Source of the DNA: Malus domestica
Lineage: Eukaryota > Streptophyta > Magnoliopsida > Rosales > Rosaceae
Assembly: GCF_042453785.1 (NCBI RefSeq)
Contig: NC_091669.1
Coordinates: 8,940,501 to 9,004,500, forward strand
DNA length: 64,000 bases
Direction: 5' to 3'
The notes under the pieces are model-generated. The model saw nothing but the letters and a program-made list of their open reading frames with translations, was not told where the DNA came from and ran no database searches. Below are positions 1 through 64,000 of this stretch, piece after piece. The translations under genes were made by a program, and so were the position numbers. The first letter of the stretch is position 1. Every line of letters starts with the position of its first letter.

Positions 1-429
1 TCAATTATTACTTCATGGCTTGGACCCACCACTGTGTTCTATGGGTCTATGAGTGTATGTGTATATGTGTGTCATGCATTATTCTTCTCCCAATGAAGAT
101 TTACTTTGATGGGCACTCTTGTTAATGATTTTAACTATTGATTTCTCACCTTTTTTATTCCTAGGTAACATGAGAGATGTTGGACTCTTTTTTAATCATA
201 TGACAACTCTGTGTTATACATCATGCATTGCACAAAGCATTAGCAAAAGATATTATTATACAATTTGCATATTTTTGTCTTAGATTGTGAGAGTTCGTTT
301 GGTATCAAAGTTGAGAACGAAATTCAAAATTTTAATTTTTTTCTAAAAGCACATGTTTTGATTTAAAAATTTAAAATTCAAAACCTTGTTTGGTATGCAA
401 CTTTTCTAAACTAATCCAAAACTGAAAAA
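1..429. other. AT-rich intergenic sequence
   Basis: I see no coding signal or defined repeat termini here. The stretch from about 290 to 420 is rich in AAATT runs with 'gtttggtat' motifs, the texture of a decayed MITE. Confidence 0.4.
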
Positions 430-690
430 GTTAAGTTGAAGATCTTGACAGAGCTTTTTTTCCCGTAGTAGATTCTGATCTTCGTTGGGGTTTTGGGCTT
501 GAATAGTGACCTGAATCTCTGGCGAGATGGCGGAGGAAGGAGACGACGTAGTCAAGTTGAATCCTCTGCAATGTTATGGACTGAGTAGTTGGGGGACTCA
601 TGGTGGATCACGAGGTAGAAGATGTCGGCAGAGGCGGCGGGGAGGAGGATGAGGGCGGCAACGAGGCTAAAGAGCTAGCATAACATTTCT
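430..690 (-). pseudogene. NHL / LEA_2-type protein pseudogene fragment
   Basis: On the minus strand one frame reads a hydrophobic segment followed by IFYLVIHHESPNYSVHNIA and then a stop. Another frame resumes with SPEIQVTIQAQNPN, and a third continues with KIRIYYGKKSSVKIF. Together these match the order of an NDR1/HIN1-like (NHL, LEA_2 domain) protein: a membrane-spanning segment, a P-x-(Y/F)-S-V motif, then a V-T-x-x-x-x-N-P-N block and an IYYGKxSSV block. NHL proteins are plasma-membrane proteins linked to defence and stress. At least two frame changes and a stop make this a broken fragment. No start codon or C-terminal half is visible. The stretch is GC-richer than its surroundings, which fits former coding sequence. 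The family call rests on motifs read by eye. Confidence 0.6.
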
Positions 691-999
691 CTCGTCGTTA
701 CGTGGACTTCTAAACTTATTTTGCATCTTAAACAAAACCGAAAACCACGCCACCTCTATATATATATATATATTTATTTATTTATATATACGAAGATGAT
801 GCTAAAAAATATGAATAATAATGCAGACGTGAATTAGACTAGTTGATTAAAACATAATGTTCGTCACATCACAACTATTTTTTTATATCATTTATAAATT
901 AGAGTAATTTCGAATACAGTCATAAACAAAGATACAATGAAAATTTCATACTAACAATTACCCTTCTAGTCATCTCTATTTATTGACCCAAAAAAAAAA

Positions 1000-1152
1000 G
1001 GAAAACTAATGAAAATGGCTTGAAAACTTTGAATTTTAATGATAAGGACAAAATAAAGGATAAAGTGAATAGTACCATGATTGATTTTTTAGTGTAAAAA
1101 TGTGGTTTTTCGTTAAAGTGAACAGTACCAGGTGCTTTTCGTTAAAGTTCCC
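1000..1152. mobile_element. MITE, copy A of a 153-bp family
   Basis: The ends are imperfect inverted repeats: GGAAAACTAATGAAAATGGC at the left, and GGGAACTTTAACGAAAAGC read from the right end inward. A near-identical element of the same length lies at 3061-3213. It is too short to encode anything. Both ends sit in A-runs, so a target-site duplication cannot be read. Confidence 0.8.
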
Positions 1153-1239
1153 AAAAAAAAAGCCATCTCTATTTTTGGTTATCAACTTCTACATAGTTCA
1201 CTACAAAAATATAAAATAAAATTAAAAAAAAAAAAACAA

Positions 1240-1560
1240 ATTCTAGGTGGTTATTTTATTTTGCAACTGCTTTAGCAAGTAAACCCTTAGGCTACTCAAC
1301 CACACATGGGTTTAGCGGCGGACTAGGCGGCAAACTCCAAATCCTCGGCTCCGATTTTGAGCTCAGATCGTCGAGGGTCGCGACGAGATTAAGTGGGGGC
1401 CACGACAGCTGCTTCTGACAAATAACATTTCCATCTTTTCCGACTTTTGCCCTCACCCTATCAAACGCCCCCGAGAAAAAACCCGGGAAAGAATCTAAGG
1501 GCGACACGTCATCAGCATCGTAAACGGGTCCCGCCACGTTTCTGTTCGGTTATAACTTAA
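1240..1560 (-). other. GC-rich island with a short open frame
   Basis: This stretch is clearly GC-richer than its surroundings and has an 81-codon open frame on the minus strand (1537-1292) that I cannot assign to a family. It contains GATGACGTGTCG, an ACGT core of G-box/ABRE type. It lies upstream, on the same strand, of the NHL pseudogene fragment, so it may be that gene's old promoter or leader rather than a gene. The function is unknown. Confidence 0.3.
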
Positions 1561-2139
1561 AACCGTATGCGGCCAAAGCTGACTCGACAGACAAACCCAA
1601 TCCACTACCCGACAAATCTACGGCAAGTTTTTTGTTTTTTTTTTCGTGACGAAATTACCAAAAGGCCTCTCTAGTCTACTTTTCTTGGGCCACAACTTGG
1701 CTATTTTAGTGTAAGTACGAGGGTAACATTGTAGTTTCAGGTTGAGCGGCCAAACGCATGTGTCTGTTGCGCTGGAAACAAATACGAACAGAAGGTGATG
1801 TTGACTTTAGTTTATGAAGCTTTTTTCTTGTCTATTTAAATTAAAATCTTCTAATTCCGTACATCTGTTTGTTTGTATTTTTGAATTTTGAATATTTGAA
1901 AATTGATTTATTTTCAGTCTACCTAATATAGTTGAACAAATATTTAAGGGTGATTATGTATAAAATTAATAAAAAATTACAATATTAATTATATATCAAC
2001 AATATTTATGTTAATTATAAATAGATTAATTATGTATTATAATACCTAAATGCATTTAAAATATACAAAAATTACAAAATCTACCACCACAGCTGGCACC
2101 TACTCAAAATCACCTCGTTTCTCATATTTTTTATTTTTT

Positions 2140-2440
2140 GAAATAGATCAATATGAATCAGACACTGCATTGCATTGTCTTTTCATGGTTTTGTTTTTTA
2201 CATTTGGATTCAGATCTTGCGTTGCAGTATATGTTTCCTGATTCTGCTTTTTTCCTTACCTCATACGCTTCACACATCGCTCGACTCATGACTTTTACAT
2301 TTGAATTCAGAAAACGGCAATACATTATTCGTTTCTTGTTAATGTATTTTACATTACTTTACATTTGGATTCAGACATTGTAATGCCATGTCTGTTTTCT
2401 ACCTTTTTTTTTTTTTTCATTTTGATTCATACACTATGTT
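2140..2440 (+). repeat. Degenerate tandem repeat
   Basis: Units beginning TTTACATTTGGATTCAGA recur with drift near 2199, 2293, 2360 and 2415. Each is followed by a 'tgcaatgc'-like motif and a T-rich spacer. Spacing is irregular (about 55-95 bp). The short open frames here are products of the repeat and are not taken as genes. Confidence 0.5.
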
Positions 2441-3060
2441 GCAGTGTCCATTTCCTAATTATTTTTTTTCCATCACTAAGTCCTTGTCGTCTACTTCCTT
2501 TCCAGAAACGGCCTGCTTGAGCTCACTCACTTCATGGAAGTCCCTCTTTCCTCTCTCGGTGGTATCTTTCTCAGAGGTAAGAGTTTAGTTTCTCTCTACT
2601 TTCTTGGCAACTATGACCTTTAATTGGAATCTAGGTGGGAGTCGGCAGCCTGTTTTGACAGATGATATATAATTAATTAGTAAAGATTTTATTGACCTTT
2701 GGCCAAATAACCTAAAAATTAATATACTAACATAAATTCATGTACATAACATATGACTTAACTCAAGAAACAAATACATGAATGGATAATATATCTCTAA
2801 GCAAGATATGTACCTAACTAAAAAGTACAAAAACATAATATACCTATGCGCAAGACACATAAATCTCTAAAAATGCTAATTATAAGATAAAAAATTTTGT
2901 CATATAGGTTGTTTATAAAAAATAAAATCTATGAGTGGGTCTAGAGCAGCAGCAAGAAGGAGAAGAAGAAGAAGAAGAAATAATAAAAAGTAAATGAAAT
3001 AAGAAAAAAATAGTTAAAGAGATAATTAGGAAGAGATTTCATTTCTATAGTAAATTTTAA

Positions 3061-3213
3061 GGAAAACTAATGAAAATGGCTTGAAAACTTTGAGTTTTAA
3101 TGATAAGGACAAAATAAAGGGTAAAGTGAATAGTACCAGGATTGACTTTTTAGTGTAAAAATGTGGTTTTTCGTTAAAGTGAACAGTACCGGGTGCTTTT
3201 CGTTAAAGTTCCC
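3061..3213. mobile_element. MITE, copy B, with TAA target duplication
   Basis: This is the same 153-bp element as at 1000-1152, differing at only a handful of bases. TAA flanks it on both sides (3058-3060 and 3214-3216), which fits a 3-bp target-site duplication as made by Tourist/PIF-Harbinger-type elements. Terminal inverted repeats are imperfect. Confidence 0.8.
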
Positions 3214-3929
3214 TAAATTTTATTATTAAGGGATCTAATCTATTTTAATAAAATAGACTATTCCTAATATTAGCTAAAAAAATTAACTTATTTTAAGTTT
3301 TCTCTAAAAATTACGAGGCCAGTTGCTTTATCTTGTTTTCATAATTAAATTTGCCATGTTGTATTTGTATGAGCAGCCCTGTGAGGATAAATTTAGTGTA
3401 CATGAACACCACAGCACAATATTATCATCTTACAGATTATGATATAAATAAATGATATGATTCATATGTTCCCTAAGTGCTATAACTTTGACCAAAATCG
3501 TAATACTGTAGTGAGGTTTTTGGTATACTAAAAAATTTACTCCATGACGATTGTATAACAATGTGTTTCATGGTTTCGACTTGCTAGATATTTCTGTTTG
3601 TTCACCAACTATTCTTTATGAAATTTAGATTGAGTTTATTTGAACTTAATTGGGTCAAATTTAGATTCGAGATTCAACTTGCACCACTATATATGTAGGC
3701 GTTTCTTGATCTCATGGTGGATATTTGTGGTAACATAGTTGAAGAGTTGATTGAAATTATTGAACATGTTGTTTGTATATGGCATGTGCATGATTAGATG
3801 TTCACTTTTTAATCCCATGTCCCACTATTGACAACTTGATAAGTTGATGGCGATGGCAATGTCACTTCCGGGAAAAGCCATCTGCCCATGCGTTGCCTTT
3901 GCCCAAAAGCAAAACCCTTAAAACAATCC

Positions 3930-4713
3930 AAGAAGGTAGTACACTTTTCCAAGCATCTCTCCTACTTGAACACTTATGGTAACCAAAACAAACGAAAACA
4001 ATCAAGAAATTATGAGAAGCTCCTCTCATGCAGTCAAGGGTGAATCTTTATGCAACGGAAAAGTTGTTAATTTGTGATCGAGAGATCACGAGTTTGAGTC
4101 GTGGAAATAATTTGTTCTACAAAATAAAAATAAGGTTGCATACGATAGACGTCTCCCCTCTTCCTCCGACCATCGCAAAACAGAAAACTTTGTTGGTTTG
4201 AGATCATCCTATACCGTCGCCCGCCGTGACATTTTTTCGTTACTCTAGAACATTTGAATACATAATCTTCATGTTGATATGTAAGAATCACTTTTGGAGT
4301 GTCAAGTTATACGTGGTAACCAAGAAGATAGTACACTTATCCAAGCATCTTTCCAACTTAAGCTTATGGTAACCAAAACAAACGAAACCAATCAAGAAAT
4401 TATGAGAAGCTGCAGTCGAGGGCGAGCTTTTGTGCACTAGAAAGATTGTTAATTTGTGATCGAAACGTTACGAGTTCAAATCGTGAAAACGACATTTTTG
4501 CAAAGTAAAGGGAAGTAGGTTGCGTACGATAGACGTTTTCTTGTCCCTTTCCAATCATTGCAAAGCAGACAATCTTATTGGCTTAGCTTGGGATCACTCT
4601 ATGTAGTCGCCCACCAGGACATTTTCTAGTTACTCTAAAACATTTGAATACATATTATTCATGTTGATTTATAAGAATCACTTTTGGACTGTCAAGTTAT
4701 ACGTGTTGAGACG
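3930..4713. repeat. ~390-bp tandem duplication containing a tRNA-derived SINE-like unit
   Basis: Unit 1 starts at 3930 (AAGAAGGTAGTACACTT) and unit 2 at 4322 (AAGAAGATAGTACACTT). Both run on to TGTCAAGTTATACGTG. Each contains GTTAATTTGTGATCGA, then a B-box-like GAGTTTGAGTCGTGG or GAGTTCAAATCGTGA, then GGTTGC(A/G)TACGATAGACG. The last motif resembles the GTACGATAGACC segment of plant Au-type SINEs. The units have diverged by many substitutions and small indels, so the duplication is old. Confidence 0.6.
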
Positions 4714-7700
4714 AGATGCTTAATTTATTTGGTTTGCAGAGAATATTTATAGAGAATAACTTTTGGATTATCATGTTCTACTCTGGTTAATTAAGGTAAT
4801 TAAGCCTTCAAATAACCAATTTAAATGGATGATTAACTTTAATAATAAAAATGTTCTATCTTTCTAAGAAAGTTGTAGTAGGTTGATCAACTTTTGCGTG
4901 GCATGTGAGGGCAGGTGCATGGTGGGGTAGGCTGGAAAAAAGATTGTTCTGCAGTCCCATGAATGTTAATCATGTTACATAATACAACATTAGGTTATCT
5001 TTCTTAATTATTTATACTTTAATCTAAAAAGATGTCTCAAAGCACTACAACTAGTATCCACTTTAAATTACTCCAAAAATCTTATAGCCATTGCTTTGTA
5101 TGATTTGTAGGCTCCTATAGCCGACTTTAACGTCCACCAAAACATTTTTAGTTGTTGGTAAATGTCCACGAAAATATTTGTTAAGATCTTTTTCTTTTCG
5201 AGAGCAGCATATACGTTTCAGATTTATTGTTATTGTAATGCCTCTTAATAATGATATGATGTCATATTAAATAAAACTTACACATAATATTGTATTTTTA
5301 ACATGCGACATTACAAAAACCGTGTAACTGTCATGCAAGTTTTTCTCCCATTTGCAAAAAAAATCATAGAATTAATTTAGGTGCCAACGGCTACCTGGCA
5401 ACATGCTTAAGCTTGGAGGATTGCTCAGATTTTTATACTTAATTGTTTGCAACTCAATAGATTTTCTGTTAATCTCAATTTAAAATGATTACCAAAAATA
5501 CAAGGATCCTATAGTATTGCTTAACCTTAGGGGCTTTTTTTATTTTTATATTATTATGAGAGGGGGAGAGTTCGAAATAATTACATTAATTTAAAGGAGT
5601 AGGGAGTTTTGAACTTAGGACGCATGGACATAAACTCAACACATTATCTATTAGAATATTGGACCACATGCAACCTGAGAGCGTAAAAATAGGCATCATC
5701 TGAAGAGTGGTTAACATTGCAGGGCTTTGAATATGAACCCAATAAACTGCCATTGCAAGTTTGCAACCTAAAATGGATGCTTAATAGGTGAGTGTAAAAT
5801 TTATGTCAAGGGTGTTAATTATTTTCTAGGTGAAGTATGATGTCAGTTTGAACAGGTCATTAGCAACATGATATATGAGATTATATTTTTCTATTATTTG
5901 AGTCAACAAGAAAATGTGTTTCAAATTTGAACTTGATATAATTTAGACGAAATAAATCAAATGAAAATCTTCTGTTTGAAAGAAAAATGGGAAAAAGATG
6001 AGGGAAAAAAAAAAGAAAAAGAAATAAGAACACCAAACTACGTAATTTCTTCTTCGATGCAAATACTTAGGGAAGGGGAAGGTGAAGATAGGATTTCGAG
6101 TGCAATAATAAACAGTCATAGAGCTCATCTAAGATTGCTTTTGAAGAAAAGAATGTATGGTCATAAACGTTTTTGTTAGAAGTGTTTTCATTAACATTAC
6201 ATTGCAATCTTTATTAAAAATCAAAGTGTTTCTTAAAAAAGCAGTGAAGCACTTTCTCTATAAAATGTTTCTATCACCCTAAATCACTTAGTTTTTTTTT
6301 CAAAAGTATAGTCAGAGATGTGTTTTTGGTTGTCAAAAAGTGATTTTGCCACTACGAAAGAGGTCCCAAACAAATCCTAGAACCACTTGAGCTACAACTT
6401 TTGCACCCTGGCTATATATACATATGTAGCACTTTGAATGAATTAGTTGTGAGCACATGATGATAAAAGAGTCCTACACTAATGAAAGGAAAAACATTTC
6501 AAAAGCTTATAAGTTGTTGAGTTACTCATCATATTGCCAATTTGACTCATTCTTCAATAGGCACGTGGTGAGAGCCCTGGGCTCCTCCACTGCTTGGGAG
6601 CTTATCGTTTCATGTTCAGTTTCTATCCCCGATGTGGTTTTGTGGTACAATCTCAACTTTTATTAACATTGAATTTAAATAATTGAACTATGAAATACAA
6701 ATAAAAATCTTATGTTGCAAACCTCAACTTATATTTATTCCTCTCTAAGATTATTTATTTTCTAATCTTAAATATTCATACACCCATCATTTTTGTATAT
6801 GCATTGGTTGTTTACTCACTCATTTATGAATGATTAATTCTAGTTATCTCCAAAACCATTCAAACCTTCCAACAACTCGAACAATAATCACATAAAATAA
6901 AATACCATGGCTTACCTACCTACCTATTTCAAATATAAATGTCACCCTGGCCTCTTTCCCATTGATGTCATGTCCCAATTATTTTACAACAATAACATAA
7001 AGAATAAATACGTGTTAGAATACAAAAATGATAGTTCAACATTTAAAGTTACAACATCGGCCAATCCATGCACTTATATGATGTGTTCTTGCAATTATTC
7101 TAATTGCATTCGAACTACTAATTTGAAGCGACGTCATTGGTTTTTAAAGAACTAGCTGATGGGTTCGTTAACTATCATTTTCTGGATTAGGAGACATGTT
7201 AGCCTTCTCAATGTCACAATCGTGTCATTTACCATTCACCAATGCCCAAAATTGAATATAAAATATACTGTGTGAAATATGAGCCTGAAATTTGCTCCAC
7301 CCACTAAACCACCCGGTGGTGATTTGAAGGATTGATTTATAATACAGGAATTCCCATGGACAAAAGAATGTCCAAATAGCTAGCTTTCAGGTAATTATTA
7401 ATATTGTTCTAAATTTCACGTTACCGGTAGCCAATCCATCTTTCATTATTTCATACCAACTATTAATTAATTAATTAAATGTATTACAAATTTTGTACGC
7501 GGATGCTCTTGTTAGTTTTGGTTTGTCTTCTTTTGATGATTTGTTTTGGAGGCAGACTCTTCTTGTTAAGGCGCGTTCAACTTGGTTTTGGGACTTTAGT
7601 AACTTTGTTTATCGATGGGATTTTCTTTGTAATTTACTAATTTTTCTTTTCCTATACGGGTTTAAAAAAAAACTTTTAAAATATAATTTAATTAGAGGAT

Positions 7701-8890
7701 AATTCCCTAATCACATCATCATCCATTAACATAATGACGTGGTATGGCGACATTACTGAAGTTTTATCTAGTCATGTCAATATGTTACAAGAATCGACAA
7801 CTCTATTACACTTAATAAGAAGGATCGAGTTGAAAGTGACAAATTTAATCAATCCAAACACAAAGAGTCTGAAAATTCTGGTGTAATGTCAATGTTGAAG
7901 GGCAACACATCTCTCTAAATTGGGTCATTCTCAAGCATGATGTTGGTCTTCTTATCCAAGTCCATTTTATATATAGAAGATTTGCAATCTCCAATTTTGT
8001 CCTCAACTATATGGATAGTTATAGTACATGGATATGGACCTATTTATTTATTTGGTCAAAGTTTAGCTTCAAATTCAAACTTTGTAATGCAGCCAAATTG
8101 AAGTTCAAAGCTTGACATTTTCTTATGTTGAAGAAGATGATGGTCTCACTTTCTTTTTTTATTTGTTATAAGCAATATTATTATAGGTTACATGTAGACG
8201 ACAAGAGTTTATGTTCTGAGATACAATGAGTTAGAGAGAAATGTCAGAACCACTAAGGCAATCCTCTACTTATTATTTATTCATAAATTGTTTATTTTTT
8301 TGTGACAATACCTTGTTAAATTGGGAATGGAAGATGCATTTTCAACACCGGACCCACTTATCTATTCATTCTTGTGTGTTAGTAAATCATTCTTTGCTTG
8401 TAAACATAAATTTTGTTAAGGTAACTTACATTTTGCCTCCTCAAATTTTCGTCCAATTTCAATATCTTACATTTTCTGATTTCATACAATTCCAATTAAA
8501 TACAATAGCTCCCGTACAAATGTCATACAACTATTACAAATTTTGTTCAATTGATTGTTAAATGATGACGTGGTAGTCAAATTTGTCCTCGTAGACAGTA
8601 AACAATATTTTTATGCCAAAAAGCATGAAATGCAATTATGAAAAAGGGGTTTTTTAACTTTAATCATTCAAAAAGATTAAAATTTAAAATAAATATGGTG
8701 TTAGATTATATATTGATTATAATCCCTTGATGTGTTCTTAATTCAAAATAATTATGTGCATTTTATTTAATGTCTCCCATTAAATATTTAAATTTATTAA
8801 TATAAAAATTTAAATTTATTTTTTGACCAAAAAAGAGTTTTTAAAATTTATTAATTTTATTCAACATTCTTCAAACTTGAAAGAGTCAAT
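4714..8890. other. Gene-poor AT-rich intergenic region
   Basis: There is no convincing coding region on either strand. Open frames are short, of low complexity, and show neither codon bias nor recognisable motifs. Around 6160-6330 the phrases AGAAGTGTTTTC and AGCACTTTC suggest a decayed MITE of the type better preserved at 30.7 kb. Nothing else is assignable. Confidence 0.5.
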
Positions 8891-8891
8891 T

Positions 8892-9144
8892 AATGTACCG
8901 AAATGTATTATATTGAACTAATGTATTTAAATGTTAGTACCGAAATGTATGTACCGAAATATATGAACCGAAATGTATTATATTAAATTAATGTACCTAA
9001 ATGTGTGTACCGAAATATTAGTACTAAAAAGTATTATATTGAATTAATGTACTTAAATCTTTGTATCGAAATGTATATACCGAAATGTGTGTACCTAAAT
9101 GTATGCACCGAAATGTATTATAATGAAATTAATGTACCTAAATG
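8892..9144. repeat. Minisatellite with core TGTACCGAAATGTAT
   Basis: The core (A)TGTACCGAAATGTAT, with variants such as TGTACCTAAATG and TGAACCGAAATG, recurs many times. It is interspersed with ATTATATTGAATTAATG. The array is degenerate and ends about 500 bp before the fasciclin-like gene. Confidence 0.7.
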
Positions 9145-9454
9145 AAGAAGACAAAGTACATCAAAATATATTGTATAACAAAAATTAGTTTATCTAAAGG
9201 TTTACAACAAAATATATTACAATAAATGAAATGAAAATGAAAATTATAATGAAATAAAATTAATACATTAAAAATTAGAAAGAAAAAAAATAATTAAAAA
9301 AATCAAAATATAATTAATAAATGAGGTTATTAATGTATTAAGGAACTAAAATTAGATTTTGATTTGACTCATGATTTTAATCTAAAAGTCATATTTGTCA
9401 AAGATTAAAATGAAGTTTTCTATATGCAAAAACCATGCTATAAATTTAATACCA

Positions 9455-9592
9455 GCCCTGTACATCAGCAACTTAAACAAATACCAACTACACTCGAGGT
9501 CGTGAGATCGATTTTCTCATCCCCATTATCGCTTGTATCTCGATTTTCCCTTCCTCATTATCGCTTGTATTAGAAAAGAAAAAAAAACAATA
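9455..9592 (+). repeat. SINE-like relic
   Basis: A B-box-like GAGGTCGTGAGATCGATTTT is followed by CCCCATTATCGCTTGTAT. A second partial copy of that segment (CCTCATTATCGCTTGTAT) and an A-rich tail come next. The ATCGCTTGTA(A/T) 3' motif also ends the SINE-like units at 42.5 and 54.3 kb, so this appears to be the same family. Confidence 0.5.
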
Positions 9593-9646
9593 TCATCCCT
9601 GTACCTTATAAGCTTAAAGAAAAAATACACTCAAAAGTTGTACTAA

Positions 9647-10075
9647 ATGGCTTTCTGGCTCTTCATCTTTCTACTATTTGCAGTTGGAGATTCCAAGCCT
9701 ACAAATCCGATCAACCAAACCAATCTGCAGGCAGCCATGGCGGACTTGAGAACGCGGTCTTACCATGGATTTTTTATCCTCCTTAAGATCGTAAATAACA
9801 GCATCCCGGATTCGCTGCAGAATTCCGGCATAACTTTCCTCATGCCAAATGATCACGAAATATCGGAAGCTGCAGTCACACCTGACCAAATCCATGAATT
9901 CATCCTCAGCCATTCAATACCGCCGGTACTAGATCTTTTGCGTTTTCCGAATGGAACTCTGGCTCCGTCAAACATCCCCAGCAAGATCATCACCGTCACC
10001 AAGTCCAAAAGATCAAGCCTGTTGTTAAACGATGCTAAAATTGTCACTCCAAATGTCTGTAACCTCTACAATTAG
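9647..10075 (+). pseudogene. Truncated fasciclin-like (FAS1 domain) secreted protein
   Basis: The 142-residue product starts with a signal peptide (MAFWLFIFLLFAVGDSKP). It continues into a FAS1-type domain: SYHGFFILLKIVNNSIPDSL, then the H1-like segment ITFLMPNDHEIS, then a YH-type stretch HEFILSHSIPPVL. FAS1 proteins such as the plant FLA group act at the cell surface and wall. After NVCNLYN a TAG ends the frame. Directly behind it the same frame continues with CHGISTTMTFNDLHAHAGHL before another stop, so the natural C-terminus seems to have been cut by a nonsense change and further decay by about 10180. Single-FAS1 FLAs are normally about 100 residues longer. It could still be expressed as a short protein. 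I call it a probable pseudogene. Confidence 0.65.
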
Positions 10076-10593
10076 TGTCATGGTATTAGCACCACTATGA
10101 CGTTCAACGACCTTCATGCTCATGCCGGTCACCTTACCCATCAATCTTCGTGCTCCCGGTTTCATGGTTTACCGAAATAAAGATAACAAGGCCTTCTCCA
10201 GTCACCTTCTCCGGTCACTGACCTAAAGACGGTGCCAAAACAGCGCTGAGCCACGAATAAAGCACGTAGCAAGTTCAGTTATGTTCGGATAAATGGTCGA
10301 CGGAGTTTTAACTTCTGTCCACTTCATGAGGTAAACAATGTAATGAAGAAAACAATAATAAAGGACCTCATTCTGTTTACTGCCACATTTTCTCTAAGAA
10401 CAGTAGGACATACAAGTATATAACAAATTGCTTTAACTATCAAGCTTCATAGATATAGATGCAATAAAAATGGACACAGGGCACACAAGTCATATTAAAC
10501 AAGCGAGTCATCGCGTTCAAACTAGTTCACGAAAGAAAGTAAAATTACTAGTGTTGAAGTTAAAATAATACAGTACATACTAGAAGTCACTCC
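10076..10593. other. Decayed fasciclin tail and 3' region of the OBERON gene
   Basis: To about 10180 the sequence still reads as remnants of the fasciclin-like gene. The rest is the convergent 3' flank of the OBERON gene on the minus strand. No further gene is seen. Confidence 0.45.
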
Positions 10594-12581
10594 TCAGGGA
10601 TTTTTTCTGAAAGGATGGCGTTCATTTGGCATCAAATCATGCATTTTCGAGTACAACAGCAACTGAGAAGGGTCACTACCACCGCCACCACTGTTCTGGG
10701 ATGCCCGCGAACTCTCTTGCAGTTTCATCTTCTCAAAAAGATACTGCTTTTCAGCCTCGGCTTCACTCAACCGTTGCTTTAAGTAACTGTTGGCATATTC
10801 TTCCTCTGATTTATCTGACTTGGCAAGAGCGATCCTCTGAAGCCTGTCAGCCTCTCGTTTTGCCTCATTGGCCTTGAGTTGGAACATATCAGCCTCTGCA
10901 TGTTTGAGCCGCACAATTTTCTCCAGCTCTTCAATTTGACTCTTCTTTTTTTGCCTCTCAAGCTTTAGCTCTTGAACTTCCCTGGCCTTGTCCTGGAGTT
11001 CCCTGTCACAAGCCTCAACAGCCATTCGGGATTTCTTATACATTCTCATCTTCTCATCAGCCACCATTTCCATCTTCCTTATGGCCTCCTGCACCACTTC
11101 AGCGATTTGATTACAAGCCTCTTGTGGTGCTATTAGCCGTCCACTTTCCCCGTTTTCCAGGCTCTTTGGAGAGTCTCCCTCAAGCTCTTCATAAAAAAAA
11201 ATAAATAAAAAATAAACTTCAAATCAGGACGATATAGATTAAAAGATAAAATAAAAGTACGACAGCAAAGTATGCAGATACTGCAACATAAACTAAAATT
11301 CCACAAAAATTCGTCCTATTGTTGGAGTGGAATACTATTCCACAAGACTTGACAGTACCACAATACATCTTTTCCCTAAGAAGCATACTGAATTTGACAC
11401 CACGCGGAAAATAAAATAAAATAAAATGCTTCAAACAATTATGTACCTTGGAAAAACATCAATATTGCTCTGCAGGCTGCTGTTGACTCTGCAAGTCCAC
11501 TTTTTATTTTTTCCTTGAGATCCTCACACTTCCAAAAGAGTTTTTGCCCTCGGGTGTCTTTGCTCCCATGAAAAATCCTACTAACAAAATCAAGCTCCCT
11601 TGTCAGAGCCTCCCGATCCCAGGCAGGAGCGCAGTGTTGAAAAACATCTTTGACCCAGCCCAATAGCTCAGATGTTCGACTGCAAGCTCGACACCTGAAA
11701 AGCATTTCGGATAGCCCTGCTCCGCTCTTACCGGAGGCTCCCATGCTTATTAGTCCATCACGTATAGCACAGTCAGTGTGAGTCCAATGTGAACACAAAT
11801 CACAACCAACCCAACGGCAAGTGTTCACTTCAAAATCGAACTTGTTACATATTACACACATGCAAAGATTACAGAAACCATTTCTTTTCGTACATATCTC
11901 ACAGGTACAATCATCAGCAGGAATCTGGTTTTGGCATGCTATATTTCTGCATCTCTTGTACATGAAAACTTCAATTAAGGAAGTTTGAGAGAGACTGATA
12001 TTTGGATGCAAGAATGCCAGAATCCCAGTATTTATTGCAACAAGGATTTCAAGCTGCACTCTGTGTGCTCTGATCAATGTCTTAGCTGTTAAGTCTGCTC
12101 TACTCTGAACAAGTTTCTGCAATACAAAAAATTCTTCTCTCTGCTGCGAACCACCATTTCCATCGAGGATGACTCGGAGGTTGTTCTTCAATTCTTCGTG
12201 AAACTCATCAGGTAGGTGATGCATCTTTTCAGTGATTATATCAACTCGCTCTCTTGCTATATCTCGAAGAGATATCTTATCAGCACTGGAAACACGGCGA
12301 ATAACTGATTGTTCAGGGCAATCATTTTCTGCTTTCCCATTTTCCATCTTCTTTGCCATTATGGCATCAGCAGTAGGCCAGGTTTCTCGAGAACTGGCAC
12401 TCTCGGTAGGGGACTCACGTCTGTGATCAGAATTTGATCTGGGTTCTTCTGGGGAAAGCCGAGGATCTGAAGATACAAGGGACAGTGAGGTTTGTAGTCC
12501 CCCTGCTCGTGGTTGCTGACGTGGAGGAAGCATTCTTGACGAAGGCTGTTGGTGTATATTGGTACCAGATGATGTACCCAT
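10594..12581 (-). CDS. OBE1: OBERON-type PHD-finger protein (OBE1/OBE2-like)
   Basis: There are two coding exons, 12581-11447 and 11186-10594. The donor reads CCAAG|GTAC and the acceptor GAAG|AGCTT. They join in phase to 576 codons, giving 575 residues, close to the 560-570 of Arabidopsis OBE1/OBE2. The N-terminus starts MGTSSGTN and is Ser/Pro/Gln-rich. A helical region (about 100-200) leads to a Cys-rich Oberon PHD finger (about 211-300) with paired Cys residues and the segment CDLCSHWTHTDCA. The C-terminal exon is a long Lys/Glu-rich coiled coil (about 415-540) followed by a Gly/Ser tail. OBERON proteins are nuclear and bind modified histone H3. In Arabidopsis they act redundantly in embryonic root and shoot meristem establishment. 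OBE1 and OBE2 cannot be separated here. Confidence 0.93.
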
Positions 12582-12598
12582 CCACCAGTTCCCCCTTA

Positions 12599-13750
12599 TC
12601 TGCGACTATGGCAAAAGAAGTACCACCATCACCATCAGTATTCAGTACCATAAAACTTATAATCTTTTGAAAAATATCATGACAAACGCATCTTCTGATA
12701 TCTGACGAGAGAAATGTGCAGAAGCAAAAAAGATAATCTCCATAACAACCAAATAGAGAGAGGTTCAATTTCTTTAAAAGTAACTTGTCACAAGAAGGTT
12801 TCTTGTTGTTGCAAAGATGCAACACGCATTCAGCACCACCAAAAGAAAAACACATGTGCATGCACACATAAACAATTACAAATATCTGTAAGAACGCATT
12901 TTCAACTACATGAAACTCGATTAGCTTATTGTGATTAGGCAAGCTGCTGCGATAAGCATATCATCTAGTTTCTACGGCATCGATTAAGTAAAGTTATTAA
13001 TAATATAAACTTCTCACGAGACATTATAATTACTATTCCTATTCCGATTCAGCTAGTATCGAAGCAAAGTGATTCCGAAGAATTATTCATCACAAAAGAA
13101 CTAGTTTTTACTGAAATTGAACAAAGTAACACAGCGAATTTAAACTTGCTTCTGCCCCTAACATTATCAATCTTAAGCTAATTTCAACTTTCAAGCAGGG
13201 CTACAGTAAAAAAAAAAAAAAAAAAAGTCTCCAATTCCCAAATTTTCGAAATGAAACAACTTTCAAGCCACAAGAACATTTCACAAACACACAACAAAAA
13301 AGGCAGACCTTTACCAATTCCCACACAACATAAATCCCCAAATTTATTTACTTTTCACAGATAAAACCTTCTTTTCCATTGAATCTGCTTCCGCTGGTGA
13401 TTAATTTAATACAAATCAACGACTCACACAGCACAGAGAGAGAATTACAGCAACAAAGAGTAAAATTAAAAGGCTAAGCAGTAAATTCAAAGGCCAGGGA
13501 ACCGATCCCAATTCGAGTACTTGCCTCGGTCCAGTGCTGGGGGTTTTGCTAAATTACTAGATCAATAGCAGCGAAATGAATGCAACTAAAAGAATTTTCT
13601 TTCATTTTCTACCGTATTTTCCCGGCGACCAAACAGACGAAATAGGGGGGGAGAGGGGGAGAGAGAGAGAGAGAGAGCTGACCAGACGAAGCCGGAGAGA
13701 AGATTCAGCTGCCCAGTAGAGAGGACAAAGACCAGCGACGCGGAGAGACA
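12599..13750 (-). other. 5' leader intron and noncoding first exon of the OBERON gene
   Basis: An acceptor TAGTCGCAG ends at 12600, just before the coding exon. A donor is present at 13520-13519 (GGCAA|GTACTC). This predicts a ~920-bp leader intron and a noncoding first exon of about 13521-13750. Open frames inside the intron are not supported as genes. The exon contains a (GA)n run at about 13659-13677, typical of plant 5' leaders. Confidence 0.55.
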
Positions 13751-14987
13751 GATTTGGGGAAGTTATTTATTCATCTCCTGTAAGGCGTTGTTTTCCGATT
13801 GTACCCTTGGGACGCGCAATGGAGCTTTTTCACCCGGACAGCAGGGTCAAGACTTTCAACGTCGTGTATTCTCGAGGTTAAAATGGTCATTTGAAGATTG
13901 GGATGCTTGACTTTTGCACATAGCCTATATATATGGAATAAAATATAAAATTTAGGTGAAGATAAATATATGTAACGTGGTCTCTAGAGGCATTTCCCTT
14001 CTCCATATCTTAGTCAATCAAATTACAAATTAATTAGTGCTAATTAGTAAGTTAATATGACGATAACTATTATGTTTTGAAAAAAAAACTATTATGCCTC
14101 TCTAAATTTATCTATACTGAAAATATCATTATTTATGAACAATATTTAATCCATTTATTTAGTTGAGTTTTCAAAAATAGTCTTTCAATAATATCTTAGG
14201 CTGGTTTGAATTGTGCTGGAATTAAAAGTTTTTTAAAGAATAAAAGCACTTTTATTTTACCCTTTGGGTAAATGATATTATTTGTTAAAAAAAATACTTT
14301 TATTTCAAAAATATTTGTTTGGCAAAATTTTTAATTGGCAAAATTTTTAAAAGTACTTTGAGTAAAAAGCAAAAACACTTAATATTATATTTTATTTTTA
14401 ACAAACGATATTATCTACACTAAGGGGTAAGAGGTAAACTCAACCTGACAATGAGTTAGCAATAATGTAGTTTAAATTTACCTTTGACGATAATCGAACC
14501 TAAGATCTCTCACTTACAAGTGAACAAAAATATCATTAGAACGTAGTATTAAACAGCAAAAAACACTTAGTATTAACAGCACACATTTGGTTGCTCGGCA
14601 AACAACTACTTATTTGTAAAAGCGATTCATAGAATAACACTTTCAAACTAACCCTTTAAGTTGTTAACACCCGATTTATTAGGTTTACAAAATAAAGAAG
14701 CACAAACTAAACAAGTAATTAGTCAAAATAATCACAAAATTATTAGTAATCCCATAATTAATAACACTCATCTCCATATATCAACACTGCAACCGAAACC
14801 TACAACCGAAATTTTGTAAGAACAAGTAAAACAGGAAAATTGCTTTATGCTCCATTATTTCTTGGTAACAGCCCCATCAAATATTATATCCTAACAATTA
14901 TGTCCACACATTTTATGAACTACACCTCTAAAGACCCTACCCCCACTGAATTTTGTGCATGAGAAAAGGAAACTTGCTTTGTGCTCC
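13751..14987. other. Intergenic region between the OBERON promoter and the HSP90 3' end
   Basis: It includes the putative OBERON promoter just upstream of 13750. A decayed repeat at 14200-14650 carries AAAAGCACTTTTATTTT blocks and, read on the minus strand, a GGTTCGATTAT B-box-like motif near 14500. I see no coding region. Confidence 0.4.
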
Positions 14988-17900
14988 TCATTTCTGGTTG
15001 CCAGCTTCAACGGGCTCAACCACCTCGGCCTCTACCGTCTCGGGGTGGTTGTGTTGGGGTCCTGGGTGCTGTACCTCGGCGTCTAGTATCTCTGGGATGT
15101 GTTGCTGGAGTTCGGGTTGCTGAATTTCGGCAGCAGGTGTGGACCATTTCCCAGAGAGTGCCAGACTCATCATCTCGTAAATCTTTCCACCCAGCTCTGC
15201 TGGATTTTCAGGCTGCATTAACAAGGCGTACAAGGTGAAAGCGTTAGATGCTCAGACATCATCAAACAATGATGCAACGATGCAAATCATCATTTTCAGG
15301 TGTTGGCTACAGTAAATTACTAGAGAATAATAGTTGTGTAGCATCTTGTGTCTCAACCCAACAAATATTTTTGGACCCTTTATAATCCTAAGAGCAGTTT
15401 TAACGAGAGATATAAAGCAAGTACGAATACTCACAGTAAAACCGCTTGATACCAAAGCTGTATTGTACAGAAGATCAATAGCTCTTATAGCATCCTCATC
15501 ATCCGGGTTGGTCTTGCTTGCAGCCTACAAATCAGGGTTAAAAGTGTTATCAAACTTGCTACAACCGTCAAGTATTCAAATGATTGGAACTAGCACTTTC
15601 TTTGTGCAAACATACATTTAAGTTTTTAATGATTGGGTGCTCGGGATTAATCTCGAACACCCTCCTGCCTCTCATATACTCCAGGCTAGAGGTATCACCA
15701 ACAGTTTGTGCCTTCATCAATCTGGATCCAATCAAAAGTTCAGAAGATAACATTTAGGTTCCAATACACGAGTTTCTAAAAATTGTAAATAGCAACACAG
15801 AAGCCTCTTACCTCTCCATGTTGGCAGACCAGCCAAACTTCCCAGAAACAAGAACACAGGGTGACGAGCTAAGACGGTTTGAAATCTGAACACTGGCAAC
15901 TTTGTCACCCAAACGCTTCTTAATCCAATCACATGTTTGGCCATATTCCTGCTTAATCTCCTTTTCTTTTTCCTCATTCTTATCCCCTGCAAAAATGTCA
16001 TTCACACTCAGGTTTTCAGCTAAGTCCTTGGCAAAGGAAACATAAAATCAAAGAAGCACAAAGATTAGCAGCCACCCATCCACAGCAGAACAGAATAGTA
16101 ACATAAAAAGGCTCCAGTGAACTAACCTAAATCGAGATCTTCCTTGCTAATATCAATGAAATTCTTCTCCTTGTATGATTTTAGGTTCTGGATGGCAACC
16201 TCATCAATGGGATCAACTAAGTACAACACCTACAACAATAGAACAACATAAATCATGATGAATCATAAAACAGAATGAAAAAGAACATAATCATATATTA
16301 GCATCAAGTTAATTGAGAGACACTACATACTTCGAGGTCCTTCTCAAGAAGTTTCTCCAGGAATGGTGTATTGCTTGCACTTGTCACGCTGTCGGAAGCA
16401 ACATAATAGATATCCTTCTGCTCAGGTTTCATGTTTTCAAGATATTCATCCAAGCTGATCATCACATCCTCACTTTGGGAAGAGAAAAATCTAAGCAACG
16501 GAGCAATACGCTTATGATTTTCCCGATCTTCAATGCAACCCAGTTTCAAGTGCTTGCCAAAATTTTCCCAGAACTTTTCATAATCCTGCAACAAACAAAA
16601 AAGCGTATGTTTAAAGATTATTATGGGAATATATCATTCTCTACCCACAAGCAAGCAGATGGCTGGCAAAGATCAGGATTCACAGTCGTAGCTACAGGTA
16701 ACGTAAAAGAAAGGAGACATGCAAGAGGAGGTAATTGCCAAGATGCTGAAATTTGAACTATATTTCTACAAGAAGGTAAATATACAAAAAAATGGATGAT
16801 AAGAAAACAGAACCAAAATCATACTTCTCTGTTCTCACTCATGGATATTCCAAGGATCATGTCAAATGCCTTCCGAACCAAGCGCTTCCTCATAATCCGT
16901 ACCTTCAAGTAGATCACAAAAATAATAGTCTGTTAATTAAACTAACTAGAACTAAAGGTTAGAAAGATAGTCAGGTGGATGTACTTACAATACGACTCTC
17001 CTGAAGAATTTCACGTGAGACATTGAGTGGAAGATCATTTGAGTCCACAACACCTTTGACGAAGCTTAAATATCGTGGGAACTGCTCAGGCCAATGTAAA
17101 AACAATTAGAACCATTAAGCTTACATTTAAGAGAACCATGCATTACTATGTAGTAGAAACATCTTTTGTGTTGTTTACCAGTTCTCCATCAAAGTCATCT
17201 GAAATGAACACCCGTTTCACATAGAGCCTTATATTTTTCGTCTTGGGATTGACTATGTCATCTTTCCCCATAGGAGGGACAGCTGGCACATATAGAATAG
17301 ACCTGAACTCTACTTCACCCTGCAAATAGCAATCTCTTTCAGCTTAAAAGCAAAAGATATAAGAAATGAAGTGTACATAGTCAAATAATGACACATTTTA
17401 TCCTAAGTTCAGGGAACTAATGCCGCATTCTCAATTGCAATTCCATTCTAGGTAATGCCCATTCATTACCCAACTTAATAAGATATCATGATAATTGCCG
17501 CCATACATAAGTATGCAGTTTAAAAAAATTCTACAACAAAAAAGCCATTGTTAAGGAACTTCATTAATTGTTAATTCTACATAACTTTTATCCAACTCAA
17601 GAAGTAAAAATCAAGTGATGATACAAATACAGAAATATGCAGCATTTACTTCAAAATCTACAAGTACAAGAAAACGCATTTGTTGATAAACTTATTTTCT
17701 TACAACGAGGTAATAGTAGTTAATACCTCTGTTGTGAAGTGCGAAGATGCTAGTGGATCCAAGTATTCATTGAAAGTCTTCTTGTAGAACTCATTGTAAT
17801 CCTCTGTATTAACTTCCTTAGGATTGCGAAGCTGTACACATCAATTAAGATGATGTATGAGTTCTCCTGATAAAGTTGCTACCATAAAAAGCAAAGTAAA

Positions 17901-20337
17901 CATCTAAAAAGGAAACTGAGGCTCACCCATATTGGTTGTGTCTCATTAGTGAGATCCCAATCCCAGTATTTCTCAACAACAGTCTTCGTCTTCTTCTTTT
18001 TCTGTAAAAGTTAATTCAGTCATCGCATCAGTCATGGATAGGAATTTTCACTGATTCTCCTAATATGCAGAATACATTAGTCCAAGATTGATCAAGATAC
18101 TGGATGAGAGAGAAATACCTCGGTTTTCTCATCTTGTTCATCCGTTTTGGATTCAGCTGGATCTTCATCTACCTCAACCTGAATTGAAAGTCTCAATAGT
18201 TTCGGAGAGAATATAACTTACAAAACCTATGACAAAAGTACAATAGAGAAGAACCCTTACCTCTTTAGTGAATCCTTTTTCCTTCCAAGTGTATATAGGA
18301 AAGGAAACAAATTGTGAATAGTTTTTCACAAGCTTTTCAATCCGTTCTGGATGAGCAAAACCTTTGTCATCGCGCTGAAAGTAGGCAGACAGACAAAGAT
18401 TAGCTTGGAGATCAGTGTCTAGTACAAAGAGGTTTAAGAAATCACAAAGCAAGAAAAAATTTACTGACTGACCTTGAGATACAAGGTGATGCGGGTTCCT
18501 CTGGGAATAAGCTTCTCGGGATCATTCTCCTCGTGAATTGTGTAAGAGCTAGCATTCACCTCTCCTTGCCATACATATTGCTTGTCGGACTTTGGGCTCT
18601 TTGTGGAGACAACAATCTGTAACCGATAGGAGACACATAACAATCAAGCAGTACAATAATTTCTATACGCAAGTTTACGATTAAAAAAAGACAAACGGAA
18701 GTTGAATCCACAAAGCATAGGAGGAACTTGGGTAATGGGAGGAATACCCCATCGTTATAGTCAATACCAAACTAAAAGTCGTTTTTCTGGCCAAGAACTT
18801 ACCCGATCTGCAACAAGGAATGCTGAGTAAAAGCCGACCCCAAACTGACCAATCAGATTGGTATCACTGCCAGCATCTTTACTATCCTGATAAAACAAAC
18901 TTGTAAGTATATAAGATAATTCAAAGCAGGATCTTAAATTTAAATATTTTTCAAAGACCTAGTATACCTTCAATGCCTTCAAGAACTTTGAAGTCCCGCT
19001 TTGTGCAATTGTTCCCAGACAGTCAATAAGCTCTTGCCGAGTCATACCGATTCCAGAATCACTGCACACAAAGGAAAAGGCCAAACCATTGATACAATGA
19101 ACAAGAATCATTAGGCACAAGCAAAGACAGAAACAACCAGTATAGCTTACATGATATTGATGATCCCATTGTCTTTATCAGTCTGGATACGGATATCTAG
19201 ATCACCTCCACCCTTCAAAAGCTCAGGCTGTGTGACACTGAGGAAACGGAGCTTGTCCAATGCATCACTTGCATTGCTGCAAAAAAGAACGTATTGTCAG
19301 CATATCAAATGCTAAATAACTTATGACCACCTAGAATCAAACATAAAAACTATTTCTTGAATGCCAAGGTATCTTAAACATAGATTTTCCTCGGTATTTC
19401 TTGGCTCCAACACTCCAATTGCAAGTTTTCTAACTCTTAAACCCAAATGTAAACAAATGGCAATGTTAGCAACACACATCTTATCCATGAATCAATATTA
19501 CATAAAATGATATTAACAAAAGAATACCTGATAAGCTCTCGAAGAAAAACTTCCTTGTTACTGTACAAGCTGTTAACGATGAGGTCCATGAGACGACTGA
19601 CCTGGCATCATGAAGAAAAGCACCACTTAAAAACCAGTTAATCCTCACAATAAAAGCTCAAAACCCCACAGAAGATCACATTACAGTACCTCAGCTTGAT
19701 ACTCGTATGTCTCCGCCGGTGGTGCATCAGAGGCTGCAGCCGTGGACTCATACCGATTGCCGAAATACATGCCATTTTTTAAATTAAACTGTGTTGTGGA
19801 ATTGGTAGGGTTACACTTCCCAGGGACCAACACGGAGTGCCATCTGACTTTCCCATCAGTCTCTCCCACCTGCTCAAATTTTTATATAATCGAAGTAAGC
19901 TCAAACATCCAAAATTAAAAAAATTATTCAATAGAATTACTTCAAAAGTTCAACAAGTAATTGTCTTTATCCAATCGCGAAAACCTTTCGATTGAACACA
20001 ATAAAATTGGCAGCAGCAGAACAAAAAAAAAAAAACCTTGAAATATTAAATTATCAAAAAACAACAATTGAGGATTCCCTGATAACCATTTTGTAATTAA
20101 AGTTAAAAATTAAAGAAAACCCAGTTATAAAAGCAACATTTTCGATCACACACACACATAAAAATTCAGAATTATTTCTCATTTTCTCGAATCTTTAAAA
20201 AATAAACCATGAATTTATGAGAAACCCACCGAGCCGCAGTGGGTAGAAGCGCAAGAGATCGGAGCCGCAGAGTTCCGGTAACGTGCCCCGCCGTGGCGCA
20301 GGATGGCGGAGACGGAGCGTCGTGGGAGCCTGTGCAT
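14988..20337 (-). CDS. HSP90-6: Mitochondrial HSP90 chaperone (HSP90-6 / TRAP1-like)
   Basis: Twenty exons join without a frame break: 20337-20230, 19869-19690, 19601-19528, 19276-19151, 19061-18968, 18886-18803, 18616-18473, 18374-18261, 18178-18119, 18001-17927, 17831-17727, 17319-17179, 17081-16989, 16902-16825, 16585-16331, 16229-16127, 15986-15812, 15721-15616, 15524-15435, 15212-14988. They total 2430 nt, or 809 residues, against about 800 for Arabidopsis HSP90.6. All introns are GT-AG. The Arg-rich acid-free N-terminus ([20 protein letters not shown]) is a mitochondrial presequence. GHKL ATPase motifs are intact: [17 protein letters not shown] with the catalytic Glu, DSGIGMT, and [16 protein letters not shown]. 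The middle domain holds a charged KKKKTK-type linker. The C-terminus ends [12 protein letters not shown], not the cytosolic MEEVD, as expected of the organellar form. The product folds and maintains mitochondrial proteins in an ATP-driven dimer cycle. Confidence 0.96.
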
Positions 20338-20460
20338 ATTGGTTGAGATGGAGAGATGAAGGGGAGAGAGAGAGAGAGTTGGATATCGGACAGAGGAGTT
20401 AGGGTTTAGTAGGGGTTTTCTGATGGAGATAGAGAGAGGTTTGGGAAGCTTCTGGAGATG
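20338..20460 (-). promoter_or_regulatory. HSP90-6 leader and promoter with a possible heat-shock element
   Basis: Upstream of the start codon lies a (GA)n-rich leader (about 20361-20378). At 20445-20452 the palindrome GAAGCTTC gives the inverted nGAAnnTTCn pair of a heat-shock element. The next pentamer in register is imperfect (GGAGA). This is weak evidence for heat regulation, but its placement beside a chaperone gene is suggestive. Confidence 0.35.
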
Positions 20461-20909
20461 AAAGGGGTATTTTGGTAATTTTGATTCGTTGGGTTTTTAG
20501 GCGTAATTGAGTTTGCAGATCAGTTTGGGCCGATCATTTGTGGCGAAGATTTTCGTTAAAATCGAAAAATAAAATAAAAACCCCCCGAGCCAGTTGCTCT
20601 AGAAGTGTTTTGTTTTGTTACTAATATTACGATGTAGTGAAAGTTTTTGGATATACTTTTATAAGTGACGAGTTACTTACTAAAAATGGGCAAAAATACC
20701 AAAAAAAAGGGACCAAACCAAGTTTAGAATAAACAGACCTTAAGCCTCTTGAAAATAGAAAATATAAGAAAAGGAAAGGGTGGACATATGACCAAAACTC
20801 TCTAAAATAAAACCTAAAAGGTAAGAACATGCAAGACAAGTTGTAAACCAAAAAAGGAAAATCCAAAAAAATTAGGTAAAAAGAAAACTACACATCAAGA
20901 AGGAGCTTT
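20461..20909. other. Intergenic sequence between HSP90-6 and the copia relic
   Basis: The sequence is AT-rich and I find no 5' LTR matching the 3' LTR of the element that follows. No gene is seen. Confidence 0.4.
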
Positions 20910-21003
20910 GTGAATAGTGATCCTCTACAGTATCGTAAACAGTGATTGCTACAGTACCGTGAATAGTCTCTGCTACAGTATCATGAATAGTGATGCTACA
21001 GTG
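20910..21003 (+). repeat. ~24-bp tandem repeat at the 5' edge of the copia relic
   Basis: Four degenerate units of the form GTGAATAGTGATxCTCTACAGTATC lie head to tail. They occupy the place where gag would be expected, so they may mark a rearranged or replaced 5' part of the element. Confidence 0.65.
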
Positions 21004-24000
21004 TTCTGGTAAATTGTTTTCATTCCGCTGCGTATCTTTTGTGCCTTTATTGTTTGTGATTTTGTTCAATGACTCAATATAATCATAGTGTTGTTATGCA
21101 TCTTGGTGGAACAAATAAATTGATACTGGGCCCACTGATCATGTAACTAGTGACCCTAGAATGTTTGATGAGTTATGTGACTATGTTCGTGATCTGTATA
21201 TTACTAGTGCAAATAGAGCATCTTCCCCTGTGAAAGGTGAATGCACTATTTCCCTGACTCCAACCTCATCATTGGTCCGTGCTTTACTTGTTCCTAATGT
21301 TAAGTGCAATCTTTTGTCGGTAAGAAAACTTCTTGACACCTTATATTGTTCTGCTCACTTCTACCCTACGTATTGTTATTTTCAAGACATTCAAACTCAG
21401 AAGATAATTGGTCGTGGTAAAATAATAGGGGGTTTGTACATCCTGACTATGAAGGATACTGTTGTTTCCGGTTCAAATACTCATCAAGTTTTAAGTGCTA
21501 AAACGGATGACAGACATCAAATTTGGTTGTGGCATCGACGATTGGGACATCCATCATTCAGTTATATAAAGCATCTATTTCCTTCTTTGTTTCACAGTCA
21601 TGGCTAAGAGTCATCGTGCTTCATTTTCCGTAAGTGATTCTAAAGCTACTTTGTCATTTGATTTGATACATTTTGATGTGTGGGGTCCGGCAAAAGTTAC
21701 TTCTAATGGATTCCGTTAGTTTGTTGCTTTTATTGGTGATTGTACTCGGTTAACTTGAGTGTTCTTGATGAAGAATAAGAGTGATGTTCCGTTACTTCTT
21801 CAAGAATTTTGTACAATGATGTATACTCAGTTTCATACCAAAGTTAAGGTCTTCAGGTTTGATAATGGAGGAGAATATGTAAATCACACTTCGGCATGTT
21901 TTTTTCGTGATCATGGTATTATTCACCAGACAATTACTCTGTTTACACCCCAACAAAATGGTGTGTCCGAACAGAAGAATCTTCAAATAATGGAGGTTGC
22001 TCGCTCCTTGATGTTGGATAAATGTGTTCCTAATCATTTGTGGGGTCATGCTATTTTTGCTGCTGTGTATTTGATCAATCATGTTCCAAGTAGGGTTCTT
22101 GATTTTCAGACACCGCTTGATGTGCTACAAAAACATGTTTATCTTGTTTATGTATCAAAGCTTCCTCCGAAAGTGTTTGGGTGTATTGCATATGTGCATG
22201 TCTACTCTCATCAGCGAAGTAAACTTGATGCATGTGCTCTCCGATGTGTCTTTATTGGGTATGCTAACAATAAAAAATGCTATAAGTGTTATCATCCTCC
22301 GACTCAAAAAACTTATATTACCATGGATGTCACTTTCCACGAGGAAGTTTTGTATTTTGTGAAGCCTTCTTCCGACTCTCCACTTCAGGGCGAGATGGGG
22401 AGTGAAGTGCAGATTCGAAAAGATGGTATGAATGATGTGTTACAGGCAGAATTGAGAACATAACCTATTATGTTGCGTGATACTGATCAGTCGGCTACAG
22501 ATAATGATCGGTCACCTGTCATTCCCGGAACTATTTCTACTGACGACAGATCAGATGTGCCCAACGAGTTGCCTAGTATGTCTGACGAATTACATTCTGA
22601 TGATCGGTTGCCTGCTGCTGATATGTCTAACGAGTTACCTGATGATAATGATTCTTCTAACAGTTTGGTACAAGATAGTGGCATACCTAAGGTAAATTAT
22701 GACGATTCTTCTACTTATCAGTTGCTTCTACGAGCTAATCGTGGAAAACCTAAAGTACAATATGAGCATGATATGCATGCCAAAGCCAAATATCCTATTA
22801 ATAATTATGTGTCTACTCATCGCTTGTCCAAACCATATGCATCTTACATATGTCAGCTGTCTAGTGTATCAATTCCAACAAAAGTGCAATATGCTTTGTC
22901 TGACCCTAAGTGAGTTAATGTCATAATAGTTAAGATGGAAGCTTTGGAAAAGAATTCTACTTGGGATTTAGTTCCTTTACCAAACGGGAAAAAAGTTGTT
23001 GGATGTAGATGGGTGTTTACTATTAAGCACAAAGCAGATAATTCTATTGACCGGTATAAAGCCAGATTAGTTGCCAAGGGTTATACTCAAACCTATGGGA
23101 TGGACTATATCAGGAGACTTTTGCTCATGTTGCCAAACTTAATACTGTGCGTGTTCTTCTGTCCTTAGCAGTAAACCAGGATTGGCCTTTGTTGCAATTT
23201 GATGTTAAGAATGCTTTCCTTCATGGTGATCTTAAGGAGGAAGTTTATATGGATCTCCCACCTGGTATTGGAACATCTCCTGAAAAAGGTGTATGCAAGT
23301 TACGAAAGGTTTTGTATGGTTTGAAACAATTTCCTAGAGCGTGGTTTGAGAGGTTTACAAGTTAAATGAAGAAGTTTGGGTATATCCAGAGTCATTCAGA
23401 TCATACTTTGTTTCTAAAGCGACAAAATGGTAAGCTAACTACATTGATTATTTATGTTGATGACATGATAGTGACTGGTGATGATCAGAAGGAGATACAA
23501 CGCCTTCAAAGTACCTAGCTACTAAATTTGAGATGAAAGAATTGGGTGAATTGAAGTATTTTCTGGGAATCGAGGTTGCACGATCCAAACATGGTATTTT
23601 TCTATCTCAACGGAAGTATGTTCTTGATTTGTTAGTTGAAACATGTATGTTAGATTGCAAACATGTTGATACTCCGATTAAGCAGAATCATCGTCTATGC
23701 TTATTTCCAGATCAAGTTTCTACTCATAAGGAATGGTATTAGAGGCATGTGGGGAGATTAATTTATTTGTCACACATCGCCTTGACATTGCTTATGCAAT
23801 TAGTGTGGTAAGTCAGTTTATGCACTCACGTACTGAAGCTCATATGGATGCAGTAACTCGTATTTTGAGGTACTTAAAGATGACTTCTGGCAGATGCTTG
23901 GTTTTCTCCAAGAATGGTCATTTGAACGTCGAAGGGTATACAGATATAGATTGGGCAGGTTCTATCACTGATCGGTGATCTACATTTGGATACTTTACGT

Positions 24001-24329
24001 TTATGGGTGGTAATTTAGTTACCTGTAGAAGCAAGAAACAAAAAGTGGTGGCTAGGTCAAATGCAGAAGCTGAGTTTCGTGGTATGTCTCATGGTGTATA
24101 TGAGTTGTTATGGTTGAAAAAATTGTTGAGAGATCTTGGGTTTAAACCCAAGGGTGCTATGAAACTTCATTGTGATAACAATGCTGCTATTGAGATTGCT
24201 CATAATCCAGTTCAACATGATCAGGCAAAATATGTGGAGATTGATCGACATTTTGGATGCTGGAATTATTATGTTTCCATTTGTGGGATATGAAGATCAA
24301 CTTGCTGATGTTCTTACTAAGGTTGTGTC

Positions 24330-24803
24330 CACTGTTCTAAAAATCTTCGCCTAGCACCGCCTAGGCGCTAGGCCCCAGCCCACTGCCCCGATTAATGCCT
24401 AGGCCCTAGCCCACCGCCTAGACCACCTAGGCACCCGTCTAGACCCGCCTAGGTTGCAACTCACTTAGACAGAAAATACATAACTTTCATTTTGCATTTT
24501 GTTTTTTTTCCAATAAATTGTAAGAGACTTGTTGCATACTTGAATGAACAAACATTATATCCTTATTTCACATGTTTTCATTATGTTCCAATACTTCATG
24601 ATATATATGCATTCTATTTTGTAGTTTATGATGAAATTATATATATTTCAAGTAGAAGCAGACACTTATTTACATGAAATATGATAGATTTACTTAAATC
24701 CGCCTAGTCCGCCTAGGCGCCCGTCCAGGCCCTGCCTAGCCGCCTAGGCGCTAAGCCCCAGCCCGCCGTCCGACTAGCGCCTAGCGACTTTTAGAACCTT
24801 GGC
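24330..24803. mobile_element. Nested MITE-like element rich in GCCTAGGCGC
   Basis: The element interrupts the end of the copia RNase H region and is flanked by the direct repeat TGTGTC (24324-24329 and 24804-24809). Its ends are inverted: CACTGTTCTAAAAATCTTCG at the left, and GCCAAGGTTCTAAAAGTCGC read from the right end. Both ends carry clusters of GCCTAGGCGC-type palindromes, and the centre is AT-rich. It has no coding capacity. The copia reading resumes with sequence natural to the site, so the insertion is younger than the copia element. Confidence 0.8.
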
Positions 24804-24880
24804 TGTGTCTAATAGTGTGTTTTCCAACTCGCTTGACAAGTTGGGCATGCGTGACATCTTTGCACCAACTTGAGGGGGAG

Positions 24881-25015
24881 TGGTACGAGTTATATATTAG
24901 TTAAAGTGTAAATAGTAGTTTATTGTCCCATGTTGGTGAAGAACATATGTAATACCAATTGTAACTCCTACATATACTCCACTTTGGAAATTAATGAATA
25001 AATAAGAAATTACCA
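24881..25015 (+). repeat. 3' LTR of the copia relic
   Basis: It begins TGGTACGAGTTATATATTAG directly after the polypurine tract, contains AATGAATAAATAAG as a likely polyadenylation region, and probably ends ...ATTACCA. At about 135 bp it is short for copia. The right border is an estimate because no second LTR is available for comparison. Confidence 0.55.
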
Positions 25016-26072
25016 AATATTGTCATATATATTTTTGGTATTTACCATGTTTCAATTCACATTTATTTCCTTTAAAAATATGGTTTAAACCGAACAAAAC
25101 CAAATTCAATCCAGTAGTTAACTCTTTTTGTAATAGCTAAATGATTGTGTATATTTAGCTCAAAATCATCTTGATAAGTGGTTCAATTCACTCATGTTTA
25201 CAATCACTCATGTTTTTGTCCCTCGTTTGAGTAAGAAGTAACAGGGGGTAGAACGAGAAATTCTTATATATAAATGTTGTATAGTAATTGGTTTCTTGGA
25301 CTACAATGTGAGAGGTCGATGGGAAAGTGGATTGTGTTACCTATATTAGTAGCTTAAAGTTGGAGGTTCAAGTTTCGCTAACAAGACATTGTACGATAAT
25401 TATATAACTAACTTATTGATTATGAAACAAAGGACATGGTGGACGAGAGGAGGGAGAAACGAAGGAATGTATGAACTATGAAACAAAAGCTAGAACCAAA
25501 ACCTACTAAAAATTGTTTTTTAGTTCTTAATTTTTATTTTGTGTACCATTCTCCACACTTTTTATTTCTCATTATTCTTCCCACCATCCTTCCTCAATCC
25601 TCGATCAACCTTCATCTTTCGTTGTATGTTCTCTCTGTTTGAAACGAAATAGTTATCGAACGACCTTTTAGAGTTTTGTTTGTTTCCGGTTTTCAAATTC
25701 CTAAAGAACAACTTATTCTAATCTCTCTCAAAAGCAGCAATAACTTTTATTCCTTGTACTTAACGTATCCATCAAAATTAAGCTTCATCACAAAGATTGA
25801 TTATCTATAGAGATTTATGTTTATTGTACTCATCACCAATCATCATAAGCTCAAAATAATGATCTGAAAAACATGTGTTGATATGTTAAATTTTTGAAGC
25901 AAAAACCAGCAAAAAAAAGGAGGGAAGATGAAGGAGAAGAGAAGCTCGCATGTTGCTCCTCCATTCCTTCTTTTTATTTATTTCATTATTTGGATTAATA
26001 AACATTTAGTGATATAATTAATTACATACTCTTCTGATATTACACAAAGAAAGTGAAGGCAGTAGGATTTGT
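25016..26072. other. Intergenic AT-rich sequence
   Basis: I see no gene or defined repeat. It covers the 3' flank of the small EAR-motif gene on the minus strand. Confidence 0.4.
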
Positions 26073-26462
26073 CTACAGATGAAGAGAGGTGTCAATAAGG
26101 TCTGAGTTGTCAAAACTTTTTGCAGAAGCACTTGCTGCGGCAGAAGCTGCTTTTGTGTTGTTGGGCCATGAGTTTGTGGAATATGGCTGCAAATTAAGCC
26201 CGAGAGAGAGCGAGTGATCTGCAGGAGCACTTGGCCTAACCGGAACGACGATATCGGATTCGAATGAGAACTTTGCAGGCTGATGATCAAAATGCCTTGT
26301 TGTACAAACAACCCGTTGGTAATTAGTCTCTGATAACTTCTTCAGAAGCTGCTGCTCCTCCCTCCTCTCCTTCACTTTCTGCAGCTGCCTGAACCTTTCT
26401 TGCAGTAGAGCAATGGAGGAAACTGAAACCAAGGTTGGATCAGAAGCACTTTGCCTGCCCAT
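26073..26462 (-). CDS. Small plant protein with an LxLxLxL (EAR-like) motif
   Basis: This is a single-exon, 129-residue product that I do not recognise as a named protein. The N-terminal third is a basic amphipathic helix or coiled coil (SIALLQERFRQLQKVKERRE). A middle VCTTRHFDHQ segment leads to DHSLSLGLNLQ, which satisfies LxLxLxL, the EAR repression motif that recruits TOPLESS-type co-repressors. An Ala/Ser-rich tail follows. There is no signal peptide or membrane segment. Codon use and the TATA box about 120 bp upstream suggest a real gene. If the EAR motif works, the protein would act as an adaptor in transcriptional repression. That is inference from a short motif. Confidence 0.75.
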   Translation of the reverse strand: MGRQSASDPTLVSVSSIALLQERFRQLQKVKERREEQQLLKKLSETNYQRVVCTTRHFDHQPAKFSFESDIVVPVRPSAPADHSLSLGLNLQPYSTNSWPNNTKAASAAASASAKSFDNSDLIDTSLHL

Positions 26463-26582
26463 TGAAAAGCAGCTTTTGAGCTTTTGATCTCTGAAGCTTT
26501 GTAGGTGTAGGGTTTGGTGGTTTTTTTTTTTTTTTGGTTTTGGCTATAATTGGTGCTGAAGGGCCAAAACGCAATGAATGTG

Positions 26583-26591
26583 TTTATATAG
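26583..26591 (-). promoter_or_regulatory. TATA box of the EAR-motif gene
   Basis: The minus strand reads CTGCTATATAAACA, about 120 bp upstream of the start codon at 26462, which is a normal distance. A T/A-rich tract lies between it and the gene. Confidence 0.5.
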
Positions 26592-28097
26592 CAGATGGAT
26601 TATATATATGAAGATTGGGTTTTTTTTATTTAAATTTTAAGACTTTGGATGATGTAATATAAATAAGAATCGGCTGCTTTTCTGCAAAAATCCAATGGGA
26701 AAGGTTTAAGATACTGGTCTAGAGAAGGCTGGGTTGGTGGAAGGGTAGGCAAAAGCACTTTTGGAAAAGCTAGAGTGCAAGAAAATAGTCCAAAATCAAA
26801 TGGAAGTAAGCATTTGGAAGGGAGTTTTGGAGAATCCACTGTTAGGTCATGCTTTGTGTCCTCTTGTCTTTTAAGACACTGTTGGCATCGATGACTCCGA
26901 TTTTATCTCTGGCTTGCATTTGGGGAAAGATTGATTCTTTTTTGTACCTGCTTGTTTTAAAAATTCAGCATTTTAATTTTTTATTAGGGTTGCCACTAAT
27001 CTATGATTTAGTGTTATTGCTCTTCACTTGTAAATAAGAGAGACTCGATTTACTTGAATGACGGGTTTATACATATTATAGATGACTCATTGTGTGGAGT
27101 ATTCTCCAAATTATACTGGTACTACTGTATAGTGATATTCATCTCTAAAGAAATCTCAAGTTAACTCATTTAGATGACGAATTTGATACTAAGTTATTTT
27201 GGCTAACTCATTACGTGGGTAATTTCCCGAATGTCTACCCCTTAAAATATAATTTCGTTTCATAAAAAAACTGTTTTTGGTGGGGTTTTGAAGGTGAAGT
27301 TCATGGAATGAAGATGGGGATGTATATAAAAGACAATGATTAGAAGGAATATATATATTTGGAGTCATGGTGTTTTTGATGGGGACCCATTTCATGCACT
27401 TTGTATATGCAGATGAGGAGGGCTGGCATTCACTATATAATTAACAAAGCTCTAAATCAAGGTTTACATTTCTGTTTGTCTATTATATTTATGGTCAAAT
27501 ATTTCACCGAAATTGAAAGAAGTAATTTGGTCAGTGAAGAGATTTTTTAGTGCATCGGTAACATGATTTGGTATACTTTTTGTAGTAATAAAATTAGTTT
27601 GAAACTTAAAAAAGAATTTTCAACCAATATAGTATGACACTTCGGACCATGTTCCCGGCACAACAAAAAATTTCTCTAGTTAGTGCTATAATATTAATCA
27701 CATTCTTGCTTCTTTATAGAGTCTATGGGACTACGAGACCATATAGGTCATAAGTTCGGATTTATACAATCTTATATTTATCTTTCTCAACACATAATTG
27801 GTTGTCTTAATCTCTCTTATTATGTGACTAATCACGTGATGAGGAGGTTATCCAAAAAAAACAAAAAAAATCACGAGATGAAGAGTATGTTTAAACTAAA
27901 CTTAAATATAAACACGTAATTGTGTATAACGGGTGACACCTAAAAATCTCTCGAGATATGGGTATGTTTGAAGAGGATATGAAAATCAGGAAAGTTTCGC
28001 TTCTAGCATTTATCCTTGCTAGATTTGGAGGAATCTGGAGAATTTGTATTGTAAAATCACTAGCAGGTGGCATGTGATAGAGAAAACAGGTACTAAA
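26592..28097. other. Intergenic region
   Basis: No coding region is seen. Around 27130-27240 the sequence resembles a worn SINE-like unit of the type at 46.6 kb (ATTTAGATGACGAATTTGATACTAA). Confidence 0.4.
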
Positions 28098-29995
28098 AAT
28101 ACTATTTGGTCCAGCACCAAAACTAACCAAACAAGAACTAAAAGTGATAATTTCACTCTTTTACTATCGCTATACGTTTTTGTTTAACCATATTTGTTGT
28201 TTATGTTTGATTTATTTAGTCCAATAATCAGAAATAAGAATGGTGCGTAGGAGAAAAATAATGTGCGGTTATCATCTTTCTAATTTTAAACTAAATTGCG
28301 AGAAAGAATATTTGAACCTGAATGTAGATAATAAAACACACTGCTTTAGCCAACTTGACTACACTCGAGTTTGCAAAGATTATAATAGGTTTGATTGTAT
28401 AGTTTCAAAAGGTAAAAACAAAGTTGAGAGATGCATGTGTTGTAGGAAATGATGAATAGTGTAGTGTGGGTGGTTATGTTGCTTGGGATTGAAGGTTTGG
28501 TAATGCATGGAATAATTGAGATTGAAAAGATCCAAGCCATATAAATGGAGGACATGTGGGGGTCCAAAGCCAAAGCAAACCTCAGGGATTTTGATTTCCG
28601 TGAAGAATCAACTTTTGCCATAGAGGGGATGCCCTTCTTTGTTTTCTTCCCTTGAAACAACCAAGCACTTGAACCCAAAAACTAACTAATCATTATTATT
28701 CTTCGTTTTGAGAGACTTTTTAATATGTTCAGAATACAAGCAATACATCGTATGTTCTTAAACAAGTGGAGGGAAATTATTGTGTTCCAACACTTGTATA
28801 ATGATATATGATATATGTATCTATGTTCTGGACATTCTGAAAAATCTATCATTCCTTTTATTGAGAAAAAAATTAATTCAAGTATATCACAATTCTTTCA
28901 TGAAAGATGGGTTTCTTAAATTAATGACACGATTATTTACTAGGAATTTGAATTAATCTGATTTTGAGTAAAATATAGATATTGAAATTATATACTATTT
29001 GGTCCAGCACCAAATCTAACCCAGCATGTGGAATATAAGGCTTCTATTATTGCGAAAAATAATAGGTTTTTAATTCAAGTGATATTTTAACTTAATTAAG
29101 AAAAGTGATCATTTCACTCTTTTACTATCATTATACGTTTTTGTTTAACCATATTTGTTATTTATGTTTAATTTATTCAGTTCAAATAACCAGAAATAAG
29201 AATGGTGTGTAGAAGGAGAAAAATGATGTGCGGTTATCATCTTTCTGATTTAAACTAAATTGCGAGAAAGAAGATTTGAATTTAAATGTAGATAATAAAA
29301 CACATTACTTTAGCCAACTTGACTACGCTCAAGTTTGGAAAGATTGTAATAGGTTTGATTGTGTAGTTTCAAAAGGAAAAACCAAAGTTGAGAAAGGCTT
29401 GCGTTTGTAGGAAATGATAAGAATAGTGTAGTGTGGGTGGTTATGTTGCTTTGGGATTGAAGGTTTAGTAATGTATGGAATAATTGAGATTGAAAAGATC
29501 AAGTCTCTTTTTACCAAAAAGGAAAAGATCAAGTCTAATAAATGGAGGACATGTGGGGGTCCAAAGCCAAAACAAATCTCAGGCATTTTGATTTCTGTGA
29601 AGAATCAACTTTTCCCATAGAGTGGATGCCCTTCTTTGTTTTCTTCCCTTGAAACAACCAAACACTTGAAGCCAAAAACTAACTAATCATTATTATTCTT
29701 CGTTTTGAGATACTTTTGAATGTGTCCAGAACACAGGCTAAGTCACATGTTCTTATACAAATAGAGGAAAGTTTTTTTCTTTTTTCAAGTGTCCCTTGAC
29801 TTGTATAATGACATAATATATGTGCCTGTGTTCCGAACACCATGAAAAACCTATCCTTCCTTTTATTGAAAAAAAAAGTAATTCAAGTATACCACAATTC
29901 TTTCATGAAAGATGGTGTTATTAAAGTAATGACACGTTTATTTACTTGAAATTTAAATTAATCTGATTTTGAGTAAAATATAGATATTGAAATTA
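28098..29995. repeat. ~0.9-kb tandem duplication
   Basis: Both units begin ACTATTTGGTCCAGCACCAAA (28103 and 29006). They share long blocks such as GAATGGTG(C/T)GTAG, CAACTTGACTAC(A/G)CTC, GGAGGACATGTGGGGGTCCA and CTTCCCTTGAAACAACCAA. Each continues about 250 bp past the last block (ATGAAAGATGG). Unit 2 has small insertions, including a duplicated AAAAGATCAAGTCT. The short open frames inside do not stay open in both copies, so I see no gene here. Confidence 0.85.
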
Positions 29996-30264
29996 TATAC
30001 ATTTACTATTTACTAATACATACAATACAAAATACCAAAAACATGTTATATGATTGTCACACTACAATCCAAAATCTAATACTTAAAAGACTAGGAATCA
30101 ATTTATTATGTGATATTAGAGGAATATTTTTGTTCACCACCATCAATTGATGACAATGCTCACAAACCCTATTTATCACCATTGAACAAGTTTGAATTTC
30201 GAGATCCGTGTAATAGATAAATACAAAACTCAAAATTTAAACTAATCAAACAATAAAAAGTAGA

Positions 30265-30326
30265 GTAGTGAACATGATCACCACTTGAAGGTAGTGAACA
30301 TGATCACCACTTGAAGGTAGTGAACA
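30265..30326. repeat. 26-bp tandem repeat
   Basis: The unit starts GTAGTGAACATGATCACC. Two perfect copies and the first 10 bases of a third lie head to tail. Perfect identity indicates a recent slippage-type duplication. Confidence 0.9.
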
Positions 30327-30711
30327 AAAATGCACCCGTATTCCAAATATTGATATATAACTCATAAAATGAATCATAAAAAAGTAGAAACTCACATCTC
30401 ATAATTACAAATGCATCTTAATTACAAATGCAACTGAATAGATCATGGTTTCTTGTTGATATGGGCTACCAAGCAATAATTTCAACCACCCTGGTTTCTT
30501 CTTCTTGTTTTGAGCTATTTTAGTCTCCTTCTTGTTCCTTTTGGTGCAATCCATAACTCCAACTATCTCCCTCTAAACTAACTAATTTTTTTATAAGTGA
30601 TATTCCAACTCTAAACTGGATTAAGGAGAGAGGAGAGGCTCTGAACCAGGAACGCAGTGAGTTGAAGAGAAATGGCATAATCTCCAGGATAGTCCACCAC
30701 TTGCTAATAAC

Positions 30712-30961
30712 TCGTTTGAAAATACTTTTAAAATGATTGAAAACACTTTTAAAATGATTGAAAACACTTTTGATGAAAATGTTTTAGAAACCAATCCTTA
30801 GTAAAAATTCAAGTAGATCCTGAAAAAACACTTTAAGTGCTTCCTGCATGAATCACATATTTGATGCTTCTTCCAAAAAGCACTTACAATGCTTTTGGAA
30901 TCCAAAACCAATTTTATCAAAAAGTTTTCCGTCATTTTAAAAGCACTTCCAAATAAGACCT
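30712..30961. mobile_element. MITE with ~30-bp imperfect inverted ends
   Basis: The left end reads CGTTTGAAAATACTTTTAAA. The right end read inward is CTTATTTGGAAGTGCTTTTA. Both continue into ATG(A/G)..GAAAAC. The left arm also carries a 20-bp duplication (AAAATGATTGAAAACACTTT). TAACT occurs on both sides and may be the target duplication. Confidence 0.6.
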
Positions 30962-33140
30962 TAACTAACTCATTCATTCCTTCATGATATTAGTTCCGAG
31001 CTAGGCATATGTCAATTTTGGAGGAAGGATGACATGAACTTGTAAAACCTTATTCTCAGAGGAGCTTGCCTGAACTTCAATAGAGGAGTTGGGAAGAAAC
31101 TTAAAAATTCATTCCAAATTGGACAATAGCAATCAGATTGCTGACACTTGATTCTGATTTCAGCCACTGCAGATTCAATTAGACTTATACAAACTGTTTC
31201 TCTGTTGCATGATACGATTGGCAACTCGGATTGAACTGTAGTACATTTGGGAACCAAAGTCGCCTAGTACAAGGCCGAAAGTACAAAGCTCAGCCTCCGA
31301 GCCATTTGTAGGAGTGGGGCGGGTTTCTGCCTCATATAGCTGGTGCCGGAGACTGGGGGAAGTTTAGGAGAGATGAGGAGACCCAGCAGCTGCATAACCT
31401 TCCCATCCTCGCATCAAACATAAGATGCCGGAAATTCTTCCACAACCGCCAGAAGTAGTAGGGAGGTAGGAGCTAATTCTTCCACTATACAAAATGATGG
31501 AATTACAAGAAATTCTTTATTGACAGTACTATGAAATACCAATCCACAAAGTATCTATGAGTTACAAAAAATCTCACGAAAAATGACTGCCGGGAAGGAA
31601 ATACCAAAAAAGAATCCCTTTTACAGTTCTTTTTTGTATTTTGTCGGAATCCACAATACAGTTCATACCAATAAAATCAAAGGAAATACTAGGCAAAAGA
31701 TCAGCAAAACACAACCGAAGGGGATAAAGCTTATTTTGTCCCTTATCGGAACCAAAATCAAGGAGTAAAAGATGAAAGGAAACGCTCAAGAACAAATATT
31801 TACAGTGCAATTATCGTTTGGGAAAACTAAAACGTTGAAGCTACACGGAGTCACAAAGATTCAAGAGATCAATGATACAGAAAGTGATCACACACCAACA
31901 TTTTAGCATACTAGCACAATTAGAGGAAAATTAAAAAAGTGTTTAACTGGAGCAAAATGGGCTCAATTTTAGAAGGGCCTGAGTAAACCCTACACTAAAT
32001 ATTCCTAATCATATTAAAATGGTTAGGTCAAATTTAAATGATCATTTATCCTGAAAGTTAGGTAAAATCAGGTGGCACCTATAGATAACTTCTTGTTGAT
32101 AATTCAGAAATAAAATGGTTCCACTCGCAGACCGTCCAAGTGATGATCCAAGGGATCATTTGGTTAGGTTTTTGCTTTTAGTTTCTTTTTCTTTTTCTTA
32201 AGATAAATAAAGAAGAGAGAATGAAAATAAAGCGGAGAGAGAGAGATAAAGGAAAAGACATCAAATGAGTTTTTAAAATAAAAAATAAACTATAACAGAA
32301 AACAAAAATGTTACCAAAAGGGCCTCAACGTATGTTATTGTAAAACTGAGGTATACATGTAAACGACTGTTGGTGTATGATGTTACGGCAGCAAAATAAT
32401 GCAACATTGGTATCAAACAAGGTGTACCTTAACATCTTCTTGCCCAGTATTTCTGAGGAAAGAGGAAACTTTCCACTATGGAACATTGAAGCTGCATCAC
32501 CTGCAAGTACATATGCCAAGAATGTCTAGCTCTGAAATCCATTTTATAAACACTATGATAGCATGAATATTTTCTAGGCAAGTCAAACCAGCCAAATGAG
32601 CACCGTAAAAAAGATATCAAGATAATCCATGTAATTAGGAAGCCTGCTATGCAGAAACACTCTAAACCCTAAACCAACTAACGCACTATACAGAAGGTAA
32701 ACCAATCATACCTATCCACACAAAAAGATAAATTAAAATAAATGGTAGATATCTTTCATGAATTCTTTAGCTTGACTAACCTATGTCTTCCTAAGGAATC
32801 TGCTTCATGCAGACCAGAATTCAGTTTATCTTCTGAAAATGACTTGTCACTTCTACATATATAGAATAACAAGGCAATCGTCAAACTTATTTTTTTGGTG
32901 ATTTTAGACAAACGATGCCACCAACCAAGCACCAAAAAATGTAATAGAAATCAACGAATGCTAATGAAGTTGAAGGCAAAGTGCCATCTACTTACCATGA
33001 ATTGCATGGTCAAGCTGCAAAGTGGTCACAACATAGGAATATATACACCTCAGGCCAAAAACAGTGCCATTTCTTATTATTTGATAAATGAATCTAGATA
33101 ATGAATTTTCTTTGCCTCCATGTGTATAAAGAAACCATGA
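30962..33140. other. Intergenic or 3' region of the P-class PPR gene
   Basis: No protein-coding gene is supported. At 31260-31470 the sequence is GC-richer and on the minus strand reads like exon or UTR, but every frame is interrupted. It could be spliced 3' untranslated sequence of the PPR gene or an old gene fragment. Confidence 0.35.
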
Positions 33141-35885
33141 TCAATGTACATCCTTCAAATCTTTGTTAACAATTTGAGAAGTCACCACAGTCTCGTTTAT
33201 TTTAGAAAGTTCTCTGGCCAAAATAACATACGTCTGGGTACTGATACTGCATTTTTCAGATTCAATAACATGAAGAAACTTCATGCATAAATCTGAATTC
33301 CCTTCCTTCAGTAACCCATCAATTAACACAGTCCAAACAATCTCATCAGTATTCCATTGTTTCTCTAGCATCCTTCTGAATAATGTTTCAGCTTCTTCCA
33401 CTCGACTCACCCTGCAGAGGACACTAATAAGTGCCTTATAAGATGATAAGTGTACCTCAAATCCCCTATCTGCCATCAAACCAAAAATTTCCAGCGCAGA
33501 ATCCACTTTCAAATTCATACAATAAACAAAGAACAGAGACAGATAAATCTTATTAGTGGGGCAGAACCCTTTATCTTTCATATGCTGCAGCAACTGATCC
33601 GCCTCATAATATCTACCATCTCTGCACAAGCCTCTCACTAAAATGTCATAGGTATGAACAGTTGGTTCACATCCATACTCTGACATCCTAGCTAAGAGAT
33701 TACACAACACCTCAATAGAGGTATAGCTCTCATCAGAGCTGCAACTATACATTTCTTCATGTTGGGACTCAAGGCCCACAACATTCTCTGTCAGCAACTG
33801 GCTTTCCCTTTGCAACCCCTTGACCAACACAGAATAAGTTCGGTAGTTGGGCTTGCAGCCAACATCAACCATTCGCCTAAGGAGCAGAAACGCATGATCT
33901 AGCTTGCCAAGTATAACAAATCCATCAATGAGTGTGGTATATGTTACCTCATCAGGAACCAATCCTTTCTGATCCATTTCTTTAAGTAACCTCTCAGCAT
34001 CATCAGCCTTACCCTCACGACATAACCCAAAAATGAGTGAACTATATGTATACAAGTTCGGCAAGCAACCCTGCTTTCCCATTTCATGGTAGATTTGGAA
34101 TGCAACATCAGTACTGCCATTCCCACAGAGGCACCTAATTAGAGACGTGTAGGTAATGACATTTGGAGCCAGTCCTTGCTCCCCCATCTTTGTACATAAT
34201 TTTTTAGCTTTTTCAATCTGATTATCATTGCACAAACCACTTATAATGGTATTGTAGGTTTCAATACCCGGACAGCAACCATCCTCCTCCATCCGCTCAA
34301 ATAATGCCAATGCAGCATCTACCTTCCCCTCCGCACAATATCCAGCAATCAAAGCAGTGTAAGTGACCTGATTGGGACGAATGCCTTGTTCTACCATCTC
34401 ATGGAAAATAGTAGATGCCTCTTCAGACTTACCCGCCTTGCATAACCCAGAAATAAGTTCAGTATAAGTCCATTCATCTGGTTCACATCCACTCCATTTC
34501 ATCAAATCCAATAACCTCACTGCATTGTTTAATTTACCCCCATCAAGGTATGCATTGATAAGTGTGTTATAAGTAATCATATTTGGAGAGGGTCCCACTT
34601 TCAACATTTTGCTTAAAAGCGTCATTGCCTTATTAACGTTACCTATCAAACAGAAAACCTTGATGATTCCATTGTGTGTTTGGGTATTTGACAAGGTACC
34701 ATGTCTTTCCATCCAATAAAAAATCTTCTGAGCCATGCCATATCTTCCTGTCTCACATAATTCATTTATCAATGTATTGAAGGTAACCGTGTTTGGGACC
34801 AAACCGTCCTTCACAAGTTTGTGATAGAGTCCAACAGCAACATTGAGTTTTCCTGTCTGAGACAACCCGCTGATCAATGCTGTATAAGTATGAACGTTAG
34901 GATGGCAACCCCTGCTCCTCATACTTCTGAAAAGCCCAATTGCTTCCACCAGTCGATTGGCCTCACATAGTGAAGTAATTGGGACAGTGTAAGTAAATAC
35001 TGTGGGTTCAATCCCTTTCTCTACCATTTCATCAAGCATATCCAGTGCCTCATCCACCTTTCCCTCATTGCATAGCCCATTGATAAGAGTTGAATACGTA
35101 ACCGAATTGGGGTCACAACCTGCCTTCACCATCTGATCATAAACGTCAAATGCCAAATTCACCTTACGATTTCTACAATGCCCAAGAATCAACGATGTAT
35201 AAGTAAAAACATCCGGGAACATATCGAACTGAAAAATCCGGCTCAAAATCACCTCTGCTTCCTGAACCCTGCCTTTCTTACACAATATATTGATCATTGT
35301 ATTAAATGTCAACAAACTTGGTCTAATCCCACTATTAAGCATCTGAGTATAAACATTTCGAGCTACACTAACCATCTCGAACTTTCCCAATTGTATCAAA
35401 AGCGTATTAAAACTAAACAATGTAAACTGAAAACCAAGTCTATTCAAATCATTCAAATACTCAATTACCCATTTGAGCTCTTCCTCCTTCCTACAAGCTT
35501 TGATCATTAAAATCCTCACACGATCCGCAGGCGCAAAAAGCCGCTCCCTCACAAGCCGATTAAGCATTGACGAGAAGCAGCCCATATCGTGTTTGTAAAA
35601 ATGCCTCTTAGAAACCCAGTAGAAGAATGTCAACGCCGAGTCAGTGTTACGGTGGGACTCGATGATCTTCGACACGTGATGGGTTCTGAGCTCGGGTCCC
35701 AGCCAGCTGAGCTCCGAGCTCCGTTCCCATTGGGGGTCGCTCAAAATGTCGCAGATTCTGGCGACCAAGTCCGGGAAAGGTTTGGAGGGTTGAGCGGGTT
35801 CAGAGAAAAGCCTGGTTCTTGTTGAGAATTTGAGAAAATGGTCGGAACCCAATAGAGAGCGGAGGGTTTGGAGGGGCTTTAACAT
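33141..35885 (-). CDS. P-class pentatricopeptide repeat protein (At5g65560-like)
   Basis: This is an intronless 914-residue frame. The Arg/Ser-rich start (MLKPLQTLRSLLGSDHFLKF) fits an organelle, probably mitochondrial, transit peptide. It is followed by a non-repeat helical region (about 40-115). From about residue 155 to the C-terminus run some 20 tandem 35-residue P-type PPR motifs with the signature (V/I)TY(N/T)(T/S)LI.GLC..G..(D/E)A. They are interrupted once near 690-720 by an acidic, Ser-rich insert (SQHEEMYSCSSDESYTS) that may be a spacer. There is no E or DYW tail. P-class PPR proteins bind organelle transcripts base by base and stabilise, process or help translate them. The RNA target cannot be deduced. 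Length and layout match Arabidopsis At5g65560 (about 915 residues), but orthology is unproven. The next gene is divergent, 1.27 kb away. Confidence 0.94.
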   Translation of the reverse strand: MLKPLQTLRSLLGSDHFLKFSTRTRLFSEPAQPSKPFPDLVARICDILSDPQWERSSELSWLGPELRTHHVSKIIESHRNTDSALTFFYWVSKRHFYKHDMGCFSSMLNRLVRERLFAPADRVRILMIKACRKEEELKWVIEYLNDLNRLGFQFTLFSFNTLLIQLGKFEMVSVARNVYTQMLNSGIRPSLLTFNTMINILCKKGRVQEAEVILSRIFQFDMFPDVFTYTSLILGHCRNRKVNLAFDVYDQMVKAGCDPNSVTYSTLINGLCNEGKVDEALDMLDEMVEKGIEPTVFTYTVPITSLCEANRLVEAIGLFRSMRSRGCHPNVHTYTALISGLSQTGKLNVAVGLYHKLVKDGLVPNTVTFNTLINELCETGRYGMAQKIFYWMERHGTLSNTQTHNGIIKVFCLIGNVNKAMTLLSKMLKVGPSPNMITYNTLINAYLDGGKLNNAVRLLDLMKWSGCEPDEWTYTELISGLCKAGKSEEASTIFHEMVEQGIRPNQVTYTALIAGYCAEGKVDAALALFERMEEDGCCPGIETYNTIISGLCNDNQIEKAKKLCTKMGEQGLAPNVITYTSLIRCLCGNGSTDVAFQIYHEMGKQGCLPNLYTYSSLIFGLCREGKADDAERLLKEMDQKGLVPDEVTYTTLIDGFVILGKLDHAFLLLRRMVDVGCKPNYRTYSVLVKGLQRESQLLTENVVGLESQHEEMYSCSSDESYTSIEVLCNLLARMSEYGCEPTVHTYDILVRGLCRDGRYYEADQLLQHMKDKGFCPTNKIYLSLFFVYCMNLKVDSALEIFGLMADRGFEVHLSSYKALISVLCRVSRVEEAETLFRRMLEKQWNTDEIVWTVLIDGLLKEGNSDLCMKFLHVIESEKCSISTQTYVILARELSKINETVVTSQIVNKDLKDVH

Positions 35886-37154
35886 TTCGAGCTATGGGGA
35901 GGTCATGTGGGATTGCAGAAGAAGAGGATGGTAAAGTTTGGGACTTTTGCCGGTTTTCAGAGATATGGGGATTGAAGGGGGTTGATTGGTAGGGGGGAAG
36001 CGTGAGTCGACTCGGCGAGTTGGTGAACGTGGTCATTGGAGAGCCATAACCAGCAGCTTACTGGAGGTGGAGGGAAGTGGAGAGAAAGGTTACGCTGTTG
36101 AGTAAAAACTAGGGTTCTTTCACTCGGAGACGGAAAAAGAGGGAAATATAACAGAAAGGCCAAATTGCAGTAATAGTTTCATAGTTTACATGAGCTTTCA
36201 CTTTCATCCCTATACAAATTCTTACATTTTCATCTTTGTTGTTTTGATCTATTTTGACCTTAGTTTGGCCCCGCTAATTAAATTAGTTTTTCGGTCTAAG
36301 TTTGTGCACATCTTCTCATTTAACAAAAAATTTATCATTTGAAAAACTAGTGTACGATGATGTCGAAAATGAAAAACATAAATATCTAGCATATAGCAAC
36401 CTATTACGAACGATTATTGCGATAATATTTTTCTTGAATATTAAGAATGAAAAAGAAGATTAACAGGCATATGACAAAAAACATTGTCGAAAATATTTGG
36501 GTCCCTCAATTCTCTAATAGGTAGTCTTGTAATCATGTATGGTAACTCTAGATATTATCTTCACTTGCTACTAATGAGAGAACATGAGGAGTGTACCTGC
36601 GAAAGACACTCTAACACTCAAGTTAGTGAGTCTTTAAGATGATTGTTGTAAGATTTAGAATAATTGGTACCTTTTCCCTTTTAATAGGTGAGTTACCTTT
36701 ACATTTGAAGTATTGAGCTCCAAGTTCATGTTCGTTAATTTTCTTTATAATCCACTAATAACTCTATCATAAACACAAAGTGGTCACATAACAAATTACT
36801 GACTTGATCGTAGCTCCACTTCCCTATAGAGTGCACATACCTTATTTGGTTGAGTAAAATATGCTCCCATGTTCCTTAACCCACAAACACGTAATCCATC
36901 ATGAGTAGGTAGCAATTAACAAAAGAAAAGAAATAACAATAGGCATTTGACGGATTTGACCAACGGTGTTAACTTAATGAAATTACATAGGATGAAAATG
37001 TAAGAACAAAAATACAAGGACGAAATTAAAAACCGAGATAAACTACAGGACTATTAGTGCAATTTAGTTGTGGTTATACATGGGCCACTCAGACGGTCAG
37101 ACCCCTTGGTTGTGGTTATCATCTGATCCACCAACGCCATTGCAGGTTGCAGCA
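35886..37154. promoter_or_regulatory. Divergent intergenic region between the two PPR genes
   Basis: This 1.27-kb region must contain both promoters and leaders. The first ~280 bp upstream of the minus-strand gene are GC-richer and pyrimidine-rich on the coding strand, as expected of a leader. No clear TATA box was recognised for either gene. No further gene is seen. Confidence 0.5.
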
Positions 37155-39215
37155 ATGCTTCAGCTCACACCATCTCTCTCTCTCCTCCACAAACCATTTC
37201 TCTCTCCTCAAACCCTAAACCCCTTCTCGCTTCTCCAAACATGCAAAACCCTACAAGAAGCAGAGCAGCACCACGCCCTGTTCCTCAAGACCGGAACTTT
37301 CAGCCACCCTTCAGTCGCCTCCTGCTTCCTTTCTCTCTACGCCGACCCCAAAATCAACAACCTCGACTACGCCCGCTCCGTCTTCGACCAAATCGAACAA
37401 CCCTCGTTGGTGTCTTGGAACGTCCTCATCAAATGCTACGTCGGAAACCAGCGGTCGCATGATGCCATTGTTTTGTTCTATGAATTGGTTCATGAGCTTG
37501 TTCCCGATCATTTCACTGTGCCGTGCGTGATTAAGGGTTGCGCTCGGTTGAATGCGATTGAGGAAGGGAAGCAGATTCATGGATTGGTGTTGAAAATTGG
37601 GCTGGGGTTGGATAAGTTTGTGCAGAGCAGTTTGGTAAGTTTGTACTCGAAATGTGGTGAGATTGGTTTGGCTCGGAAGGTGTTTGATGAAATGCGTGAC
37701 CGAGATTTGGTAACTTGGAATTCGTTGGTGGATGGGTATGCGAGGTGTGGAGAAGTAGAAGTGGCAATGGAGTTGTTTGATCAAATGCAGGAGAGGGATT
37801 TGTTTTCTTGGACTGTTTTGGTCGATGGGTTGTCGAAATGCGGGAAGGTGGAGATGGCTAGGGAGGTGTTTGATAGGATGCCAAATAGAAATTCGGTTTC
37901 TTGGAATGCCATGATTAATGGGTACATGAAAGCTGGAGAGGTTGAGACGGCTCGTCAATTATTTAGTGGGATGCCGGCAAGAGATGTAATAACTTGGAAT
38001 TCAATGATTGCAGGTTATGAATTTAATGGGAGGTTTATGGAAGCATTGGAGTTGTTTCAAGAAATTTTGAAAGAAGATGTCATGCCTAGTCATGCTACAT
38101 TGGTCAGTGCTCTTTCAGCCGTTTCGGGATTAGCTATCCTGAGTAAGGGGAGATGGATTCATTCTTTCATGGTAAAACATGGATTTGAGTTAGATGGCGT
38201 GCTTGGTACATCCTTGATTGATATGTATTCCAAGTGTGGGAGCATTGAGAATGCTCTGACCGTATTTCGAGCTATACACAGGAAGAAATTAGGGCATTGG
38301 ACTTCTATAATTGTCGGTTTAGGAATGCATGGTATGGCTGACCAAGTTCTTGAGCTATTTCTCGAGATGCGGAAGAATGGAATGCAGCCTCATGCTATAA
38401 CTTTTATTGGAGTCTTGAATGCATGTAGTCATGCCGGATTGGTCGATCTTGGCCGTTTCTATTTCAATCTGATGACAAATGATTATGGAATTGAACCCAC
38501 AATTGAACACTACGGTTGCTTTGTAGACATTTTATGTCGGGCTGGCTGTCTGGATGAGGCGAAGAATGTCATTGAAAGTATGCCCATGAAACCAAACAAA
38601 GTAATCTGGATGAGTTTGCTCAGTGGTGCTCGGAATCATGGAAATGTTGAACTTGGCGATTATGCTGCTCGTCACCTGATTGAAGTGTCTCCCGACACTA
38701 TTGGATGCTATGTTGTTCTTTCTAACATGTATGCTGCTGCTGATCAGTGGGAGAAAGTTTCACAGGTAAGAGAAATGATGAGAATGAGAGGAGTCAAAAA
38801 GGACCCGGGATGCAGTTCCATAGAGCACAGAGGTGTGCTTCATGAGTTTATTGTGGGTGATAAATCACACCCTCGGACAGAAGAGATATATTCGAAGTTG
38901 AGTGAGATGAGAGAGAAACTGAAATCTGTAGGACATGTTCCTGACACAAGCCAAGTTCTGTTGTGTCTTGAAGAGGAAAAAGAGAAGGAAGCTGAACTGG
39001 AAAACCATAGTGAAAGATTGGCTATTGCATTTGGTCTCATTAATTCGGAAGCTGGGAGTCCTATTCGCATTATAAAGAATCTTCGTGTCTGTAGCGATTG
39101 CCACTCTGTCACTAAACACCTATCCAGTATCTATAATCGTGAGATTATTGTGAGAGATAATAGTCGTTTCCATCATTTCAGAAATGGCTCATGTTCTTGC
39201 AAAGATTTTTGGTGA
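37155..39215 (+). CDS. PLS-class PPR protein with E and DYW domains
   Basis: This is an intronless frame of 686 residues from the ATG at 37155. An in-frame ATG at 37080 would add 25 residues, but the 37155 start gives a better organelle transit peptide (MLQLTPSLSLLHKPF). Alternating P, L and S PPR motifs (e.g. LVTWNSLVDGYARCGEVEVA) are followed by E/E+ motifs and a DYW cytidine-deaminase domain. That domain contains the zinc/catalytic HSERLA, CSDCHSVTKHLS and HHFRNGSCSC. The final tripeptide is DFW instead of DYW. These proteins edit specific cytidines to uridine in chloroplast or mitochondrial RNA: the PPR tract selects the site and the DYW domain deaminates. All deaminase residues visible are kept, so it should be active. 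The target site is unknown. Confidence 0.94.
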   Translation: MLQLTPSLSLLHKPFLSPQTLNPFSLLQTCKTLQEAEQHHALFLKTGTFSHPSVASCFLSLYADPKINNLDYARSVFDQIEQPSLVSWNVLIKCYVGNQRSHDAIVLFYELVHELVPDHFTVPCVIKGCARLNAIEEGKQIHGLVLKIGLGLDKFVQSSLVSLYSKCGEIGLARKVFDEMRDRDLVTWNSLVDGYARCGEVEVAMELFDQMQERDLFSWTVLVDGLSKCGKVEMAREVFDRMPNRNSVSWNAMINGYMKAGEVETARQLFSGMPARDVITWNSMIAGYEFNGRFMEALELFQEILKEDVMPSHATLVSALSAVSGLAILSKGRWIHSFMVKHGFELDGVLGTSLIDMYSKCGSIENALTVFRAIHRKKLGHWTSIIVGLGMHGMADQVLELFLEMRKNGMQPHAITFIGVLNACSHAGLVDLGRFYFNLMTNDYGIEPTIEHYGCFVDILCRAGCLDEAKNVIESMPMKPNKVIWMSLLSGARNHGNVELGDYAARHLIEVSPDTIGCYVVLSNMYAAADQWEKVSQVREMMRMRGVKKDPGCSSIEHRGVLHEFIVGDKSHPRTEEIYSKLSEMREKLKSVGHVPDTSQVLLCLEEEKEKEAELENHSERLAIAFGLINSEAGSPIRIIKNLRVCSDCHSVTKHLSSIYNREIIVRDNSRFHHFRNGSCSCKDFW

Positions 39216-40205
39216 CTAACTTGTTTGTCTGCTGCATTGACGGCTGTGTTCAGCTGCTCACAGCCTTAAAGCAAGAAGCATCAGAATGCATCTACCTCTA
39301 TGCTTGCGCTCTTAACATTGGAGCAGCTATCGGTATCATTTCTTCTGATTCAGGCATATTTTTACATGTTCATTTGATGTATTTTAGCATTATAGGCAGT
39401 CATGAATGTGCGCATTCATTTAATGATGCGACTTGTCCCTCACAAAAGCTGCCCCTCCTGTAACAGGGATATGACTCATAGGTCTTGCTTTCCCAAAATT
39501 CTGCATTGGCAAGAGACACGCACTAACAAGATAGGGAATCTTCATTATACAGAGTCTGAGTTTATAATGAGAGATAATAGTTGTTCCCATCATTTCTTTC
39601 ACCCTCCATTGGAGAAAGGCGTGTATACTAGGTGCCCTTGGTATTAGAGGCAATCTTCATTGTATACTGATTACCCCCGTAGTAAATGTAAACTTATACC
39701 GACAGTGATGTAAAAAATTCTGATTTTTCTCAAATTGACTGTTTCATACGTTCTCTTTGTGCTTTGATTGAACTGAATTTTTTTCTACTTTCCCCAACCT
39801 AAGTTGAAGAAACCTATGCCTGCACTCTTGAATTGGAATGGCCATTGTTGTCGGTTCTTTTGATTGTGGGAACTTCTTGTGTGTTTATTTAATATATAGC
39901 AGTACAGGCAGTCTTGATGCATGTCCGGATGCTGAAACTCTTGAAATTAGAATGCAACTGCAGTCCCTGTATTGGCTAGAAACTTGTGCACCCCTTAGAT
40001 ATATATTGGCTAGAGACTTGTGCACCCCTTAGATATATGGGCAGTCTACGTTATGCTGACGTTATAGTGAAAGGTAATAGCCATTCCCATTGTGCAAATC
40101 TTCATTTTACTAAGATAATAGTGAAAGATGATCGCTCTTCCCATCATTTCTTTCACCCTAAGTTGACAGAATTCGTATACTTGGTGTCCATATAGATATA
40201 GTGTA
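39216..40205 (+). pseudogene. Decayed duplicate copies of the DYW-gene 3' end
   Basis: At 39561-39596 a block ATAATGAGAGATAATAG followed by CCCATCATTTC closely matches the gene's own terminal coding sequence (39145-39180, encoding RDNSRFHHF). A second match is at 40116-40151 (ATAATAGTGAAAGATGATCG...CCCATCATTTC), and a weaker third at 40058-40094. In translation they read RDNSCSHHFFHP and KDDRSSHHFFHP. The sequences between the copies also pair up: 'tataggcagtcatgaatg' near 39394 matches 'tacaggcagtcttgatgc' near 39904. Thus a unit of several hundred bases spanning the gene end and 3' flank was duplicated at least twice and has decayed. None of the frames is a functional gene. Confidence 0.65.
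39971..40038 (+). repeat. 34-bp tandem repeat
   Basis: Two copies of a unit beginning ATTGGCTAGA(A/G)ACTTGTGC lie head to tail with a single mismatch. They sit inside the decayed DYW-tail duplication. Confidence 0.9.
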
Positions 40206-40606
40206 GGCAATCATCATTGCAGAAATTTTATGCCCTAATTAAACTTAATTTGCCTAATGGTGACGGATTGATGAAGAAACCTGAGATCAATCTATGAGCT
40301 TATGGTTTCGGCATTGACTTTCTCTTGTATTTCGCTAGTTCGAAGCATCCTCCATTTGTTTCCTAGTTTAGATTTACTATATTGCCACAAAGCATGCATC
40401 TATTGATAGGAATTCTTGAATGTGCAGCACAATTAGACAAATAAAACGAAGGAGCTTGGGAGTTTTTTACTGCATACAGCGGTTTCAATACAAGCAGTTT
40501 CTAGTAAAATTGCATCAGAACTAATGGAGTCCACAACAAGAGAACCTCAACAAAAGCAGTAAGTTCGGGTAATGTTACAGATGAACGGCCATGACTTGAG
40601 GTTTCT
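40206..40606. other. 3' flank of LHCB2
   Basis: No gene is seen. The stretch from about 40440 to 40606 is probably the LHCB2 3' untranslated region on the minus strand. Confidence 0.4.
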
Positions 40607-41711
40607 TCACTTTCCAGGGACGAAGTTGGTGGCGTAAGCCCATGCGTTGTTGGCCACTGGGTCAGCGATGTGGTCGAAGAGGTTCTCCACCGGTCCCTTT
40701 CCAGTTACAATAGCCTGAACAAAGAATCCGAACATTGAGGTCATAGCCAGACGCCCGTTCTTAAGTTCCTTCACCTTCAGTTCAGCAAAAGCTTCGGGAT
40801 CATCAGCAAGTCCAAGGGGGTCAAAGGCCCCTCCTGGGTAAAGTGGGTCTAGTCCTTCACCGAGTGGTCCTCCTCCAACTCTGTATCCCTCAATGAATCC
40901 CATGAGCACGACCTGGACAGCCCAGATTGCCAAGATGCTCTGAGCATGGATAAGGTTTGGGTTGCCAAGGTAGTCAAGGCCGCCCTCAGAGAAGATTTGC
41001 GATCCAGCCTTGAACCAGACAGCCTCGCCGAACTTGACGCCATTCCTTGACAAGATTTCTGGGAAGACGCATCCCAGTGCACCAAGCATGGCCCATCTGG
41101 AGTGGATCACCTCAAGCTCACGGTTCTTGGCAAATGTCTCGGGGTCTGCAGATAGTCCAGCAGTGTCCCATCCGTAGTCTCCGGGGAATTCACCGGTCAA
41201 GTATGACGGAGTTTGCTCGGAGAATGGTCCCAAGTACTTGGGGCGGTCTGGGCCGTACCTGTTTTGTCAGTTACAATGTAAACTTCTCAATGGTATATGA
41301 TCATGTTGTTCTTGTAACAATGTTGCTATACATTGAGCTAAAATTTATCGTGTATATCATAAGCATGTCCGCTCATAAGCGCTTCTGTTAGAAGTGCTTT
41401 TATTATAAACATGTACAAGTCTTTGTTTAAAATCCAAGTGCTTTCCTACGAAGCACATAGCAGGTACTTCTCCAGAAAGCATTTATATTCACGCATGGGA
41501 ATTTTAGTAGAGTTGCTTGGAAAGAAAGATAGGTTATGCTGACATACTAGAGCCAAGGTACTTACCATATGCTCTGGGGGGCACTTTTGACGGTGCGCCG
41601 CATGGAGAAGCGGCCGCCGCCAAGGCCGCCGATCTTTCGGACGAGCTCATTGGACTGCTTCAAAGCAGTCTGGCCAGCAAATGCTGATTGTTGGATTGCA
41701 GAGGTTGCCAT
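40607..41711 (-). CDS. LHCB2: Chlorophyll a/b-binding protein of LHCII type II (LHCB2)
   Basis: There are two exons, 41711-41566 and 41258-40607 (donor ATATG|GTAAG, acceptor AACAG|GTACGG), with a 307-bp intron. They join to 266 codons, giving 265 residues, the standard LHCB2 length with the single intron after SIW. Residues 1-37 are the chloroplast transit peptide. The mature protein starts RRTVKS, whose Thr (residue 40) is the site phosphorylated by STN7 in state transitions. Helix B ([21 protein letters not shown]) and helix C (ELKNGRLAM) carry the chlorophyll-binding Glu/Arg/Asn ligands. [14 protein letters not shown], needed for trimerisation, is present. One oddity is [11 protein letters not shown], where LHCII normally has Phe: residue 222 is Thr, codon ACC at 40741-40739. 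It is an antenna protein of photosystem II in the thylakoid membrane. Confidence 0.97.
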
Positions 41712-41796
41712 TGCTTGCTGCTTTTTTTCTGTTTGAAGTTTTGGTGGTGTTGAGCAAGCCTGCTGAGATGCTTTCAACCAGGGAGAGGTCAGGGAT

Positions 41797-41929
41797 GTTA
41801 TAACGGGGAGTTGAAGATGATGTGGATTAGGATATGTACACGTCAGCGGCATCCTATTGGTTATCAAATAGATTTGGATTTCCAATCTGATTGTCGTAGA
41901 GAGTGAGAGGTTCTCCCTTTGCCACGTGG
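41797..41929 (-). promoter_or_regulatory. LHCB2 light-type promoter
   Basis: Reading toward the gene there is a perfect palindromic G-box CCACGTGG (41922-41929), a GATAA I-box core (41861-41865), an adjoining CCAAT box (41856-41860), TGACGTGT (41837-41844) and a TATA-like TTATAAC (41797-41803) about 90 bp before the start codon. G-box plus I-box is the classic arrangement of light-regulated photosynthesis genes. Confidence 0.7.
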
Positions 41930-42055
41930 CAGACAGATGCTGCAATCTTTGTGGTTGGTGAACACAGGCCACAAGTTGACCAAAAGACAAATGTTTCGCA
42001 GGTCCACGGGTAAAATCATAAAATTACCTTGTGTTTTTGCTGGCTTGAGGTGAAA

Positions 42056-42257
42056 AAAAATGGGAAAGAGATTCTCTTCGGATCCCTTCCACCTAATCTT
42101 TCTCATCAAATAATCCGGATTTTTAAAATTTGATTTAATGACTAAAGTTATTATAACTTTTAAAGTGAATCCTGTTTTTAACTGTTGAATCAAATTTCAA
42201 GGACCATGATAGTCTGACGAAGACGATTAGATGAAAAGGATCAAGAGAGGATCCTTA
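42056..42257. mobile_element. MITE-like element with GGATCC ends
   Basis: The left arm contains TCTTCGGATCCCTTCCACC and the right arm GATGAAAAGGATCAAGAGAGG. Related ends occur at 51594-51805 and 53928-54120. The interior is AT-rich. Exact borders are uncertain. Confidence 0.5.
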
Positions 42258-42502
42258 AAAAAAAATCTACCTTTAATTCGGACAGCGAAAATTATAAAAT
42301 ACGTTAATTAATAAATACGATGTGGAATTTAACTGGATGATGTGATCCACTTAAAAGGCGATGTGTTGTAAGACTCTTCAAACTATTTATTGGCTGCTAT
42401 GAAAGAGTTGTATAGTTGCAGTAGTTTTTGACAAAACAGTAAAAATAGTGGCAGGCCAGAAATAGGTTGCCGTGGAAGAGGAGCATTCAAATTTACTTGA
42501 CC

Positions 42503-42598
42503 TATGTAACTCAAATGGTTAAAAACATTTACGTTACTTCTAAGGTCCTATGTTGAAATTCACCCTCACTAATATCGCTTGTAACGAAAAACAACACA
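42503..42598 (+). repeat. tRNA-derived SINE-like unit
   Basis: The A-box-like AACTCAAATGGTTAAAAAC is followed by a B-box-like GGTCCTATGTTGAAATTCAC, then TAATATCGCTTGTAACG and an A-rich end. The same unit lies in the other arm of the duplication (54319), where the B box is the better GTGTTCGAATTCACC. Confidence 0.55.
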
Positions 42599-42777
42599 TG
42601 ATCTGATGAACTGCAAGCATTCTGGTCGATCGAATCGAAGGTTGATAAAAACTTAAGCAACCAAACTAGTAAATTAGAAGGGACAAGGGGTAGCAACGTG
42701 CGAAGAGAGTAAGAATTTGCTACCTTGGAAATACAGAATCAACTCTTTCACATTGTAGAGATGGCAGACATGGTTTG

Positions 42778-43160
42778 TTGTTGTAAACTAAACCAAAAAC
42801 CAATCAAGCAATAAACAAAATACAACGATTTCAAAGTCTCTCCAATATAGGAGTACCTCTTTAACAATGGAAGCTTTATTGATTACCAACAAATACAAGA
42901 GAACTCACAAACACAAAGTGTTCTCAAGTATACATACTTATGCCTCCCACAACTTTCACACACAAAACTCTATCACGCATCCATCTATTTATACTAATAG
43001 ATGTCATAGGTTTACATAAAGTCTATAGAATATAGGAAACCAAATCTTATAGTAAAATCAAATCCCAAACCAACTAGGAAACACAAATCCAAATATCTTG
43101 CGTCCAAGATATCCTAATCCTTTTTAGATTAGGCATGTTGATTTAATGCCAAATCCAATA
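42778..43160 (-). mobile_element. Solo LTR
   Basis: These 383 bp are absent from the otherwise matching duplicate at 54592 and are flanked by GTTTG on both sides (42773-42777 and 43161-43165). On the minus strand it starts TATTGGATTTGGCATTAAAT, has a TATA box (GTATAAATAGATGG near 42990) and the polyadenylation-type AATCAATAAAGC. It ends near ACAACAAC, the layout of an LTR. It inserted after the segmental duplication. The terminal dinucleotides are not perfect TG/CA, so borders may be off by a few bases. Confidence 0.7.
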
Positions 43161-43189
43161 GTTTGTTTACTGTATTTAGTATTTGCAGC

Positions 43190-46100
43190 TCAATGGATAT
43201 ACAATGCGAGAGGAGAAATTTCTGGGCGGAAACAGTATGATGATACAGACAAGATGAGGAACAAACAAATGGGAACGTATAATCTGCGCTGCAGATGTGA
43301 GAATCCAGCGTGTGAGCTCACCATCAGTGCCGAAGTTGTTCTTTGGAGGTGTGCTGAAAGGAATTTGAATGCCCGAACAGAACCCCACGAAAGAGCAGCA
43401 AGAACCCAACAAATTAGCCACTGCAATGCATTCAACCTCACACAGCTGGCTAGTCCTTTTCCAAACTCAACAATGATCACCTGGATGATCAAAACAGCCG
43501 CCAACGCCATCAAAAACCAATGGCTGCGGAGGACAACAACTAGCACTTCCTTTTTTACTATGTTCATGGCACTGAACAGATTAAGGACCTGGCATAAGGT
43601 GAAAGTATTGAAAATCATGGTATTCCGGACACCTTCGTTCATGCTCGGTACTACATTTCCCATGAAATGTAAGATCAGCAAAATGGAAGCCTGGTACAAA
43701 ACTTGAACTGCTATGTTTCCCCAGATGACTTTGGTTATAAGCGACTCGGTCCTCTTAGCAAGTCTTTGAGTGTGTCGTTCAGTGCCTTGTAACTCCATCA
43801 CCATCATTAGGCCACCAAGAAGGCACATGATCAAGTTCACCCAAATCAAGTGAACTGTTGTTAGTGGGGACTCTCCCGAATGCATTGTTACGACTAGGGT
43901 CACTAGTAGCCCGGATATGCAAGTGGTGAGTTGAAGTTGAGAGAACTGCTGAATGTTATGGTAAGCACAAGCACCGGACTTCATATTCATGCTTAAGAAA
44001 TATCCATTTTTGATTATAAGATCGGCGTTCTCTCTGGCCATCTTGGTGCTCCAGAGATTCTCTACAATTCCTACATCAGCTCCTTTTAAGGTCAGAGCGT
44101 CACTGCTGGTTAGCCCTCCATAAAATCCAACTATGTGACCTTTTTTCTTTAACTGCTCCACCATGAGAAACTTGTCTTTGGGGAGAGAACTTCCCATCAC
44201 AGAGATCAAATCCACCTTATCCCGCCATTCCACGGAATTGAGCCTTCAGAAATCTTGACCTTCAATTTCTGTGAAATCTGAGTCAAGGGAGATCCCAAGC
44301 TCCAAAGCTCTAGCTCTCACTTTCGAGAGCTCATCATCCTACACCAGTTTGATCCTTACTCCAGCTTCTCTAAGAGCCTTCATGTCCAATTTAAGTTCTT
44401 CTTGATATGGACATCTAAGACCGACAAGTGCCAACAAAATCAAACCATATTCTGTAGGATATTTGGCTTCTGTTTTCTTGTACGCGTATGCAATCGGTCT
44501 AAGACCCTTCTTCTCCATCTTCTCGATCACCTGCTTGAATTTTCTCTTCTGGTATCCAATATTGTGACTTTCCCCTCTATCATCATAGTAATGTGAACAC
44601 ATGCCTAGTAATGTTGATGCTTCTCCGTCACAGTGAAGTTGCATAATCTGTTCATCATTCTCGATTTTCCTCAATACAACTCCTCTATACTTCTCATTAG
44701 AGCTCCATTGTTCAACAATTTCAAATCTTCGATCCAATAACTTCGCGTTACTACCCCATCTGGTGTTCAGCCAAGAAATGAGCCGATCATTTTCTGGTGA
44801 CGTGGTAGCTGAAATCCCCTGATGGAGAGCCTCAAGAACTTGGTCAGTTTCCGAGTCCACTTCACCATTGCTTAAATCTTTTTCGCCGATCCGAAATTCC
44901 TCGACCTCCGTCCGGTTGCACGTTAGATCTGCCGTTGTTTCAATGCAGATGAAATTTATGAGTCCCATGGTGACAGAAGCTGATAGATTCCGTGGATCTG
45001 CCTGATTTTTTGCCGCATTTTCCTTCCATTGAAAAAGGGCAACTGCAATCACAAAAGGCATCCCATGTTGTATCCCTATTACCACGGTTGTGAGAACGCT
45101 TGCTAAGATGGAAACTTTTCCTTGAGGTTCCAAGGAGATCTTCTCAAAGATCCTCATCACAAAATTCATTGAAACTTTCCCTTTCAGCTCTGGTCTCTCA
45201 TTGTAGTTTTCATGCTTCCTGAAGAATAGTAGGCGTATCAACATCCCAACCGCAATCAGTATTGAGACACCACATGCAAGATAATCCATACAATCATTCG
45301 GTTTGTCCATCAAATCTTGTAGCAGTGTCTTTTCCTTTGGATTATGATCAGACAACGAGCTCAGCACCTTAGCAAAAGATGTATTAGCACCAATGGATGT
45401 CACAATCATGCGGCCATGGCCCTTCACAACCTTTGAACCCGAAAAAACAAATGGATTTTGTTCGCAATCAATTTTTGGGCTCAATACCTCATCCAGAACC
45501 AGTACCTCACCGTGATTTATGAACAAACCATCAGTAGGAACACAGTCTCATTCCTTCAAAGGAACTATATCACCCACCACAATGCCAGATATGGTAATCG
45601 GTGTAGGTTCTGTGCTACTTCTTTCAACATTCACCGTCAATTTGCTCCTATCCAGCAAGTGTTTTGCCAGCTTTCTCTAACGGAGGTAGTTCCCACAGAA
45701 CGGAAAGCAATAAGTAAGAATGCGGCAATGAGTATGGCAACACCGTCATGCTAGCCATCCTTAACTCCTTGATTCATGAATTCGATGGTGAACGATAACC
45801 AAGCTGAGAGCAAGAGGAAAAAAATTGTGTACTGATTGAACGCCTCAAACAAAAAGTACAAGAAACCTTTGGCATCAACAGGGGACTTGGTAATGTTCCA
45901 TCCTTCTGGATTTTGACCACCATCAATGGCACATTCTTGAGATTAAATCTTGAATATAATCAACTGAAGTACAATCATTCTCGACCATGTACAAGATTAT
46001 AGAAAAAGTGGTTATTTTCTACAGGGTTGCTTGCTACTTTAAAATGAGACCTGAGAAGTGGCAAGATGCCCTCAACACCACCAAGTCTGCAGAGTGAGTT

Positions 46101-46389
46101 CAAGTCCTTCTCCCTCACTATTTCAGCAACCTTTTTCGAAAACCGTTCCTGGAGAGGGATGTCAATCACATGGTCAGAGGCAGTGGCTGGCAGCGTTGGT
46201 GCTGCTGCTAAAGGTTTAGAACTAGCTTCAAGCAGACGTCTGGTTTTCTTAATGCGTGATGAGAACAAAATGCCTAGAACAACATATCTCAGCGAGGTTC
46301 CCCTGCGTCTGATGGTCTGTATAATCAAGCCGGCAGTAAGATTGGCACCTTCAGCAGCTTTGATCCTCTGTATTTATCTCGAAGGCCGT
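43190..46389 (-). pseudogene. Plasma-membrane Ca2+-ATPase-like (ACA12/13 family) pseudogene, copy 1
   Basis: Translated pieces align along the full length of the homologue at 54.6 kb and of P2B autoinhibited Ca2+-ATPases. The pieces are an N-terminal domain (46328-45975), actuator/M3/M4/P-N domain (45526-44339) and the C-terminal hinge with M5-M10 (44233-43190). The position of the start codon reads ACG (46389-46387). A one-base insertion follows within ~30 bp (GCAGCTTTGATC versus GCAGCTTGATC). More frameshifts occur near 45950, 45750, 45530 and 44240-44340. It carries the same catalytic losses as copy 2 wherever aligned: ICIETTADLTCN for the phosphorylation site, IQHGMP for PEGLP, and NLIMCLL for the M6 Ca2+ ligand motif. 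It also ends without the usual promoter. The gene is dead. Confidence 0.92.
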
Positions 46390-46604
46390 GTTTCCTTGTG
46401 CCACAAGAAAATTAGAGAGATGATTAGACAAGAAATTGAGAAAATTTGATCCGTTGGCGTGGATTTGCAGTTAATGAGACGTTTAAAACAAGATTGGTAA
46501 GACTCATTCCCCTATGTTAGATCTTGTAAGTAATGAGCATAGCTAATAAGAGGATTATGTACGTCTCTTTTTTTTCCCTTCATATTCACGCTTTATAAGC
46601 AAAC

Positions 46605-46800
46605 AAATTTAACTCAAGTGGCTAAAAGTTTTACCACTCAACTACTCAGTACCAGGTCTGATGATATTCCTCTTCACTTGTAAGTGAGAGATTTTAGGTT
46701 CGAATCTCGTGAATGGCAAATTCGATACCAAATTAAGTTGGCTTAGCCGAACTTCCCCTTCCCTTAGTATAAAATTATATCGATGTATTAAAAAAAAAAC
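46605..46800 (+). repeat. SINE-like unit with poly-A end
   Basis: The A-box-like AACTCAAGTGGCTAAAAGT is followed by CACTTGTAAGTGAGAGATTT, a B box GGTTCGAATCTCG, and ends in GTATTAAAAAAAAAACT. This is the architecture of a tRNA-derived SINE. It lies just outside the segmental duplication. Confidence 0.6.
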
Positions 46801-47573
46801 TAAAAGTATTTATTATGTACCGAAAGTTTTTTATCAAAAAAATGGCATCACATACAGAGATCCCTATTTCTTTATGTTCTTTATTTGGTGTTTTACATCT
46901 AGGTCCAAAAATAGGTTGACATGGTAGATAGATAATTACACAGATATTATACCTATAAACGAGATATGAAATTCAAGTACAAAATACAAAAATATAATAC
47001 CTACAAGTAAGATACATTAAGCATTGATACATGTTAATCATAAATATAAATCTTTCATATAGATAGATTAATACAATTAACCAGTGATCTAGATTGATTA
47101 AAAAAAATTATAAATGGGATTTGGAACAGAAGAACAAAAAATAACGAAAAAAATAAATAATTAAGGAGATAATTACAAGAAATTAATTTTTATAATAAAT
47201 CTTATCAATAAATAAGATAATGAAATAATCATAAATTTAAGAGATTTGACTTATTTTAAGAAACTGGATAATTTTTAATATTGGTTGAAAAAATTGGACA
47301 GACAAAAATACAAATGAGTAGCTAAGGAAGGATAGACAGATTCGTGTATGTTTATTTTGCCGTAAACAATATAACGGGAGTAGCGGTGGTTGCGTGCTGG
47401 ATCCAAACCGAAAATGGAATCCCGAATTCCGAACCCAAAAAGGACAGAATTTTGAAGATTGAAATCAAAACAAATTTTCGAGATTCTCAAAACTTTATCG
47501 GGATTTCGGTACAGTTTGGGATATTTTACAATAAATCACAGATTTGTGCTCAATGTTTCAATGAACAAATTTA
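46801..47573. other. Intergenic AT-rich sequence
   Basis: There is no gene. The piece at 47341-47400 (GTAAACAATATAACGGGAGT) is related to the dispersed repeat seen at 61.1 and 63.8 kb. Confidence 0.4.
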
Positions 47574-48003
47574 GGATACGTTCAATTGGAAAGTTAAGAG
47601 ATATTAATGAATTTATAAATCTATAGTTTTTATAGAGTTTAATTGATTTGTAGAAATTTTATGTAAAATTTTGATTCAATTCCTTCAAAATCTTATAGAA
47701 AATCTTATGCGAATAGATGAAATTTGTGAATGTTTAAAATACACTACAAAATCTCTCAAATTCCCTCAAATTCCTCAATTTTTTCAAATTTTTTAAATTC
47801 AAATTCTAATTAAATACACTTAAAATGTTATAAACTTATTTAAAATTCTAATTGAATACACACAAATTTTTAAGTATTTTAATAAACTATCTTAAAATAC
47901 TAATTGAATAAACATTAAATTTCAAATAATCATCTAACATCTTCATTACCCTAAATTCATTAAAAAAATTAAAATGACTCAAAATCTCAATTGCATACAC
48001 TCC
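47574..48003. mobile_element. 430-bp MITE with TTA target duplication
   Basis: It is flanked by TTA (47571-47573 and 48004-48006). Inverted ends are GGATACGTTCAATTGGAA at the left and GGAGTGTATGCAATTGAG read from the right. The interior repeats 'aattgaataca(c)' motifs. The 3-bp TTA duplication suggests the PIF/Harbinger superfamily. Confidence 0.65.
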
Positions 48004-48493
48004 TTATACTTACAGCAGCCAATAAATGCTTCCTTATTAAAAAAAATATTTACTTTTTCAGGGAAAAGATACCCAAATTCTTGTGTTCAATAACCCAGAA
48101 ATCTTACGGCCCTTGAATAAATATAGTGAGTGAAAGATCAAAAACAGAAAGAGAAAAAAGAAAACCAAATTAAATAAAACCAGAAATCCAAATCCATATA
48201 TATTAAAACCCTAGAAATCTCCAAGGCCAGAAATCCATACCCTAGATTTCGGAAGCTCGAGAGCCGGTCGATCGAAAAGGAGAGAGAATGGGAGAGAGAG
48301 AGAGAGCAGTGTTTCAGTGTGTGCGTGTACGGTTCGTCTGTGGTGTGGTCGAGATAGGGTATGGTGGCTGGCCGGAGTCGAGATTCAGAGAATGTGGGCG
48401 GAGGAGAGCCAGAGTCGAGACTGAGAGGGTTGAGATGGAGTTGACAGGGTTCGAGAATGTGCGAGTCTGTGAGAGAAAAGAATGATGAGATAT
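48004..48493. other. Intergenic; purine-rich stretch
   Basis: The stretch at 48260-48480 is rich in GAGAGA and GC and looks like a promoter or leader fragment. An apparent 65-codon frame there is of low complexity and is not taken as a gene. Confidence 0.35.
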
Positions 48494-48829
48494 GCTGGTT
48501 TGGTATCGCTGTGTTTGAAAAAAAATTAATAAAGTAGCGAAGTGTTTAGCAACGGTGAAATAAAGTAGTAAAGTGTTTGGTAAATCTTTTTATAAAAGTG
48601 TTTTTGAAAAAAAAAAAGTAGTATTATAGTGTTTGGTAAACTTTTATGTAAAACAGATTGTGAAAAAAAATCAGTTTTTCAAAGCTGGGTTTTGCAGTTT
48701 GGTGTTTTTGGTTTTTTTCAACTAAAACTATGAAAAAAAGTTGAAGCTGAATGTTTAACAAACACAAAAAAAATCCCAACTTTTTTTTATACCCATGCTT
48801 TTTCAAAATCATCTCAGTACCAAACCTGT
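48494..48829. mobile_element. MITE with TGGTTTGGTA-type ends
   Basis: The left end is GCTGGTTTGGTATCGCTGTG. The right end read inward is GACAGGTTTGGTACTGAGAT, followed in both by TTTGAAAAA. The interior holds several 'agtgtttggtaaa' repeats. It has no coding capacity. Confidence 0.65.
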
Positions 48830-49214
48830 CTTGGAAAAACTTAAGAGAGCACATAAAATACAACAGGAAAATGCATGAATTTAACAGAAAAAAAAAGAAG
48901 TGATGAAAGAAATATAATATATCTAAATTACGAGTTAATGAATTTTTTTTGTCAAGTAAAAGAATGTGAAAATACATTTTTGTTTTGTATTACAACAAAA
49001 AGGTTAAGGATAATAACGTAATTTTATTTATACCCATCTAATCTATTTCTACATCCAACTTACTCTTTGCACCAATTTGATTTTTAACTAAACTATTAAT
49101 ATCTCTTTAAATCCAAATTTAATACCATATATATTCCAATAAACCCAATTCAATATGTGGATTTATTTTTACATCCATTTGATTTTTAGAAGCTAAATTT
49201 GATGTGTTTAGACC
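48830..49214. other. Intergenic AT-rich sequence
   Basis: I see nothing assignable here. Confidence 0.35.
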
Positions 49215-49440
49215 TAAGTTCTTTGCATGGTTTTCCACAACACAAAAGCTGATAATCCAATTGTTACCTGCAGGAACTTAAAGATGGTTATTAAGAAGTG
49301 GATCGATGAACTTAAAGATCAACCATGGTCCAGAGAGAAAAAAGCAAATGATCAACCTGCTTTTAACTGGGCATTAGACAACAAACTCGTTAACAAAATC
49401 CAAGATCAATATTTGTTTCCATAGAAGCTCTGTATCAATG
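49215..49440 (+). pseudogene. Nucleotide-diphospho-sugar transferase (GT77-like) fragment
   Basis: The frame from 49227 reads MVIKKWIDELKDQPWSREKK followed by ANDQPAFNWAL. This matches the conserved 'W-x-x-E-x-x-x-Q-P-W-S-x-x-K-K-A-N-D-Q-P-A-F-N-W-A-L' block of plant nucleotide-diphospho-sugar transferases (PF03407). A few residues later the frame reaches LDNKLVNKIQDQYLFP and stops. The usual downstream LPQAAFPTGGLYF block is not found. Neither the N-terminal transmembrane anchor nor the DxD region is present nearby. It is an isolated exon-sized remnant. Confidence 0.6.
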
Positions 49441-49844
49441 CCCGTAGGAAATGCTTCCTTATGAATTCGTATGACCTTCGAGCCCGGTGGGTTTTCGTAA
49501 CAAACTTGAAAAGGGAAGGAAATGTGGTTTTCGCTTTAGAACCGCAAGAAAGGAACATAGAGTTTGACTTCTCTCAGTTGTTTGCCAATTCAAACAGTTA
49601 ATGGGTCCTTTCACACCGGACATTGTTCATCGTTGGCTGCTTTCGTTGTTGTTTTAGCGGAAGGTAGGATGCTTTCGTTGTATTTGTTGAAAAAAATTAC
49701 AGTAAATAACTTCTACTCTCTAAAAAATTGAAATCAAATGAACAAAATATTCATAAATTGAGTTATACCTTGGTTGGAGGATTCAAAACTTCAAAATCAC
49801 TATCCATCAATAAAAAAACTTAATTTTCTCTATAAAAGCTATTA
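49441..49844. other. Unassigned sequence 3' of the GT77-like fragment
   Basis: In the fragment's frame an open stretch to about 49600 gives no recognisable motif. The remainder is AT-rich. Confidence 0.3.
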
Positions 49845-50747
49845 GGGGGTGTTTGTTTTCCCTCACTAAAGTTCACTGGACTGGACTGGACTAAGGGTTA
49901 GTCCAGTCCCGTGTTTGTTTCCCATAGGGCTTAGAGTTAATGAGACTAGCTCTCACTCGTCCCGACTAAAACAGGGCCTAGCCGGTCTTTGCTAAGCTCC
50001 CCAAAAACCATGGGATTGCTAATCCCGTCTCCAGAACTTGCATAGGACGATCGCATGCAGCAAGTCTTGTGAACTACAAATCTGCAAGAATGCTTCTGGG
50101 CGACTCCGTTTGCCAACCCATGTCTAGATCTAAAACACAGCCTTACCCACTGCCTAAATCTCAACACCAAAATTCAAAAACACATATGCAAAACGATAAC
50201 AACAACAATCCCAATAGCAAATTCTTCCTTATTCCCGAATATTCCCAGAAAATTTCCAAATTTTTTTCCTTTGCCCCAGAAAATTTCGGGAAGAATGGAT
50301 AGAGAAGGGGAGAGAGTAGCTTTGGGACAAAGAGAAATGGAGAGACAGAGAGGGAGGGGAGAGTAGCACGGGGGACGATTTGCAAGAAAAATGATTTGAA
50401 GGATGTTGTCTTGCAGGAAAAAAGACGGAGAAAAGAAGTGATGGGGGACGAAACAAGAGGAAGAAAAGGGAAGAACTCTCCAGAGAGAGCAGTGGAGTGT
50501 CTGGCTGTGGACGAAACAAGAGGCTGAAAAGTGATGTGTATTATAAAATATTATTGAATTAATAATAAAATATTATTAGATGTGTATTATATAATATAAT
50601 ATTATAGTTATTAATTATCCTGTTTTTTAGTCCGACACTGCACCAAACGCTTCACTAAACTAGTCCAGCTTAGTCTAGTCTAAGCCAGTCCAGCTTAGTC
50701 CTTGAATCTAGTCCAGTCCGAGACAGTCCGGTGCAACAAACGCACCC
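49845..50747. mobile_element. PIF/Harbinger-type non-autonomous element
   Basis: This 903-bp unit is flanked by TTA (49842-49844 and 50748-50750). Inverted ends are GGGGGTGTTTGTTTTCCC and, read from the right, GGGTGCGTTTGTTGCACCGG. Subterminal arrays of CTGGACTGGACTAAG at the left mirror TTAGTCTAGTCTAAGCCAG and AGTCCAG motifs at the right. It has no transposase. The central part (50160-50520) holds purine-rich DNA with short low-complexity frames. Confidence 0.8.
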
Positions 50748-51593
50748 TTAGGGTTTTAGCCAGAATAAACGTAGGTAAACAAAGAGTGATCGTATGGTTT
50801 AATTATAGTGTTTGGGTTTATTGATAAATTTGAGTTTTATTATTAATTTTATTTTGTACTTAATAGTAATTATGTAATAGGGTAAAATAGACAATGAATA
50901 TTTAAAATTTAAGTTGGGTGTAAAAAGAGGTTAAATGAGTTTAAATAAAATTTCCCATAAAATTTTGCTTTTTTTTATTTAAGCCTCATTACAAGTGATT
51001 GTATCATGTCTAATTAAAAAAATAAAATAAAATAAACCTCTCCCTCCCTCCCCACTCCACGTTCTCTCTCACTTTCTTCCTCTCTGCTTCAAGTTTAAAA
51101 ACAAAGTAAAATATTTCACACACACTTTGTGTGTGGGCATGTACTAGTATATATATATATAAAAGAAGCATGCGTTTATTTTTTAAGTTGCATCTCATAA
51201 ATCATTCTTATAAAATATTAGCCAAATCGAAAATATTTGAAGCATCTAATTGAGTTCAAAGAAATTAATGAATATATTTTTTTTAAACATATTGAAATTT
51301 TATCGTGATAATTAAATAGACAAACGGTTTTGGGGTGAATTGAATTTTACAAGAATGATATATGAATTGAAACTTATAAAATAAATGATTCATATTATTG
51401 AAGTTCAATATGGAGTGGGTTCTACAATTAATCTTGATTTTTATTTCGGTTCAGGATTACCAAACTAAACCATATGTGAGACTAATTCCCACACAGAAAA
51501 GTTCAGGATCGATTCGATTTAGAGTACTGAATGTTTTGGAATTTTCGGATCAGAACTTTTTCGATTCAGTTTCCGTACAGAATTAGGACGGTT
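50748..51593. other. Intergenic AT-rich sequence
   Basis: A short (TA)n microsatellite lies at about 51150-51160. No gene is seen. Confidence 0.4.
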
Positions 51594-51805
51594 TAGGAAA
51601 GGAAATGAGTTTTCTCTAGATCCCTTCCACCAAATCCACTCAATCAATCAATCAATCTAGACCCTTGAAATTTGATCAAACGATTATAAATAAGGATTTC
51701 TTCAAAAATTATAATAATTTTAACTGGTGGATCAAATTTCAAAATTCCAAATTAGATGATTGGTTAGATCTGGTGGTATGGACCCAAGAGATCCCTTTCC
51801 TTTAG
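51594..51805. mobile_element. MITE-like element
   Basis: The left end TAGGAAAGGAAATGAGTTTT mirrors the right end read inward, CCTAAAGGAAAGGGATCTCT. TAGATCCCTTCCACC inside the left arm links it to the element at 42056-42257. A (CAAT)n run lies near 51640. Confidence 0.55.
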
Positions 51806-51834
51806 GAAATTTGCTATTTTTTCCACCCCGCCCG

Positions 51835-51965
51835 AGGACGCGCTTGGCACGCGGTAGCTGTGGAAAATTGACCAGAGGAAAACAGTTATTGCCACGTTGC
51901 GGGTTTTGCTGAGATTTGAGATTTGTTGTAATATGTGCATAAATAAGACCAAAATTATTATCAAT
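51835..51965. repeat. Dispersed repeat, copy 1 of 3
   Basis: It contains GAGGACGCGCTTGGCACGCG, GTAGCTGTGGAAAATTG and TGCCACGTTGCGGGTTTTGC. Related copies lie at 61015-61345 and 63715-64000, so a promoter-like segment has been copied around this region. Confidence 0.75.
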
Positions 51966-53083
51966 ATTTTTTTCTTTTTTAATAAACAATATAGAAAAGT
52001 GGATTAAGTTTTATAGTGGTGTGGTTTAAATTTATTTTTTACGATAATTGAATTTAAGATCTTTAATTTATAAATGAAGAAAAATATCATCAAACCGTGA
52101 TGTTAATGGTTAATAAATTTTTTTTAAAATAAAATAATAACTTAGAGGATGTGTTTTTTGGTCCAAATAAGAGAGAGGGGCTATGGCTATGTCTTCTCTC
52201 CTATTTGGTAAAAAGGCAAACGACCATTCTAACCATATTAAAACTAAAGAAAAATAACTAAAGTAAAAGTTATGGGTTAAACACACACAAAACAATTTTG
52301 TTTTGTTTTTTCTCTCCCTCCTTTCTATAACTTCCAACCAGTTAAAAACAAATCACTACTCTCATTAAAAAATAAAAACATATATTTCTCTCACACACAG
52401 TGTATGGTTTTTACTAGTATATTATTACACAAAATATGTTTGGTCACTCAAAGGTAAGTAGGAATTCTTACTGAAAAATTTTCGTGTTCGAATCACAAAG
52501 TTTTGTGTTTATGATCAAAACCGTTTATATTATGAATCATTTTATAAAGACAATATATGCAAAAAAATGAATTAAATTTAAGATCGTTTAGTCAATCTAT
52601 TTTAACAAATACAAAGACAGCTCGTAATGCTTCTATTAATTTTGTTCATTTATTTTTATACATTTCGATGACCAAACAACCTTATATTTAATTGATTTTT
52701 TGTAGAGGCAATCTTTATATTGTGTTTTATAATATGAACGGTTTTGATTATAAATACAAAATTCTATAAATTGGAAACAAATAATTTTGAGTAAGAACTC
52801 ATACTCATCTTTTAAGTAACCAAATTTTGTTCTTCTACTATTCAACAACACATTATGTTACCTCATTAGTAACCGCTAATAAAACGCCATTGTTTATATT
52901 TTTGTTCTTGGGTCGTCAAGTAAATAACAAAGTTTCCTATTCTATTCTTTGTAAAAGTAAAATGAGTAGACGGTTGGGCGAACACGTTGTAATAATTTTC
53001 ATTCGATGAAACACCAGGTGTCATATGTGATCGGAACGTGGAAAAAAATTATCGTCGCACACGTGGCAGGCAAATGGTGCTAG
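51966..53083. other. Intergenic AT-rich sequence
   Basis: No gene is seen. At 52840-52940 the phrases CATTGTTTATATTTTTG and GGGTCGTCAAGTA recur at 62.6 kb, so part of this is repeated DNA. Confidence 0.4.
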
Positions 53084-53826
53084 GTATGGGCAACGGTGAT
53101 GACAGACAGGTAATCACGATTATTTATCCATAACTGTTTATAAACGGTTAATTACATCCATAACCGCGTACCCATTTAACCATAACCATTTACCCATCTT
53201 ATTTATGCCTCTTTTTACCCGTTTACATGTTTTTTAATAACTTGAAAATTAAAAAAGAAAAAAATTTCATAACTGACAAAGAAACTCTAGCATATAAATT
53301 GGATTAGAGCGTGAGAAATTAAACTTTCATTTCAATTGGGCATGAAGCTCTAACCAAGAATAATAAAATATTAACAAAAACTAAACAAAAGTAGTTTTAT
53401 GCCGAGAATCGAAGGGTATTGGAGAAGGAAGAAGATTAAGAAGAAGAAGGGAGGAATTTGCAGAGAGTTTTCCTTCATTTCATTTGCAATCATAATCTTG
53501 CTGATTATGCATCTTTGTAAAGTCAGTACAAAGCATCCAAAATCACCAATTCTGATTAAAAATCAAACAATATCCTAAAAAATTGAATTCAGTCATCACA
53601 ACCCATAAAAATAAGAGATTTTTATATATTGTTTCATAAAAAAAATATATATATATATATATATGTGTGTATATATATTAAAATAAACGGGTATCCGTTA
53701 TAACTGTAGTTAATACCTATAATTATCAATTTAATTTTACAAGTAAACGATTATATCCATAATCGTTTATTTATCTAAACGATTACCTATACCTACTATA
53801 ACTGCAGGTATTTTGCCTGCCTGTCC
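53084..53826. mobile_element. TIR-type repetitive element ending at the duplication breakpoint
   Basis: The left end reads GGTATGGGCAACGGTGATGA followed by CAGACAGGTAATCACG. The right end read inward is TAGGGACAGGCAGGCAAAAT followed by alternating TAATCG and ATAACGG motifs. The interior contains (AT)n/(GT)n at 53641-53672. The second arm of the segmental duplication begins within a few bases of its right end. The family is uncertain. Confidence 0.5.
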
Positions 53827-53927
53827 CTATAAGCTGCAATGTTTGTGGTTGGTGAACATAGGCCACAAGTTGACCAAAAGACAAATACTTGACAGGTCCA
53901 CGGCAATGTATAATGGAAAATGATCCT

Positions 53928-54120
53928 TGTCAGATCTTTTTCTAGGAGATTTTGAGGATTTCATGATGGTGATCGTTCATCGTATATCGTTTCGTCAATT
54001 TTTGTTAAGTACTATTTATATTTAATTTAAAATTTAAAATTTAAAATAATTTATGATCGCACAATATTCGATAAACAATCATGATGACAGAATCGCAGAT
54101 CCCCAAGAAAAGGATCCTTC
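53928..54120. mobile_element. MITE with GATCCTT ends
   Basis: The left end is AATGATCCTTGTCAGATCTT. The right end read inward is GAAGGATCCTTTTCTTGGGG. It sits at the place corresponding to the MITE-like element at 42056-42257 in the other arm, but the interiors differ strongly. Confidence 0.5.
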
Positions 54121-54318
54121 AATTTATAATACACGTTGTGGAATGTAAAAGGCGAATGTGGTCCACTTAAAAAGGAAATGTGTCGTCGGACTCTTTGAAC
54201 TCTTCATTCCTTGCTGTAAACCAGTTTGTAATGCTGCAGTAGTTTTTGACAAAACAGTAAAAATAATAGCAGGCCAGAAGTAGGTTGCAGTGGAAGAAGA
54301 GCATTCAAATTTACTTGA

Positions 54319-54413
54319 CCTATGTAACTCAAATGGTTAAAGGGGTTTACTTTACACCTGTGGTCCTGTGTTCGAATTCACCCTCACTAATATCGCTTGT
54401 ATCAAAAAACAAC
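54319..54413 (+). repeat. tRNA-derived SINE-like unit, duplicate
   Basis: This is the partner of 42503-42598: AACTCAAATGGTTAAAGGG, then GTCCTGTGTTCGAATTCACC and TAATATCGCTTGTATC with an A-rich end. Confidence 0.55.
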
Positions 54414-54619
54414 ATATGATCTGATGAATTGCAAGCATTCTGGTCGATCGAATCGAAGGTTGATAAAACCCTAAGCAACCGAACTAGTAAATTAGAAGTG
54501 ACATGGGGGAGCAGCATGCGAAGAGAGTAAGAATTTGCTATACCCTTGATATACAGAATCAACTATTACATAGTGGAGATGGCAGACATGGTTTATTTAC
54601 TGTATTTAGTATTTGCATA

Positions 54620-57600
54620 TTAACGGATATACAACGCGAGTGGAGAAATTTCCGAGCGGATACAGTATAATGATACAGAGAAGATGAGGAACAACCAAGT
54701 GGGAACGTAAAACCAAATGGGAATGTATAATCTGCGCTGCCGATGTGAGAATCCAACGTGTGAGCTCACCATCAGTGCCGAAGTTGTTCTTTGGAGGTGT
54801 GCTGAAAGGAATTTGAAGGCCCGAACAGAACCCCACGAAAGAGCTGCAAGAACGCAACATAATAGCCACTGCAGTGCATTCAACCTCACACAGCTGGCTA
54901 GTCCTTTTCCAAACTCAACAATGATCACCTGGATGATCAAAACAGCCGCCAACGCCATCAGAAACCAATGGCTTCGGAGGACAACAACTAGCACTTCCTT
55001 TTTTAATATGTCCATGGTATTGAACATATTAAGGACCTGGCATAAGGTGAAAGTATTGAAAATCATGGTATTCCGGACGCCTTCATTCATGCTCGGTACT
55101 GTGTTTCCCATGCAATGTAAGATCAGCAAGACGGAAGCCTGATATGAAACCTGAACTGCTATGTTTTTCCAGATGACTTTGGTTATAAGTGACTCAGTCC
55201 TCTTAGCAGGTCTTTGAGTGTGTCGTTCGGTACCTTGTAACTCCATCGCCATCATTGGGCCACCAAGAAGGCACATTATCAAGTTCACGCAAATCAAGTG
55301 AACTGCTGTTAACGGGGACTCTCCCAAATGCATCGTTGCGACTAGGGTTACCAGTAACCCCGATATGCAAGCGGTGAGCTGAAGTTGAGAGAACTGCTGA
55401 ATGTTGTGGTAAGCACAAGCACCAGACTTCATATTCATGCTTAAGAAACATCCGTTTCTAATTATAAGATCGGCGTTCTCTCTGGCCATCTCGGTGCTCC
55501 AGAGATCCTCAACAATTCCTATATCAGCTTCTTTTAAGGTCAAGGTGTCACTGATGGTTAGCCCTCCATAGAATGCAACTATGTGACCTTTTTTCTTTAA
55601 CCGCTCCACCATGAGAAACTTGTCCTTGGGGAGGGAACTTCCCATCACAGAGATCAAATCCACCTTATCCAGCCTTTCCATGGAATTGAGCCTTCGGAAA
55701 GCTTCACCTTCAATCTCTGTGTCATCTGAGCCAGGGGAGATCCCAAGCTCCGAAGCTCTAGCTTTCACTTTAGAGAGCTCATCCTCCGACACCAGTTTGA
55801 TGCTTACTCCAGCTTTTCTAAGAGCCTCCACTGCCAATTTAAGCTTTTCTTGATATGGACATCTAAGACCGACAAGTGCCAACAAAATCAACCCATCTTC
55901 TGTAGGATCTTCGGCTTCTGTTTTCTTGTATGCGTATGCAATCGGTGTAAGACCCTTCTTCTCCATTTTCTTGATCACCTCTTCAAATTTTCTCTTCTGG
56001 TTTCCAATATTGTGACTTTCCCCTCTGTTATCATAGTAATGTGAACACATGCCTAATATTGTTGATGCTTTTCCGTCGCAGTGAAGTTGCATAATCTGCT
56101 CATCATTCTCGATTTTCCTCACTAAGACCCCTCTATATTTCTCATTAGAGCTCCATTGTCTCTGCTCAACAGTTTCAAATCTTTGGTTAACTAACACGGC
56201 ATTACTACCCCATCTGGTGTTCAGCCAAGAAATGAGCCGATCATTTGCTGGTGATGCGGTAGCTGAGATCCCCTGATGGAGAGCCTCAAGAACTTGGTCA
56301 GTTTCCGAGTCCACTTCACCACTGCTTAAATCCTTTTCGCCGATCCAAAATTCCTTGACCTCCGTTTGGTTGCACATTAGATCTGCCGTTGTTTCAATGC
56401 AGATAACTGTTATGAGTCCCATGGTGACAGAAGCTGATAAATCCTGTGGATCTGCCTGATTTTCGGCCGCCTTCTCCTTCCATTGAAAAAGGGCAACTGT
56501 AATTACAACATGCATCCCATGCTGTATCCCTATTACCACAGTTGCGAGAACGCTTGCTAAGATGGAAATCTTTCCTTGAGGTTTCAAGAAGATATTCTCA
56601 AAGATCCTCATCACAAAATTCATTGAAACTTCACCTTTCAGGTCTGGCCTCTCGTTGTAGTTTTCGTACTTCTTGAAGAATAATAGGCGTATCAACATCA
56701 CAAGCGCAATCAGTATCGAGACACAACATGCAAGAAAATCCATACAAGCATTCGGTTTGTCCATCAAAGCTTGTAGCAGTGTTTTTTCCATTGGATTATG
56801 ATCAGACACCAAGCTCAGCATCTCGGCAATAGCTGTATTAGCACCAACTGATGTCACAATCATGCGGCCGTGGCCCTTAACAACCTTTGAACCCGAAAAA
56901 ACAAATGGATTTTGCTCACAATCAATTTTCGAGCTCAATAACTCATCCACCACCAGTTCCTCACCGTGATCTATGAACAAACCGTCAACAAGAACACGGT
57001 CTCCTTCCTTCAAATGAACTATATCACCCACCATAACGCCAGATATGGTAATCGGTGTAGGTTCTGTGGTACTTCTTTCGACATTCACCATCAGTTTGCT
57101 CCTATCCAGCAAGTGCTTCTGCGCTGACTTTCTCTGATTGCGGTAGTTCTGCACTGAAGGGAAAACAATAAGTAAGAACGTGGTGATGAGTATGGCAACA
57201 CCGTCATGCCAGCCATCCTTGACTCCTTGCTTCATGAATTCGATGGCGAACGAAAACCCGGCTGAGAGCAAGAGGAAAAAAATTGTGTACTGATTGCACG
57301 CCTCAAACAAAAAGTACAAGAAACCTTTTGCTTCAACTGGGGACTTGGTAATGTTCCATCCTTCTGGATTTTGACCACCATCAACGGCACCTTCCTGTGA
57401 TTAAATATTCGAATATAATCAAATGAAGTACAATATTCTCGATCAAGTACAAGATTATGGAAAAAGCGGTTATTTTCTACAGGGTTGCATGCTACCTCAA
57501 AGTGAGACCTGAGAAGTGGCAAGATGCCCTCAACACCACCATGTCCCCGGAGTGAGTTCAAGTCCTTCTCTCTCACAATTCGAGCAACCTTGTTCGAAAA

Positions 57601-57846
57601 CCGTTCCTGAAGAGGGATGTCAATCACATGGTCAGAGGCAGTGGTTGGTGGCACTGGTGCTGCTGCTAAAGGTTCATAACTAGCTTCACGCAGACGTCTG
57701 GTTTTCTTAATGCGTGATGAGAACAAAATGCCTAGAACAACATATCTCAGCGAGGTTCCCCTTCGTCCGATGGTCTGCATAATCAAGCCGGCAGTAAGAG
57801 AGGCACCTTCAGCAGCTTGATCCTCCGTATTTATCTCGAGGGCCAT
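54620..57846 (-). CDS. Catalytically degenerate plasma-membrane Ca2+-ATPase homologue (ACA12/13-like pseudo-pump), copy 2
   Basis: Exon 1 is 57846-57451 (start MALEINTED). A proposed 56-bp GT-AG intron (57450-57395) leads to exon 2, 57394-54620. The product is 1056 residues, the normal ACA length. Membrane segments remain: M1/M2 (168-183, 198-213), M3/M4 (349-372, 408-435) and a C-terminal set from about 808. Catalytic motifs do not. Actuator TGES lies in a 6-residue deletion (VDELLSSKIDCEQNP). The DKTGTLT site is ETTADLM, with Glu466 (codon 56395-56393) for the phosphorylated Asp. KGAxE is DGKAS (572-576). The TGD hinge is SED (668-670). GDGTNDAP is GGLTISDT (about 742-749). M4 PEGLP is QHGMH. 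The M6 Ca2+-ligand Asp is Cys840. It cannot form a phosphoenzyme by the known mechanism. The 925-codon second exon is uninterrupted. A regulatory or scaffold role, or a young pseudogene, are both possible. Confidence 0.75.
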
Positions 57847-57976
57847 GTTTCCTTGTGCCACAAGAAAATTAGAGAGATGATCCGACAAGAAATTGAGAAA
57901 ATTTGATCTCTTGCCGCAGATATGCAGCGAATGAGACGTTTAAGACAAGATTGGTATGACTTTTTCCTCCATGTTA

Positions 57977-60322
57977 TCTGACACGCCCCGACCCTGATAC
58001 TCCCCGAATACCAGGATAGACATGTGCTGGCCGACACCTGAGGGTGACGAAAGCCATTAATTGATACAAAAGCTAAGAATAAGAAATAAATAAGGGTTAT
58101 GAATTTAAAATACAATGAATTAATAATTTAGGAACGTGTTCAGAGCATACAACTAAACCTAATCACTAAAAAGAATTTAGATAAAATTTAATGAATAAAG
58201 AAGTGAGTCCTACATCGAAAGGATTCGAAGATGCTGCTGCGGAAGTGCCTTCACGCCGGGATTAGGTGCCTTGATTCTAAGTCCTGAATGGGGGCGCAAA
58301 ACAAAGATGAGTGGACCAAGTTCGTATATATATAATAATAATAAAACAGTTATCAAGATACTAACCCCCACAGTTTATATAATGAAAACTACTAGCATAA
58401 TAAGTGATGGATTTAATAAAAATCCTAGCATGCCAAATATCTCAAAAGTCATATCGCGGAAACGCATCGTGGAAATCAAAACAGTAAACGTATCATAAAT
58501 CGTCTCGTAAACGCGGTGTGCTGCTAGAAAGATCACTGAATAAATAATAACTCCCGGCCCAATGCCTGCACCTCAGTCTCTGTGCCCGTAGCTAGAGATA
58601 ACTCCCTCCCGGCCCAATGCCTGTCTCCGTGTCCCTCAGCCTTTCGTTAGGGATTATTTCTCCCGGCCTACATGCCAACACCAGATCCTCGCCCCAAGTG
58701 GCATAGTGTCTACTAGGTACGCACAAATATTTACGCATCTCATAAATAACCACTTCATAGTATAAAGTCATCCATCGTCTATACTATAAAGAGGGGTTTC
58801 TAAAACATGTTCTAGCATCCTATCGTCATCCATCGGATAGTCTATCAGTTCATGGTTTTTATAAAAAATACGATATATTAAAATATAGCACAAACTAGGC
58901 TAACAGTTTATTTCCTCACCAAAACACGAGACGAAATCAATAAATTTCTTAAACAGGCTTAACATAAATCAATTCATAAATTTGTAGGCATGCTAATCAT
59001 TTATGCATTTACTATAAAATCATGTAATTTTAGAAGGGGTCCACTCACAGTACTTAGTTGCCAAAAGCTGCGCCACTAGCGAAGACGGAAACGTCACAAT
59101 AATTGCCCCTAAGCACATAAAGAGTCCAATAAATAAAACTATATAATAGCAATTGAATTTTGGAAAACGGACATTGGAACCGGATTTAGAACGTCGAATT
59201 ACCCTAAGAAGGGTTCCGGACAAAAACCCGAAAAGTCAACCCTAAAGTCAACGTTGACCGGAGGTCAATGGTCAATTTAGGTCTAATGGGTTTTAGGCTT
59301 GAAATCCGGATTAGGGTTTAGGTTAAATAGGATTAGGATTTATTGGGTTTTAGAAACCTAGGGTTTTTGGGTTAAAAGGGTTTTAGGGTGAAAAGGCTTT
59401 AGGGTGAAGAAATGGGGTTTGGGCTTAAACCCAAACACACACACAGAGCACAAGGCCTTAGGCCTCACAAAAACAAACAGGGCTTTAGGCCCTTTGAATT
59501 AAACCGGCCCAAGGCCATTTTAAATAAGGCCCTAAACCTTTTGGGTCTTTAAAACAAATAACTAAAAATAAAAATCAAACGGGCTGGGATTTTGGGCTGA
59601 GGCAAAACGGGCTTAAGGCCCGTGGGGTTTTCTAAACGGCCTAAGAGGCCTGGTTTTGCCGAAGAAGAAGGCCGGAAAATTCGGCCGGAAAACTACCCAA
59701 CTTTAAACGGCCATAACTTTATCACTACTCAACGAAATCAAGCGAGACAAAAACGAAAGTTGTAGCCCTAGAAGAGACGAAGAGAATGGTACCTTAAAAG
59801 ACGTCTAAATCGCCTTTTTTGGGCAGAAAAATGCCTCGAAAGCCTCGGAGGTAGCCGGAAACTGGGTAAAATTCAAATGAGTATAACTTCTTCAATACTC
59901 AACGAAATTGAGTGAAACAAAAAGGAAACTTGTAGTACTCAGGGAGACGAAGAGATTAATACCTTTCAAGCAGGCCAACTCGCCGTGGTTTGGCCGGAAA
60001 TGGCCTCGAAAGTCAGCGGAGTCGTCGGGGGGAACTTGGGTGTTCTCTGGGTGTCCCGGAGCTTCGCCGAGACGGGGGAGAGAGAAGAAAGTTCCAGAGA
60101 TGATGGTGGTGTCGTCTTCGTTGATGTGGTGTGGAAGTGAGGGTGTGTGGTTTTGGTTCACAGGGAGAAGGAGAGAGTGCTGAGAAAGAGCACAGGAGAG
60201 ATAGAGAAAAGAAGAGAGAGAGAGAGCGGGAAAACACACAAAAAAAAAAACAAGATGGGCCTCACGGGCTCACCAATTAAGAATTAAAACTATTTTTAAA
60301 ATAAAATGGGGTTAGGGTGTTT
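57977..60322. mobile_element. 2.35-kb repetitive insertion upstream of the pseudo-pump gene
   Basis: The other arm of the duplication runs straight across this point, so the sequence is an insertion. It is bordered by CATGTTA on both sides (57970-57976 and 60323-60329). Its ends are inverted: TCTGACACGCCCCGACCC at the left, and AAACACCCTAACCCC read from the right (TGACACGCCC / TGAAACACCC in LTR style). The interior has two CTCCCGGCCCAATGCCTG repeats (58551, 58605) and telomere-like TTAGGGTTTAGG patches (59290-59400). A GA-repeat at 60208-60226 sits beside leader-like DNA. It has no protein domains. It may be a large solo LTR or a Mutator-type element. Confidence 0.75.
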
Positions 60323-60631
60323 CATGTTAGATCTTGAGAAAATGAGTACGTACGAAATTAGACTCCTCCTCCTAACTGGTTGTGAGTAACGAGCATAGCT
60401 AGCTCGCAGTACTAGCACGAGATCATGACTGACAAAAACTAACTATGAAATGGTACTGAAAGCGATTTAGTGAGAGGGAGGGGGGGGGTTTGGAAACAGG
60501 ACATTGGGTGCAAGGGTAAGCGCTCTTAACAACTCGAGTTATAATGACTATGACTGCAATGCAAAGTTAGCTAGTGATCAAAGAAGGTTGAGGACTTGTG
60601 CAGTTGTTATGTGAAGTGGACGGTTTCAGTC

Positions 60632-60643
60632 TTATTTATAGAG
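60632..60643 (-). promoter_or_regulatory. TATA box, probable original promoter of the pseudo-pump gene
   Basis: The minus strand reads CCTCTATAAATAAGACTG, a canonical TATA box facing the gene. Without the 2.35-kb insertion it would lie about 440 bp upstream of the start codon. Copy 1 of the duplication no longer matches this far upstream, so it lacks the box. Confidence 0.5.
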
Positions 60644-61014
60644 GTGATGGCCCGGGTGAATTCACAGCAATACCCTCTTGCAAGGGAAGCTTCTAGGAAG
60701 GTAGACTCTAAATTACCTGGAAAACTCATCTACTTAGTTTTTATAAACTTAATGTGATGTCATAGGAGGCTTACGTACGTCATTTTTATTTATTCCTATC
60801 TATGAATCATGATACGATTATAGATATAGTGATCGATACGACACAACATGGTGATATGTAAAATTTTTGAAAACTAAGTATGATATGTCATGGATGTATT
60901 CTAAAAGCTGAATACTGGTATCTGATAAGTATCGTATCCGACAAAGTATTGGATACAAATTCGCAACCAAACTACTGTATTCATGTTTCATAGCTTTCTA
61001 TTCGCGCTATATAC
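60644..61014. other. Upstream region of the pseudo-pump promoter
   Basis: The sequence is AT-rich with no gene seen. 'ACGATA' and 'GTATCGTATCC' repeats near 60830-60950 are of unknown meaning. Confidence 0.35.
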
Positions 61015-61345
61015 GTAAGAGGTTTGTAACTTAAGTAGTTAAGAGCGTTTATTATATACTATAAGTCTGATATTAAGGGTAATGCTTATTTCTCTATGTT
61101 TTGTTTAGTAGTAAACGTTGTGATGGGAGTAGTGGTCGTTCGCCATTGAGGACGCGTTTGGGACGCGGTAGCTGTGGAAAATTGGCAAATGGGGAGACTC
61201 GTTCCATCTTCCATGCGCTCAAAACTCAGAAATACAAATGGATGTGTTGACAATTCTTGCCACATTGTGGGATTTTGCTCAGATTTGACGTTGTTTTTCT
61301 TGTAAAATATGTTCACGAATAATGCCAAAATTATTATTCTCACTT
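61015..61345. repeat. Dispersed repeat, copy 2 of 3
   Basis: It starts with a SINE-like AACTTAAGTAGTTAAGAGCG. It continues with TTTGTTTAGTAGTAAACG, GAGGACGCGTTTGGGACGCG, GTAGCTGTGGAAAATTG and GTTGACAATTCTTGCCACA. It matches 63715-64000 over nearly its full length, and 51835-51965 in part. Confidence 0.85.
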
Positions 61346-62702
61346 CATTTGATAAATCTTAAAAAAAGTTAAAAAAATAGAGAATCCAAGAGGAGGTTAG
61401 GAACGAGATTAAAAACAATTATTTCGCGTTAGATAAGTGATTTAGAATTTGTGAGATAAAACATGATGCTCGAAATGGGTTCTGGCCTTATATTTTATCT
61501 GGTAACATAGAAATTAGTTGATTCTTTTGCAATTTTTTTTAAATAAATGATTAATTAAAAAAAAAACGATTTTGATTACGAAATTATCTAAAATTACATT
61601 AAAATGGACGAGTATTTTTGTGTTTTTAAAAGTCTTCCATGTTCAGTTGGGAATATTAAGAAGTCAATACAAATCTTTGATTTGCTTACGTTTATTTGCT
61701 ACCCTCGTTTAAACTTTAAAGTATTGAGCCGGCCATGTTTTTGTTTTTCTTTTAGAGTAATGTTAGGGAAATTAAATTTGTAAATTAAATTTTTTAAACT
61801 AAATGATATGGAAGTTGATGATTAGATTATTACTTAATCGTTGATAAATGTGCTTATTTTTTATTAGTGACACCTTATTTAGTTTGCTAATTTAGTTTAC
61901 AAATTTAACCTTCCTAACATTATTCTTTATTTCTTTCACGGTGGAAAGGTAAAATTTATCACCAACAACACAAACTTACCAACCAAAAGTTGAGGCAAAG
62001 CAAAAAGAAAGTTAAAAAAACCAAGAATTCCACTGCAACCACCGCCGCAACAATACATCTCGGCCCGCACAATTCCACACCCCCAACCGAGCATCACCTC
62101 GCCGATCGCATCATCCAACCCTAATCATCTCTCCGAGCACAACCAAAAAGTGAAGAGAACCAGTGACCAAATGAAAGAAGCCCGTGGGATTCCACGACCA
62201 ACACTGCAAACAAAGACAGACAGAGAGAAGTTGGTCGTGTTAGGAACACCTGAGTCAGTGGAAACACCGGAGCTCTACTCACCATCTCGATGGACCGCAA
62301 CAAAACGACGTGAAGCATGACTGCAAATCGGAGCTTGGATGAACAAGGAGGAGGGACACCTGTGGGGTAAGAAGAAGAGGACAAATGGAATGGAGAGCAG
62401 GGGAAAAAGCAACGGAATAGAAGAAAGCAGGAGACGAAGAATGAGAGGAAAGAACGGCCGCCAAACTCGACCGCAGCTATGGTCGGTACCACTCGAGTTG
62501 AACGCAATTGAAACTACTCACACGAACGTTGAGATTGCCATCAAAGGGAGAGGTCTCTCACAGTGAGAACCGGCCATGTTTTAGTTCTACTAAACCACTA
62601 AACAAACATCATTGCTTATATTTTTGTTTTGGGGTCGTCAAGTACATAACAAAGTTCTACATTTTATTCTCTATAAAAGTAAATAAACAGACACAGTACG
62701 CT
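61346..62702. other. Intergenic region without supported genes
   Basis: Longer frames at 62121-62507 are of low complexity (Phe/Ser-rich on one strand, Arg/Lys-rich on the other) and show no family motif. The stretch 62000-62570 is GC-richer and could be a decayed gene or promoter. Confidence 0.35.
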
Positions 62703-63180
62703 ATGATATCATAAAGAAAGTTGACTTTCCAACTTCAAAATTAACTAACAATTGGACGGAAAGGCTCGATCAATAAACTATTATGCAAGTCTTTGATTCC
62801 CCGACATGGATTCATACTCAAAACAGGTTAACTAACAAATTTTGGTAAGTGCATTGTTCTTCCTTTTTGTACAAGGGAAGAAAGTAGCATTCTGCTCCAA
62901 AATGCACAATGCAAAATGTATGATTGCTCAAGAACGTCTTGGCCTTGGCTGGGCATTTCTCAGTCTCAATGAACGCCTTCACCTCGCGATCTGTCAGCTT
63001 GTTCAAGGCTAAAGGCTCGACCATCTCTAGCTGTGTAATCATCCTCCTACTGCTCGAACAACCTCCACAAGCGGCTCAGCATCTCGATCAGATGTGTTTG
63101 AATTCTCAACCGGCATCTTGAAAGATCACTCTGATGAGGCACAAATCAGTTAAAGCTTGAAACAGCTGTGTAGTGTCTAC
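62703..63180 (-). pseudogene. Broken gene fragment of unknown family next to a duplicated segment
   Basis: On the minus strand an ATG at about 63119 opens MPVENSNTSDRDAEPLVEVV and stops after about 25 codons. Another frame continues as LEMVEPLALNKLTDREVKAF followed by IETEKCPAKAKTFLSN. The frame change inside an otherwise protein-like, GC-richer stretch suggests a decayed exon. I do not recognise the family. Sequence 62703-62935 is repeated at 63483-63700. Confidence 0.3.
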
Positions 63181-63482
63181 CCTGCCCTCCATATGCAATG
63201 CTCAGTAGTCGGATATTACTTTTTTACTTTGGATAAAAGATCTAGTGGTTAAATTACGAAATAACGTGTAAAATAATATTAATACAAATATTGTAAAGAT
63301 ATGGAGACAGGGACATACCTCCTCTTTCTTTGCTTAATATTGACTTGACAAATGATTCGATAGGAACAAATCATTACCTCCTTATTTGTTTCTTTATATA
63401 TATATGGCAGATACGAGCGCCATCTGTTAGTAGGGTTTCTAAATTCTAGACATGGCGTTCTAATTCTAGGGTAACACGATAT

Positions 63483-63700
63483 GCTACAATATCATAAAGA
63501 TAGTTGACTTTCCAACCTCAAAACTAACTAACAATTGGATAGAAGGGCTCGACCGTTTAAACTATTATGGAAAGCCTTTGATTCCCCGAGATGGATTCTT
63601 ACTCAATACAGGTTAGTAAGTACATTGTTCTTTCTTTTTGTGTAGGAAGAAAGTAGCTTTCTGCTCTAAAATGCACATTGCAAAATATGTGATCGCTCAA
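63483..63700. repeat. Second copy of the 62.7-kb segment
   Basis: It shares GTTGACTTTCCAAC, CTAACTAACAATTGGA, TTTGATTCCCCGA, AAGAAAGTAGC and CTCTAAAATGCACATTGCA with 62703-62935. Order is conserved and there are small indels. Confidence 0.85.
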
Positions 63701-63714
63701 ACTCAACATGTCAT

Positions 63715-64000
63715 AAAGAGTTTGTTACTCAAGTAACTAGGAGTGTTTATTATGTAACGGAAGTCCGTTATTAAAAAATGACATCACAATTCACATATGG
63801 GGATGCCTATATTTCTCTATGTTTTGTTTAGTAGTAAACGCTGTGATGGGTTGAGAGTAGTGGTGGTTCGCCCTTGAGGACGCGCTTGGCACCGCGTTTG
63901 GCATGCTGTGGAAAATTGGCAAAAGGGCAGACTCGTTCTGTGCACTCAAAACTCAGGAGAGAAAAATACAAATGGATGCGTTGACAATTCTTGTTATTGT
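63715..64000. repeat. Dispersed repeat, copy 3 of 3 (runs off the window)
   Basis: It begins GAGTTTGTTACTCAAGTAAC, has TGTTTTGTTTAGTAGTAAAC, GAGGACGCGCTTGGCACCGC and GTTGACAATTCTTG, and follows 61015-61345 in order. A small duplication within the GC-rich core (GGCACCGCGTTTGGCA) distinguishes it. Confidence 0.85.

Follow-up and report, generated by a model that had tools for sequence, protein, structure and literature searches.

The window analysed here, 64 kb of contig C9 (C9:8940501-9004500), carries a gene of the P2B-type ATPase family whose product appears to be a pseudo-pump: a protein unable to run the phosphorylation cycle, which purifying selection has maintained from before the C9/C17 duplication onward, a reading to which we assign a probability of roughly 0.75. 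This reading is based on the descent of the gene, the residues it has lost, an open frame and the same intron in two homeologues, an omega (dN/dS) below 1, and indels that preserve the frame. The Post-Albers cycle should not run without the phosphorylated Asp, TGES, and charged ligands; in this protein the pump cycle would be abolished while a large membrane scaffold remains, and the pump-less protein probably has another function. If so, it would bear comparison with pseudokinases. Selection acting on a protein whose defining motifs have been replaced would mean that the pump scaffold is useful apart from pumping, and the gene would provide a testable plant pseudo-pump close to the machinery of Ca2+ signalling in a fruit tree.

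Gene model and motif replacement

The gene is read on the minus strand as 57846..57481 joined to 57394..54620 and encodes 1046 aa (Table 1). Its long exon, put at 925 codons in the first-pass annotation, is indeed open, as a frame of 926 codons (54620..57400, minus strand). Splicing of this copy is deduced from the intron length, since 86 nt is not divisible by three, and from the in-frame stops held by the 84-nt intron at the same place in the C17 copy. Exon 1, whose N-terminal cytosolic region contains the segment LRYVVLGILFSSRIKKTRRLR, is 85% identical to the corresponding exon of a tandem copy in the window (copy 1) and 79% identical to that of C17, and a search of the genome (651 Mb in 19 contigs) with this exon at E<=10 gave no matches beyond these three copies. 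An origin as an inherited ACA intron found no support, as none of the nine multi-exon ACA loci read has a break at that place; the eight ACA12/13-like paralogues are single open frames, and the pseudo-pump lineage has this one intron. Rfam and tRNA scans of the 64-kb window gave no matches, and one plant protein queried against viral_contigs gave no relative.

Motifs were compared with eight open paralogues from the same genome, which we take to be of the ACA12/13 type, and with AtACA8 (8qmp). The motif losses claimed earlier for this gene hold against both. TGES, DKTGT, the KGA motif, TGDN, GDGTNDAP, and NLIMD are present in all eight paralogues and PEGLP in seven (L018 has PEGFP), and none of these strings occurs in either open gene of the pseudo-pump lineage. 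Beyond the replacements in Table 1, KGAAE reads DGKAS in the window copy, where GDGTNDAP has become GGLTISDTL. The phosphorylation site reads ETTAD or ETTAE across the three copies, with GAA as the Glu codon at the former phospho-Asp in each. The Ca2+ ligands of PMCA-type P2B pumps are presumably the Glu in M4 and the Asn and Asp in M6; these positions read His, Asn, and Cys. The M4 His and M6 Cys are common to all three copies, and the M5 Cys is Ser in C17.

The features that mark a P-type ATPase as an enzyme, DKTGT with its phosphorylated Asp and the TGES dephosphorylation loop, are both missing, as is the full Ca2+-ligand set of the P2B PMCA type. The first-pass annotation held that every catalytic signature had been lost. 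This is borne out for the main motifs, which are replaced, but is slightly too strong, since four HAD-type residues survive in all three copies: the third-place Thr of DKTGT, the Asp of TGD, the P-domain Lys, and the second Asp of GDGTNDAP. Elsewhere among the ACA12/13-like loci, a cluster at C15:53220001-53248000 (L014, L015, and L016) comprises two open members and broken pieces, and the open frame of L018 (C15:53551001-53560000) starts about 95 alignment columns late, its N-terminal region being absent.

Table 1. Features of the window, with positions counted from its first letter.
Feature	Position	Strand	Remarks
Neighbour frame, PPR-type by eye	37068..39215	+	Homeologue C17:9863660-9865753, 95% identical
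Copy 1, broken tandem copy with the same lost motifs	43158..46519	-	M4 reads QHGMP
Exon 2, 924 aa + stop	54620..57394	-	M1-M10 and A/P/N domains of a P2B-type ATPase; extra C-terminal hydrophobic segment
Extra C-terminal hydrophobic segment past M10	54662..54730	-	Predicted helix of low to moderate confidence, model residues 893-923
M6 ion-site motif, NLIMD to NLIMC	55271..55285	-	Asp to Cys, versus paralogues
YGGLTISDTL at the TGDGTNDAPAL region	55541..55570	-	First Asp lost, second kept, versus paralogues
TGDN to SEDE	55778..55789	-	Asp kept, versus paralogues
Phosphorylation motif, DKTGT to ETTAD	56381..56395	-	Asp to Glu, versus paralogues
M4 ion-site motif, PEGLP to QHGMH	56510..56524	-	Glu to His, versus paralogues
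Place of the A-domain TGES loop	56924..56947	-	Reads DELLSSKI, TGES absent, versus paralogues and 8qmp
Intron, 86 nt, GT-AG	57395..57480	-	Splicing inferred from sequence
Exon 1, 122 codons from ATG	57481..57846	-	N-terminal cytosolic region; gene model
TG...CA-bounded dispersed repeat, 2346 bp	57979..60324	.	Solo-LTR-like by its ends; about 130 bp upstream of the ATG

Homeologue, tandem copy, and selection

The pseudo-pump lineage occupies at least three loci in the genome at 82-100% identity, namely the window copy, copy 1, and a copy on C17 (C17:9868845-9871580, with exon 1 at C17:9871662-9872033). The C17 gene model encodes 1035 aa without a stop, and its final codon is homologous to that of the window copy. 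A search for orthologues sharing the Glu had been proposed; run within this genome, it finds the C17 homeologue open and carrying Glu at the Asp site. The window frame is 82% identical to this open C17 frame and is hence not a product of chance. Synteny identifies the two genes as homeologues, given that the neighbouring PPR-type frame has its own homeologue on C17 and DNA beside the C17 gene aligns with stretches of the window between 37460 and 42015. The motif losses are common to both homeologues and so, by parsimony, are older than the C9/C17 duplication. Between C9 and C17, dS is 0.195 for this gene and 0.177 for the PPR-type neighbour, and it is 0.148 and 0.124 for ACA duplicate pairs on C3/C11 and C4/C12, respectively. 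These three close-duplicate contig pairs match Malus chromosome doublets in Table 2 of PMC3368713; a duplicate ACA pair on C16/C15 (L013/L014) is not among the Malus doublets given there. The same table pairs MC9/MC17 with Prunus chromosome 3 and Fragaria chromosome 6.

Copy 1 is broken, as first described: it has four premature stops and two 1-nt exon frameshifts, its start ATG has become ACG, and its splice acceptor AG has become AA. It shows how decay looks in this lineage. The divergence between copy 1 and the window copy is uneven along the gene, near the window copy/C17 level in several middle windows and lower at the ends, which makes a clean later split of the two tandem copies unclear; an older tandem duplication with gene conversion is possible from this pattern. 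Two short stretches behind the window copy (53833-53903 and 54233-54319) have their counterparts on C17 in the DNA that separates the neighbour genes from the C17 pseudo-pump; part of this flank thus seems to have been duplicated in tandem along with the gene.

Our data indicate that selection has acted on the intact copies. Pairwise omega between C9 and C17 is 0.509 (CI 0.407-0.638; LRT 30.3), with similar values when the C-terminal tail is left out (0.478, 0.382-0.599) or exon 2 is taken alone (0.496, 0.386-0.637). Branch estimates over 1003 codons are 0.41 for the window copy, 0.58 for C17, and 0.68 for copy 1, with LRTs against an omega of 1, calculated from the likelihoods, of 16.8, 12.7, and 4.1. 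A three-ratio model did not improve on a single ratio (2 delta lnL about 3.1, 2 df): intact and broken branches do not differ significantly in omega. As yardsticks, five ACA12/13 duplicate pairs gave 0.19-0.37 and the PPR-type neighbour 0.185; the pseudo-pump value exceeds those of all five pairs, and of the three pairs for which intervals were computed, two just overlap with it. By region, omega is lowest in the P and N domains and in M5-M10 (0.41-0.42), the sole parts individually below 1, and reaches 1.38, not significantly, in the C-terminal tail (55 codons). A dN/dS close to 1 had been named as one sign of a mere young pseudogene. Inside this genome, the values of 0.51 between C9 and C17 and 0.41 on the window-copy branch, together with the open C17 homeologue, favor the membrane pseudo-enzyme proposed at first pass over such a pseudogene; dN/dS remains below 1 after catalytic loss, as expected of a pseudoenzyme.

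The indels and a neutral simulation point the same way. All eight coding indels between C9 and C17 are multiples of three, versus 3/24 in three neighbouring stretches (Fisher P 1.6e-5), one of which (41483..42015) overlaps the open frame of a neighbouring gene; the intergenic stretch alone gives 3/20. Under a simple mutation model, neutrality at d=0.0975 would be expected to leave the two branches with 10.2 and 9.2 stops, and none of 2000 runs was stop-free; at d=0.05, 5.6 and 5.0 stops were expected, and 2 and 17 of 2000 runs were stop-free. Chance survival of the frame is contradicted by this simulation, the in-frame indels, and omega.

What selection keeps is something, though not visibly the old pump map. 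With ACA-invariant sites defined from 17 other ACA sequences, C9/C17 changes were not rarer at such sites, being found at 22/136 retained-invariant, 25/118 lost-invariant, and 99/604 variable sites, with no Fisher test reaching 0.05. By these counts, present constraint does not follow the ancestral ACA map.

Descent, predicted fold, and known systems

In a tree of 19 sequences and 898 columns, in which the multi-exon ACA rows were put together from tblastn pieces, the pseudo-pump pair groups with the ACA12/13 clade (UFBoot 100), its stem being 1.7 changes per site long. The AU test rejected a grouping with ACA8-type genes and a position outside ACA12/13 plus ACA8 (p 1e-43 and 3e-54). Sequence comparison thus places its descent in the ACA12/13 clade, either inside it or as its sister. 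Because dS to open ACAs is saturated, it gives no age for the lineage. Pseudo-pump and ACA12/13-type P2B Ca2+-ATPases share domain order and length (seven of the eight paralogues are about 1030-1050 aa, L018 being shorter), and the latter are its closest relatives in the tree; however, identity is only 32-34%, and the pseudo-pump differs in its replaced motifs, its one intron, and its extra C-terminal hydrophobic segment.

The E1-E2 ATPase and cation-ATPase C-terminal families of Pfam exceed their cut-offs on the window copy, the P-domain hydrolase match falls far under its own (13.9 vs 26.4 bits), and C17 exon 2 has no match to that hydrolase family at E<=1; the paralogue L017 additionally passes the hydrolase, N-domain, and N-terminal families. 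On NCBIfam TIGR01517 (P2B PMCA-type), exon 2 scores 389.8 bits, under the curated cut-off of 507.05, and L017 scores 1003.7 bits. Among solved structures, AtACA8 (8qmp, E 1.5e-120) gave the best sequence match. A P2-ATPase fold was predicted from an alignment of active-type relatives, with PMCA (9gsg) as the best fold match, and by this predicted fold, with A, P, and N domains and a 10-helix membrane part, the protein would count as a P-type ATPase. Both AtACA8 and PMCA carry the catalytic and Ca2+-site motifs, whereas the pseudo-pump has replacements. The coding tail contains, inside the extra C-terminal hydrophobic segment, an 18-bp tandem repeat (54693-54727) at the place of six residues that are absent from C17 and copy 1. 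The N-terminal basic hydrophobic stretch, a putative calmodulin site, has best helical moments of 0.33 and 0.40, versus 0.41-0.56 in three paralogues.

Among known systems, human TMEM94/ERMA resembles the pseudo-pump in having a P-type-like fold (predicted here for the pseudo-pump) and no TGES, but differs in having a proposed phosphorylation Asp, D417. One study of TMEM94 did not detect ATPase activity and described a lipid-shaped density (PMC12134183), and its ATPase role is disputed (PMC13322241). TMEM94 was absent among the best 60 of the 75 PDB sequences matched. According to PMC3896382, DKTGT is found in 99.77% of identified P-type ATPases, 22 of 9,634 UniProt sequences being altered; single point mutations are described there, whereas in the pseudo-pump several motifs are lost together and selection has been measured. 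Plant pseudokinases such as ZED1 likewise retain a dead enzyme fold for another role, although ZED1 has a different fold and is linked to immunity (PMC6634424). Among the literature matches listed, none reports a degenerate P2B gene that selection has preserved in a plant, which leaves its absence in print unproven; an open-access search for "P-type ATPase" together with "pseudoenzyme" gave no match, and one for a lacking DKTGT gave a single paper, PMC3896382.

Possible roles and competing readings

As to what the pseudo-pump may do, we tentatively suggest a non-catalytic membrane partner with its fold fixed in conformation: the Glu at the phospho-Asp place would hold the fold in one state, and the protein would pair with, or compete against, active ACA pumps or their regulators. 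The roles proposed at first pass, namely a regulator, dominant partner, or Ca2+/calmodulin-binding scaffold for real ACA pumps, are likewise conjectural. A more speculative form of this idea is that of an old pump-less P2B lineage, about 33% identical to real pumps, in which the Glu and the His/Cys pair might lock the fold, making it a membrane regulator or a metal-responsive sensor; such a protein would be to P-type ATPases what a pseudokinase is to kinases.

Alternatively, the pseudo-pump that works may be the C17 homeologue, with the window copy as a redundant duplicate that was recently disconnected when a repeat split its promoter region, a possibility that we consider real but doubtful. 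The dispersed repeat about 130 bp upstream of the window ATG is absent upstream of C17 and copy 1, is flanked by TGTTA at 57972-57976 (two bases ahead of the TG) and 60325-60329, and suggests an insertion after which the C17 copy may be the main gene; the tandem sister, copy 1, is already broken. Dispersal is clear from the 40 scored of 4231 first-look candidates, all of which matched (its own place included), and the longer genome copies are 82-94% identical. However, the window frame is intact, the point estimate of omega is lowest on its branch, and the 113 bp adjoining its ATG align to C17 without gaps at 88.5%. A new membrane activity, such as a leak channel, TMEM94-like lipid handling, or soft-metal binding through the M4 His and M6 Cys, seems unlikely and is conjectural from sequence, whether as transport or as binding. 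The presence of that His and Cys in every copy, the departure of constraint from the ACA map, and the lipid-shaped density in TMEM94, a P-type-like fold with no detectable ATPase activity (PMC12134183), would fit it, but the M5 Cys is not conserved in C17 and copy 1 reads QHGMP rather than QHGMH.

That the window copy is a pseudogene whose frame is open by chance seems to us scarcely credible. An omega that exceeds the values for open ACA pairs, with no significant difference from the branch of the broken copy, is what such decay might leave, but two separate lineages are open where neutrality predicts 9-10 stops each, every coding indel is in frame, and omega is below 1 on both branches. Broken ACA pieces elsewhere are rich in stops (10 in C16:15076001-15077575 and 7 in C15:53235104-53235886), and the gene fragment L019 retains GDGTNDAP, the opposite of the pattern here. 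It is also very improbable that a rewritten active site still makes the protein an ATPase or transporter. In the HAD motif names that we assign to the kept residues, the Ser of motif II (in the two open genes), the Lys of motif III, and the second Asp of motif IV might serve such a site, but the nucleophile Asp, its neighbouring Lys, the first Asp of motif IV, and TGES are gone. Against the main reading, that of a selected pseudo-pump, stand the C9/C17 changes at ACA-invariant sites, an omega above those of the ACA12/13 duplicate pairs and on no branch significantly different from that of copy 1, the repeat close upstream of the window copy, and a fold predicted from active-type relatives.

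Other repeats and repeat-like sequences were seen in the window. Adjacent direct repeats of about 0.9 kb (28140-29000 and 29101-30004) are 85% identical, the stretch 52439-52824 is about 70% identical to its reverse complement and is possibly a small inverted-repeat element, and frames in 21119-22913 resemble, by eye, pieces of a copia-type retroelement.
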